Below are positions 1-64,000 of a stretch of 64,000 nt of DNA, piece by piece (within the stretch, counting starts at the first letter, position 1; each line of letters starts with the position of its first letter). The notes beneath the pieces are model-generated. The model saw only the letters and a program-made list of their open reading frames with translations, had not been told where the DNA came from and ran no database searches. The stretch spans positions 16,084,491-16,148,490 of the forward strand of contig OY720345.1 in assembly GCA_963082975.1 (NCBI GenBank), given 5' to 3'. This stretch comes from Labia minor. Lineage: Eukaryota; Arthropoda; Insecta; Dermaptera; Spongiphoridae. The translations under genes and the position numbers were made by a program.

Positions 1-969
1 TAAATGAATTACAACATAATTTATCGCAATTATTGTCTTAAAATTTAATTAGTATTTTTAGTAACATGTTTAAGAAAATAAAAAAAAAATCATTGAAAAA
101 GATTTGATAACATTGAAGATGTATCATTAACTAAAATAAATTATTATAAATAATTTCAACACTAATATTTATAGTTTTCTCTACTATGACATTTTCCTTC
201 ATCACACATACTACACACACACACACAAAATAATTTCTGAAAATGATGTTAGAAGATTTTCAAACACATTTAAATTTCTCTTCAAATATCTTATCTGAAT
301 TCAATTATAATAGATAGTTTCTATGTTACATTTACATTAAAATATACATTATATTATAGTTAAATGAAAGGTGAAATGTTGGAAGAAATTTGATAACTAA
401 AGTAAAAGTTTTATCCACCCACTTAAATCCGAACCGAGATCAAAGTGCAATATACTCTCATGTCATATTAGACGAAAATTTATGATAAAAGATTAAAAAA
501 ACAAGATTGTTAACATTTAATTTTTCTTTCTATAGAATAGAAGGAAGAAATATTTATGTAATATGATATCTTCTAATGCACCCCCACCTCCTACACTCTT
601 AGCTGATGAAATTCAACACTTTGAAAATTACAAATTTTTTAATTTTAATAAATTATATATTAAAAATTGAATAAACAATTAAATAAATATATATATTCAT
701 ATATAAAAGTACAATTTTCAAGAAATGTTAATTAAATATTGTAATGATCAGCCTTTACTATTTATTTTATTAATATATTTTATTACCTCTCGGTACTTTA
801 AAAAATTATTCCTTTTGAATTATGAATATTTATAAGATAAGATTATTATTTAAAATAAATAATCGACAAAATTTAAAAAAAAATAGTCATAAAACATATA
901 GCCCTTAAATGTAATGCACTGAAAGATAGAAAAGTATGGTTTGTGGATATAATATAATATATATTTCGT

Positions 970-1042
970 AATTTGAATACAAAATATTATTAAAATAAAT
1001 AATTTTAATTTTATTTTATTTATAATATTTTGTATTTAAATT
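970..1042. repeat. AT-rich inverted repeat (hairpin)
   Basis: AATTTGAATACAAAATATTA and its near-complement face each other across about 10 bases, giving arms of about 30 bp. It may be the core of a small AT-rich MITE, but no target duplication is clear. Confidence 0.55.
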
Positions 1043-1140
1043 GCTCGGTGCCATTTTTTTATTATTAAAATTCTTATTTTAAATTAAGAAAAAACTAACA
1101 AAGATGATTTTTTCCGAGGCTGAAACGAATACAGATTGAT
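1000..1140 (-). mobile_element. HINE-B fragment (old)
   Basis: The text from TTTTATTTTATTTATAATAT through TTTTAAATTAAGAAAAAACT to the GATGATTTTTTCCGAGG segment matches the middle of complete HINE-B copies (for example 35020-35160). Both ends are missing and it is diverged. Confidence 0.55.
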
Positions 1141-1439
1141 TTTTCTTTATAAATATTATCTATGGTGGAAATTTCGTATATATATATATATATATATATA
1201 TATCAAAGTTATATATATCAAAAATATAAATATATATATACAATTTTTGCTAGTATAATAAGAAAGATAAGACATACCTCATATATAATAATATCTCATA
1301 TATTTATAATTTTTTCAATAAATTCGTATAAATCAATATAGAAATATAGAAATTGAATTTTTAAATGACTTTTTCTAAAATTTACTCTCATTTCTTTACT
1401 AAACATAAACTGTAAATAAAAATGTTTCTTTATTCTAAG

Positions 1440-2035
1440 AATTCTTGTTCAGGAGGAAGAATAAGAAGACGGAGAAGCCGCAGTACTTGCAAATGGATAA
1501 AAAAAGGGGAGTAGTAATGTTGTAGTGGATAAAAGAGTTAACATGAAATGGAAATCCAATTGTCTGATTTGCCTATAAACTCACGCGTATCGAATGATGT
1601 AAAACTTCAAACTCCGATTATGGACTTGGCTTGGCTCTGTCGGCTTCTGTGAACTTTACAATATAGAATACCAATCGGTCTACGCGAGAGGGCTTTCATT
1701 CATTATGAAGACGGGGAGCAATTGAAATGGGTAGAGGAGGGTTGGTTAGGGTTGGCGGACACGACAAGCGCGCGTGCAATCAAACTAAAAAGGAATGGGG
1801 GGGAGGAGATGAAGGGGAGGGGAGAAGCATGTCGCAAAGTGCTCTCAAGTTCATTGACTACAAATTACTAAATCTTAACTACCTTACCTATCTTAACTAG
1901 TAAATAATTCAGAATAAAGAAAACTGGATTAGACTCGAGCTATTGTCTCTCTCTCTCTCTCTCTCTCTCTCTTTCGGAATCGTTTGCCTATTTCAAACGG
2001 TCGTGTCTTTTATTCCCTCACAGTAACAAAATTCC
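1440..2035. promoter_or_regulatory. GC-richer block with CpGs; candidate regulatory DNA
   Basis: This block contrasts with its surroundings: mixed composition, several CpGs (ACGCG at 1583, CTACGCGAG at 1680, GCGCGCGT at 1768), purine-rich tracts near 1790-1825 and a (CT)n run at 1946-1972. Both strands lack a long open frame and no repeat family in the window matches it. A regulatory role is inference from composition only. Confidence 0.3.
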
Positions 2036-2156
2036 AACATAATGAAAATGATAATGATAATAATAATAATTTATTCAGGGTTTTTTTATTAATTATAATT
2101 TAGAAATACAGTTTGTAATAAAATAATATCTTTTTTGATCCCTGAACTATAAAAAT

Positions 2157-2765
2157 CTGGAGTGTCTCCACTCGACTATCTCGCAAATTTGAATTGGATT
2201 AAATAACATATATTAAATTTAAATTAAGTTAAATTAATTAAATTATAAATTAAAATTAGTAAATAGGAGTAATATTTATTAGACCAGCACATGTTTGGCT
2301 CTTTGTTGATGGCACCACGTCACGTGTTGGCGCGTGAGATTTGCAGAGTTAAAAAATTAATTTTGGTACTTTCAGCGATTCAATCAAGCTGAAATTCTAT
2401 ATATAGCAGTTTTATACAATTACTAATCATGTGAAAAATTATCAAACATATATCTTTATTTTCACGGTCACTTTAGAGGAAAAAAAATCAAAACGTTGTA
2501 AGTGATGACCCTCTTCCGGTTGAGCTACATTTCTCAAAAGTTGATAGAAAACTATGAATTTTAAATAATGCCCATGTACCAAATTTCATCATTCTAGCTC
2601 AAACCGTTTTTGCGTAATTTTGGGTACATACATACACATATACCTATACACACAGACAAACAGACATTTTTTTCAACCTTAGTGAAAATGATTCAGGAAC
2701 CTTCAAAACGTATAAAAACATCAAAATCTCAACATCGAAAATTTTCATGATCGCAATACTATAGT
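2157..2765 (-). mobile_element. HINE-A copy 1 (first of a tandem pair)
   Basis: Read on the minus strand the family starts ACTATCTCGCC and ends GCGAGATAGTCGAGTGGAGA followed by CACTCCAG. The two ends carry a paired repeat (ACTATCTCGC / GCGAGATAGT), the centre has a CA/GT run, and the 3' end folds as GAGTG-GAGA-CACTC. That layout is the one known for Helentron-associated non-autonomous elements (HINE/DINE-1). This copy is nearly full length; its 5' end has decayed (ACTATAGT). It encodes no protein. Confidence 0.75.
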
Positions 2766-2770
2766 AAATA

Positions 2771-3359
2771 AGCTGGAGTCTCCACTCGACTATCTCGCAA
2801 TTTGAATTGGATTAAATAACATAATATATTATATTTAAATTAAATTTAATTAATTATAAATTATAAATAATAAATATTAAACCAGCGCATGTTTGGCTTT
2901 TTATTGATGGCACCATGGCACGTATTGGCGCGTGAGATTTGCAGTGTTAAAAAATTAATTCTGGTACTTTCAGGGATTCAATCAAGCTGAAATTCTATAT
3001 ATAGCAGTTTTATACAATTATTAATCATGTGAAAAATTATCAAACATATATCTTTATTTTTACGGTCATTTTAGAGGAAAAAAAATCAAAACGTTGTAGG
3101 TAATGACCCTCTTCCGGTTGACCTACATTTCTCAAAAGTTGATAGAAAACTATGAATTTTGAATAATGTCCATGTACCAAATTTCATCATTCTAGCTCAA
3201 ACAGTTTTTGCGTAATCTTGTCTACATACACACACACACACACAGACATTTTTCTCAACCTTAGTGAAAATGATTCAGGAACCTTCAAAACGTATAAAAA
3301 CAACAAAATCTCAACATCGAAAATTTTCGTGCTCGCAATACTATCTCCGGCGAGATAGT
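2771..3359 (-). mobile_element. HINE-A copy 2 (second of a tandem pair)
   Basis: Same family and orientation as the copy ending six bases before it. Full length, with the 5' repeat intact (CTATCTCCGGCGAGATAGT on the plus strand, 3341-3359) and a short CA run. The head-to-tail pair is a typical Helitron-group arrangement. Confidence 0.8.
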
Positions 3360-4757
3360 AAAAATCAATGTCAATTCAATTATACTTTCTAATATGTAAA
3401 GTTTAAACAATACTTTAAATATTACATTTACATGTGCCATGCTAAATAAATAACGATGATTACTTACATTTGGTGAGCTGTATTATTATTGTAGATGATC
3501 ATTTTATCTTTAATCAAGAATTCAAATCAGCTTCCAGTAGCAGAAACGAAGATTGAATCATGAAATAGAAGTAAAAAAAACATATTAGAGATTATATACA
3601 ATTTTAAAATAAATAAATTTAAATTGAATTAAATATAAAATTGTTAATAAATACTAACCTCAAAGTTAATAAAGGGGTGTTATATCTCGCAGATTAGACT
3701 CGATTTCTGTAATATTAAATTACTAAAATTCTTTAAAATTTAAAATTATTTAAAATAATAATTCTAACACATTTTTCAAGATGATTTTCTTAAAAAGAAA
3801 AAATTATTTTTGTTATAATAATATAATATTTAAGAAAAATTAAATCTTATAATTGATTTTTTAATGTTTTATTAATTTTTATTTAAACTTTTTATAAAAT
3901 TTATAATACTTAAATTGTATATAATGTATATATTAATTAATATATCAATAAAAAATTATAAGAATACATTTTATAAACTTTAATTTTTTTTTTAAATATA
4001 TTATTTTTTTTTAGTTAATTATTGAAATTATTGGGTGGGATAGAAATTGTTCAATTTTTTAAATTATAAATTGTTTCGCGAGTGTTATACATAATTATAA
4101 ATTGAATTTAAATACTTTTAATGAGAAAAGAGAGTAAAAGATATTACCTTGGAAGATATCATAATGTTTTGCTGCTTTCTGTATGTTCATTACACTTTCG
4201 ATATCTAAAACAAATAATAGAAATATACATCATTGACTGCTTTGATAGTTCGCAAAAAAAGACTGACTGACAATATATATCTTCTATACATTTAAATAAT
4301 AATAATCCCCCTTTTTTTACTAATCTTTTAAAAAAAATAATAATAATTTAAATAAATTATATAAAAATACCAGATAATTTTACTTGTTACTATTTACGTT
4401 CTTACCACCTTTACAAGGGGCTCCTTCCTGTACCTCATTCAACTTTAATATATAATCGAGATTATATCTTTGTATGTCTTGTAATTATCCTGTACAAAAA
4501 TGTTCTACTTTTAAATATTAAACTTATTATAAATTAAAATTAAATATGTCAAATATCTTTGACAATGTTCTAAATTTGTAACAAAATGGATTGAAAAAAT
4601 GACTTTTTCGAATATGTAGTTGTATAGTTTTATATTTATTAAATTATTTTAGAGGTATAATGTATTACATTTCACATTGATTTTCATCAAAATTGAAGCG
4701 AATGATTTATCTGATAAAATTTTTTAACAATGTTTTTACTATTTCCAAAATTAAATT
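3360..4757. other. AT-rich non-coding stretch
   Basis: Low-complexity AT-rich sequence without a credible open frame, RNA gene or recognisable repeat on either strand. Confidence 0.7.
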
Positions 4758-5225
4758 AGCTGGAGTGTCTCCACTCGACTATCTCGCAATTTGAATTGGA
4801 TTAAATAACATAATATATTATATTTAAATTAAATTTAATTAATTATAAATTATAAATAATAAATATTAAACCAGCGCATGTTTGGCTTTTTGTTGATGGC
4901 ACCACGTTACGTGTTGGCGCGTGAGATTTGCAGTGTTAAAAAATTAATTCTGGTAATTTTAGCGAATCAATCAAGCTGAAATTCTATATATAGCAGTTTT
5001 ATACAATTATTAATCATGTGAAAAATTATCCAACATATATCTTTATTTTTACGGTCACTTTAGAGGAAAAAAAATCAAAACGTTGTAGGTAATGACCCTC
5101 TTCCGGTTGACCTATATTTCTCAAAAGTTGATAGAAAACTATGAATTTTGAATAATGTCCATGTACCAAATTTCATCATTCTAGCTCAAACCGTTTTTGC
5201 GTAATCTTGCCTACATACATACACA

Positions 5226-5269
<44 letters not shown>

Positions 5270-5384
5270 GACATTTTTCTCAACCTTAGTGAAAATGATT
5301 CAGGAACCTTCAAAACGTATAAAAACATCAAAATCTCAACATCGAAAATTTTCGTGATCGCAATACTATCTCTGGCGAGATAGT
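4758..5384 (-). mobile_element. HINE-A copy 3 (full length)
   Basis: One of the best-preserved copies: 3' hairpin end at 4758-4790, 5' repeat TCTCTGGCGAGATAGT at 5369-5384, and an expanded CA microsatellite at 5217-5270 exactly where the family carries its internal simple repeat. Confidence 0.85.
5217..5270. repeat. CA microsatellite inside HINE-A
   Basis: (CA)n with single TA interruptions. It sits at the family's internal simple-repeat position, so it grew inside the element. The open frame through it on the minus strand is an artefact. Confidence 0.9.
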
Positions 5385-5448
5385 AAAAAGATGAAACTTT
5401 GTTTAACAAATCAATATACCTCTATTTCATTCTATCTTTTAAAATAAA

Positions 5449-6606
5449 TTAGAGTTGCGTTTTGGACCAAACGCCCACTTCGTAAAGCCGGTTTTATAAT
5501 TCGCCCATCTATGAATTTTAACAGATAAAAATTGCATGATAATCCCTAATATAAGGTAGGTACACTTGGTGATTGTTAAAGCCTCTCCCTGATTTAGATT
5601 TATTTATTTTAATATCAATTTATTTTTATATAATTTTTATAAGTTTTTTCTTTTATATATATTTTTTGGTATATTTATATACAAACACATGGTCAGATTG
5701 TTTTTTAGCTAAGTTAACTATGCAAAAGGGTCACATGATCCCTTATAGCCAATCACCTTGCTGCTTTTAGTTGATGTTGGCTGAGGGCTGCTTCCCTTGG
5801 ATTTTGAAGAATTGATGACTTCCACTTGCTATTTGGACTTGATATTGTTTACATGCTTTTGGCTTTTTAGCTGTGAATTCGCCATTTTTTAGATTTATTG
5901 TTGACCACGTGCTTTGTAAATTGGGTTGAGTTATTATTATTGTTATTTTTTTTGTAAACTTGTTTTGTTTTAGTTGAGCATTTATTCCTTTTTATTTTTA
6001 TATTTAATTTGTAAATTCTAAGGATTATCTCCTTTAATTTTTTTATATCAAAATTTCATTTTTTATTTTTACTTTATATTAATTTTCTTTTCATTAAATA
6101 TTATAACGTGGCAACGAACCTTTTTCTTTTATTTGTAAAAAAGTGAATCTAATTTTTCCTTTGAAGATCCATATGTTAGCATCGGATATTTTGATTAATT
6201 TGATTTGTTATTATTTCTTTCCGATCTTGGTTCTCCTAGGCGAATCGCCTAAGCACTAATAGTCAAACGTACTACACTCTTTGGTGTAATTTATTACAGG
6301 GTTAATTTCCCAATTAATTTAATTTACAACCCGTGTGAAAGAGTTGAGAATTCTTTTTTTAACTCCTTCACTAGTGGCACAGGTGATCCGACAGGCTCAA
6401 CAATATTTTATTTTGTTTCGGCTTGTCCAGTGATACTACTTATAGCCATATTGAAAAATCGAGTTTCAGAATCTGATCGCAAAATCATCTTACCTTTTTT
6501 TTAGAGTTTAAATTGATTTCGCCCCCAAAAGCGTTTAGTCAAATAATCGACCCTTTAAGATGTCGATCCCCCCCCCGGGCGATATCGTCCAGGTTGAGAA
6601 TCACTA
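5449..6606. mobile_element. hAT-type element, old, internally unrecognised
   Basis: The left end (TTTTGGACCAAACGCCCACT, CGTAAAGCCGG) and right end (GATCCCCCCCCGGGCGATAT, GGTTGAGAATCACT) match, inverted, the two ends of the short hAT MITE at 41433-41749. This is a longer relative about 1.15 kb long. The interior holds no recognisable transposase. The terminal CAGTG is eroded on the left and the 8-bp target duplication cannot be fixed. Confidence 0.6.
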
Positions 6607-7645
6607 AATTATAAGGTTTCATCTTATAATAAAAGAAAAATCAATTTATGTAATCATTTAATACTAACCAAAATAATATATTTTATTGTATTTTGATTCA
6701 TATATAATTTTGATTATTATATTATTATTATTATTATTTTTATGAATATAACAATATAAATTTGTTTTTTCCTTCTTCATTCATTCGTAATAATTATAAT
6801 ATTAAATCATTTTAAATAAATATTTATTCTTTTCATCAATATTATATTCTACAGGTGGCAGAGTGAAACGACAAAATAAATTTTATGAAAAACAGTAAAA
6901 TAATAATAATAATAATAATAATAAAAGATGATAATAACTTTTCGTTCATATATGATTTTGACAGATAACATGTTAAGAGTGACATCCACCCTCATGCGTT
7001 TTTTGGATAGGTTATATAAACGAAATTCAATAACCATAGATTTCGGGTCTGTGGAACAGGTTGATTGGACGTGGAGGAAGGAGGACGACCACCTGCTAGG
7101 ATATAAGAACATAATCATAAACATCAAGAGAAAAAGAAACAGAGAGAGTCATTTCCTAAAATTCACCCAACCTAACAAACTACTTGTTCTTTTGTAGAAT
7201 CGAATTAATTAAACACTTAGTTAAAAAAATTTTATTGCTATATATGATAAATATTTATTTATATTATTTTCAAAAATAAGTCATTAAATATTCCTTTTTG
7301 GTTATGTTTTAATAGAATCATCATTTATAAAATGAAATCATTAGATATTCATTCCATCAAATACATATTTATAATAATTTATATATCTAACAATTTTTAT
7401 TTAAAAAGAATTAATCGTTATACTGACATATTTTACATAATTTATTTCTATCTTGATTATTTATTTACAAGATAAAATGTAAATATTTTTATTTCAATTT
7501 ATATTTTACGGTATTAATTTTTGTTTTTTTTTTAATAAACTCAACATTAACAAAATTGATTATATTTATGGGAGAAGTCAAAATATCTATCAACATATAT
7601 ATCTATATTTATATTAAATTAAATGATATAATTTGCTGGAATAAA
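6607..7645. other. AT-rich stretch with a small mixed-composition block
   Basis: Mostly AT-rich with an (ATT)n run near 6720 and an (AAT)n run near 6900. From about 6930 to 7200 the composition is more balanced and an 89-codon frame is open, but it shows no domain, no splice context and no start context worth trusting. Confidence 0.6.
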
Positions 7646-7746
7646 AGCGCCATTGGGTGTGTGGGTAGCGAACCTGCCTCACCTCCTTCACATAGTACCG
7701 GGTTCAAGTCCCGGGCCTGGCAAGGGAATTTCCCTAGCTGGGGTCT
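7646..7746 (+). mobile_element. tRNA-derived SINE, head only
   Basis: Contains pol III promoter boxes: A-box-like TGTGGGTAGCGAA and B-box GGGTTCAAGTCCC, followed by GGCCTGGCAAGGGAATTTCC. It stops at CTGGGGTCTA, the same internal point where other head-only copies stop (32368-32463, 59060-59162). Here it abuts a mariner relic. Confidence 0.8.
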
Positions 7747-8009
7747 AAAGACAACATTTTAAGTGCGTTGGACTTTTGCGTTCCACTTTTAACGGAAAAT
7801 TTTAATACAGATTCTTTAAAAAATCGAAGAACACACAAAAACGTGACTAACTTTTTCAGTAGTCATAAACAAACTACTAATCCAAAATGGCTGATAATGT
7901 CAATATATGAGAAACATATGTGTAGCAACATAACAAAAAAAATTTCGATAATCGAATGTACACACCCCGCGAAAATTCAAAATTCACCTTTTCTTTTGAA
8001 CAGACCTCG
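7747..8009 (-). mobile_element. mariner relic (5' end portion)
   Basis: Read on the minus strand it starts TA-CGAGGTCTGTTCAAAAG, a mariner-type terminal repeat followed by the same leader as the larger relic at 38697-39582. It continues through the start of the transposase (region matching KESVLKFCVISG) and stops at ACATTTTAAGTGCGTTGG. The catalytic domain and the other end are absent. Confidence 0.7.
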
Positions 8010-8153
8010 TATGTTAGATTTATTAATTTTAATTTTTCCCTTGAAAATTCAAATAGATAATCGTTCATTTATAAATTCTACTTTCTTAATGGCGTTATAT
8101 ACAAGAAAATCTTTTAAAATCTCGTATTCATTTTAAATGATATAAGGCGATTT

Positions 8154-8730
8154 TTACCGACCGACGATAGTAAGGGAGGTATTGTTTTCACACCAAATTT
8201 CACATGTTGAGATTTTTACATATCTCCACGAATCATGCATTTTCTTAACAGAAAAAAGTATTTTTAGCATGATGTCTGTCCGTCCGTCTGTCCGTCCGTA
8301 TAGATGTGTACAGCCTGAACGGCTCAACCGATTTTGATGAAATTTGGTATATTTACTTAATGCATCAGTGGGATGAATTGATCAACTTTTGGTGCAAATC
8401 CGGAAACCGGAAGTAGTAGTATTAGCGATCGACGATAGGAAGGGAAGGGTTATTTTCACACCAAATTTCACATGAGGAGACTTTTTTTAGTTTTTTCTTG
8501 ATTTAAAATTATATGACGTCATCCAGCCATTCATGACGTCACAGCCTGGTCTTGCATATATATTATAAATAAAATAAAATTAAAAATGTTTATATTTATT
8601 ATTTATGTATCCATATCAGTTTTTTATTACATTAATAGATATATTAAAATTATTTGAAATTGTTTCTGTAGGTGTTAATTAATTTACTTCAAACCGTCGG
8701 TCGGTTCGGACCTGGCCACAGGTCAACTTA
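8154..8730 (+). mobile_element. HINE-B copy 1 (full length)
   Basis: Starts TTACCGACCGACGATAGTAA, has a tetranucleotide run (GTCC/GTCT)n at about 8275-8300, shares the core GATGAAATTTGGTATATTTA, and ends CCGTCGGTCGGTTCGGACCT followed by GGCCACAGGTCAACTTA. The end repeats pair (ACCGACCGAC / GTCGGTCGGT) and the 3' end folds as GACCTG-GCCA-CAGGTC. Different terminal sequences from HINE-A, same layout. Confidence 0.8.
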
Positions 8731-9534
8731 TTTCTAAATTATAAGTATAATTTCAAATAATCAATACCTGGTTTATATAACAAGATTTTGTTATATTCCA
8801 TGTTCTTAATTTTAATTCCAACATTTTAATATTATCTAAGTATCATGATTAATAAAAAATAAATAAACAGATTTAAAGAATTGAGGAAGAAAATTTAATA
8901 ATGAATTAATTATACTTGTAGAAAACCGACGAGTTTCGTGGTGGAGTATTAAGAACAATGGCATTAATTTACGAATGAATTGTCTTTTGGTGGTAGCTGT
9001 TGTCGTGAAGATCGAATCATTATATCCAAAGGTAGACAAGATCCACACGTCTGCAAACTCCCACGCATCTCACCTTATAATCAAAGAGATGAGCCAACAA
9101 ACGGATCACGCCGATAACAACATTCCAGATTGATGAGAATTTACAATTTTAAATTCCTTTTTTTTTTTCCAAAACTATAATTTTCACTTTTCTTTTAATA
9201 TGTATCTATTTTAAAATATATTTAAGATACACTGCTAATGTCATTTGTTTCGAAAGTATGTACTTATCGATGGAATTTATTTAAAGGATTCTTTTTGAAA
9301 AAAAAAAAATTCTTAAAATTACAAGTGTTGACTTGTATACTTAAAATATTCCTACAATTTGATTAAAAATATTATTGAAGCTATATTTAAGCAAATAATA
9401 GAAAATTATTAAATCACCAAAATATATACCTAGATGCTCGATTGGTTAATTTTAAAGGAAAATGTCCTGTTATATGACAAAATAATTCAATTCAATATCA
9501 AATTTTAACTCAAAAGTATTTTTTGTTGTTTTTT
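8731..9534. other. Spacer with a mixed-composition block at 8880-9130
   Basis: The block at 8880-9130 contains CpGs and is not AT-simple, unlike the flanks. No supportable open frame or repeat match. Confidence 0.45.
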
Positions 9535-10047
9535 GCCAACCGAAAATAGAAAGGGAAGGTATTGTTTTCACACCAAATTTCAAATGTGTAGATTTTTACA
9601 TATCTCCACGAATCATGCATTTTGTTAACAGAAAAAAGAATTTTTAACATGATATCTGTCCGTCCGTCCGTCTCTCCGTCTGTCCGTCCGTCTGTTCATT
9701 GTGTCCGTATAGACGTGTACAGCTCGAACGGCTCAACGGATTTTGATAAAATTTGGTATATTTACTTAATGCATTAGTAGCATGAATTCATTAACTTTTT
9801 GTGTATATCCGGAAACCGGAAGTGGTAGTTTACTAAATATTAATTTTATATTCATTGTCGGAAATTTTACACTTAAAATATAGTAGTAATTAACAATTAT
9901 GTAATTAAACTAAAAATAAAAACCATAATTTAGTCATTTTAATTCAAGTTTTAAAAATATTTTGTTGATATTATATATATATATATAATTGTATGGAAAT
10001 TAATTTATTTCAAATCGTAGGTCGGTTCTGTGCATGGCTACAGCTCA
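9535..10047 (+). mobile_element. HINE-B copy 2 (diverged)
   Basis: Recognisable from GAAAGGGAAGGTATTGTTTT, the GTCC/GTCT run at about 9655-9700, the shared core (TAAAATTTGGTATATTTACT) and a decayed end CGTAGGTCGGTTCTGTGCAT. The end hairpin no longer pairs, so it is older than the 8154 copy. Confidence 0.75.
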
Positions 10048-10176
10048 TTTTTTCCTCTTCTTCTTTGATGATACACACTTTGATCAAAATATATTATATA
10101 TATATAGATATGTATTTAATTCCATTGGTGTATTTAGTAATAAAGGGATAAAAAATGATAGTTTTAATGAATCCAA

Positions 10177-10423
10177 AGGTGCTACAGGGTGTGATCGCTG
10201 ACTCACATTTCACGTGGTCCCGGATTCAAGTCCCGGGCTCGGCATGGTAATTTCTCAGCCAGCCAGACATTGGGAAGCTACTTGATAAAAAGTAGCGCCT
10301 CCGATCAAGAAAATCAAGGTAAAGGTTAAGAGGACCCGTTCTACTGATCATAGGACACCTCATTGATATAACCGACTTGATAGGCGTTGTCCTTGCGTAG
10401 GACGTACAAAAGTCAGAGGTTTT
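10177..10423 (+). mobile_element. tRNA-derived SINE with 15-bp target duplication
   Basis: The B-box region GATTCAAGTCCCGGGCTCGG is followed by the SINE body (AAGCTACTTGATA, GCGCCTCCGATCAAGAAAAT, CGACTTGATAGGCGTTGTCC) and ends CAGAGGTTTT. It is flanked by TTTTAATGAATCCAA at 10162-10176 and 10424-10438. The long duplication indicates LINE-style retroposition. About 40 bases of the middle are missing relative to 52073-52327. The 3' tail is a T run, not an A run. Confidence 0.88.
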
Positions 10424-10438
10424 TTTTAATGAATCCAA

Positions 10439-10990
10439 TTATAATAATATATTATAATAAAAATAATAAATTGAACATTTATCAAAATAAATAAAATCTA
10501 ATATTTCAAAAGAATCTTTCCATGTTAATTAAAATGATTTAATTAATAATTAAGATCAATAAATAAAATAATTATATTTAAAAATAAATCAATAACCTAA
10601 TTAAAATTTAATAAACATTTAATATCTATTATCATTATTATTTATGAACAATGAACTTCACTAGGTCAATTTTTTTATACTCTTACTTATCATTAAAGTA
10701 CATATGGTATACATATACATGTAATTCATGTAATAAATTAAATGATTCATTATATAATTATTGTTGATACTTACAAGGATCAAAATGCAATGAAACTGGT
10801 GAACATCAAACTAATAAATTATCAATTAAAATATATAAATTGAGAAAGAAAATAAACAATTGATAACAATTTAAAACCAAACCGAAAAATTTAAAATAAT
10901 TATGGTAAACAAGAATATGCATATTATTAGAAAGTTATTTTATAAAATACTTGTTAAATGTATATTAACCTTTTTATTACTTATCAATAA
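10439..10990. other. AT-rich non-coding stretch
   Basis: Nothing supportable beyond AT-rich low-complexity sequence. Confidence 0.7.
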
Positions 10991-11172
10991 TAAGTTGACC
11001 TGTGGCCAGGTCCGAACCGACCGACGGTTTGAAGTAAATTAATTTCCAGTTACAGAAACAATTTCAAATAATTTAAATATATCTATTAATGTAATAAAAA
11101 ACAGATAGGCATACATAAATAATAAATATAAACATTTTTAATTTTATTTTATTTATAATATATATGCAAGAC
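10991..11172 (-). mobile_element. HINE-B 3'-end fragment
   Basis: TAAGTTGACCTGTGGCCAGG and CCGACCGACGGTTTGAAGTA are the complement of the family's 3' end with the hairpin intact. It then runs about 140 bases inward and stops before the shared core. Confidence 0.8.
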
Positions 11173-11488
11173 CAAATTTCATAAATCAATGATATGATTT
11201 TTCTATTAGTATATAATTTAAAAATAAATCTGGAGTGTCTCCACTCGACTATCTCGCAAATTTGAATTGGATTAAATAACATAATATATTATATTTAAAT
11301 TAAATTTAATTAATTATAAATTAAAATTAATAAATAATATTTATTAAACCAGTGCATGTTTGGTTCTTTGTTGATGGAACCACGTCACGTGTTGGCGCGT
11401 GAGATTTGGAGTGTTAAAAAATTAATTCTGGTACTTTCAGCGATTTGATCAAGCTGAAATTCTATATATAGCAGTTTTATACAATTTT

Positions 11489-12593
11489 TACTTTCCCGCA
11501 TACTTCGTATAAGGGAAGTATTGGAATCGTCAAAAATTTCGACTTCGAGATTTCGATAGATCTTGACGTTTTAGACCTCCCTGAGTCGGAAAATACCATT
11601 TTTCGAATTATGTCTGTGTGTGTGTATGTATGTATGTATGTATGTATGTAATGTCTGTAAGCAAATTTACTCAAAAACTAATCAAGCTAGGACTTCGAAA
11701 TTTGGTACACCGATATTATTCACAGTTTGTAGATTTCTATCAAAATTTCGTCAAAATCGGTTAACCGGAAGTGGTACTTTACCTACACTGGTTGCGTTTA
11801 GCTTTCAAGTAAAGTACCAGTTTGCTTCGAGATATTTGCTTCATATTTTGTATATAGATTTAAAAATATGAAAAAAATTGAGATACCAAATTTCATCATG
11901 ATCTGAGTACCGGAAGTGACATTTTACCTATACAAGTAGCGTTTCTTTTTTACCGACCGACGATAGTAAGGGAGGTATTGTTTTCACACCAAATTTCACC
12001 TATGGATATTTTTAGGTACATATCTCCACGAATCATGCATTTTCTTAACAGAAAAAAGTATTTTTAGCATGATGTCTGTCCGTCCGTCCGTCCGTCTGTC
12101 CGTACGTCCGTATAGATGTATACAGCCTGAACGGCTCAACGGATTTTGATGAAATTTGGTATATTTACTTAATATATCAGTAGGATGAATTGATCAACTT
12201 TTAGTGCAAATCCGGAAACCGGAAGTGCTAGAATTGCCGATCGAAGAGAGGAAGTGAAGGGTTATTTTCATATCAAATTTCACGTGAGGACATATCTCCA
12301 CGTGTTATGCACTTTGTATTGGTTTTATCCTCGAGAAAAATCATCTTCATTAGTTTTTTCTTAATTTAAAATTATATGACGTCACCCAGCACTTCATGAC
12401 GTCACAGCCAGCCCTTATATATTATAAATAAAATAAAATTAAAAATATTTATATTATATCCATATCTGTTTTTTTTTTACATTTAAAATATCAGTTAACC
12501 GGAAGTAGCACTTTATTACATTCTAAATATTCATTCACAACTCTTTATACCTATTTATATGCGGGAAAGTCTAGGGGAGGACACTCCCGCTTA
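11489..12593 (+). mobile_element. HINE-C copy 1, carrying a HINE-B segment
   Basis: Starts TACTTTCCCGCATACTTCGT, has a GT/GTAT run at about 11615-11650, the core TTCGAAATTTGGTACACCGA and AACCGGAAGTGGTACTTTAC, and ends TATGCGGGAAAGTCTAGGGG followed by AGGACACTCCCGCTTA. End repeats pair (ACTTTCCCGCATA / TATGCGGGAAAGT) and the end folds GGGAG-GACA-CTCCC. The interior at 11951-12484 is HINE-B-derived. A second copy with the same internal junctions lies at 45299-46497 in inverse orientation. Confidence 0.8.
11951..12484 (+). mobile_element. HINE-B segment captured inside HINE-C
   Basis: Begins with the HINE-B 5' end (TACCGACCGACGATAGTAAG), keeps the GTCC/GTCT run and core, but lacks the family's 3' end; it passes into HINE-C sequence at about AAAATATCAGTTAACCGG. 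The same partial segment with the same boundaries occurs in the other HINE-C copy. Confidence 0.78.
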
Positions 12594-12941
12594 TTTTTAT
12601 TCATGTGAAAAAGTATTAAACATATATCTTTATTTTTACGGTCACTTTAGAAGAAAAAACATCAAAACGTTGTAGATAATGACCCTCTTCCGGTTGAGCG
12701 ACATTTCTCAAAAGTTGATAGAAAACTACGAATTTTGAATAACGCCCGTATAGCAAATTTCATCTCAAACCGTTTTTGCGTAATCTTGGTTACATACATA
12801 CACACATACATACAGACAGACAGACATTTTTCTCAACCTTAGTGAAAATGATTCAGTAACCTTTAAAACGTATAAAAACATCAAAATCTCAACATCGAAA
12901 ATTTTCGTGATCGCAATACTTCTCTGGCGAGATAGTAACAA

Positions 12942-13438
12942 GGTAATTGTTTACAAAACGGGAAGTTTATTAATCCTTTATTAATTCCAAAGAAACTTCC
13001 GTATGCAATATTTCTCCGTCTCTTTTAGTTTACGAAATAAAAATTATTAAAATTTTCATATAAATCCATGAATATACATTTAAGCTACCATGTTCTATTA
13101 TTTGGCCAGCAGAGGGCTTCATTAATCTTCATGTTTTTTTTTTCAGTTTGATTTGAACATATGAAAATTAAAAAATTAATTACTATAATATTTATTCCAA
13201 ATTGGACCGAAATGAATCGAAAATTTGTGAATAAGTGAATAATTAGTAAATTAGTCAATAAAACATTATAAAATGGCTGCACATTCATAACTCTGTCAAA
13301 CTTTAATAATTTTTATCTCGTAAACTAGAAGAGGCCGAGAAATATTCTATAAAGAAAGTTTCTTTAGAATTAAAAAAGTAATCTACTGGCAAAGTTTCAT
13401 CCAAATCCCTGAAGCTTCCCGTATTGTAGACAATTACC
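12942..13438. mobile_element. Foldback/MITE of the GGTAATT family, copy 1
   Basis: Ends are inverted: GGTAATTGTTTACAAAACGG and its near-complement CCGTATTGTAGACAATTACC. The interior pairs further (TTTAGTTTACGAAATAAAAA against TTTTTATCTCGTAAACTAGA). The interior is homologous to the element at 50533-50994. Flanks AGTAACAA and AAAAACAA agree at 6 of 8 positions, so the 8-bp target duplication is eroded. No coding capacity. Confidence 0.7.
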
Positions 13439-13446
13439 AAAAACAA

Positions 13447-14271
13447 ATATCAATTGATTATAATTTTTCAACAATTTTACCTAGAGAAATATTTTAATTT
13501 TAATAATAAAAATAGACTTGGAATAATATTCATGGGAGAAATTTGACAAAAAAAAAAAAATAAAAATCCGAGATAATCTTTATAAATTAATGATTCGACA
13601 TTTTTAGTTGAAATTTTTCATTGAGATCTTTTTGGTGGTTTTTGCTGAGCAAGACGATAGAGAGATAGAAGAAAAGGTGGAAGAGTGATGGTCGGCGACG
13701 AGCCAACACGTACTAGTGAAGATAGCGTAGCGTCCCAAGCCCCAATCTCAAGTGTTTAATTGCAGACTATCATCCAACCCGATCTGACCGTCACACCACC
13801 CTCCCCCTCCCCTACGCCACTCTCCATCTACATACACCCACTTCGGCACAATCAAAGCTACATTGGATGGAACACACACGCGGATTGCGAGAGAGAGAGA
13901 GAGAGAGAGATCAACATGCATACGCTAAGATATACTCATGATATGATCAATTTGGCATATATCTCGTATTCAATCTGATACAATACATCCTCCTAAGGAC
14001 CTTTTATCCTCTTCATTTATTAATTGCACTCTTCTGTCAATGCATTCACTCAATACTTATCATCAAAATTGATTATTTATTCATCAATGACCTCAAAAAA
14101 AAAAAATGGTTACAAATATATCCCTAAATAAGAATATTTAAAATATTGGGTACACATTTTTTGGTATTATAAAATTTTCGAATTTTTTTCTAATAATTAG
14201 AATTATCCTTTGTGTTACCACCAGCTTGGAAAACAAATCATTTTTATAAAAATAATAAGAAGAAAAAAAAT
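13447..14271. promoter_or_regulatory. Spacer containing a GC-richer block (about 13620-13960)
   Basis: The block includes GGTCGGCGACGAG, TAGCGTAGCGTCCCAAGCC, a pyrimidine-rich stretch around 13795-13830 and a (GA)n run at 13888-13910. It resembles other GC-richer islands in this window and no repeat here matches it. The open frame at 13760-13978 runs through simple sequence and is not credible. Regulatory role is inferred only. Confidence 0.3.
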
Positions 14272-14882
14272 CTGGAGTGTCTCAACTCGACTATCTCGCA
14301 AATTTGAATTGGATTAAATAACATATATTAAATTTAAATTAAATATAATTAATTATAAATTATAAATTAAAATTAGTAAATAGGAGTAATATTTATTAGA
14401 CCAGCGCATGTTTGGCTCTTTGTTGATAGCACCACGTCACGTGTTGGCGCGTGAGATTTGCAGTGTTAAAAAATTAATTCTGGTAATTTCAGCGAACCAA
14501 TCAAGCTGAAATTCTATATATAGCAGTTTTATACAATTATTAATCATGTGAAAAATTATAAAACATATATCTTTATTTTTACGGTCACTTTAGAGGAAAA
14601 AAAATCAAAACGTGGTAAGTAATGACCCTCTTCCGGTTGAGCTACATTTCTCAAAAGTTGATAGAAAACTACGAATTTTGAATAATGCTCATGTACCAAA
14701 TTTCATCATTCTACCTCAAACCGTTTTTTCTTGGTTACATACATACACACATACACACACACAGACATTTTTTTCAACCTTAGTGAAAATGATTCAGGAA
14801 CCTTCAAAACGTATAAAATCATCAAAATCTCAACATCGAAAATTTTCGTGATAGCAATACTACTTATCTCTGGCCAGATAGT
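14272..14882 (-). mobile_element. HINE-A copy 5 (full length)
   Basis: Both ends present: CTGGAGTGTCTCAACTCGAC at the left and ACTTATCTCTGGCCAGATAG at the right, with a short CA run near 14745-14762. One base change in the hairpin and one in the 5' repeat. Confidence 0.82.
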
Positions 14883-15075
14883 AAAAATTAATAAAATTAA
14901 TCGATTAAAATATTGGAAAGTATTTTCGTTTTTTTTTTGTTTTTTTTTTGTTATGAAAATGAAAGACGACTTTTCTATTAGTCAATAAACATTTTTATTC
15001 AATTAGGTAAATATTGTTCATTTTGATTTAATTTTGATATCTTTCTTATGGAAAGATTTCTATAAATATATTATA

Positions 15076-15587
15076 CGAGGGTAGGTCAAGACCTTTTGAA
15101 AAAACCCAGGTTTTTGGATAAAAAATTATTATAATTTTTAACGAAGTCTTCTTTGAGCTCTATACACTTCGTTCAATGTTTCTTCAATTTTTTTTATCCC
15201 TTCCAATAAATAAGATTTGTCGAGGACATCAAAATAGGTATTTGTGAGAAGATTTCATCGTTAGAGTCAAATCTGCTTCCGCCGAGCAATTTCTTTAGGT
15301 TTGGAAACAAGATAGTCATTCGGGGCTAAATACGGAGAATAGGGCGGATGAGGAAGCAATTCGTACCCCAATTCATGGATTTTCAAAGAAATTCACTTTT
15401 TTCATTTTCTTTTCCAATTACGAGGTAGTCTGCTATTAATGGATGTCAAATAAAAACTAAAAGACCCAGCTAGTTCAAATTTCTACAGGAGTTAGTTGAT
15501 AGTTGCCTGTTGACAGGAGCAATGTTGCTATTTCATTTAAGACACAGGAAATTCAAAAAGTCAGGCACTTATTGACCTGCCCTCGTG
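15076..15587 (-). mobile_element. mariner relic, internally deleted
   Basis: Terminal repeats CGAGGGTAGGTCAAG (left) and its relative GACCTGCCCTCG (right) lie next to TA dinucleotides. On the minus strand near 15300-15350 a decayed transposase tail reads LLPHPPYSPYLAPNDYLVSK, matching the mariner catalytic block YSPDLAPSDY; the first Asp is Tyr while the APxD Asp remains, and a stop follows soon after. The N-terminal two thirds are gone. About 510 bp against about 1.3 kb for a full element. Confidence 0.75.
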
Positions 15588-15589
15588 TA

Positions 15590-16459
15590 TATTTTATAAA
15601 TTTCATTTAAAATTTAAATTTTTTTTTTTTAAATTATTACTAAAAAATTATTTTAAATCTAAATTGTGTGGGAATTTTTACAAGCAATCCATTTAAATTA
15701 GATTATCTAGTGAGCTTAGCTGTCACTCACGCTACATTACATATCAGAAAAAAATAATAAAGAAATGCAAAGATGTAAACTTTCTTAGAATAGTTGATTT
15801 TTATTTAAAAAAAGCTTATCTCTTAAATAACATTTTAATATATATATATATATTATTTTTGGTATAGTCATTGGTTAAATAACTTTTCTTAGGAAGCATG
15901 TCTAATCCACTTTGAAATCCTTTCTCCATTCTGTTGTGTATTAAAAGCACATTTAGTGTGCCATTTGGGATATATTCCAACGTGGACCTTTCGATCACGC
16001 CTCTCTCTCTGCCCTTCGTGATTATAAACAATTAAGCCCCCCCCCCTACACACACACGTGCCGCTTTTATAATTATTATTAGCTTATCTTGATCAGAGAG
16101 ATGTTAATTCAATTCCTAATAATTAATATATATATATATATCTATCTTCCTCTTCCCCCCCTCTTCCCCCCTTCTTCATTGAATTTATTTTTTTATTTTT
16201 AATAATTTGCATTTTCTTAAAGTAAAAACATATTTAAATCACTTAATTAATTCAATTCCAATATGAAAGAAAGCAAATAACATTTTCTATCAATATTTAT
16301 TAGATTTTTTATTTATTAATTTTTTTTTTTTAATTATTATTATGTTGTTTAATAAATTTATTTATTTAATTATTTTGAATGCTCTAGATCAATAATAATA
16401 AAAAAATTTCTGAAAATATATTTTATTGAAAAAAAATAAGAATAGAGAGATTATAATCT

Positions 16460-16495
<36 letters not shown>

Positions 16496-17350
16496 TAAAT
16501 TACTTATACTGTTTTCTAAAATAATTTATTAAATTTTTTTCAGAATAAAATATAATATTTTTTAAAAGTATTAAAGTATTTATGAATTATTATTTTATTT
16601 TTCATTTTTGTATTAAGATTTAAGGGGAGGGTGAAATGAAATGATCCATGCTTATTTAAATAAGATTATAAGAAAAATGAATTCTAGATAAGATAGTGAA
16701 ATTTAATTAATTCAATTAACTGAGAATTGATAAAAGGTTTGTAATGGGTGATCAATGATGTTTGCTTCGTAGAGGTCGAATGACTTGTAACGATCCGTCT
16801 GGAATGCATCATCATTAACGACCCGTGTAGTATTAAAATGGGGGAGGGGGATATTATTTTAAATATATATTAAGTATAAAAATTAATTTTTAATGTGATT
16901 TATGCTCTGGTATTTATAAATTTTTAAGTTGATAAATATTATCTAATTATTTTATTCTCTAAAAAAATATTTTTTTTTTCTTATTTCTTTGACTTAATTA
17001 AGAATATAATATGATAAATAAATTATAGTACCTAGTTCACCGAGTCGTCACTATTATTTATTCTTTACTAATTGAGGATATTGTTTTAAAAATAACCATT
17101 CTACTGTTGTGTGTTTTATATATCTTGTATACATTTCCAATAAATCAATTATTTTAACAAAAATTACAAATTATTTAAATAATTTAATTTATTATAAAAT
17201 TTCTCCAATTTAATTAAAAAGTGGTTGTTGTCTTCTAAGTCAGTTTCATGGGAAATTATCCGTCTGAAGATAGCAACGTTGAATTATAACATTTTATTTA
17301 TTATTATTATTATTTAATGCTGGTAACTTTTTACTTATCCCTTATGATTT
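15590..17350. other. AT-rich stretch with simple repeats
   Basis: AT-rich spacer with TA runs (near 15840, 16130 and 16463-16493) and C-rich patches near 16036 and 16150. The open frame at 15816-16031 on the minus strand has no support. A mixed block at 16740-16850 is unassigned. Confidence 0.6.
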
Positions 17351-17402
17351 TTACTATCTCGTAAGAGAGAATTTTCGATGTTGAGATTTTGATGTTTTTT
17401 CT
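17351..17402 (+). mobile_element. HINE-A 5'-end scrap
   Basis: TTACTATCTCGTAAGAGAGA and TTTTCGATGTTGAGATTTTG are the first about 50 bases of the family; the rest is absent. Confidence 0.7.
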
Positions 17403-18450
17403 TTTAAATAAGATTAGTCTTGGGAGAGTTCACCCGCATACCGGCCAATAATAATTACTAGTCAAGGAGCTTGCAGACAATGTGGCAGGTTTGTAAAAGT
17501 ATCTCTCTTTGACCCACCTTATTTGATAGAATATCTAGTTTCTTGATGGTTTTACTAATGTTTTGCGAGAAAACTTCCTCCGCTAAAACTACTAAAGAGT
17601 GGATAGTAATCCTTGCCAGCTTTCAGATGCTTTACCAATTAAAAGTTCTTCAAATTTATTACGTTTTTCCATTTCAATAAATATATATATATTTATAATA
17701 AATAGTTCTATCCGTAAGAACTGACCTGTCACATAGTATTATCTCCTATACTGGTGCTGAGTATTTAAAAAAAGGTGGAGTGTTATTTCTTGGTTTTGGT
17801 GAATTAATTTAATAAAGTTTTTCAGAGTTTTGGCGTTAAGACTGTGAAATTTAAATTTTTTTAAATTTTTGTTTGGAGCTAGTCATAAGGTTGTAAGGTT
17901 ATTTGATCATACTGAGTTTCGATTTTATCAATTTCTGCATGATTCATTTCAGTAGCAATCTCTCTACTTATTCTATCAAGATCTTTTATGATAGAAATAT
18001 TTTCTTTATTATAATATTTCTTCTGTCAACCAGACTTTGCCTCGTAAGATGTATTTCTGGATTATTTCTACAGTATTCGACATAAAATAACTGTCTAAAT
18101 CCAGGTAATGTGAATTATCTTCACAATTATTCCAGTTTCTGCAGAGATCTTCCGCACAAGTTAGAAGATGGTCCTTCGGATCGAGGATCAGTAGATGTAC
18201 CTCCCACTTTGGTTGTATTTTGGAATGTAGTTTCTTTGCCGGGGCAGATACCCGCCTCGACCAGTACTCCCCAATGCTTCGCCCACTGTCATGCCCAAAA
18301 TTCTGGTTCTAGACGACCTGACGTTCCTTAGTTTACTGGATTGACTCCGGTAAGGAAAGGGACGTCGCTATCTTTCTGTTTCTTTTTATTCCCTTCCCCA
18401 GTAGGAATTAAAAGGATGGGTTTAAGAAATTCCGAATGTTTATTCAAATT
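17403..18450. other. Unclassified mixed-composition block, possibly a decayed mobile element
   Basis: About 1 kb of clearly less AT-rich sequence with several medium-length open stretches. Neither strand gives a domain I recognise; the minus strand shows a fairly long protein-like run around 18060-18340. It has no terminal repeats that I can find. A LINE remnant or an old duplicated gene fragment are both possible. Confidence 0.3.
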
Positions 18451-19221
18451 CAAAAATTATTTAGATATATAGATATATAAAGAATATAATCCCATAATCT
18501 AAGGAATGAATGCTGAGCAAGTTCGCTCAAAATGTAATATTTTTTCTAAAGTAAACCAAATATTTATTGATGCCTGTTATTAATTATTTTAATCAAAAAG
18601 ACTTTCCTGTAAATAAAACCAATATAGTTCAATCATTCACCTCAAAAACTTCCTAAAAATTCTTTGTGCACAATTTTCAAAATTAAAAATAGAAATATAT
18701 ATAAATTAATATTTTTAAACAGAAATAATCGTTACAAACCATAATACAAAATTGAAAGACTAAACTATTTGACTGATAACATTGAAATTTACACCATCTA
18801 TGAAAATGTAGATGGAAGTGTAAAGAAGAGAGTGAAGAGGATAGATTCTAATATATGTGTGTATGTGTTATTCTGGAATTCAATTTCTTCCAAGGAGCAA
18901 TAAGAAAGCATCTTAACGAGAAAAAAGCATCTCCCGTTTGTTGATGTTGTTGTTGTTGTTGTTGTTATGGTAGAACCCCTCCCCTTCACCTATCCCAACT
19001 AATTTGAATTATTCATAATCTTTCTACTCAGCTACATCAATTGTTAACATGAGTCGGATATTTTTCCTCTTGATTTGATAAAGATTAGATTCTCGTCATG
19101 CATCGTTTTAATCTTGCCAGTAAATAATATAACTTAGGATAAAATATACTAAATATTATCATTTAGATTCATCGAGATCTTGTAACATTCTTTGTGTGGG
19201 TCCATTGGCCCTAATGCGACA

Positions 19222-19252
<31 letters not shown>

Positions 19253-19859
19253 TCGCTAACGGACTTAATTTATGTACAGACCCTGAAAGACCTTATGGAA
19301 AATATTTTAGATTTATTCACCTTGCTTTGGATAATTTAATACACCATATTTCTTTCGATGTTGGTTCGCTAATAGTTTATCAATGTTATTAATCACCTTA
19401 GAAAAGAAATTTATATGTCCATGTTGGGAACAAATTTAGTTGCTAATGTTTTTTTTTTTTATTTGTGAATTTCTTCTTCTGTAATAAATTTTAATATCAT
19501 TTTCATTCTGTATTTAAAAAAAAAAGTATTTGTATGTATAAGTATTAAGTTACTATATCAATTTCATCTATATCAATATAATTAGCTATTATTATTAGGT
19601 GATTAAAATATTATGAGACAAGTGTAAGAACAAAATTTAAGCACATTTAATCTTGGAAGAAAAAATTAATATTTGTTTAATTATTATGATTATAATATTG
19701 GGTGATTTGTACTTTTTTAGTCAAACATAAAATTATTTTCAAATTTAACATATTTTAATTTGCATTAACATTTTTACGAGAAATTTTTTTTTTATAAATT
19801 AGAAATTTAGACTTTTTCATATATCGTATAAGTATATTTAAAACAATATTGCTTTATAC
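18451..19859. other. Spacer with GC-richer patch and (CT)n
   Basis: AT-rich flanks with a mixed patch at about 18790-19280 holding a GTT trinucleotide run (18940-18965) and a (CT)n run (19221-19246). Open frames here depend on the simple repeats and are rejected. Confidence 0.5.
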
Positions 19860-20163
19860 CAGTGGTTCCCAAACTTATTTGGCCAAGTGCCCCCTTTCCA
19901 GAAAAAAATTTAGTCAGCGCCCCCTTGGAAAGTAACTTTATTTAATTTTAATAAGAATTAAACAGAAAGATAAATGTACCTATATTCAAAATATTATAAA
20001 TAAAGGTGTAAATTAGAATCATTGAATTTATGTATCTATTTATCTCAGAATAGAAATGTAATATACAAGTAATTTTCTTTAAATGTATCTGTGGCCATCA
20101 TCGCCCCCCTGGATCGCTCCAGCGCCCACGAGGGGGCGGTAGCGCCCACTTTGAGAATCACTG
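19860..20163. mobile_element. hAT-type MITE
   Basis: Ends CAGTGGTTCCCAAACTTATT and CCCACTTTGAGAATCACTG are typical hAT CAGTG termini with imperfect inverted repeats. Flanks CTTTATAC and CTTTAAAT agree at 6 of 8. Internal GC-rich bars (GCGCCCCC, AGGGGGCGGTAGCGCCC) are common in this MITE type. About 304 bp, no coding. Confidence 0.75.
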
Positions 20164-20505
20164 CTTTAAATCTTATCAATTGCAGAAATTGAATACATAG
20201 TAAGATTCAATTGATAAAATGTAAAATATATTTCAAACAAAAAATTAAAATTAAAATTGCAAGTGAAAAAAAAGTGAAATTTGTAGAATAAAATTCGTTA
20301 TAAATTGTTTCATATAAAATTTTCTATATGTTTTATAATTTAGGAAATATGCTTATTTTATTTTATCAATATTTATTTATTTATTTATAAATAAATATAA
20401 GGAAAAATGATCGTTAGCTTAAATATAAAATTTGGTTATGATCGTCTGACCAAAATTTTGTTCACAAGATTCCTGCCACACACACACACATTTATATGTA
20501 TATAT

Positions 20506-20721
20506 CAGTGATTCTTAACCACTCTGCCGCGATATTATGAAGTAAAACGTTTTTGTGGCTAGGTTCTTAAACATTTCCGATTTTTTTTTTCTAAATTTTT
20601 TCAACCGTTTTTGGGACCACTTTTTTTCAATAAACTTTTACACTTATCTTTTTTTTTTGTGCCTCCAAATTTTTAAACCGTTAAAAGTGTATCGCGGTAA
20701 AAAAAAAGTTGAGAATCACTG
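20506..20721. mobile_element. hAT-type MITE, short
   Basis: CAGTGATTCTTAACCACTCT with CGCGATA inside, and TATCGCGGTAAAA then GTTGAGAATCACTG at the other end, form about 25-bp imperfect inverted repeats. Length is about 216 bp. The flanks are TA-rich, so the 8-bp duplication is ambiguous. Confidence 0.75.
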
Positions 20722-21069
20722 ATATAGATATATATTGGACGACATTAAAACCACTCTTTCGGAATCAGAATGTCTTGAAACGTTTAATTCAGTAAACAAT
20801 CGATAATGAATCAGGATTATAACTCCATTAATCTCAACAAACTTAGAAATTTTTATTTCCATTGAAAGGTAAAAATTTGAATTTGAAAGTGTGATATTTA
20901 AAAATATAGAAATTGAATTTGTGTCGCATCTAATCTTATTATAGATAGAAGTAATAATTGTGCATTTCATTTTATATTTTTAATTTATAAAAAAAAAAAT
21001 AGAAATATTTAAAAATGTATGTAAATAAAAATTGATAATTAAGTTAATTTTGAAAATTAATTAATTATT
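20722..21069. other. AT-rich non-coding stretch
   Basis: Nothing supportable; the minus-strand frame at 20716-20970 lacks any recognisable feature. Confidence 0.6.
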
Positions 21070-21078
21070 TTTACTCTT

Positions 21079-21113
<35 letters not shown>

Positions 21114-21575
21114 AGACAAGATTACGCAAAAATGGTTTGAGCTAGAATCATGAAATTTGGTACATGGGCATTATTCAAAATTCGTATTTTTCTATTGAGA
21201 AATGTAGCTTAACCGGAAGAGGGTCATTACCTACAACGTTTTGATTTTTTTTCCTCTAAAGTGACCGTAAAAATAAAGATATATGTTTGATAATTTTTCA
21301 CATGATTAAAAATTGTATAAAACTGCTATATATAGAATTTCAGCTTGATTGAATCGCTGAAAGTACCAGAATTAATTTTTTAACACTGCAAATCTCACGC
21401 GCCAACACGTGACATGCTGCCATCAACAAAGAGCCAAACATGCGCTGGTTTAATAAATATTATTTATTAATTTTAATTTATAATTTATAATTAATTAAAT
21501 TTAATTTAAATATAATATATTATGTTATTTAATCCAATTCAAATTGCGAGATAGTCGAGTGGAGACACTCCAGCT
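21070..21575 (+). mobile_element. HINE-A copy 6, 5'-truncated at its microsatellite
   Basis: Begins in a (CT)n(GT)n run (21075-21113), continues through the core (ATGAAATTTGGTACATGGGC) and ends with intact GCGAGATAGTCGAGTGGAGA and CACTCCAGCT. The part 5' of the microsatellite is missing. Confidence 0.82.
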
Positions 21576-21660
21576 AATTTCTTTATACATAAAATTATTA
21601 TTCCTATAACATATATTTATAGTAAGAGTAATTAATCCATAAATGCCAAAAAAATGCAAT

Positions 21661-22010
21661 AATTACATGTATTATTATAAAATATAACATTTATTTATCT
21701 TATTGTTTTGAATTGTCATGAAACTACAAAGGACGTATAACTAGAATATTACTATTATTATTATTATATTATTGATTGGGACCAAATATTGGATATAATG
21801 GTCTTTTTATTTATTTATTTTTTTTTTATATTTATTACATGTAGTATTATAAAATATAACATTTATTTATTTTATTTTTTTGATTTGTCATGAAACTTCA
21901 AAGGACGTATAACTAGAATATTACTATACTATTACTATTATTATTATTATATTATTGATTGAGAGCAAATATTTGATCTAAAATGATCTTTTTATTTATT
22001 TATTTATTTT
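21661..22010. repeat. Tandem duplication of about 175 bp
   Basis: Two consecutive units share ACATGTA-TATTATAAAATA, CAAAGGACGTATAACTAGAA and the following ATT run, then TTTTTATTTATTTATTT. They differ at scattered positions, so the duplication is not recent. Confidence 0.75.
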
Positions 22011-22552
22011 TGCCAATTACATTTATAGAATAAAATTTGATTTAGAATTATTTCCAAAGTATAGGGTGGGTGGGTGAGAGGAGGGGGGGTGTGAAGAGTA
22101 AAGGGTGAGTGGGTGGGTGGATGATGATGATGAAGCGTCAAATTATTCATGTTCGTGTTCTTGTCAAGCGAGAAAGAGATATTGCACTTTAATTTCCAAT
22201 TTTCCATTCGTTATTTCTGTATTCGTAACCAGTTGAGTGTCTACACCTATTTAATAATGAGTGTGCCCCCTTAAACCTACACTGATTCCTCACTCTTCTC
22301 ATCTTTGGATTGTATGGCATCACTCACGTTCAGAAATTATCCAAGATATTTACCTATAATCTTTTTTTTCTCAACACCGTCAATTAAACACTTGTTTAGT
22401 ATTTCAAAAGCCAGTAATAAGCTATTCTATCTCCCGCAATCTTGATGATAAGATTATACTCAATTTAATTATAGGAGTTTGCTAATGTTTAAAAAAAAAT
22501 TATTAGGCCAGGCCAAATTGTTGTTGTTGTTTGGTTGAATATTTTTACTTCA

Positions 22553-22589
<37 letters not shown>

Positions 22590-23351
22590 GAAAATAGAGG
22601 GAGAGAGAGAGCCCTAAAGGCTATTTGTGTATTCAAAATTGAAGGCGGCAGCGTGAATTTGATGCAATGTTTATCCTCCACTTCACACGTGAATATCAAG
22701 TAGAGAGAGAGAGAGAGAGAGAGAAAAGGGAGAGCTCGAAAATTATTCCATTAATTTGAACATCTCCATTTTGGTATGATTCCCAAGTGTTCAATTGGCT
22801 TTTCATGTCACTGACTGGTATATTCAAGGAGCACAATCGCCTTCGGCTGTCGGATTTTTTTTTTTTTTTCTTTATTTTGTTTTCATCGGTGATCTTTGCT
22901 GGAAATTTTCATTCATAGTAATGTAGGTAGCAAGTTTCCCATCACAAACACACACATACAAACACACATTTAATTTTTTTGTTTTTGTTTTACTGTTTAT
23001 TTATTTTTTCAGCCCTTTTTGCTACTTTGCTTTTCTTGTAATGACATGAAACAAGCACAAGTATACATCCCCACCTACGCCACGAACAGACTCTTAGAGA
23101 TGCAGTTTATGTTAATGTTTGATTATAAGCAACTTCATTTTCACACTAGTGCCTTCAAAGCTTTTGTTCTCAAGATGGAAATTAATGATATTTACGTTGT
23201 TTTTATTTAATCACATTGAAAAGAATTTTTAACGATAAAATAAATAAATAATCAACGATTTCACATAATAAAATAAAAAAATTAACTTCATTTATTTCCT
23301 ATAAACTAATGGAAAATAGTATTATTTAATATAATGATTATCTTACAAATA
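22011..23351. promoter_or_regulatory. Mixed-composition region with purine tracts; candidate regulatory DNA
   Basis: Contains G-rich and A-rich purine tracts at 22065-22120, a long T run at 22553-22580, (GA)n near 22700-22724 and several unique stretches (22600-22900). No open frame with support. The 63-codon frame at 23019-23210 has no domain. Functional reading is inference from composition. Confidence 0.3.
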
Positions 23352-23932
23352 AGCTGGAGTGTCTCCACTCGATTATCTCGCAATTTGATTTGAATTAAAT
23401 TTCATATTTTATATTTAAATTAAATTTAATTAATTATAAATTATAAATTAAAATTAATAAATAATATTTATTAAACCATGGCGTGTTTGGCTCTTTGTTG
23501 ATGGCACCACGCCACGTACTGGCGCGTGACATTTGCAGTGTTAAAAAATTAATTCTGGTACTATCAGCGATTCAATTAAGCTGAAATTCAATATATAGCA
23601 GTTTTATACAATTTTTAATCATGGGAAAAATTATCAAACATATATCTTTATTTTTACGGTCACTTTAGAGGAAAAAAAATCAAAACGTTGTAGGTAATGA
23701 CCCTCTTCCGGTAGAGCTACATTGCTCAAAAGTTGATAAAAAACTACAAATATTGAATAATGTCCATGTACCAAATTTCATGATTCTAGCTCAAACCGTT
23801 TTTGCGTAATCTTGTCTACATACACACACAGAGACATTTTTCTCAACCTTGGTGAAAATGACTAAGGGACCTTCAAAACGTATAAAAACATCAAAATCTT
23901 AATGATCACAATACTATCTCTTGCGAGATAGT
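23352..23932 (-). mobile_element. HINE-A copy 7 (full length)
   Basis: Ends AGCTGGAGTGTCTCCACTCG and CTATCTCTTGCGAGATAGT are both present, with a very short CA run at 23820-23828, so this copy represents the unexpanded form of the internal simple repeat. Confidence 0.85.
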
Positions 23933-24942
23933 AAAAAGTAGGATCATCATAAGACTTTCATTATTATTTCTATTCAAAATATAATTAATATTAATCAATA
24001 TATACCTACCAATAAACTTCAAGGGAGTTTAAGTCTCCCAACAGTAAGATACATAACTTAAGACTAAAATTTTTTTTTCAATCGTTTAGAATTAGTTTTC
24101 TTCTCATGACTCTAATTTAAATAATATTTATAGTTTTTACTCTATTTTCAAAAATTGAATGAATGACAAGAAATAAATGTTCATTTCATAGAAATTGAAT
24201 TCAATTTTATCTACTAAAATAATAATATCAATATTAAATTATTTTTGACAATCATTTTGGAAAGTTTACACGTATTATATCCAAGAATTATTATTTAATG
24301 TATTCAGCCTATGAAACTTATGAAATCATTTGAATTTCTATAATTATTAAGATGAAATTATATAATCACTTTTTTGAATGAATCAATTTGAAAAGGAAAT
24401 TCCACAATAGAATTAGACATCTCTCAATTATAATTATTATATATTTAACATATATTCATTATGAATTATTTCTTTACAATTTAAAAAAATTCAATAGATT
24501 TTACTTTAATCTCTTAAAAATACAATAGTTTAAAAGATATTTCATCTCTCTTAAAATATTTATTTATTTAAAATTTAGAAAGTTTCCTGTCTTGATTTAT
24601 TTGTACCTTAAAAATGGATGATCTTTGAAGTTTTATATTATGAAAAATTTAATTAAATTGTTTTTTAAATTATATTTAAGTAGGGTTAATCAATGAGATC
24701 AAAAAGTACCAAAATTACAACATTGAAATTCGAAATAATTAGAGTAATTTATTAATCTAATATCTTACTAATATTACTAATCTTACTAATCTAATATTTA
24801 CTTTCTTAAAAAAAATCAATTATTATTGTAATATTTTCAAAATAAAAGTTTGATTTATAAAGTTGTTTATAAATATATTTTTTATAATTGTAATGAATGT
24901 ATATAATTGTCTTTTATAATGTTTACTTTACAAATTGTAATC
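23933..24942. other. AT-rich non-coding stretch
   Basis: Nothing supportable on either strand. Confidence 0.7.
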
Positions 24943-24950
24943 CTTAAAGA

Positions 24951-25365
24951 CTGTGGCGGATTAAGTTGATTGGGGGCCCCGGGCGGTAAAATTGAAATGG
25001 GCCCTCTGTTATTTACAATTATAATTGAAAGACAAATTTTGTTTATATTATAATTTAAGCTGTTTTATACTTACATATATAGTACTTATGTAAAAATACA
25101 TAATTTTTACTGTGATTGCCGAGACCCAAAATTGATTATTTTTTCTTAAGTTAGTCGGGGTTCAAACACGACCGAATAAATATTTGTTGTTCAATAAAGA
25201 TCTGTATCAAGAATAACTTGTTTTATTTAAACTCCGATTATCCATAAACTCAACAGATTTTTAAATTTTTTTTAGGGAAATATTTTTATTTAGCTTTCGG
25301 TGGGCCCCTCGGGCTGGTGGGCCCCGGGCTGCCGCACGGTCCGCCGGGCGTTTAATCCGCCTCTG
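24951..25365. mobile_element. hAT-type MITE with perfect 8-bp target duplication
   Basis: Ends CTGTGGCGGATTAAGTTGAT and CGTTTAATCCGCCTCTG are inverted repeats; the flanks are CTTAAAGA at 24943-24950 and 25366-25373. GC-rich subterminal bars (GGGGGCCCCGGGCGG, GGTGGGCCCCGGGCTG) face each other. About 415 bp, non-coding. Confidence 0.88.
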
Positions 25366-25379
25366 CTTAAAGAGCAAAA

Positions 25380-25760
25380 TGATCTAAATATTATTTATTT
25401 GTATAGACGGTGTACAGCCCTATACCTGTAGACAGGTGAAGCTCGAGGCATCTCAGCATCTATGGCCATTTGCAAAGTATTAAAAGGGTTAAAGAAATTC
25501 ACCAACATATATGATCAATCTCATTCCTCTCCAAGCAACGTTTTCAGGGAGAATTTCATCTTTTTCGCCGGGGCAAAGCCGGGCTAAACTGCTGAATTCT
25601 GAACGATTACATTGTGTCAGATTTAACGAAATTAGATCACTTAGAAAGGTTGAAATTTTTCTTCCAGCCAAAAGTCAAACTAATGATAACAATTTCTTCG
25701 AATTCGAGGGGGACTTCTCAGAACTCAGCGAGTAAACTATCAAATAGGTTTAAATGCGCC
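25380..25760. other. Unclassified mixed-composition segment
   Basis: Distinct from its AT-rich surroundings and open in one frame on each strand for 60-74 codons, overlapping each other. Neither translation carries a motif I recognise. It is followed directly by a truncated HINE-A copy. It may be a fragment of an unknown repeat. Confidence 0.3.
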
Positions 25761-25770
25761 GAGGTAGGTT

Positions 25771-25989
25771 GATTGAAAGTACCGGAATTAATTTTTTAAC
25801 ACGACTACAAATTACGCGCCAGCACGTAACGTGGTGCCATCAACAAATAGCCAAACATGCGCTGGTTTTATAAATATTATCTATTAATTTTAATTTATAA
25901 TTTATAATTAATTAAATTTAATTTAAATATAATATATGTTATTTAATCCAATTCCTATTGCGAGATAGTCGAGTGGAGACACTCCAGCT
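25771..25989 (+). mobile_element. HINE-A 3' half
   Basis: From GATTGAAAGTACCGGAATTA to CACTCCAGCT with hairpin and 3' repeat intact; the 5' half, core and microsatellite are absent. Confidence 0.82.
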
Positions 25990-26480
25990 AATTTTGATTT
26001 TGTTTTGAAAAAGGATACTTTAACTTAATTTCGGTTCAAAATCATAAGAAATGTAAGATTCTCATTCTTTATTTTTTTTAAGAATATCATTGTCAATTTT
26101 TAAAATTTTATTTTAATTAAGAAATTCCTTTTGGATTGTTCATTTAAAAATCAATGCATTTAGTTTTTTAAATTATTTGCATTTTGTTAGAAAGGATAGA
26201 TACAAGTTGTAATAGAAAATAAATAAATAATAATAGTTAAGAAATTGAACAAAGTCATAAATATTTCAAAATGTCAAAATTTTAAAAATAGCCTAAAAAT
26301 TTTCAATTATATTTATGAAATTATATGAAAGAAAAAAAAATATTTTTTTTTTCAAATTTTTGTTTATTTTGAATTGAAAAGATTTACCTGAAAATTTTGT
26401 CTATTCAAAGGGTCAAAACAAAAACTAATACAAAAGGTACCTGTATGACCCGTGCAAATTGGGTCCCATTATTGTGTTCC
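25990..26480. other. AT-rich upstream spacer
   Basis: AT-rich, with no repeat recognised. It lies immediately upstream of the promoter at 26497. Confidence 0.6.
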
Positions 26481-26496
26481 TTTGTTAAAAAGGGGG

Positions 26497-26540
26497 TATA
26501 TATACAGAAAATTTGTGTTGAGACTCATTCAGTGTTCAGT
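26497..26540 (+). promoter_or_regulatory. Pol II core promoter: TATA box and TCAGT initiator
   Basis: TATATATA at 26497-26504 is followed about 32 bases later by ATTCAGTG, with the initiator A near 26531; TCAGT is the arthropod initiator consensus. A second CAGTT lies at 26538. Spacing fits a focused start. It sits about 150 bases upstream of the small KEN-box coding region and points toward it. Confidence 0.6.
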
Positions 26541-26682
26541 TCTCTTGGCAAGCAGTTGCTCTCAAGGAATTTTCTGACCAACACAACCAAACTATCTTCA
26601 ATATTTCTTCCTTCTTCATTTTATGTCTTCTTCATTTTATTATATATCATTAATTATTTTTGTTTTTTTTTTTGATTTCAGA

Positions 26683-26997
26683 ATGGATTTAAAACAGGAG
26701 TGGAATGTTCTTCACAATATCATAGAAGAAGGGCTCAATTACTATCATCATAGACGACGTTTCAACGTTTTCCAGGATGAATCAATAAGAATTGATACCC
26801 CGGAAAGATTAGTTGGTGGTGACATCAATTTTTCAGATATAATGGCAAATAAAGAAAATATTCCGCCGAACGAGGATGACATCGAGACGGTGATCAATCA
26901 CCCGATTAATCGGCGACTAAGCAGGAGAAGAAATCTGGACTTAACAAATAATAGAGTCAATAGAAAAAGAAATTTCTATTATAATTTAAGAATTTGA
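26683..26997 (+). CDS. Small basic-tailed protein with KEN-box motif, unknown function
   Basis: A 104-residue protein I do not recognise. The ATG at 26683 has A at -3 and G at +4. It follows a pyrimidine tract ending TTTCAG that looks like a 3' splice site, but no convincing donor lies between the promoter and it, so the leader may be unspliced. An upstream in-frame ATG at 26623 would add 20 mostly hydrophobic residues encoded by that tract and is less likely. Visible features: WNVLHNIIEEGLNYYHHRRR near the N-terminus, an acidic centre with NKENIPPNEDD (KEN followed by a proline, the usual APC/C degron context), and an Arg/Asn-rich tail (RRLSRRRNLDL, NRVNRKR). The base composition is coding-like and there are no neighbours. 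A short-lived cell-cycle or early-embryo regulator is inference from the KEN motif, small size and TATA promoter. Confidence 0.65.
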   Translation: MDLKQEWNVLHNIIEEGLNYYHHRRRFNVFQDESIRIDTPERLVGGDINFSDIMANKENIPPNEDDIETVINHPINRRLSRRRNLDLTNNRVNRKRNFYYNLRI

Positions 26998-27128
26998 TTA
27001 TTCTTTTATATAATATATAATTTTTATTTTGTTATAAATAATGTAATATTACTATTCTCCAATCCTATGTAAATATTATATTATATTACTATAATTGTAT
27101 TCTTAATAATATTTATTTTTTATATTTT

Positions 27129-27134
27129 AATAAA
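27129..27134 (+). terminator. Poly(A) signal AATAAA
   Basis: AATAAA lies 132 bases after the stop codon of the KEN-box gene and is followed by a TG/T-rich stretch (TTTTTGTATATAAG). In AT-rich DNA this motif is common by chance, so position is the main support. Confidence 0.45.
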
Positions 27135-28199
27135 TATTTTTGTATATAAGTAAATTAATTTTTGAATTTTTCATTAAAACTCCTTATATTCCTTTCCCCA
27201 ACCTTATTGGATATTTTAACTTTATTAAAAAAACAATTTATATATAATTAAAATATTAATTTTAAATATTAAAAAATATATTTGCTATATCCTAGCAAAC
27301 AATATACTTTTTAATCCTTCTATAAAATATATTTTATAAAATTAATTTAATTTTTATTTTTTCATATGGGAAAAATATGTATATTAAAATTTATATTCAA
27401 TTCAATTATATATCAATGAACATTGAATTTAAATAACCTATATTTAGTTTTAGAAAAAATTCATAATTAAATCTAAAATTTTTGCAAAAATAAATGTTAA
27501 AAATTTGTCAATAAACCTTGTACAAAAACCCCTCTTAACGCCCACCAATGAAAACCTTGGAATAATAATAATTAAATTATTATCTCTCCTATTAATTAAC
27601 TTATTTAATTCTCTCCTTGGGATATTTTTTTATTTTAACTATATAAAGAATTACATATTATATATATATATAAAATATATATATATAATTACATATTATT
27701 TTCAAATATATTAGTCTATGAACCATACATAATAAAAATTGTATAAAAGTAAAACAATAAAAGTACAAACAATTTTTAAAAATGGATGTTGTTGAAGTGT
27801 TGAGAATATAGGGGAGGATTTTGATGGGTGGGATGATTTATATTTGAAAAGGGAAGGGAAGATTACAAAGGGGTATAAAAGCAAGGATGGATTTTTAACT
27901 TGAGCAAAACCACACAATGCCCTTTGGATTAATCCATATAAAATACATATCTACTTATATAATAATGTAAACCAAAGATTATTTTCTCCTCCCCTCTTCC
28001 TAATTTCCATTTCTTCAAATATATAATAGATTTTAATATTAAACGTCACTTAAATTTTATTTTTATTTTATAGAATTTTTTTTTTATATAAAATACTTTT
28101 CTATATTCACCATGAAATCACTAACAATAATATTTTTGATTTGATTCAAATTTTTTCAACATAATTAAAATTTCTGTAAATTGTTTTTTTTTTATAAGA
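27135..28199. other. AT-rich non-coding stretch
   Basis: Low-complexity AT-rich sequence with TA runs near 27660-27685. Frames at 27505-27714 and 27711-27917 show only AT-biased residues and are not supported. Confidence 0.6.
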
Positions 28200-28621
28200 A
28201 TTTGGTACATGGCCATTATTCAAAATTCGTAGATTTCTATCAACTTTTGAGAAATGTAGCTCAACCGGAAGAGGGTCATTACCTACAACGTTTTGATTTT
28301 TTTTCCTCTAAAGTGACCGTAAAAATAAAGATATATGTTTGATAGTTTTTCACATGATTAAAAAATGTATAAAACTGCTATATATAGAATTTCAGCTTGA
28401 TTGAATCGCTGAAAGTACCGGAATTAATTTCTTAACACTGCTAATCACTCGCCAGCACGTGTCGTGGTGACATCAACAAAAATCCAAGCACGCGCTGGAT
28501 TAATAAATTTTTTTATTGATTTTTATTTAAAATTTAATTAATTAAATTTAATTTAAATATAATATATGTGATATTTAATCCAATTTAAATAGCGAGATAG
28601 ACGAGTGGAGACACTCCAGCT
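28200..28621 (+). mobile_element. HINE-A copy 8, 5'-truncated
   Basis: Begins inside the core (TTTGGTACATGGCCATTATT) and runs to ACACTCCAGC with the 3' repeat slightly changed (GCGAGATAGACGAG). The microsatellite and everything 5' of it are missing. It shares diagnostic variants (ACGTGTCGTGGTGACATCAA) with the copy at 29628-30306. Confidence 0.8.
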
Positions 28622-28689
28622 AATTTTTTTTAAGAACCATAATGAAAAAAGTCGGAAATGTTGTTTGAGAGCCTCTGACTTAATCAATT

Positions 28690-28757
28690 TTTTTAAGTAA
28701 CATTTTCTCTTTAGTGTGCTCGCGCCCCCCTCGGCCCCCACAGGTTGAGAATCACTG
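28690..28757. mobile_element. hAT-type MITE end fragment
   Basis: CGCGCCCCCCTCGGCCCCCA and GGTTGAGAATCACTG match the right-end style of the other hAT MITEs here. No partner end is found to the left. Confidence 0.5.
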
Positions 28758-29627
28758 ATATATATTATTATATCTTGTAACATTTTATTTTGAACAATGA
28801 ATCAAGCCTATCTAATCTTGTTTTTTTTCTCTTATGAATGAAAAAAACAATGAAAAATATATAGTACTCATGTTTAATATCATATTTATTTATCACAAGT
28901 AATTTTATTTTAAAAATAAAACAGGAAATTAAAAATTATATTTATTTTCTATTATCCATTGAAATTAATTTGTAATGAAAAAAAAATTGGATTGTATTAA
29001 TACTAACTATTAATAAAATATAAAATATACTATTTTCTTGAATAATTACTATTTATATAACTTCTATTAGTTTTTTTTTTTATTATAGGTTTAATTAAAT
29101 GATTTTAAAAATGATATAATGTTCTCATATTAATTTATTTAAATCTACAACTAGGTATATTGTCAGAATTTATGGTGACTTGTGAAGTTATGGAGAGAGG
29201 AAGAATGAGAGGGGTGGGGTGGGGTGGATAAAGAGAAAATGGATTCAAAAATACAAGTCAGGATATATTAATACAACTTTGAAAAGTATTAACCGTTTAT
29301 GGTTAAAGAAAACTAACTAAAATGGCAAACGACTGCAATATTTTCTTTTATTATATATCGAGAGAAGATATTGTGCATAGAGCGATGGCATAAAAAGTTT
29401 CTAATAAAAAAAAGTATATAAATATATATATATATAAAATTACATCTAACACATTTTTACCAAGAATGGAAGACTAAATATTGATACTATATATATATAT
29501 ATATATATATAGACTATTTATATATCTAATAAGTATAAAAAATTTATCTAAGAGTAAATGTGATAACTATAAAAATACATATATATTTATGTTATTTAAT
29601 ATTTAATTTAATATTATTACTCATTAT
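28758..29627. other. AT-rich non-coding stretch
   Basis: AT-rich with a TA run at 29489-29511 and a purine-rich patch at 29190-29235. No supportable gene. Confidence 0.6.
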
Positions 29628-30306
29628 TTTTTACTATCTCGCCAGAGATAGTATTGCGATCACGAAAATTTTCCATGTGGAGATTTTGATGTTTTTATAC
29701 GTTTTGAAGGTTCCTGAATCATTTTCACTAAGTTTGAGAAAAATGCCAAACACGCGCTGGATTAATAAATATTATTTATTGATTTTAATTTATAATTTAA
29801 TTAATTAAATTTAATATATATGTGTATGCGTGTGGGTGTGTAGACAAGATTACGACAAAAACGGTTTGAGCTAGAATCATGAAATTTGGTATACGGGCAT
29901 TATTCAAAATTCGTAGTTTTCTATCAACTTTTGAGAAATATAGCTCAACCGGAAGAGGCTCATTACCTACCACGTTTTCATTTTTTTTCCTCTATAGTGA
30001 CCATAAAAATAAAGATATATGTTTGATAGTTTTTCACATGATTCAAAATTGTATAAAACTGCTATATATAGAATTTCAGCTTGATTGAATCGCTGAAAGT
30101 ACCGGAATTAATTTCTTAACACTGCTAATCACGCGCCAACACGTGTCGTGGTGACATCAACAAAAAGCCAAGCTCGCGCTGGATTAATAAATATTTTTAT
30201 TGATTTTTATTTAAAATTTAATTAATTAAATTTAATTTAAATATAATATATTATGTTATTTAATCCAATTCAAATTGCGAGAAAATCGAGTGGAGACACT
30301 CCAGCT
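29628..30306 (+). mobile_element. HINE-A copy 9, chimeric
   Basis: The 5' end TTACTATCTCGCCAGAGATA is intact, and the copy runs normally to GAGAAAAATG. At about 29747-29816 an extra piece from the family's own 3' region appears (CCAAACACGCGCTGGATTAA onward), after which the normal microsatellite, core and 3' half follow to CACTCCAGCT. The end hairpin is intact and the 3' repeat reads GCGAGAAAATCG. Confidence 0.8.
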
Positions 30307-30437
30307 TTTTTATTTTTTTATTTGACAATTATTTAATTTAACAAAACAAAATTTAAAAAAAATGAAGTTAATTACATATTAATAATTTTTACAATTTGTA
30401 ACTTCATCATGTTACAGACATCACATATATACGACTG

Positions 30438-30468
<31 letters not shown>

Positions 30469-30639
30469 TAATCGATCATAATTTGTTCTATTAATGGTTT
30501 TAAAAGTCATTTTTAATAACCTAATATTTTTTTACATTTTTGTCAATTTTATGAATTTTGTTTTTTAATCTTTTAAATCTAAAAACAATATTTTTTTATT
30601 TTCAATAGTTTTTTTAAAATATTTTTCTATTTTGAATTT
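30307..30639. repeat. Segment duplicated in inverse orientation at 46.5-46.8 kb
   Basis: Non-HINE sequence between two HINE-A copies. Its complement is found at 46498-46806 with very few differences (for example AAAAAATGAAGTTAATTACA and the TGTTACAGACATCAC / GTGATGTCTGTAACA match). The duplication also includes the neighbouring HINE-A 3' part. Here the T run at 30609-30615 is uninterrupted; in the other copy HINE-C sits in it. Confidence 0.85.
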
Positions 30640-30966
30640 TTTTCTTCTAAAGTGACCATAAAAATAAAGATATATGTTTGATAGTTTTTCACATGATTCA
30701 AAATTGTATAAAACTGCTATATATAGAATTTCAGCTTGATTGAATCCCTGAAAGTACCAGAATTAATTTTTCAACACTGCAAATCTCACGCTCCAACACG
30801 TGACGTGGTTCCATCAACAAAGAGCCAAACACGCGCTGGATTAATAAATATTATTTATTAATTTTAATTTATAATTTATAATTAATTAAATTTAATTTAA
30901 ATATAATATATTATGTTATTTAATCCAATTCAAATTGCGAGATAGTCGAGTGGAGACACTCCAGCT
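30640..30966 (+). mobile_element. HINE-A copy 10, 3' half
   Basis: From TTCTTCTAAAGTGACCATAA to CACTCCAGCT; 3' repeat and hairpin are intact (GCGAGATAGTCGAGTGGAGA). Everything 5' of the TCTAAAGTGACC block is absent. Confidence 0.82.
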
Positions 30967-31836
30967 TATTTCTTTTAACACAGAGATATATCTAAATCTA
31001 GTTGAATAATATTGAATTTTTATTTATTAATTATTAATTATAATATAATGTATATATATATATACATTAATAATTTGTATTATAAATTTGAATAAAATTT
31101 ATTTATCTGACTTGTTGTTTATGTATGAGCCACATTGGTAGGTCCAGATGCTACCTCATTGGAAAATCTGACAGCCCTACAACTCAATCATGCACAGGTG
31201 CAAAGATCAAAGCCACGCGGGTGGAAACCTCTCTCTTTCCCACTCTATAAGCTTTTGCACAATCCTAACTAAAGAATTCAATTACATTCTAAGAGTTGTG
31301 CATATACAAACATTCAACATTCAATGCTTATTAAAATGTTTAAATCAATCTTATATGAAGGACATAAATATTCTATCAAATTCTCATATGGATTCTATTT
31401 ATATTATTTCATAATAATGAAAACAAATACATAATACAAACTAATGATGTAATAATATAAGAAAGAAATGAATGTATAATAATTAATTATTATAAGAGAA
31501 GAATGTTTATTATTTTTTAATATAAAATAATAACAATTTTGTTATTATATACGTAGATAGAGTGGGAAAGGTGTGCTGACAGTGTTTATATTATTACAAA
31601 AAAAAATGATAATATTCATAATAATATTTGTATAGTGAAGATAAAAAAAATAGCAAAGTACTCTAAAAATAATATTAAATAATTTATTTTATTTTTGATA
31701 GAGGTGCAAGATTTCATTGGTTCAGCCCTGATTAGTTCTTATGATTATTTTCATTCAATCAAGTGATAATACTTTAAATTACTAAACTTGAGGACGATAG
31801 TTAAAATCTTAACAAATTATAATATAATATTTTTTA
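30967..31836. other. AT-rich spacer with a small mixed block
   Basis: A mixed-composition block at about 31130-31260 lies in otherwise AT-rich DNA. The 74-codon frame at 31190-31414 has no recognisable domain and is left out. Confidence 0.5.
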
Positions 31837-32160
31837 AAAAAAATCCTCAGACTTTTGTACGCCCTACGCAAGGACAACTCCTATCAAGTCGGTTATATCA
31901 ATTAGCTGTTTTATTTTTTTCTAACTTTAATAAAATATGCATTGCAATAAAAACTATATGATCAGTAGAACGGGTCCTATCAACTTTTATCTTGATTTTC
32001 TTGATTGGAGGCGCTATCAAGTAGCTTTCCCAATTTTGATCCCGGAGGCTGGGTTGACTCTGTCTCATAGACTTCAGCTAGAGAAATTTCCTTACCAGGC
32101 TCGAGACCCGGGACCACGAGAATATGAGCCAACGATGTTCCCTCTCACCCTGTGGTGCCT
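31837..32160 (-). mobile_element. tRNA-derived SINE, rearranged
   Basis: On the plus strand the tail side is CCTCAGACTTTTGTACGCCC, the body includes TCTTGATTTTCTTGATTGGA, and the head has GCTCGAGACCCGGGACCACG (B-box region) and CCCTCTCACCCTGTGGTGCC. About 50 foreign bases (31903-31955) replace part of the body, and CTAACTTTAATA within them recurs just outside the head at 32199, which suggests a second insertion event. Confidence 0.75.
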
Positions 32161-32367
32161 TCATTAAGACAATTCACCTGTGAATTTCTAATTTTTTCTA
32201 ACTTTAATATAATATATATATATGAAGTATTTTAAAAATTTTAGATTTGTTCTAAGAAGAAAATATAAGAAAAATAAAATTATCAAGCATTTACTAAGAA
32301 AATTTTAATAAAACGAAAGATTCGTTCTGTAATATATACCTTTAGTACACATGGACAAAATTAGGAA

Positions 32368-32463
32368 ATCCAGCTAGAGAAATTCCCTTGCCAGGCTCGG
32401 GACTTGAAACCGGGATCACGTGAATGTGAGTCAGCTACGCTAACCTCTCACCCTGTAGCGCCC
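32368..32463 (-). mobile_element. tRNA-derived SINE, head only
   Basis: Complement of the SINE head: CCAGCTAGAGAAATTCCCTT, CGGGACTTGAAACCGGGATC (B box) and CTCTCACCCTGTAGCGCC. It stops at the same internal point as the head-only copies at 7646 and 59060. Confidence 0.8.
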
Positions 32464-33950
32464 TCTTAATATAATATATTATACATATATATATATAATA
32501 TTTATAATGTTTATTAAATAAATAATAATAAAATAGGTTTAAATTTCTAAAAAAAAAATATTTCTAATTTATAGTTTAGCAAAATTATTTGATAATATAA
32601 TTTAGGTATATTTTAAATTACTTATTAATTATTTATATGTATTTTTTTTCTAAATCAACCAAGTCAATAGGAATCTATCTCTACTATCTATAAAAATTAC
32701 ATCTACTCATGACAGTTACATGAGAATGGGGCTGGGGTGTGGGTTGATTTCAATTTATAATTTTTTATTTATTTTAATATAAAAAAAACAATTTACAATT
32801 CGATTTAAGAAATTATACTGTAAGTGAACAAGCAAACAAAAGAGCATGTCCATTTTTAGCCAATGCCTATAAGGAATCTTTCAACTGTCTAATAAATTCC
32901 CGTTCCAATTCATTCATTGATTCAAGTGATAGCGCTTACGAATTCACTCTTTGAAATGAAAAAGAATGGCAAATCCAAATAATACCTTGTGAATGGGATA
33001 TCAAATTGCTGGCTGGTCAAAAGAACGTGGATGGTTACGCATCTCACCCCCTCCTCATATCCTTATTCCACTACATACTGTATCAAACAAACAAATTCAA
33101 ACTAACTATACCGGTAATATTTAATGCCCTTTTGCATGCAACTCTCTCTCTCTCTCTCTCTCTTACTCACCAACTCTTTAGGTGGCATGTGAACTAACAA
33201 GTCAACCCGACCAAAGTCAATATATACAATAATAAATTCTCTTCACGTAGATAACATCAATGATTTTCACTTTTTATTTATTTATTCCCACTGAATGGTG
33301 AAAGAAATCGAAAAATCATTCACAATGATTATTTAATCCAATGATCAATAGTATAACTAGATATTTAATCAAAAAATTTTATAATTTATATTCATAAATT
33401 TCAAGATATATATATATATATATATATATATAAGAAAGAGGATATATAAATATATTTGAAATTGATAATTGTGTATAATTAGGGCCAGAAATCAATCAAA
33501 TCCGAACCTATAATTAATCCTTTGATGGAGGGACGCTTGCAAACGAACCTTTTCATTAGCATTTAATACACAAAGCCATTTCATAAGTTCAATGAAAAAA
33601 AAAAAAAAAAAAACTCATCTGAACGTGGTTTTTGATTTCCTCATTCACATTTCAATACATCTCTGTATCCGTTATCTATTTACCTGTTAAGAATTCATAA
33701 TTTAAAAATAAAAAAACATTTTCGGTAGAAAGGTGAGTGTGTGTGAGAGAGAAAGAGATTTCTGATAATGGATTCGAAGAAACAAACCAAAGCGTCATTT
33801 TTGGAATTTTTTTTTTTTTATTTTATTTATTTATTTATTTTTTTCAATAAATAAGTATACGAAGCTCCTCTCTTATTCCTACATTATTTATTTATTTAAA
33901 TTTTCGATTTTGTCGAAGGTAACTTGACACCAACTGATATACAATAGATA

Positions 33951-33992
<42 letters not shown>

Positions 33993-34361
33993 ATGTGCAG
34001 GATATGTACGAATTATGATCTATTGAACACACTAAAAGTTAAATGAAAAGGCATCAATTTCGAATTTGAAACTTAAAAATGATTATTTCAAATCTTGACC
34101 TTTCACTTTTATTTATTTTCAAATAAATTTATTAACCAATTTTTTGATTTCTTTTAATTTTTGTTTTTTTAATTTTATTGACAATTTTAGCTTGTTTTAA
34201 TAAACTATTGCTTTAATTATATAAATTATGAATATATATTTGGATAATTTGATTAATAATTGAATTTTTTTGATGCATAAGAACTACGATCTTGGTTAAT
34301 TAGTTATAATATTATATTTCAATCCAATGAACCTTAAAAAAATATTTTTAAAAATTAATCC
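32464..34361. promoter_or_regulatory. Spacer with a GC-richer block (about 32840-33220) and simple repeats
   Basis: AT-rich flanks surround a mixed block containing GATAGCGCTTACGAATTCAC, a (CT)n run at 33142-33163 and CAACCCGACCAAAGTC. Further right are TA runs at 33405-33432 and 33951-33978 followed by (GT)n. The 63-codon frame at 33006-33197 lacks support. Regulatory role is inference. Confidence 0.3.
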
Positions 34362-34778
34362 GTTTAGACCGTAGGTTCCCAAAGTGGTCTATATGGACCC
34401 CTGGGGCCTATTTTAACTTCCAGGGGGTCCACGACAGCGAATAACAAATTTGGGGGTCTATGAATTGAAAATGGGGGTCTACGGGGTCCACGTGTTTTCT
34501 GACATATATTTTTTGAATATATTTTTTACTTAATATTATAATAATAATAATCATACAAAATAAATTTTAATATTCAATCTGTTTATAAAATTTAAATTTT
34601 ATTCGTTGTTTACTTTAAAACTAACAAGTATGCTTTAACACTCAAAAATTAAAATAAATAAATAAATAATAAATTATGATGAAATTTTACTAAAAGAAAA
34701 AAAAAATCGTAAATCGTTTTTCCGTCATGACTTTTGACACATTTTTTTGATATTTTTCCAATATGTCTGTAAAAAAAA

Positions 34779-34869
34779 ACAGGTCCGAACAGACCGACGG
34801 TTTGAAGTAAATTAATTTCCAGCTACAGAAACAAAATCAAATATTTTTTTTTATTAATGTAATAAAAAA
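34779..34869 (-). mobile_element. Extra HINE-B 3' end, tandem to a full copy
   Basis: ACAGGTCCGAACAGACCGAC and GGTTTGAAGTAAATTAATTT repeat the family's last about 90 bases directly beside the complete copy at 34870. The hairpin in this extra end is partly lost. Confidence 0.82.
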
Positions 34870-35490
34870 TAAGTTGACCTGTGGCCAGGTCCGAACCGAC
34901 CGACGGTTTGAAATAAATTAATTTCCAGCTACAGAAACAATTTCAAATAATTTTAATATATCTATTAATGTAATAAAAAACAGATATGGATATAACATAA
35001 ATATTTTTAATTTTATTTTATTTATAATATATAGCTGAAGTAGCCGGCGTTGCCGGCGTTACCCGAGGCTGTGACGTCATGAAGGGCTGGGTGACGTCAT
35101 ATAATTTTAAATTAAGAAAAACATAATGAAGATGATTTTTCTCGAGGATAAAAGCAATACATTCGTGGTGATATGTAAAAAAATCTCCTTATGTGAAATT
35201 TGGTGCGAAAATAACCCTTCCCTTCTTATCGTCGATCGCTAATACTACCACTTCCGGTTTCCGGATTTGCACCAAAAGTTGATCAATTCATCCCACTGAT
35301 GCATTAAGTAAATATACCAAATTTCATCAAAATCCGTTCAGCCGTTCAGGGTGTACACATCTATACGGACGGACAGACGGACAGACATCATGCTAAAAAT
35401 ACTTTTTCTGTTAAGAAAATGCATGATTCGTGGAGATATGTAAAAATCTCCACATGTGAAATTTGGTGTGAAAACTATCGTCGGTCGGTA
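34870..35490 (-). mobile_element. HINE-B copy 3 (full length)
   Basis: TAAGTTGACCTGTGGCCAGG at the hairpin end and CTATCGTCGGTCGGTAA at the other end are both present, with the tetranucleotide run at 35368-35388. It carries a small variant TAGCCGGCGTTGCCGGCGTT near 35042. Inserted in a hAT MITE. Confidence 0.87.
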
Positions 35491-35603
35491 AAAAGGAAAA
35501 TCGTTTATAAAAAATCAAAATCAATTTAGGGGGTCTACCCAAAACCGAAAAACATGCCAAGGGGTCCACGATAAAAAAAAATTTGGGAACCTATGGTTTA
35601 GAC

Positions 35604-37420
35604 AGTAAATTATAATTATAAATTAATTAAATTTAAATTAAAATTAAAAATCACAACAATTTTATAAAATATTTACCTATTATATATATATCTATCAATG
35701 TGAAGCTTCGGTACTTGTGAGTTCCTGGACGCATCAACCACATTCCCACAACCCTCCATAACCTAAACCACATCTCCATCCAACTTTTATTTTACTCGTA
35801 ATCTTCTTAATTTATTAGCTAAGCTACATTTTCCTTTGATTGATTCCTGTTTCACGATTTTTTTTTTTTGCTATATTTGAAAAAAATTTAATTTATACCT
35901 CATTTTTTATCCAATAAAAGATAAAATTGTTTGTGTGTGTTTAGCTAAATCTAATAACTATATAAATAATATATAATTTCTTAATGAAAATTTATATTTA
36001 ATTAAATATGAATTCCAACAAGTTATTATAATGTTTTGTTTTATACCAGATAAATTTATTTCCTGAAATTTAAATCTAAATAAAATAAGTTGCTATTAGA
36101 CTTAAGTGATTTTGTTAGGAAAAATTAAAGTGCTAAATTGTTGTTTGAATACAAAATAATAAGAAATTAAAATTGAAAAAAAGAAACAATCCAAATAAGG
36201 TAAATAATAAAGAAAATATAAAAATATATTTAATAAAAAAATTGAATAATACATGCCATTTAAATTATTTTTTTAAATTCAAAGGTTTTTTTTTCAAAAT
36301 AGCGACGTCTGGTTAAATTATATTAATAAAAAAATGTCGTTTCTATTGTGCTTGTATTTATATATATATATATATACAAAATACTAGTTAATTTAATATA
36401 ATATAATTAGACAACAAAAATGAGGGGGATGACATAAAGGAATTTGTTAAAAAATCCTAACAATTTGTAAACTAAAAACATCTCTAATCCCATATCATTG
36501 GCTATTAATAATAAATATAATCACCTCTTATATTCTTAAAGTTGTACTTTATTTCGCATAGGATATGATCGAGAGTTAAGTCCCCCGTTGCAGCCACGCC
36601 TTCTTCTCACGGCTCGGTTGCCCTGACCCCTTGATGGAGGGGGGTTGGGGGGAAAGAAACAAGTGGGAGCCCCCACACTTAGAAAGGGGCCCCCCTCATT
36701 TTGAAAAGCATAGAATTGCTCCTCTTATGCTGATACACCGTAAAATGAAACAGGTGGGGTTAGAGAGAAGGAGGAGGGGTAGGGGGGATGAGGGAGAGGG
36801 GAGGATCAATGAGAATTAAGAGGATGTTGACTACACTTTATCATTAATCAATTATAAACGTAAAAAAAAAAGAAAATAGAAAATAAAAAAGTATTATTAA
36901 TTAAATAAGAATTTATATTCGAAATATTTTTTTCAATTTTTCTTTTTGGATTATTCTAATATTTTTTAAGTCTTAAATAAATAATAATAATAATATCATT
37001 ATCTATTCATATTAACTCTGTTCATCTATTTGATATATTAGACACAATAAATTTATCTTTCAGCTTATTTTTTTTTTCTTTTTTAATAAAATTTCATCAT
37101 AATTTATTATTTATTTATTTATTTAAATTTTTGAGTGTTTCAAATAAAGTATACTTGTTAGTTTTAAAGTAAACAACGAATAAAAGTAAATTTTATAGAT
37201 AGATTGAATATTAAAATTTATTTTGTATGATTATTATTATTATAATATTAAGTAAAAAATATATGTAAATTTAGAGTAGAAAAATGAGAAAATAAAAATA
37301 AAAAATTATTAATTAAATTATACTATTTTTTAAAATAAAAATTAAATTTCTCATGGTCTCTATTTTCAGAAATATCACCAATTAAAAATTATGTTTAATT
37401 AAAAGAAAAAAATTATATTT
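35604..37420. promoter_or_regulatory. Spacer with a GC-richer block at about 36560-36830
   Basis: Mostly AT-rich. The block contains GTTGCAGCCACGCCTTCTTC, CTCACGGCTCGGTTGCC, and G-rich runs (36631-36665, 36760-36800). The 62-codon frame there is driven by purine runs and is rejected as a gene. No repeat here matches it. Confidence 0.3.
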
Positions 37421-37980
37421 TTTTACTATCTCGCCATTTTCGAAGTCGAGATTTTGATGTTTTTATACGTTTTGAAGGTCCCTGAGTTATTTTCACTAAG
37501 GGTGAGAAAAATGTCTGTGTGTGTGCATGTGTGTGTAGACAAGATTAATCAAAAACGGTTTGAGCTAGAATAGTGAAAGTTGTTATAAGGGCATTATTCA
37601 AAATTCGTAGTTTTCTATCAGCTATTGAGAAATGTAACTCAACCGGAAGAGGGTCATAACCTTCCATGTTTTCATTTTTTTCTCAAAATTGTCCGTAAAA
37701 ATAAAGATATATGTTTGATAGTTTTTTACATGATTAAAAATTGTATAAAACTGCTATATATAGAATTTCAGCTTGATTCAATCGTTGAAAGTACCGGAAA
37801 TATTTTCTTAACACTGCTAATCACGTGACGTGATGCCATCAATAAAGAGCCAAATCAGCGCTGGTTTAATATATATTTATTAATTTATAATTTATAATTA
37901 ACTAAATCTAATTTAAATATAATATATGTTAATTAATCCAATTTTAATTAGCTAGACAGTCTAGTGGAGACACTCCAGAT
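37421..37980 (+). mobile_element. HINE-A copy 11 (full length, diverged)
   Basis: Begins TTTTACTATCTCGCCATTTT and ends GGAGACACTCCAGAT. The 5' repeat keeps ACTATCTCGC, the 3' repeat is decayed (GCTAGACAGTCTAG). A short GT run lies at 37514-37532. Confidence 0.8.
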
Positions 37981-38347
37981 ATTTTTCTAATATAATAAGT
38001 ATTGACATTGAAATAATATTATACAATTGTAAGAACTACACGTTAATAATAATAATAATAATTCAGTTTTAAATAGACTGAATGTTGAATGAGAATTTAA
38101 ATAAAAAATAACTTTATAAATAATGATACTCGACTGATAATGACGAGCACATTATATTATAATATCTAACACATCCATATTTTTTTTTAAAATATTTTTT
38201 TTTTTGTAAATAATTACTTATGTCCCATGTAATAAAATTAACTTTTAGTAATTTATCTTATTATAAAATTTAATATATTTACAATTATATATTGAAAAGG
38301 TGGATTTCTATTTTGATTAATTGATAAAAAGCACACACACGCACGCA

Positions 38348-38383
<36 letters not shown>

Positions 38384-38694
38384 GCATTTCAATATATATT
38401 AGTATATTGTAATATATTCTTAGTGTCCAGACATTTTACAATGATTAATTGATAAATATATGTACACATGGTATATCAAAGCATTGAATTCTTACTTGAA
38501 ATTATTTTTTATTAATGTTCTTTTCTTGAAAATATCATCACTATTCATGTGAAAAGAAAAGAATATATGTCTTCCGATAACATCCATTAATTAAAATATC
38601 AAATTAAATTTTTACAAATAAAAATGTATGTAAATGAAATGAAATCATTATATTAAAAAAATAATATTGTATAGCTGGTCAATCTTTTAAGAAA
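37981..38694. other. AT-rich spacer with TA microsatellite
   Basis: Nothing supportable beyond a TA run at 38350-38380 and AT-rich sequence. Confidence 0.65.
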
Positions 38695-38696
38695 TA

Positions 38697-39582
38697 CGAG
38701 GTTTGTTTAAGATAAAAGATGAATTTAGAATTATTTCGAAAAGTATTTATTTATTCCTCAATATCCATTTGTCCCCTTCAAAGTAATCCCTCTCAGATAA
38801 TGGACTTATACCAGCTCTACTTCCAATTGTCGAAGCACTTCTGAAATGAACATCAGCTCATTCTTTGATTCCGACTTTATTCCATCAATTGTAGCAAAAC
38901 ACTTTTCTTTCATTGGTCTACCCAGTTTTGGGAATAGGAAAAAGACCCAGGGAGCCAAATCTGGTGAATACGGCGGTTACGGTATTGTTTTTGGTCAAAA
39001 AATCACGAACAAGCAATGATGTGTGAGCTGGTGCATTATCGTGATGCAGAATCCATGATTTGTTTTTCCAGAATTCCGATAGTTTGAGCCGTATTACATC
39101 ACACAAACGTTGCACAACTTCCTTGTAGTATTCCTTATTAACAGTACGACCTGTTAACAAGAACTCACGATGCACTAGGCACTAGGCCAATGTAATCGAA
39201 GAAAGCACTCAGCAAAACCTTCACATTTGATCGAATTTCTCAGCCTTCTTTCTGTAAAGCGCTTATACCATTTATAAACATTTTTTTGAAACAAAGTAAA
39301 CTCGCCGAATGCCACAGACAACATTTTAAGTGCGTTGGACTTTTGCGTTCCACTTATAACGCAAAATTTTAATACAGATTCTTTCAAAAATCGAAGAACA
39401 AACAAAAACGTGACTAACTTTTTCAGTTGTTAAAAAACAAACTACTAATTAAAAATGGCTGATAATGTCAATATATGAGAAACATATGTGTAGCAACATA
39501 ACAAAAAAAAAAAAATTTCGATAATCAAATGTACACACCCCGCGAAAATTCAAAATTCACGTTTTCTTTGGAACAGACCTAG
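38697..39582 (-). mobile_element. mariner-type transposon, internally deleted
   Basis: Bounded by TA dinucleotides with terminal repeats CGAGGTTTGTTTAAG (plus-strand left) and GGAACAGACCTAG (right). It keeps the 5' leader, the N-terminal DNA-binding part and the C-terminal catalytic half of the transposase, but the part between is gone: about 885 bp against about 1.3 kb for the family. The leader is shared with the relic at 7747-8009, so both come from one family. Confidence 0.82.
38748..39405 (-). pseudogene. mariner transposase remnant
   Basis: The N-terminal part (39405 leftward) reads RFLKESVLKFCVISG, then EFTLFQKNVYKWYKRFTERR, the helix-turn-helix region ending in WxKRF as in mariners. 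After a deletion the catalytic half shows NKEYYKEVVQRLCDVIR and SWILHHDNAPAHTSLLVRDF, the second-Asp block. The third-Asp block reads PYSPDLAPWVFFLFPKLG in a neighbouring frame, so a frameshift lies just before it, and the usual Asp after LAPx is Val. The protein cannot be active. Family call D34D mariner is from these motifs. Confidence 0.82.
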
Positions 39583-39584
39583 TA

Positions 39585-40559
39585 TATTTTAAATGAAAAA
39601 AATAAAAAGAAATTGCTTTAGAAGAGATATACCTATATGTATTTATCTGGATAACATTAAACAGACGATTGTATATAGGTTAAAGTATACGTTAAAGTAT
39701 AGTATTATATTATATATATATATATTATATAGATTTTCGTTAAATATAACCTATGATTACGTTTGGTTTTCATGTAAAGTCATTCTTAAAGCTCCATTTT
39801 CGGCATATTTGTCTAAAAGCAAGCAGCCTGAATGATGAAATGATGATGATTTGTTTTGGGTGTTTTCGTTCAATTATAATTTCTATTTTATTATAGTTAT
39901 CCGGGTTTGCGCGATCGTGGCTTGTTAAAAAGCGTCTATGAGCATTGGCACCTATGTTCTAATGCGAGGAAATTTAATATCATTAAAATCCCATAAGCTG
40001 GTGGGGTGAGAGGGTGGAAGCACGCGTCCCATTTGCATATTAAGAACACCATTTAACGCTCCATTCAGGAAATTAAATATATAAGAGCATAGTGCTATCT
40101 ATCTCTTACCTTTCACTCTCTCTCCCTCTCTTTTTCTCCCTCCTAATCCCCCATCTCCCCCCCCCCCCAACTTCTCTACACACAATATACATCGATATTT
40201 TTGGTAAATAAATTCGTGAGAATATTAATATAATAATAATAATAAAATAATTATTGCTTATCTTGCCCGAAGTTTTTTTTTTCTCTTCTACCTTTATTAA
40301 ATTCGGATTAATAGAAAGATAAAAAATCTATTAAATAATAATTTAAGAGATTTTTATGAAAATTCTAGCAAGTGTTTCATATTATAAATTATTAAATAAT
40401 AGTATAATTCTTATTTCAATAGTTCAAAAATTAAAAAAAAAAGTAATCAAAATAATTATAAATAATTAAATAATTATTTTTTTTTAATATTATAAAGATA
40501 AATAATTAGAAATAAAAGTTTGTTTTGAATTGAAATGTGATTTACTCAATTAATTAATA
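39585..40559. promoter_or_regulatory. Spacer with a GC-richer block (about 39890-40190)
   Basis: The block contains TTTGCGCGATCGTGGCTTG, GAGCATTGGCACCTATGTTC, GTGGGGTGAGAGGGTGGAAG, CACGCGTCCCATTTGCATA and a CT/C-rich stretch to 40170. ATTTGCAT is an octamer-like (POU) site. No open frame is convincing; the rest is AT-rich. Regulatory role is inference. Confidence 0.3.
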
Positions 40560-40567
40560 TTCTATAG

Positions 40568-41009
40568 CAGAGGTTCTTAAACTGTGGTCCGCGGACCCCT
40601 GGGGGTCCGCGAAGCCTTTACTGGGGGTCCGCAAAGCCATCGTACAGGTGCACGATAAAATGATGAGTCAGTTAAAACTTTATTTAATATAAAAGGAGCG
40701 ATGGCATGGCTTTGTGAGGAAACAGATCAAATACCCAAATTCAACGAAATGTGCAAGAAAATTATTGCTACCGTTTCCATCTTCATATTTAGCTGAATTT
40801 TCTAATAAAATCTGTTCTACAATATGCAAAAAAATCGTTATTCACCAATCACTGTTAGAAATATTCACCATATATCCTTGTTCTTATGAGATCTTAAGCC
40901 AGAAATTAACTAATAAAATGACGTAAAGTACCTAAAGTTGGGATGGGGTCCGTCAAAAAGAATTTTCTCAAGTGGGGGTCCGCGGAGTACATAAGTTTAA
41001 GAACCTCTG
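40568..41009 (+). mobile_element. hAT transposon derivative with transposase tail, perfect 8-bp target duplication
   Basis: CAGAGGTTCTTAAACTGTGG and AGTTTAAGAACCTCTG are inverted ends; TTCTATAG flanks both sides (40560-40567, 41010-41017). Subterminal bars read GGGGGTCCGCGAAGCC and TGGGGGTCCGCGGAG. Unlike the other hAT MITEs here it retains coding sequence from the transposase C-terminus. Confidence 0.9.
40714..40926 (+). pseudogene. hAT transposase C-terminal (dimerisation) fragment
   Basis: The frame reads KYPNSTKCARKLLLPFPSSY and LAEFSNKICSTICKK, then a shorter tail. This matches the hAT C-terminal pattern KYPxLxxxAxxLLxFPTSYLxExxFS, seen in ZBED5/SCAND3-like and related hAT transposases. 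Only about 70 residues of a roughly 600-residue protein remain; the catalytic and BED-finger regions are absent. The usual S in CGFS-like context is disrupted (EFSNK). Confidence 0.72.
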
Positions 41010-41170
41010 TTCTATAGAAATTATATAATAAATAATTTTTGTTCTTATTATTTAGATAATAATTTTATTTTAACATTATCTTTAATTGATATTTTTCAGA
41101 TCGATCATAGGTGTTTTAAATGTCATTTTAAAGCTTTTGATGTTTTTAAATTTTTAGTTTTTCAAATTGT

Positions 41171-41919
41171 TTTACTATACTAAAATTTTCGATGTCGAGA
41201 TTTTAATGTTTTTATACGTTTTGAAGGTCCCTCAGTAATTTTCAGTAAGGTTGAGAAAGATGTGTATGTGTGGGTAGACAAGATTATGCAAAAACGGTTT
41301 AAGCTAGAATAATGAAATTTGGTACATGGGCACTATTTAAAATTCATAGTTTTCTATCGACTTTTGAGAAATGTAGCTCTTTCGGAAGAGGACCATTACC
41401 TACCACGTTTTCATTTTTTTTTTCCTCTAAAGTAGTGATTTCTAACCAGGGGGCGATCGACATCTTAAAGGGGGCAATTATTTGACTATTTGGGGGGGGG
41501 GGGGGCGATAAGTTATTTTTGGGGGACGAAATCATTTTCAACTCTAAACAATACCTCCCTTACTATCGTCGGTCGGTAAAAAAAGGTAAGATGATTTTGC
41601 GAACAGGCTTTTTCCGCTTTTTTTCAATATGGTTCTAAAAAAAAAAGGTAAGGTGATCTTGAATTTTTATTGTTAAAATTTATAGGGGGGCGAATTATGA
41701 AACCGGCCTTACGAAGTGGGCGTTTGGTCCAAAAAGGTTGAGAACCACTGCTCTAAAGTTTTAAATTTTCAAATTTTGACTTAAAAATGAAGATTTTAAA
41801 TTTAATATATTTTTTTAATTAATTAATTCAATTAAAGAATAATACTATACTGTAAATTTTAATTTTTCTTAATTAATCCAATTCAAATTTGCTAGATAGT
41901 CAAGTGGAGCCACTCCATT
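41171..41919 (+). mobile_element. HINE-A copy 12, old and interrupted by a hAT MITE
   Basis: TTTACTATACTAAAATTTTC begins a decayed copy that runs to TTTCCTCTAAAG, is broken by the MITE at 41433, then resumes weakly and ends GCTAGATAGTCAAGTGGAGC followed by CACTCC. Much of the 3' half is unrecognisable. Confidence 0.7.
41433..41749. mobile_element. hAT-type MITE inside HINE-A, 8-bp target duplication
   Basis: TAGTGATTTCTAACCAGGGG and AGGTTGAGAACCACTG are inverted ends; CTCTAAAG flanks both sides (41425-41432, 41750-41757). It contains about 35 bases of the HINE-B 5' end (CCTCCCTTACTATCGTCGGT, 41550-41580). Its ends match those of the longer element at 5449-6606. Confidence 0.85.
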
Positions 41920-42531
41920 TTTTTTTTTTTGTATTAATTAAAGTATAGTTTGGGTGTTTATTAATTATTTTAGCTACGACCCCAACAATTTTTTTCAGTA
42001 CATATAATTTTAAATCAAGTATGATTTTTACTTTCGTTTTTAAGTTTTTTTAAACTAATGAAGAGAAATATTGTAAATAAATATCAATCGGCAATTTGTA
42101 GGCAGTCGAATTATTTCTTCTAGATTGTAAATGTCAAACATTTATTATATTTTCATCGATTATCTAATCTAAACATACCAAAATATTTAATTATAATATT
42201 ATCGTTGTTTACGTTGTAAAATGTTTTAGTTAAATAAGGTTGGTGAAAAAAAGCATAAAATTAATTAATTAAATGAAATTTGATATTGTTAATTATAATT
42301 ATAAAATTATATAATATTGGTCTTTGTTGTAAAAGATTAAAAGAAAATATCCAGCAAGTGGAATAGATGTGCGTGTAAACCTAATCACATTCCAGATATT
42401 AATAGAGTTAATTGAATAAAGGTTAGTGGACAATATAAACACTGATTGAACTAAATTTTATTATTAAAATATATTAAATAATTAATATTTCTTGAATTAA
42501 TTAATATTAATTTCAATGGCAAAGCTATAAA
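41920..42531. other. AT-rich non-coding stretch
   Basis: Nothing supportable. Confidence 0.65.
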
Positions 42532-42539
42532 TAATATTT

Positions 42540-43465
42540 GGTAATTATACAGGAGACGGGCTAAAGAAGGTAGGTGGTTGAAACTTACTTTGAGGTGTTC
42601 CTTGAATGATTCTGAACAACTGTATATGCAACTTTTTTATGATCTCTTTTAGTTTAATTAATAAAAAGTAATTAATTAAACAGTGTATTTCTCCTATAAG
42701 AATGCTGAGTGGCTGACATTTTGTATATTTTTAAGACAGACACTCTATCAGTACGTGTAGGTGGCGCTAGGGAGTGCATGGGAAATCAATTTGAATTGAA
42801 ATAAAATAAATAGATATAATAATATTTGATATTTATAAATTGTAAATTGTAAATTGTAATTAACATTCAGCATTCTTTTGGTGTTTCTTTATAAATATAT
42901 AAGAGTAAAATTAATTATTTACGCATTAAAGGGTCCTTGATTGTATAATTAAATAGAAAAATTCTGTTTATTTTATTTTAGAAATAGTTAGATTGATACT
43001 AATGTCATTTAAATACTTTTTCGGTTTTTTTAAATTCGGTTTATTTTATTTTAGAAAATATAAACACCGAAAAAGTCTTTAAATAACTTTGAATAAAACT
43101 ATTTCTAAAATAAAATAAACCGAATTTTCCTATTTAATTATACAATCAAGGATCCTTTAATGCGTAAATAATTAATTTTACTGTTATATATTTATAAAGA
43201 AACACCAAAAGAATGCTGAATGTTAATTACAATTTACAATTTTCAATTTATAAATATTAAATATTAAATATTAAAATATACAAAATGTCAGCCACTCAGC
43301 ATTCTTATAGGAGAAATACACTGTTTAATTAATTACTTTTTATTAATTAAACTAAAAGAGATCATAAAAAAAGTTGCATATAAAGTTGTTCAGAATCATT
43401 CAAGGAACACCTCAAAGTAAGTTTCAACCACCTACCTTCTTTAGCCCGTCTCCTGTATAATTACC
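42540..43465. mobile_element. Long foldback element of the GGTAATT group, perfect 8-bp target duplication
   Basis: 926 bp, almost entirely self-complementary. Outer arms 42540-42735 and 43270-43465 start GGTAATTATACAGGAGACGG and match nearly base for base. After about 95 unpaired bases on the left, inner arms (about 42826-43000 and 43085-43265) pair as well, for example TTTACGCATTAAAGGGTCCT with its complement. TAATATTT flanks both sides (42532-42539, 43466-43473). No coding. If transcribed it would form a very long hairpin RNA. Confidence 0.9.
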
Positions 43466-43473
43466 TAATATTT

Positions 43474-44000
43474 AAATTGATGTTATATTTTAAATAATAT
43501 TATTAAATATGAATTAAGAAAATTGTTAAATTTATAAACTAAATAATTGATGTTAAATGTTTGTTATTTCATTAAAAAATTCATGTAATTTCGCCTCCTT
43601 TATTTAAACATAACTTACAGCCTATAACCAGCAAATAAAGGTTAGTGAAATTAACAATCGTAATATTCAAAAATTAATTTTAAATTAATCAATTTATTTG
43701 TTGACATCGATGTCATATACGTTTACAAAATTTCCAATCACTCACTTGTGTGTGTGTGAAAGGATATTAATTAAAATTCCATCAAAAAAGTTAAATAAAG
43801 CAAGACAAGTAACTTAATAAACTTTCATAAAATTATTTATATTCTAAAATTAGTATTTAAACAAAACAATCTTAATCATTCAAAATATTGATATATTGAA
43901 GTGTTATTTTGGGTCAGTAAGGAAAAAGAGAAATAATGAATTTTTATAAAATCAAAATGTGGAACATTTTATTTAAATTTATGAGTGTGTGTAATGATAT
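43474..44000. other. AT-rich non-coding stretch
   Basis: Nothing supportable. Confidence 0.65.
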
Positions 44001-44640
44001 ATAAAAAAAAAAGGTTTGAAGGACTAATGTAGGGTGTAAAATTGGTCGCAACAAGGGTGTAATGGTAGCACTTTGGAAGAGTAAATCCAGCTTCAGGCTG
44101 AAGTTCTTTAGATATTGAGGAGGTTAGATTAATCAAAGAAGACCCCACAACTCGAACAGGTGGATTCTTGCAAACAATATTTCTTGTTAACGATGTTGCC
44201 AGAGCTCATATAAGCGAGGATCCGTGGACGGCTGACTGGTGTTCCAAAAGCAGAATTAATGAATACAATAACACCAGCGAAAGATGAAGTCCAAGAATCA
44301 AGGCAACAATAGATTCAAGTCAATAATGTAGGAAACTGTTAATCTTGTAGCCAGTCCTTATATAAGCGATTATCAGTGGACTGGTGAATCGTGGTCCCTT
44401 TTTCCTCCAATCAAGTTCCTCCTGTCGGGACGCTAGCTACTGCCCGACTGCTTCTCATCCAGTCCATCCGGACGGGACGATTGCTACTCCACGACTCTTC
44501 TCATCCAGTCCATCCGGACGGGACGATTGCTACTCCACGACTCTTCTCATCCAGTCCATCCGGACGGGACGATTGCTACTCCACGACTGACCCTTTGACT
44601 TTCCAACAACCAGTCTCTTCAGGGGAAACGTATTACCATT
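44001..44640 (+). promoter_or_regulatory. Promoter-like repeat unit with two TATA boxes; possible solo LTR
   Basis: Two related segments each carry a TATA box: GCCAGAGCTCATATAAGCGA (about 44198) and GCCAGTCCTTATATAAGCGA (about 44351), both followed by GTGGAC-type sequence. They are followed by three tandem 46-bp units. Duplicate promoters plus tandem repeats of balanced composition resemble an LTR or other element promoter, but neither a partner repeat nor coding sequence is seen, so the class is open. The two overlapping frames in the tandem units are artefacts. Confidence 0.4.
44451..44588. repeat. Three tandem copies of a 46-bp unit
   Basis: Unit begins CTTCTCATCCAGTCCATCCG and ends GCTACTCCACGACT; copies at 44451-44496, 44497-44542 and 44543-44588 are essentially identical. 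Each unit contains CCATCCGGACGG, itself partly palindromic. Confidence 0.95.
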
Positions 44641-45298
44641 ATAATCTTTTCCACAAATAAAATTTATTTTTAAATAAATAAATTTTATTTTTTTCTTTTA
44701 TTTTAAGAATTAATGATATTTTTAAAATATCATTACAATATATATATATATCCACATTAATAGTAAATTATCCGATATAATATGTAAAATAAGATAGAAA
44801 AACTTTGATTTTGTGATTAAAGTGTCTCAGGAAATATTATATTATAACAAATGATGCCTATTTGATATCAATGACAATTTCTTGAACCGATCTCTGCATA
44901 TGTATAGACTACGATTGACCAATGGACTTATATTGACTTATGGCCCTACGAATAACCTTCGGGGCCTTTTCTTTTTATGATGGATGTCGACACTTGATAG
45001 GTGTCTTTCAAAGAAGAGTGTCAGATACACAATCCATAATCAATGGAATTGAATAAAAATAGAAGAAATATTAATAAATTTTTCGTTCAACTATTAAATT
45101 AAATTAGTTTATAATAATATTAGTAATCAAATAAATAGTTGTTTTTCAAAAAGAATATATATGAGGAGGAAACCAGTTGAATATATGTGGTAGCCCCATA
45201 TGACTTCAATCGATATATATTATATGTATTATATACATAAATTTAAATATATTTGCGTTGATTGGCTATGCTCTTTTTAAATAGAAAAATATTTTAAA
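44641..45298. other. AT-rich spacer
   Basis: AT-rich, with a mixed patch at 44880-45010 that I cannot assign. No supportable gene. Confidence 0.55.
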
Positions 45299-45442
45299 TA
45301 AGCGGGAGTGTCCTCCCCTAGACTTTCCCGCATATAAATAGGTATAAAGAGTTGTGAATGAATATTTAGAATGTGTAAACTTGGTATTGATAAAGAGCCA
45401 GTTCGTATTAGTTTATTGGTGTCAAATTTGATATTTGGTATC

Positions 45443-45482
<40 letters not shown>

Positions 45483-46497
45483 AAAGTGCTACTTCCGGTT
45501 AACTGATATTTTAAATGTAAAAATACAGATATGGATATAATATAAATATTTTTAATTTTATTTTATTTATAATATATAAGGGCTGGCTGTGACGTCATGA
45601 AGTGCTGGGTGACGTCATATAATTTTAAATTAAGAAAAAACTAATGAAGATGATTTTTCTCGAGGATAAAACCAATACAAAGTGCATAACACGTGGAGAT
45701 ATGTCCTCACGTGAAATTTGATATGAAAATAACCCTTCACTTCCTCTCTTCGATCGGCAATACTAGCACTTCCGGTTTCCGGATTTGCACCAAAAGTTGA
45801 TCAATTCATCCAACTGATGTATTAAGTAAATATACCAAATTTCATCAAAATCCGTTGAGCCGTTCAGGCTGTACACATCTATACGGAAGGACGGACAGAC
45901 GGACGGACGGACGGACAGACATCATGCTAAAAATACTTTTTTCTGTTAAGAAAATGCATGATTCGTGGAGATATGTACCTAAAAATATCCATAGGTGAAA
46001 TTTGGTGTGAAAACAATACCTCCCTTACTATCGTCGGTCGGTAAAAAAGAAACGCTACTTGTATAGGTAAAATGTCACTTCCGGTAGTCAGATCATGATG
46101 AAATTTGGTATCTCAATTTTTTTCATATTTTTAAATTTATATACAAAATATGAAGCAAATATCTCGAAGCAAACTGGTACTTTACTTGAAAGGTAAACGC
46201 AACCAGTGTAGGTAAAGTACCACTTCCGGTTAACCGATTTTGACGAAATTTTGATAGAAATCTACAAACTGTGAATAATATCGGTGTACCTAATTTCGAA
46301 GTCCTAGCTTGATTAGTTTTTGAGTAAATTTGCTTACAGACATTACATACATACATACATACACACACACAGACATAAATCGAAAAATGGTATTTTCCGA
46401 CTCAGGGAGGTCTAAAACGTCAAGATCTATCGAAATCTCGAAGTCGAAATTTTTGACGATTCCAATACTTCCCTTATACGAAGTATGCGGGAAAGTA
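45299..46497 (-). mobile_element. HINE-C copy 2, carrying the same HINE-B segment
   Basis: Plus strand begins TAAGCGGGAGTGTCCTCCCC and ends GAAGTATGCGGGAAAGTA, both HINE-C termini. The internal HINE-B piece (about 45509-46044) has the same junctions as at 11951-12484. An extra about 100 bases with a TA microsatellite (45445-45478) explains its greater length. It sits in a run of A whose unoccupied version is at 30609-30615. The 81-codon frame on the minus strand is non-coding element sequence. Confidence 0.85.
45509..46044 (-). mobile_element. HINE-B segment captured inside HINE-C (second copy)
   Basis: Contains the HINE-B 5' end (ACTATCGTCGGTCGGTAA near 46027-46044), the tetranucleotide run and the core, but no HINE-B 3' hairpin, as in the other HINE-C copy. 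Confidence 0.8.
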
Positions 46498-46806
46498 AAA
46501 ACTATTGAAAATAAAAAAATATTGTTTTTAGATTTAAAAGATTAAAAAACAAAATCTAAAATTGACAAAAATGTAAAAAAATATTAGGTTATTAAAAATG
46601 ACTTTTAAAACCATTAATAGAACAAATTATGATCGATTAATATATTTATATATATATATATATATAATTTCAGTCGTATATATGTATGTGATGTCTGTAA
46701 CATGATGAAATTACAAATTGTAAAAATTATTAATATGTAATTAACTTCATTTTTTTTAAATTTTGTTTTGTTAAATTAAATAATTGTCAAATAAAAAAAA
46801 TAAAAA
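46498..46806. repeat. Inverted duplicate of 30307-30608
   Basis: Complement of the segment at 30307-30608, including the TA run and the TGTGATGTCTGTAACATGATG region. The duplication continues to the right into HINE-A at 46807 and, on the left, resumes for about 19 bases beyond the HINE-C insertion (45281-45298). Confidence 0.85.
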
Positions 46807-47145
46807 AGCTGGAGTGTCTCCACTCGATTTTCTCGTAATTTGAATTGGATTAAATAACATATATTATATTTAAATTAAATTTAATTAATTAAATTTTAAA
46901 TAAAAATCAATAAAAATATTTATTAATCCAGCGCGAGCTTGGCTTTTTGTTGATGTCACCACGACACGTGTTGGCGCGTGATTAGCAGTGTTAAGAAATT
47001 AATTCCGGTACTTTCAGCAATTCAATCAAGCTGAAATTCTCTATATAGCAGTTTTATACAATTTAGAATCATGTGAAAAACGTATAAACGTATAAAACGT
47101 AAAAAAACATCAAAATCTCGTCATCGAAAATTTCTGGCGAGATAG
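46807..47145 (-). mobile_element. HINE-A copy 13, short internally deleted form
   Basis: 3' end AGCTGGAGTGTCTCCACTCG and 5' end TTCTGGCGAGATAGT are both present, but the core and microsatellite are deleted: it jumps from AATCATGTGAAAAACGTATA to AAACATCAAAATCTCG. It shares rare variants (GGCGCGTGATTAGCAGTG) with the copy at 29628-30306, as expected from the duplication. Confidence 0.85.
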
Positions 47146-48540
47146 TAAAAATTATTACCACAATTTGAATAAAGATAATAATTTTATATTTAAACAAGTA
47201 TTTGAAATGTTGTATGAAAATGTCCCTTTAAGAAGAGTTTTATGCCACCGGCAGCATAATGTGATGCCGGGAATGGCTAATATAAAAATAATTGAAAAAA
47301 TTTACAAATTATTCTAAACAGCGCACACGTACTTAAATACCTTCAAAGAATACATTCCAAATTTGATTTTAACTCGATTCGTGGTGATATGTAAAAAATC
47401 TCCTCATGTGAAATTTGGTGTGAAAACAATACTTCAGTAGGTAAAAAGGGGAGATAAATATGTATTTAAATAAGTTATATTTGAAAGATTAATAAAAATA
47501 TTTTTAAAATTAATAAAATATAAATTATTTTTGGGTCTTTTGAATATAGTTAGTTTTTGTATAATAGGAAATTAATTAAAAATTTATTATATATTGAAGG
47601 AAAATTAAATTAAATATATAGTTTATTTAATAAAAATTTTTGGATTTTTTTTTTAATTTTATTGAATTTATAAAATGTGAAATTTTGAAACAATTAAATT
47701 GATTGTATCTTGTATCAATAAGCATTTAATTATAAGTTATTAAAATTATTATCGAATCATTATAAATATTATATTTAATATCATTTAAGTATGATTTAAT
47801 TTTTTTTTTTCTAACGATCAATAATAATTTCTGCGTTCAATTAATAGGTAGTTAATAAAAAGAAATTAATTTTCAATATATTTTTTTATTATCGAGTGAT
47901 TAAGAGTTGATTTTAGCCGAAATATAAGCTCTGCGTATGAATGCACTGCGCTGTGAGTGTGTGTGCGTGCTCACTTGCCTACTGAGGACGGACGAAGGAG
48001 TAGGAAAGCGAAGGGAGCTCGGGGTAGAGGAAGGGTGCGCGCGCATTCAAAAACAGAATTATTTGCAAATAGATGAAATAATTATGATTATTTATTAAAT
48101 TTGATTTTAATCTTTCAATTGAATTTTATAATAGGTTTTACACATATTAAAAAATTTTTTTTGCTCATTTTTAAAAACTATTTTGTTCCAAATATTTAAA
48201 AACTTCATCTTTATCCATTAACCATTAATAAATTGGATATTATAATATCACACTGACATATGATAATAAAAAAATCAATCTGATTTAGTATATAAATTTT
48301 ATATAATTAATTTTAATTTCAGAAAAAATATTTTTTATTCTAAATTAAAATTTATTTATTCTTTATTAATTTTTTTTTTTTTTTGGATTTTTCTAAACAG
48401 AATATTTACAAAATAGATGAAAACAGATAAATCATCCTTTAAGAATATTAATAATAATTAAAATTAAAAAAATATAAAAAAACTTTTTAAAAACAGCTTT
48501 TATTTAAATGCAGTAAAAAGGAGAAAATAATTTCTGTAAT
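47146..48540. promoter_or_regulatory. Spacer with HINE-B scrap and a GC-richer block (about 47915-48060)
   Basis: A HINE-B scrap lies at 47378-47452 (ATTCGTGGTGATATGTAAAA, GTGTGAAAACAATACTTCAG). The block at 47915-48060 has CpG-rich sequence (GAGGACGGACGAAGGAGTAG, GGGTGCGCGCGCATTC) in AT-rich surroundings. A role as promoter or enhancer is inference; no gene is seen beside it. Confidence 0.35.
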
Positions 48541-48841
48541 TCTGAATTTTGGTGTGAAAATAACCCTTCCCTTCCTATCGTCGATCGCTAATACTACCAC
48601 TTTCGGTTTCCGGATTTGCACCAAAAGTTGATCAATTAAGTAAGTATACCAAATTTCATCAAAATCCGTTGAGCCGTTCAAGCTGTACACATCTATAAGG
48701 ACGGACGGACGGACGGACAGACATCATGCTAAAAATACTTTTTTCTGTTAAGAAAATGCATGATTCTTGGAGATATGTAAAATTCTCAACATGGGAAATT
48801 TGGTGTGAAAACAATACCTCCCTTACTATCGTCGGTCGGTA
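48541..48841 (-). mobile_element. HINE-B 5' half
   Basis: From ATTTTGGTGTGAAAATAACC to the 5' end ACTATCGTCGGTCGGTA, with the tetranucleotide run at 48699-48721. The 3' half with the hairpin is absent. Confidence 0.82.
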
Positions 48842-48901
48842 AAAAATAAAAATAAAAATGTAATAATAAAAAATAAAATTTCAATTACTTTCATTTAATA
48901 A

Positions 48902-48934
<33 letters not shown>
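48902..48934. repeat. ATT trinucleotide microsatellite
   Basis: (ATT)n uninterrupted for about 11 units; a shorter one lies at 49021-49038. Confidence 0.95.
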
Positions 48935-48999
48935 TGTAATAATTCCAATAAAAATAAATAAAAATAAAAACCAAAAATGTCCAATTAAAACTAAAATTT

Positions 49000-49112
49000 C
49001 AATTATATTCATTTAATACATTATTATTATTATTATTAAGTGTTCAGTTATCACATACGTATATATGTATACAGACACACATGCAAAAGCGAAGCTTTGC
49101 CGGGTCTGCTAG
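49000..49112 (+). mobile_element. Canonical Helitron 3' end
   Basis: GCAAAAGCGAAGCTTTGCCG then GGTCTGCTAG, followed by T. GCAAA and TTTGC pair as a hairpin about a dozen bases before the terminal CTAG, the defining 3' end of Helitrons, and insertion before T fits the A|T target. The rest of the element to the left is not delimited, so the start given is nominal. Confidence 0.6.
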
Positions 49113-50524
49113 TATGATAATAAACTAAAACATTTTGTTTAAAATTTACGGGTCGAGAGTATTTTTAAATTAACTATATTATATATATACTAATACAACT
49201 TACTACTTTCAGAGTTGCAATAATAAAGATAAATATATAATCAAATATATAGAAATTATAATGATAAAAGATCATATAAAACTTATATTTATGACAAAAG
49301 AAAAGTTTATCCTTTCAGTTATTTTGACCCTACATAAATAAATATTTTTACAAGTCAAGGATATGAATTCAAAATTTTATTTTTTCAATATTAAGTGTAA
49401 TTATGAGTATATATAAATTATTAGTGCATAATATTCTCTTAGTTATAACATTTTTTTGTTTTAATAAGTAATTCCTCACTATTCTCGCATACCCATCTAA
49501 TCAGAATTATAGATTGTTTTGTATTAAAAAGTTTTATTAAATTTTGATTTGATTTTACAATAAAAACAATCTAAATAAAAACAAAACAAAACAAAAAATA
49601 CAATTCAATTCATACATTGAGCAGCATTTGTTGATTTCTAAGATGCCAAAGATGTTAATTGCAGTAAATGGGGACCATGTTCAAGTAAAGTACCTTCCTT
49701 AAAAGCTTAGAATTTATTTAAATTTTCACATGGATGCGTTGTTGTTTGTACCATTTGTTATTTCGGACAACGCAACAAGACTGTATTGTCTTCTAAGAGG
49801 GTGTTGGAGGAGAGGGTTCTTCACCCAAAAGTGGTCGGTAAATTCATAAGCAAGTGTCTTTGACCGTAATAAAAGCTCTTTAGTTAATGGAATTGACGCC
49901 TCTCTTGGATTGTGTCAACAAGTCTAATGTCCTCAAATCATCAATCACCTTTCAATTAGTGAAAAGATGTTCACCATTCCAACCTCCCATCGAATTCATT
50001 TAATGCCTTTTCGTTTAACAATATTTATTAATTAGTTGACAGTGTAGGTTGCCATTTAAGGATTATATAATACATTCTTAGTTGGATAATTCAGAAAATG
50101 AAAAGAAAAAAAAAAACAAAAATGAACAAAATCGTGGTAGGATCATTCTAACATGATGCTTCACTTTTTTCATTTTTTGAATTCATTCATTAATCTATTC
50201 ATTCAGGTTTTTTTTTCCATTCATGTTTTAGAATAAATATATTTAAAAAAAAAAACGGCTTATCTTTCTCATGTGAATTGAAATATGAAATTGTTAATAT
50301 CAAAATTTACATAAGGAAAATAACTAAAAAAATTAAATATGAATATTAAAAGATTAAAAAAGTTGGTGATCTCATACGATCATATTAAAGATACCATTTT
50401 ATTAGAAAAATATAATAAAATTTAATAATTTTGAATTGTTAGACTATGATAATTAGTTTAGATATTGTCAACATCATCTATAACAAAAGTGTTAATAATA
50501 AAAACTAATATTGATAATAATGTG
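49113..50524. promoter_or_regulatory. Spacer with a unique mixed-composition block (about 49620-50060)
   Basis: The block reads as unique sequence with homeobox-like and other AT/GC mixed motifs (TCATAAGCAAGTGTCTTTGA, TTGACGCCTCTCTTGGATTG) and no open frame or repeat match. Flanks are AT-rich. It is one of the better candidates for conserved non-coding DNA; this is inference. Confidence 0.35.
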
Positions 50525-50532
50525 ATAAAAAC

Positions 50533-50994
50533 GGTAATTGTTTAGTCTAACCGATGTATGATGGATTTGGATAAAACTTTACCAGTGGATTCTTTTTTGA
50601 TTCTAAACAAACTTTCCTTAAGCAGTATGTGGCGGTCGCTTCTAGTTTACGAGATAAAAATTATTAAAGTTTGCATATAAACTATAATAGTTATGAATAA
50701 GCAGCCATTTAATAATGTTTTATTGACTAATTCACCAATTATTAACTTATTGACTAATTTTCTGTTTTTATAAGTTCGGCTTGGATATAGGAAAATTATT
50801 TGAATAATTAATTTTTTAATCTTCTTATATCCAAACCGAACTAAAAAAAACTCCGAAAATTAGTGAAGCCCTCTGGTGGACAAATAATAAAACATGGTAG
50901 CTAAATAGAATATCAATGGATTTATATTCAAACTTTAATAATTATTATCTCGTAAACTAGAAGCGACCGCCACATACTAGATTAAATAATTACC
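50533..50994. mobile_element. Foldback/MITE of the GGTAATT family, copy 2, perfect 8-bp target duplication
   Basis: Ends GGTAATTGTTTAGTCTAACC and CTAGATTAAATAATTACC; inner arms GGCGGTCGCTTCTAGTTTAC and GTAAACTAGAAGCGACCGCC pair perfectly. ATAAAAAC flanks both sides (50525-50532, 50995-51002). Interior is homologous to 12942-13438. Confidence 0.9.
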
Positions 50995-51030
50995 ATAAAA
51001 ACATACAAAAGATGTTGATAAAATTTATTA

Positions 51031-51412
51031 AGGGAATTTTTATTAAAAGACCACATTATTTGTATAAAATTATTTATTAAATTAAAATAATTGTACATCG
51101 TTTCAACTGCTTATTCTGCAGTCGTTTTCAAGTAACCGTACGCTTGCTCCGATTCAAGCGGACTGATGCATGTTGGGACACGTCACCTCTTATATAGGCA
51201 GTGATATTGGCGGCAATTTTTGGCTCCAATTTTTGCCGCCAATTCTTAATCTCAGCAGCAATTTTCAAAGCAAGCGTTTACAATCAAGAAGTATGATAGT
51301 GCATTATGTCTCTATAATAACTGCAGAATAAGCAGTTGAAACGTTGTACATTTATTTTAATTTAATAAATAATGTTATACAAATAATGTGGTCTTTTAAT
51401 AAAAATTCCCTT
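51031..51412. mobile_element. Inverted-repeat element with internal TATA-like promoter, class unknown
   Basis: Arms of about 92 bp: AAGGGAATTTTTATTAAAAG through TTCAACTGCTTATTCTGCAG, and the complement at 51321-51412. The unpaired centre has balanced composition, a TATA-like CTCTTATATAGGCAGTG (51187) and a second small palindrome (TTGGCGGCAA / TTGCCGCCAA). Partial pairing continues a few bases beyond the arms, so the exact ends and target duplication are unclear. Confidence 0.65.
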
Positions 51413-51463
51413 AATAATTATCAAAATAACCACAAAAGCTTTAATAAATACATGTTGATTAAA

Positions 51464-51656
51464 GTCTATAGGACGGAGTCAACCCAGCCTCCGGGAACAA
51501 CATTGGGGAAAAGCTACTTGATAGCGCCTCCGATCAAGAAAATCAAGGTAAAGGTTAAGAGGACCCGTTCTACTGATCATAGGACACCTCATTGATATAA
51601 CCGACTTGATAGGCGTTGTCCTTGCGTAAGATGTACAAAGTCAGAGGTTTTTTTTT
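51464..51656 (+). mobile_element. tRNA-derived SINE, body only
   Basis: Starts at TCTATAGGACGGAGTCAACC, the internal point where head-only copies stop, and runs through the complete body to CAGAGGTTTTTTTT. The tRNA-like head is missing. 5' truncation is normal in LINE-driven retroposition. Confidence 0.82.
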
Positions 51657-51931
51657 AGTCTGTCCTCCTCCTTCTCCTCCACAATGCCATCACTTGGGAC
51701 TTGTGTACTACTCGTGCAGTGATCTTTTGAAACATAATTTCTTGACATCCAAACAAAGTATACCAAAAGAGAAGAGCCAGATTAAGCTAACATATTAGTC
51801 AATTAGTGCAAGGGAAGTCAAGGCTAATGATTATAAATTAAATTTTCTTTTACAGAAAACACTTCATAAACTTCAAAAACATGAATAATACAAGTTATGA
51901 AATAACTATGATGGAAAGATATTGAAATTTA

Positions 51932-51969
<38 letters not shown>

Positions 51970-52022
51970 TATATTTAAATTATTATTTTATCATTTGTTA
52001 AGAAAATTCAAATATAAAAACT

Positions 52023-52072
<50 letters not shown>
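51657..52072. other. Spacer with long simple repeats
   Basis: A TA run at 51934-51963 and a (CT)n(AT)n compound run at 52022-52072. No gene; the 60-codon frame at 51616-51798 overlaps the SINE tail and is rejected. Confidence 0.65.
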
Positions 52073-52076
<4 letters not shown>

Positions 52077-52327
52077 TCTGACTTTGTACGTCCTACGCGA
52101 GGACAACGCCTATCAATGAGGTGTCCTATGATCAGTAGAACAAGTCCTCTTAACCTTTACGATCGGAGGCGCTATCAAGTAGCTTTTCCCCAATGATGTT
52201 CCCGGAGGCTGGATTGACTCCGTCCCATATACCCCAGCTAGGGAAATTCCCTTGCCAGGCCCGGGACTTGAACCCGGGACCATGTGAATGTGAGGCAAGT
52301 TCGCTACCCACACACCCAATGAGGCCC
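52073..52327 (-). mobile_element. tRNA-derived SINE, full length
   Basis: The most complete copy. On the minus strand: head GGGTGTGTGGGTAGCGAA, B box GGGTTCAAGTCCCGGG, linker GGAATTTCCCTAGCTGGGGT, body AAGCTACTTGATAGCGCCTC through CCTCATTGATAGGCGTTGTC, and end CAGAGGTTT. A short body deletion around the CCGACTTGAT block is visible compared with 51464-51656. The minus-strand frame here is SINE sequence. Confidence 0.87.
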
Positions 52328-53245
52328 TATAACATAAACATAATAGAATGAATGATGTGACTGTGATGCTAAGGACATAGATTTCCAGGTATTAAGAAGA
52401 ATTGCATTTCTTGAGCCTTTCGGCACGTCAACCAATTCCTTCCCTGACAAAAATGAAACAAAACGGACCTTTTTCTATTACGAGCTACTACTACATCTGC
52501 CCCCACGAAACTTGTGAGTGAGCTAGAGAGTTAACGATTCCATCGGGCTGACTTACGATCGATCCCATGGTATCATTGTGATGAATTTTGTGCAACCATA
52601 TCTTAATGGTCACAAGCCGGAGATCCTTTTGGACACCTACGGTTTTACGCTATAAATACTGACTAGGTCCCAGCCAGTGTTACAGAGGTACGATAGTATT
52701 CTATACCGGACCTATCTAAGGTCAGGGCGTAGGTGGGATAGAGAGATGTTTTATGATCGAATAATTTGGTTTCTCCCAACCTTTCCTGAATTTTCTTGTC
52801 CAGGAGGCCCAGCATATCTTATTTCAAGTAGTTCCCCAATTTTGTTCATGTAAACTGAAAACTTGGTCTCCTTGCCAGGTCCAAGAATGATACTCGAGTT
52901 CAAAGGGCAACATGCAACTAAGCTAACCATTGAATTACTATTGTAGAGCCTTTGAAGCATTTTGGAGTATATAATTTCATTTCAATTAATTAACTATTAT
53001 ATATATAAATATATATATATATATATCAATATTGTTTATTAATTTATTTAATATTATTATTTATCTTTATAAACTTTAATTTTGTCTGTATATCATTTTT
53101 TATACAGAATTAAATAAATAGAAATATATTGAGTAAAAAGTAATTAATTAGTTTTTATATAAAATAAATAAAATAATAATAAAAATAATTTCTTTCTTAT
53201 TCCAATATAAATACTTATATTATATATATATATAAAATAATTTAC
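52328..53245. other. Unclassified region downstream of the GLUT exons, with a degenerate SINE
   Basis: At about 52750-52965 (-) a degraded SINE-like segment shows GGGGAACTACTTGAAATAAG and CAAGAAAATTCAGGAAAGGT, parallel to the SINE body. The mixed-composition stretch 52330-52740 is unassigned. From 52980 to 53245 the DNA is AT-rich. No further GLUT exon is recognisable here. Confidence 0.45.
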
Positions 53246-54091
53246 TTTCAGCTCCTCTTAAAGATTTAGGAGAAATTTCTGTTAAATACATTGGAACTAA
53301 TCCGGCATTTAACCCAGAATTAATGCCAATAATAAATCTTCCCAAAATAATAATTTCATAGGAATGACATGTTTTTGCCAACCCTAAATATAAACAAAAG
53401 TATTAGAATAAAAGAATTGAAAATTAATGAATGAACTAAATGAAATTAATATACTAAAATACCTTGTAAAAGGGCAGCTGCAAATACTAAAATATTATTA
53501 TAAAGAAGTCCTTTTTTTCGTCCAAGACGATCAGCAATAAGAAATGTTAAAGCACCACCGATCATTCCTCCCACACAAAAAATAGAAACAGCAATCGACC
53601 AAATCATTAGTATTTTATCCTCAGGAATATATTCTCTAGTAATATTGGCTCTTTCAGCCATAACACCTGCAAGCCATTCTTCTATTAACTGAAAAATAAT
53701 TAAAATATTATTAGTGTAGTGTAGCAATTTTCTACACAAGAAGTCGGCGTTCGATTCCAACTAAGGACAAATTTTTCTAATAAAATTCAATTTAACATCA
53801 GCTGCCTCCGGTTCCAGTTCCTGGTTCTACACATGCGGAAGGCAACGGGAACATTTCCAAGAAAAATCATCATGGCTTGGCAGCTTCTAAGGCTATCCTA
53901 GTCATTATGATAGCCAATCTCCGAAAGGGTATGAATAAATATTATACTCTACATTCTACATATCTTTTATTTACAAATATGTGAATAATTACCTTTTCGG
54001 GAGCGTTGATTACTCCAGTATTGTAACCATGTTGAAATGATGAGCTAAGAGCTGCAGCTGCGATTGCAAATGCCAGTCTTCCATTTAACCC
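53246..54091 (-). CDS. Class I facilitative sugar transporter (SLC2/GLUT), three exons visible
   Basis: Three minus-strand exons with GT-AG borders and consistent phase. Exon at 54091-53993 encodes [20 protein letters not shown] then [13 protein letters not shown], the first membrane helix and the GLUT signature ([12 protein letters not shown]). Exon at 53688-53463 encodes [20 protein letters not shown] onward, then [20 protein letters not shown] (helix 2) and DRLGRKKG, the MFS loop motif. Exon at 53383-53246 encodes [37 protein letters not shown] and LRGA (helices 4-5). That is about 154 of about 490 residues; the start exon and the C-terminal two thirds are not found in the window. It transports hexoses across the plasma membrane if functional. 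A 53-kb downstream intron or a partial duplicated gene are the alternatives. Confidence 0.85.
53709..53942 (+). mobile_element. Second tRNA-derived SINE type, in a GLUT intron
   Basis: A B-box-like GCGTTCGATTCCAACTAAGG is preceded by an A-box-like GTGTAGTGTAGCAA, and followed downstream by ATGCGGAAGGCAACGGGAAC and TTTCCAAGAAAAATCATCAT. A GGAAGGCAA-GG block in this place is shared by several SINE families of other animals. It differs from the main SINE of this window. Confidence 0.6.
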
Positions 54092-54189
54092 CTAAAAAAT
54101 ATAATTTTTTTTTATTTTATTTATAATCAAGATTTTGGATGGATTATTTCTTTGAAATTTAATCATGATGAAAAAAAATAAACATTAAG

Positions 54190-57100
54190 ATGGTATTTAC
54201 TACCAGAGGAACAGAAAAATTTACAAGAACATGAAGTATTAAAACAGAAACCAACAATAAAAGGCGCAGTTTCAGCTATTAAACGTATTAATGGATATCG
54301 CGTTTTGAAAATCAAGATTGATGAAAATTTGGAAAATACATATTACGATGAAGATGGTAATTTATCATACAAAGGATTGCCATTAGAGGAATTCCCAGGA
54401 ATAAGTAAATTTAACGAAAATTTTTTTGAAAATAATATCTTATTAGAGAAAATAAAACAGTTGAGTTTAAATTAAAGAATACAACATTAAAACTCCATGA
54501 AGTGGAAACCAAATTTATTCTAAAAAAATTTAATAATCGACAGAATGCTAGTGAATTCTAGAGAAATATGAAGGGGAATGTGCCCGATATGAAATTATAA
54601 ATGACACCCACAAGATTGAGGCTTTGAGGTTTTTTTTGGAGGGGACCGCCCTAGATTGTGGTATGAGGCAAATTTAAATAAGATTGGAATTATAAATTGG
54701 ACTGACTGGAAGAATTCTTTTTTGGCAGTATTTGTTAATAAAGGTTGGTCAGTGATTAGGCAAGCATATAACTATAAATATTTAGGCGGCTCATTATTAG
54801 ATTATGCTTTGACTAAAGAGAGATTATGCTTAGAAGCCGAAAACAATATTTCAGTGCAGTCAAGAATTAATATGATCGTTGTAGGACTTTCAATTAAAAT
54901 TCAAAATGAAATTGACCGAGAAGAAGTAACTACTATTGAAAAATTGTTTTATGAAATAAAGAAAAGAGATAATAAATTTTGTAATTTGAAAGAAAATGAA
55001 TTATATAGCAGAAATCTTAGTATGAATACTTACCGATCAAAGAATAAATTTGATGAAAAAAAAACTAGGGCTCACGATATACAAAGAAAACCCTGCTTTA
55101 TGTGTGAAGCCCTTGGATGGTCGAATCGTTATCATTCTACAAATGAATGTAGAAATAAAACTTTATATAAAGAAAAAAAACAAGTGAATTTTAATTTTGC
55201 TGAATGTAATGATGAAGAGGAAGAAGAAACAGAAACAATGAAAATAAATGTGGATAACGATACTTTAAACTTAGGAGCCCGGAAAAATTGAATCCATTGA
55301 TTAGAATCAACGTTCTTGTGGACAATAAAATGAAAATAAAAGCTGTTTATGATAGCGGATCAAATGTGAGCTTAATAAATCAGAACCTAGTAAACCTTCT
55401 AAAATCAAATTTAATGAAACACAAGAATGTATTGAAAACAATAAATGGGTTGAATTTTTGTACTGCCCGGGCCAATATTATTACTTTAAAGATTGGAAAT
55501 TTAAAAAAAAATTTAAAAACGTATGTAGTGAAGAATAATAATTTTTCTTATGACCTGCTATTAGGTCTTGATGCTATTACAAAATTTAATCTGATTCAAA
55601 ATAATGATTTAGAGATATTGCAACGATTAGAAAATAATAAAATAATTAAAATAGATAGAAAAGACGATAAATTAGACGAATATTATCAAGTTAATCTTAA
55701 CAAATTTAAAGAAGCAAATGAACTGAAGATAGATTTAAACCACATAAATGATGATAATAAAAAAGGACAATTAATGCAACTAATTAAGAAATATAAGGAT
55801 GTATTTGCAAAATCGAAATTTGATATTGGTAGAGCTAAATCTAAAGAAGCAGAAATAAAGTTAATTAAGGAAGAATATATTACTTTGCGACCATATAAAT
55901 GCTCAATGCCAGATGAAAAGAAATTAAAACACAGGTAAAACAACTCTTAGAGGCAGATTTAATAGAAGAGTCGGACTCACCCTTCTCATCACCTGTAACA
56001 CTTGCATACAAAAAAGAAGATGGTCGAAGGACAAGATTATGTATCGATTTCAGAAGGTTGAATAGCTTAATTTTACCCGAATGTTATCCGTTTCCGACCA
56101 TAAATGATGTGATAGACAAAGTGTCTAACTGCAAATATTTCACTGTAGTTGATATAAACTCTGCCTTCTGGAATATTCCTTTAAAAGAAAAAGATAGAGA
56201 AAAAACTTCATTCATCACAAATTTTGGAAAGTTCATGTTCAAGGTTCTGCCGTTTGGACTAAAGAATGCCCCAGCAATTTTTCAAAGGACTCTTTCAAAT
56301 GTCATTAGAAGAAATAATCTTGATGAATGCTGTATAAATTACATTGACGATATTTTGCTGTTTTCTAAAACATGGGATGAACATGTTGAACAAGTTAGGA
56401 AACTATTACAAGTCATAGAAAAGGAGGGTTTCAAACTTAAATTGGAAAAATGCTCATTTGCTGCTAATTCAGTAAAGTATCTTGGTCATTTTATTCAAGA
56501 AAATAAAATATCTCCCACACAAGAAAACTTGATTGCGATAAGAAATCTAAAGAGACCAACAGATAAATCAGGAGTAAGAAGCATATTGGGATCGATAAAC
56601 TTTTACTTGAAATATATTGAAAAAAGTTCGGAAAAGCTTGAACCTTTGCACAAACTATTGAAAATAGAGAATTTAAATGGACTGATGACTGTGAGAACAG
56701 CTTCAATTTAATAAAGGAACATTTATGTTCAGCTCCAATTTTAGCAATTTATGATACCAACAAAGAGGTATTCATTGAAACGGACGCAAGTTTAAAGGGC
56801 TTAGGGGCAACTCTAAAACAACCTCAAGTTGATGGAAAGCTATATCCAATAGCCTATTTTTCGAGAAGACTTTCTGAAAAAGAAAAAAAATTAGGCATTA
56901 TCCATTTAGAGTGTAAGGCCATTAAAGATGCCATAAAGTTTTGGCAATATTATTTGGTTGGTCGAGAATTCAATGTGTATTGAGATCACAAACCATTGGA
57001 GAATTTACGTACTAAGTCAAGAACTGATGAAATATTGGGAGATATGGTTCACTACTTGTCCCAATTCAATTTCAAAATAATTTATAAAAGAGGAAAGGAC

Positions 57101-58625
57101 AATTTACTGGCAGACCTCCTCTCAAGACAGCCAATACTAGAATATTTCGAAAACGAAGATGCGATTAAGGTAGTCAATATAGTGGAACTTAACGAAATAA
57201 AGAAGGATCAGAAAGAAAATTTTAAAGAATTGAATTCTACTAAAGATACGGAAAAACGTTATAATATTACATTCAGGAAATTAAGAGGTAGATCAAGGAT
57301 ATTTGTATCGGAGAAATTTGGTTTAAATTTAATAAAAAGGGTACATGAGTACTATGGTCACATTGGTGCAGGTCAAATGAGTGAAAAGATAAGACCAATC
57401 TATTATTTTAAAAATTTTGATCAATTAATATATAAATTTTGTAAAAACTGTACAATTTGCAGAGAAAATAAAGTGCGAAGAGGCAGACAAATAGGTTTTA
57501 TGTCAAAGTTGGGTCCACCAACTGAACCCTATGAGATCATGTACATAGATTCCGTGGGAGGTTTCGGAGGAAACAGATCACCAAAGAAGTTTATGCATAT
57601 TCTGGTTGATCATTTTACTAGATATATGCATGGATATCTACTTCTACAGGTCAATGTGCAAAAGATTTTATAAAAATGATTGAAAAATTAGAAGATAAGG
57701 CTAAAATTAAAATCATTTTAGCTGACCAATATACTGCCCTAAACTCAAAGGATTTCAAAGATTATTTAAAGAATAATCAAATAAAATTAATATTTACCAC
57801 TATTGACTGTCCTCAATCTAATGGACTAAACGAAAGACTGAACCAAACTCTGGTTAACCGAATAAGATGTAAAATTAATAGTAGAGATACCAGAGTTTGG
57901 ACAAAGATTGCAGAGGATTGTGTTATAGAATATAACAAAACTATTCATAGCTCAACAAAGTTTGAACAAGCATATTTGCTATTTGGAAAAAAATCGCCCA
58001 TTGATCCATTCGATAAACTAAACAGAAATTGTCTTATGGAAGATAGGAAGAAGGCTTTCGAAAATTCAATGAAGAGTTTTGAAAAGAATAAAGCAAGAAT
58101 AGACAAGAATCGGAAAACTCATGAATTTAAGATTGGAGATAGAGTGTATATTGAAAACGGAAACAAAATAAATAGGAAGAAAACTGATAAAGTGAGATCT
58201 GGACCTTTTAAAATTACGAAAAGAATTTCAACATCAATTTATGAAGTTGATAGCGGAAAAAGGAAAAAGTGCTCTAATTATATCCACACAAATAAATTGT
58301 CTCCATTTTCTTCCGAAAATTAACTTGTAGGGGGAAGATGTAAATAATATTATTATATTATTTATAATAATTGCTCCAAGAGACCTAGTAAGAGGATTGG
58401 GAACTATTTTATTTATTTATTTATATTAGTGAATTATGAATAATGTTTTTATTAGTTTGTTTGTTTTGTTTTTGTAATTTGAAATAACGTGAAATTTAAT
58501 TATTTTCCAGGTATTTATTTTAATATTTCAATATGTTCATGTTTTTATTTAATTATTTTTGTTAATTTATGTAACCTATTTTAAATATATTTTCCAGAAA
58601 TAATAAAATCGGTTATCAAAATTAC
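54190..58625 (+). mobile_element. Ty3/gypsy LTR retrotransposon fossil, 5'-truncated
   Basis: Order of parts: gag-like region with a Cys/His knuckle variant (about 54.2-55.3 kb), aspartic protease (55.3-55.7), reverse transcriptase with a YIDD-type centre (55.9-56.7), RNase H (56.7-57.1), integrase with HHCC finger and catalytic core (57.2-58.3). The gag-protease-RT-RH-integrase order places it in Ty3/gypsy. A purine tract and a putative 3' LTR follow; no 5' LTR is found. It is a broken, non-functional copy with roughly five breaks plus the lost left end. Long stretches remain readable, so it is probably of moderate rather than great age. It lies in the intron or upstream flank of the first visible GLUT exon, in the opposite orientation. 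Confidence 0.88.
58338..58625 (+). repeat. Putative 3' LTR of the Ty3/gypsy fossil
   Basis: Follows the polypurine tract AGGGGGAAGA, begins TGTAAATAATATT, contains AATAAA near 58601 and could end at AAATTACA, giving TG...CA borders. Because the left LTR is missing, the length cannot be confirmed. Confidence 0.45.
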
Positions 58626-59059
58626 ATATAACACAATTAAATAAATATATTATATGTATGATTATGTATTATATATATCTACCATATATGCTATACTTAG
58701 GTAAACCAATAATATACATTATATATATGTATCTCAAACATTCAAGAATCAAAAATATAATAATTAATGAAAAGAAAATCAAATTAATTATTCATTAATT
58801 TGTGCTCATGTAAATATAATAATAATTATTTTTAAGACTTTTCAATTATATTATCATTTCAGTATATCAAAGCCTTAATTTATTTTTTATTTTCTTATTT
58901 ATTCTTTAATTTATTCATTTATTGATTAAATATTATACTAAACATATTATATTGTATATGTTATAATAGAAGACAATATTATATTAATTTTCTTGGTAGA
59001 TATACTGAGATGAAGAGGGAGGGGGTGGGGGCAAGTATGTCGGATCGACAATGCAAAGT
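58626..59059. other. AT-rich spacer
   Basis: Nothing supportable except a G-rich patch near 59010. Confidence 0.6.
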
Positions 59060-59162
59060 CCTATAGACCCCAGATAGAGCAATTCCCTTGCTAGGCCTGG
59101 GACTTGAACCCGGGACCACGAGAATGTGAGGCAGCTTCGCTAACCTCTCACCCTGTGGCGCC
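59060..59162 (-). mobile_element. tRNA-derived SINE, head only
   Basis: Complement of the head with GGGACTTGAACCCGGGACCA (B box) and CTCTCACCCTGTGGCGCC; it stops at CCTATAGACCCC, the common head-only boundary. Confidence 0.82.
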
Positions 59163-59215
59163 TTAAGCTTTGTATATTTTTTTTTTTAAATTAATTATTT
59201 GATTTTTTTTCATTA

Positions 59216-59986
59216 CAGGGTTTTGCATTAATATAAATAACATTATTCACTAGTATATAAATAAATTCAAAATAAATATAAACAAAATTTTATTTAAAAA
59301 CCAAATTTGAGTCATTAAGTTATTCTATACCTCTTGCATACAGTTGTCTACTTTCAACTGTTCTTTGGTTGTTTCGTTTCATTTGAATTCTAACGAGCTT
59401 CTTCCTAGTATATTTAATGGTTTTAAGGGTCCTTGAGATGGTATTTCGGCTCTTCAAAATTCCTTCAGAAACCAATTCTTCATGAAGAATCTCTAAAGAG
59501 ATATTGAGAAATTTTATTTTTTTTCCTCCATTTGGTGTCTCTTTTCTTCCTTTTTTAGTAAAAACTATTTCCTCCCTATTTTGTTTTATTAATTTATAAA
59601 CGGCCGAAATTGAGAGGTCAAGATTTTCAGGTATTTCTTTGACTGGAGCATTTCTTTCAAATACTCGTCTTACACCTTTAATTATTTCCGAGATAACCAT
59701 GTTTCGTATTTTTCTTGAGTTATTTATGGGTTCGGAGTCTACAGAAGATTCTTCTTCAGGTAGAAATATTTCGACTTCAGAGTCGTTATAATTTAAAGTC
59801 ATTTGGGTCAAAAAAAAGATGAAAACAAAATAAATACAATAATTAATTAATAAATTTAGATTAATTTAATTTATTAGTGTTCAAATTTCAACGATTTTTT
59901 GCAACAGATAAAAATTATTTGTATTTATTTTGATTTCATTTATATATATCATTGAATAATTTTATTTATTATAATGCATAACCCTG
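59216..59986 (-). mobile_element. Tc1/mariner-type short element, structurally complete, with HTH-only ORF
   Basis: Terminal inverted repeats of about 35 bp: CAGGGTTTTGCATTAATATA on the left and its partner TATAATGCATAACCCTG on the right. TA flanks both ends (59214-59215, 59987-59988), the Tc1/mariner target. At 771 bp it is about half the length of an autonomous element and encodes only the DNA-binding part of a transposase. Confidence 0.85.
59320..59811 (-). CDS. Tc1-like transposase DNA-binding region only (163 aa)
   Basis: An intact 163-residue frame inside the element at 59216-59986. Residues 1-35 are acidic (EVEIFLPEEESSVDSEP). Then two helix-turn-helix units follow: VISEIIKGVRRVFERNAPVK with LDLSISAVYKLIKQNREE, and ISLEILHEELVSEGILKSRN with TISRTLKTIKYTRKKLVRIQ. 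The end MKRNNQRTVESRQLYARGIE corresponds to the linker just before the DDE catalytic domain, which is missing. The ATG lies about 175 bases inside the 5' terminus. Such a protein could bind the element ends and compete with full transposase; that is inference. It could also simply be a deletion product with its frame not yet lost. Confidence 0.72.
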   Translation of the reverse strand: MTQMTLNYNDSEVEIFLPEEESSVDSEPINNSRKIRNMVISEIIKGVRRVFERNAPVKEIPENLDLSISAVYKLIKQNREEIVFTKKGRKETPNGGKKIKFLNISLEILHEELVSEGILKSRNTISRTLKTIKYTRKKLVRIQMKRNNQRTVESRQLYARGIE

Positions 59987-59988
59987 TA

Positions 59989-60466
59989 TTATGATAATAT
60001 TTTCTGAGAACATTTTATAAAATTAAATATATATATATATATTATTATTATTATTTGCGTTTGGACCATCTAGGATCACGCAAAGCTCCCATACATTTAA
60101 GGGTATTGATGTTAAGTGGGCCCATATATGAATGTTCTTTAGGTGTTAACTTTATTCTTCATTTTGTGTGCTCGTGAAGATCCGGATCCTCCAGGTGACG
60201 GGTAAATTGGGTACCACCTGGAGTTATTCTCATCACGATCTATTGTTGCTTATGGTTGCTTGTTTTTGAAGTAGTCCTGCTGGTGCAGGGCTGTATAGAA
60301 CCAGGGCTTGTCAGTTCCTGGAGATATATATATATTTATTTAAAAAATATACTTTTACTCCAATTCCACTAATTAATTATTTTTTTAGTGGTTTAAACAA
60401 TAACTTCTTGATAAATGATTTGTAATTAATTAAAATTTATTTATAATACAAATTTTATCTTAACAG
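59989..60466. repeat. Spacer with an unclassified repeat-like block (about 60048-60325)
   Basis: The block has balanced composition: GGACCATCTAGGATCACGCA, GATGTTAAGTGGGCCC, CTCCAGGTGACGGGTAAATT and ACCACCTGGAG. The last two form a hairpin around CTCCAGGTG/CACCTGGAG. The order GACCAT...GTTAAG...GGGCCC is reminiscent of 5S rRNA, so a 5S-derived SINE is possible, but the match is weak. Confidence 0.35.
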
Positions 60467-61629
60467 ACAAAATGTGTTAAAAAAAGAATGTAATAAGAGT
60501 TCCATCAGCGATTTTTTCTTTCCTACTATAGCTTTGCAATATCCACAATTTCTGCCAAACTTTTCATTTTCCAACCAGCAAAGACAACAGAATCATCATA
60601 ATTATTATCAAGCAACTGCTTCGGCTACACCTCCAAATCTAATGTTAAATTCTCAAAATATATATCCTTATCAAAACAATCAATGTATATATAATTCAAT
60701 TATAAATCATTTTTTTAATCTTGATTAATTTTATTATGAATGATACAAATTATTTTTTTTAAATTATATTAAACATAAGATCTTTTTTGTTTCAGTATAT
60801 TATAATGTAGCACAAAGACCTGCAGCCCCTGCAGTGACTGAAAACAAGTTCAACAGGGTGCGCAAACTCAGTCATTACCTCTTATACAACAGCATCCAAT
60901 GCAACTTTCTATGGTAACAATGCCAATGCAACCTGTTTCTACAGGTCAACAACCTCAAACTCAAACTCAGAAAAGTATATTTTCAACTAATTTACTTATT
61001 TATCATAATAATTATTCATTTAAATATTATTCATTTACAAAATTTATTTTTTAGATAAAAGACAAAGAAGAACTCATGCTGTAGATATCGTTGATCCTAA
61101 AACAATGCAGGATATAACTCCTGAATTATTTGATAATAAAGAATCTTCTCCTCCACGATCTGGAGAAAGTAGTGCTAGGGAAACTCCTCGACCGGTAAAA
61201 ATAACTAAAATAAAAATCATTCCTTTATCATAGTAGATCAAATAGACCTTCTTTCTAATAATAAATTATTTTCTGATTTAGAATAATACTACATCTAATT
61301 CTGATGTTATTGCTCAATTTGCTGCATTCGTATATAAAGTTGCAAATGAAGAAAATGGCCCATAAACATCGACTGGTTCTGTGATGGCAACTACCATTAC
61401 GGTTGCTCATACTATTACTACTACTACTATTGTTAGTTGTACCTCAACATTAATATCACCTTCAGTAACAACTACAGCAAATATTTCATCTATGTCTGTT
61501 GAAGCTCCTTCTAACTTGACTGATAATTTAGATAGTGTTTCCAGTGAAGTGGAAATATCACAAGCATCTAAAATAAATTTGAATGAAAATTCCAATAGTG
61601 GTTCAACGTTGTGGAAGAAACCAGATAAA
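60467..61629 (+). pseudogene. eIF4G-like N-terminal region, multi-exon pseudogene
   Basis: Four exon-like blocks with GT-AG borders: 60467-60684, 60796-60974, 61055-61194 and 61282-61629. Block 1 has SNQQRQQNHHNYYQATASAT; block 2 YYNVAQRPAAPAV then a Gln-rich run; block 3 KRQRRTHAVDIVDPKTMQDI followed by SSPPRSGESSARETPRP; block 4 NNTTSNSDVIAQFAAFVYKV and a Thr/Ser-rich tail. The HAVDIVDPKT..DIT segment matches the unstructured N-terminal part of animal eIF4G, scaffold of the cap-binding complex. Block 2 needs a one-base shift to stay open and block 4 has an in-frame TAA after ANEENGP. Introns are kept, so it arose by DNA duplication, not retroposition. No MIF4G domain is seen. An assembly error could mimic the lesions. 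Confidence 0.62.
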
Positions 61630-61959
61630 GTAATTTTTCTTAATAAAATTTTGAAAATGGTTAAATAAGAATTATATATAATTACAGTGGGGCAACCAGG
61701 GGGGGGGGTTTGGGGGTTAAACCCCTCCCCAGGAGAGAAAAAAATATAAATTGCTGTATATTATGTACTATATTACAAATAGAAAAGAAAAAATATAATC
61801 CTTCTTTTTATTTGAAAAAAAAAAAAAATTCTTAAAGTATAACTTAGTGTATAATAAGTAAGTTTATTTTATTTTAAAAAAATTTTAACAAAAATAAAAA
61901 TTGCTTATTTTTTCGTACAGAATTAAATATAAGAAATAAAAAATTATTTTATTATTTCT
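61630..61959. other. Spacer with a G-rich repeat end
   Basis: At 61685-61740, CAGTGGGGCAACCAGGGGGG and GGTTAAACCCCTCCCC look like one end of a hAT-type MITE, but no second end is found. The rest is AT-rich. Confidence 0.4.
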
Positions 61960-61967
61960 CCTAAATC

Positions 61968-62651
61968 CAGTGGCGTACCTAAGGGGGGGGGGGGTGGTCC
62001 GCACCGGGCGGCACTTATCTTGGGCGGCATTTTTTATATTTAGTTATAGTTGTAAAAAGCAACTTATTCATTTCATATTTATATTTTTTCTTTCTTGAAT
62101 AATAAATGATTATTATGATTATTATAAGTTTACTATTTGATTTATATAAATTATGATCAACTATATGATTTTGAATATTATTCCTCGGTGTATATAAATG
62201 CATTTTAGTGTAAATTTTGAATTCTAATTTCAAGAATAGGATAATAATTTTATTTTATTGTATTCATTAAAATTCGTTGAATTCGTAAACGCATCTTTAA
62301 GATTTTGTTCGGCAAAATTATCTTCGTTCTACAGTGAGTCGATTAAGACTACAAAATCTTGCAATATTGTCAATAGGACAAGAAATTACAAATAATATAA
62401 ATTTTGAGAGCATTATACACGATTTTTCTAGTATGAAAGCTAGAAGAGTAAATATTATATAAATATGTTTACGAGTGCATACAAATATGTGACAAAAAAT
62501 TTACTCTGTGTATTAATTAATATTGATTAAATAACTTAATAATTTATTTATGTGTATTAATTTATAAAAACCACTATTTGATTGACTTATAATAAATAGG
62601 GCGGCAAACTGGAGAACGCCCCGGGCGGCAAAAGTTTTAGGTAAGCCACTG
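61968..62651. mobile_element. hAT-type MITE with perfect 8-bp target duplication
   Basis: CAGTGGCGTACCTAAGGGGG and TTTTAGGTAAGCCACTG are inverted ends, and CCTAAATC flanks both sides (61960-61967, 62652-62659). GGGCGGCA motifs face each other near the ends. The 684-bp interior has no recognisable coding region. Confidence 0.9.
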
Positions 62652-62694
62652 CCTAAATCATAAAAAACAAAAGACTTAATATAAGATTACTAGG

Positions 62695-63332
62695 GGTCAT
62701 TCCACGTCAATTCAACCAGAAAATAGTCATTTTTTCACCCAAAATCTCAGATTTTTATGAAAATTGGTAAATATGTTCTATTTATAAACATGAAAAACAC
62801 CACCAAATTTTAATTTTTTATCTCACATAGTTTTTGAGTAATGGAACTTTAAAGATTGGCGTTTTTAAATTTCCGAGCCTCGTATAAGGCCAGATAAAAC
62901 GTGTAGTGGTGTAGAAAATAATTTCTCATTCACTTATTTAACCTCCTATCTTGTTGAAATTTTTAAGGCATGTTCTTATAACTATGAGGAATTGTAAAAA
63001 AAATGTAACGGACCCCAAAATATTTTTAAAAAAATTATGTTGGACATTATAAAATTTTAAAATTACAAACAAGGTTTAGCGTAAAATGAAATATCACGAC
63101 AAGGGAATGAGATAATCAAGAACTTTTTTTTCCCTAAATTATCTACATGAAATGGGCTTTAATTTAATAAAATAAAAGTTTTGTGTATTTGCCTCCTTCT
63201 ATTTACTAAGACCACTGCAAGTTACAACACATTAATTATGAGCAATATGAGAGTCTCAATGGCTGAATATTGTTAATAATTAGACATTTTAATATTAAAT
63301 AAAATATTTTTACCTAAAAATGTCCATCGAAG
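62695..63332. mobile_element. Possible left end of an unclassified DNA transposon
   Basis: GGGGTCATTCCACGTCAATT opens a stretch of mixed sequence that leads to the coding fragment at 63333. I have the impression of having met this opening in repeats of other animals, but cannot name the family. No matching inverted end lies in the window. Confidence 0.35.
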
Positions 63333-63656
63333 GAAAGTTTAACAGCATTCTTACAAACAAAGTTTGAAAACTATGAGGAAGAAGATAGGATCGAATTCAA
63401 ACAGTGGGTAGCTACAGAGAGGACACAGATGATAACTCAAACTTCAACCATTGATGAATTTATTGATGAACTAACAACAAAAATAGAAAAATTGATCCCA
63501 CATTCTTATATTGCAAAAAGTCAGTCGATCTATTTTAAAAGTCTAAAGGATAACTGCGCGCCAAATCAAGCTATTATATCAATGGACTTCAGCGAGAATT
63601 TCTCTTATGTGAGAGGTATCATTGGACCTCAGACTCCTGCACTGTTCACCCAGTAA
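63333..63656 (+). pseudogene. Fragment of an uncharacterised transposon-type protein
   Basis: The frame reads ESLTAFLQTKFENYEEEDRI, then TIDEFIDELTTKIEKLIPHS, YIAKSQSIYFKSLKDNC and AIISMDFSENFSYV before losing the expected continuation. The pattern K..F...K..L......VD/MDFxENFxF resembles a widespread repeat-encoded animal protein of unknown class. Further on, TVHPVIINMCVDD and SSHCIISDDLNHD appear in other frames in the expected order. The first ATG is at 63429; upstream codons still look coding. Function unknown; transposase is inference. Confidence 0.5.
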
Positions 63657-63854
63657 TAATTAACATGTGTGTTGATGACAAAAAAATAGTCTCATCACAT
63701 CATACAAACATCATGATTTAAGTCATCGGAAATTATACAATGTGATGAGACTATTTTTTTGTCATCAACACACATGTTAATTATTACTGGGTGAACAGTG
63801 CAGGAGTCTGAGGTCCAATGATACCTCTCACATAAGAGAAATTCTCGCTGAAGT
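63586..63854. repeat. Perfect 114-bp inverted repeat with 41-bp loop
   Basis: Arms 63586-63699 and 63741-63854 are exact complements, both derived from the coding fragment (ACTTCAGCGAGAATTTCTCT and AGAGAAATTCTCGCTGAAGT at the outer ends). The loop continues the coding sequence of the right-hand, inverted copy. Either a very recent inverted duplication or a fold-back artefact of sequencing or assembly. Confidence 0.95.
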
Positions 63855-64000
63855 TTGTATTAATTTTAATTGTGACTCAGAAAATTAAATCACAAGGTGA
63901 GCATGCCACTCAGTTGCCTGAGACACGACCTCCCAAGGAGGTAATCGGACCTGGACCGAAAGTAGGGAAAAATAGGTCAAAAAATACATACATATGGCCC
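63855..64000. other. Window edge, unclassified mixed-composition sequence
   Basis: Balanced composition from about 63895 (CATGCCACTCAGTTGCCTGA, CGACCTCCCAAGGAGGTAAT, GGACCTGGACCGAAAGTAGG), probably part of a repeat cut by the window edge. Confidence 0.4.

Follow-up and report, generated by a model that had tools for sequence, protein, structure and literature searches.

Positions 11230 to 12936 of the window (the whole 64,000-nucleotide stretch of Labia minor DNA analyzed here, AT-rich with a G+C content of 24 to 31% in 4-kb steps) raise the question of how three related families of short Helentron-like elements, HINE-A, HINE-B and HINE-C, come to have ends that differ between the families and match within each. 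The original prediction had placed all three families in this span, each closed by a hairpin with a 4-base loop. All six end strings were present exactly as written, the hairpins were confirmed in A, B and C, and the families are real. Three separate elements were ruled out, however; the span is a nest in which A contains C in the opposite orientation and C in turn contains the 5' part of B. Comparison with other A copies, among them one without C at 4760..5384 (minus strand), revealed a HINE-A copy at 11230..12936 on the minus strand, with its 5' end at 12936 and its 3' hairpin end at 11230. The 5' subterminal repeat of this copy, ACTATCTCGC, occupies 12927..12936 and is adjoined by a partial inverted copy; the 3' subterminal repeat, GCGAGATAGT, occupies 11248..11257, and the 3' hairpin GAGTG-GAGA-CACTC occupies 11233..11246 (all minus strand).

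This copy is interrupted at a T-rich site by a plus-strand HINE-C at 11490..12594 (right limit approximate). HINE-C begins with the 5' subterminal repeat ACTTTCCCGCATA (11490..11502), an inverted copy of which, GGGAAGT, lies at 11513-11519. A microsatellite in the 5' block (11609..11659) and the conserved core from GAAATTTGGTA to ACCGGAAG (11697..11771, motif starts 67 nt apart) follow, and the element closes with the 3' subterminal repeat TATGCGGGAAAGT (12558..12570) and the hairpin GGGAG-GACA-CTCCC (12575..12588), after which stands GCTTATT (all plus strand). A second HINE-C copy, on the minus strand from 46496 to approximately 45296, is 97.7% identical to this copy over 1033 bp. Within HINE-C lies a B 5' block of about 530 bp (11952..12483, plus strand), which carries the B 5' subterminal repeat at 11952-11961 and is without a B 3' end. 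The nearest B right end lies outside the span, in a separate B 3'-end fragment at 10989..11174 on the minus strand (subterminal repeat at 11025-11016, hairpin at 11012-10997). HINE-B with both ends was read at 8156..8732 (complete, plus strand) and at 35489-34868 (minus strand), and the B hairpin is GACCTG-GCCA-CAGGTC. The HINE-B copy at 34780-35489 has its 3' end in a tandem duplicate (106-bp unit, 1.9 copies). Elsewhere in the window, pieces of a Ty3/gypsy-type retrotransposon with reverse transcriptase and integrase-like frames were read by eye at 54656-58323, and a tandem array (46-bp unit, 3.5 copies, 95% matches) with a G+C content above that of its surroundings was found at 44426-44588.

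Empty sites for C were found at 11 places in the window, where A sequence runs through, at 10 of them across the full 129-base comparison. Five C right ends were sampled, and the nested B block precedes the right end in all four that have enough upstream sequence; HINE-C therefore probably spread after it had acquired the B block.

The matching of ends was analyzed in 264 kb. The 20 sampled stretches came from a random list, many coordinates of which were shifted by hand to spread over two contigs, so that the sample is haphazard and not strictly random. Ends were assigned to families by the parts outside the repeats, and a repeat was recognized if it had at most two mismatches. A recognizable repeat was present at 51 of 65 left ends and at 46 of 50 right ends, in each case the repeat of the end's own family, with none within two mismatches at 14 left and 4 right ends (B counts include the internal duplicate of its left block). 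The subterminal repeat of another family was found at no recognizable end in the 264 kb. Pairing of each end with the nearest one yielded 14 A-A, 12 B-B, 4 B-C and 2 B-A pairs. One A-A pair, at window positions 3359 to 2157, probably consists of two adjacent A copies joined. Among the 12 B-B pairs, seven begin at B's internal duplicate of the left block, and the remaining five, which begin at the true left end, match at 10 of 10 positions. The four B-C pairs represent HINE-C with the nested B block. One is cut off by the start of its stretch, and the C left end lies upstream in the other three; a mixed element with a B left and a C right end results only if the nesting is ignored. The two B-A pairs were judged spurious, one arising from the internal block duplicate of B and the other from a poor repeat match. 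Of 27 matches to A left ends, 13 were backward readings of the same palindrome and were set aside; the other 14 are all preceded by runs of T. Such runs also precede left ends of C (3 of 4) and, with four T or more, of B (16 of 18).

A motif-blind search of the 264 kb for inverted 10-mers that follow TT, lie 250 to 2500 bp apart and have a hairpin behind the right one revealed 8 distinct 10-mers. That of B occurred at 10 places, that of A at 7, that of C at 2 and GAAGTGAAAACTTC at 1; four others (7 places) were judged to be B copies in opposite directions. The palindromic repeat GAAGTGAAAACTTC belongs to a probable fourth HINE-like family, seen in one copy (L026, approximately 6440-6941) with repeats 471 bp apart and the hairpin CAGTC-CCAC-GACTG.

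Local alignment of the 5' cores, with the microsatellite masked and 300 dinucleotide shuffles as the reference, indicated that the cores of the three families are homologous, with z values of 30 (A/C), 10 (B/C) and 8 (A/B); each pair beat its best shuffle. The 3' halves gave z values of 2.2 to 4.5, and none beat the best shuffle in any comparison. In all six sequences measured, a short and a long element from each family, the starts of GAAATTTGGTA and ACCGGAAG are separated by 67 nt. A core shared beside a central microsatellite had been predicted; the core is indeed shared, but the microsatellite belongs to the 5' block and is 111-121 bp away from the left end. Subterminal inverted repeats are present, and the right repeat lies internal to the 3' hairpin, which is a feature of HINEs.

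Searching of the genome (604 Mb, 71 contigs) for the Helitron Rep domain revealed 104 matches. Among them, Rep/helicase Helentrons carrying the ends under study, for which the original prediction had proposed to look, were found with ends on both sides for A and C and with the left end only for B. The A-lineage frame on contig C1 (approximately 47870436 to 47863894, minus strand) is open over 2181 codons. A full A left end lies 5' of the frame (95.6% identity to HINE-A positions 1-517), and an A right end lies about 1.25 kb past it, identical to HINE-A at 37 of 37 nt, these last 37 nt alone being common to both. The intact element, with A ends on both sides, therefore measures about 12.2 kb, and HINE-A looks like a deletion derivative of it. 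A second A-lineage copy (C1:44694181-44699922) consists of pieces 90-97% identical, some with stops, and has the same right end (241 bp at 99.2%). Similarity ceases just behind the hairpin and the flanks differ, which supports the A 3' boundary. The similarity of an A-lineage copy on contig C10 to the intact copy ends after 152 bp, and no A right end was found in 1.5 kb of its 3' flank (L045; best match with 13 mismatches in 28).

Analysis of 1919 residues of the A protein revealed no stop and, in the same frame, matches to PF14214 (E 1.7e-23) and PIF1 PF05970 (E 1.8e-31). The motif VEFQMRGSPHEH is present, with S between G and P (RGSPH), and the protein also matched DUF6570. Its tail gave weak matches to PF14529 (Exo_endo_phos_2; E 2.9e-4, 21.1 bits versus the curated cut-off of 27.4) and to Peptidase_C48 (Ulp1-like; E 3.2e-3, under the curated cut-off); GDFNIN and TQIDIV were read by eye. 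A sequence search of solved structures with the A protein returned SENP8 proteases alone (E 0.015 and 0.031). The leader of the intact A-Helentron (C1:47872892-47870771, L032) contains a B-type left block together with the leader of that block, flanked by repeats of about 308 bp. This B-type 5' end could serve as an alternative left end, and since it lies in the 5' leader of the intact copy, an element with a B left and an A right end is conceivable for that copy. Another A-lineage copy is without the B block; it is itself truncated at the 5' end, so that the absence of the block there says little.

The C-lineage frame (C1:44701595-44705853) is decayed and has 57-60% protein identity to A. The C left end is positioned 0.8 kb before this remnant (HINE-C 1-454 at 94.5%) and the C right end on its far side (75 bp at 96%). 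A 5'-truncated A-Helentron sits inside the decayed C Helentron, with the C right end beyond it. Upstream of the C left end, not between the C ends, mariner-like and hAT-like transposase frames were read by eye (L042). A third lineage (C1:55788154-55798474), present in pieces, is 43-52% identical to the A protein. A B left end lies 2.8 kb upstream of it (B 1-470 at 85%), and no B right end was found in the 2.6 kb of 3' flank that were read (L041, which starts approximately 0.5 kb beyond the last protein match).

Other Rep loci were read for the same ends. An RGSPH-type locus (L031) has no A, B or C ends in 9 kb, and no endonuclease family was reported in its frame. Frames of 383-420 codons at 15 places (e.g., C5:70406415, C1:116454069 and C1:6952164), two of them with one stop in the match, resemble the front part of the Helentron protein of L031, where DUF6570 lies, at 52-53% identity. 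The flanks of a lineage at 66.56 Mb of C2 (L037 and L038) have no such ends and contain retrotransposon-like frames, read by eye. Close to the window, a 34% lineage has no such end in its 3' flank (L039; best B-left match with 9 mismatches in 29), and no A, B or C ends were found in the 5' flank of another lineage (L034). Canonical Helitrons, the longest open frames of which reach 1652 codons, occur at C9:43365333, C1:82181971, C10:14925745 and other places; at seven of these the Rep scores are equal (195.7 bits), which suggests that the elements have perhaps been active recently. In viral contigs, the A 3' end had 0 exact matches, and two matches of the core pattern (L046 and L047) were judged by eye to be chance matches in unrelated DNA.

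With high confidence, we interpret A, B and C as HINEs of the DINE-1 type, non-autonomous elements each of which arose by internal deletion from a Helentron lineage of its own. The Helentron/HINE/DINE-1 layout ascribed to them is supported by the anatomy of the ends and by the Rep/helicase relatives. Judged from sequence, A and C appear to be deletion derivatives of Helentrons that carry the same ends on both sides, the C Helentron being decayed. One Rep/helicase lineage lies between A ends, another between C ends and a third behind a B left end, which supports the view that an end pair would go with one protein lineage, for A and C with both ends and for B with the left end. The Rep of each lineage would nick at a T-rich site and read the left subterminal repeat together with the adjoining inverted copy, whereupon strand displacement would start; displacement would stop at the right subterminal repeat and the hairpin. 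Any short element with the right end pair could in this way be copied in trans by rolling-circle transposition. Because one protein must read both sites, those end changes that persist while the protein lineage diverges would mostly be paired ones, and the outcome would be matched but different ends beside a shared, older 5' core.

The strongest competing explanation is that the matched ends are kept because the left and right repeats pair in single-stranded DNA rather than because one protein reads both. Seven of the 14 A pairs are perfect inverted complements, and the A and C repeats differ at 2 of 10 positions (4 and 7), both of them mirrored on the right, as pairing would have it. Against this, the changes follow the protein lineage, position 10 is T in the left repeat only, with the right repeat unchanged, in 3 of the 14 A pairs, and computed folding indicates that the left repeat is able to pair with its own neighbor. 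We regard maintenance by pairing as improbable. The expectation that both ends change together thus holds for the own-family repeats and the mirrored A/C changes and breaks down in the three A pairs with the left-only change. The related expectation, that the ends must pair or be read by the same protein, agrees with ends that go with a Rep/helicase lineage; direct pairing is possible and unnecessary.

Far less probable still is that the elements are MITEs of a DDE (cut-and-paste) transposon with subterminal inverted repeats. They are short, have inverted end repeats and are very numerous: one pattern of the A repeat, which some right ends also satisfy, has 15,613 exact matches in the genome versus 28 for the reversed control. 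However, Rep/PIF1-helicase genes are bracketed by the A ends as well as by the C ends, the hairpin lies on the outer side of the right repeat, and the insertion of C into A (one clean site) sits in a T run with no clear duplication beyond T. The DDE-like frames read by eye are outside the left end of the C Helentron, and no DDE gene was found between the ends of the elements read, in agreement with the predicted Helentron rather than DDE partner. Derivation from canonical Helitrons (5'-TC, CTRR-3', insertion into AT), proteins of which with the RGLPH motif are present in the genome, is equally remote, since the left ends consist of a T run followed by ACY..., the 3' hairpin is followed mostly by CTTATT or CTAATT and not CTRR, the A protein has RGSPH, and the canonical loci L029 and L030 have no A, B or C ends in 9 kb of each.

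Assignment of A, B and C to Helentron derivatives places them beside known systems. The DINE-1/INE-1 elements of Drosophila, as described in the relevant parts of Yang and Barbash 2008 (PMC2374699), have subterminal repeats, a partial inverted copy beside the left one, a 3' hairpin outside the right one, a GTCY-type microsatellite in the 5' block with a conserved core beside it, and insertion at TT, as do A, B and C. Their subterminal repeats differ across 12 Drosophila species and among the three D. willistoni types (types 1-3), and their hairpin stems differ between species, apparently by compensatory change. In contrast to A, B and C, they have other end sequences and repeats of 13 bp (10-13 bp here); the likeness noted here is one of anatomy. 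The Helentrons and HINEs of mite, Culex and Drosophila, in the sections of Thomas, Vadnagara and Pritham 2014 (PMC4067079) that concern them, likewise include HINEs that are deletion derivatives of a Rep/PIF1-helicase/endonuclease element, and they share RGSPH, families defined by subterminal repeats and a hairpin near the 3' end. Compared with those Helentrons, the A protein has a DUF6570 match, a weak Ulp1-like tail and an endonuclease match below the cut-off. Identical subterminal repeats of 11 bp or more place Helentrons in one family there. The A repeats match over 10 bp in their common form, below this value, and those of B and C over 11 and 13 bp (by eye); the criterion serves to sort families and is not a definition of Helentrons. 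The Hel-2 elements of Lepidoptera, in the account of their structure by Coates 2015 (PMC4344730), resemble A, B and C in the 5' inverted repeat, the subterminal repeats, the 3' hairpin and a (CTGT)n microsatellite that follows the left repeat, and differ in TC/CTAG termini and A/T flanks.

The paired switching of ends had been thought to look new. This claim fails, because DINE-1 types with different end repeats were published in 2008 (PMC2374699) and shared end repeats already serve as a family criterion. The A, B and C Helentrons and HINEs are a fresh example of a known element type and no new phenomenon.

More tentatively, and with more doubt than conviction, the data may be read as three sister Helentron lineages in one genome, each with an exclusive end specificity, in which the left repeat, the inverted copy beside it and the right repeat have changed in concert, and all with an older 5' core of fixed 67-nt spacing; the sampled elements insert into one another without exchange of ends. 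If this is true, the lineages would form a natural swap set for determining which part of Rep, e.g., the N-terminal 21-residue repeats, reads Helentron ends. For Labia minor, the analysis names the probable drivers of one of the genome's commoner repeats, with thousands of copies. The end sequence is tied to a protein lineage, in two lineages with both ends and in a third with one, which provides material for tests of end recognition by Helentron Rep proteins.
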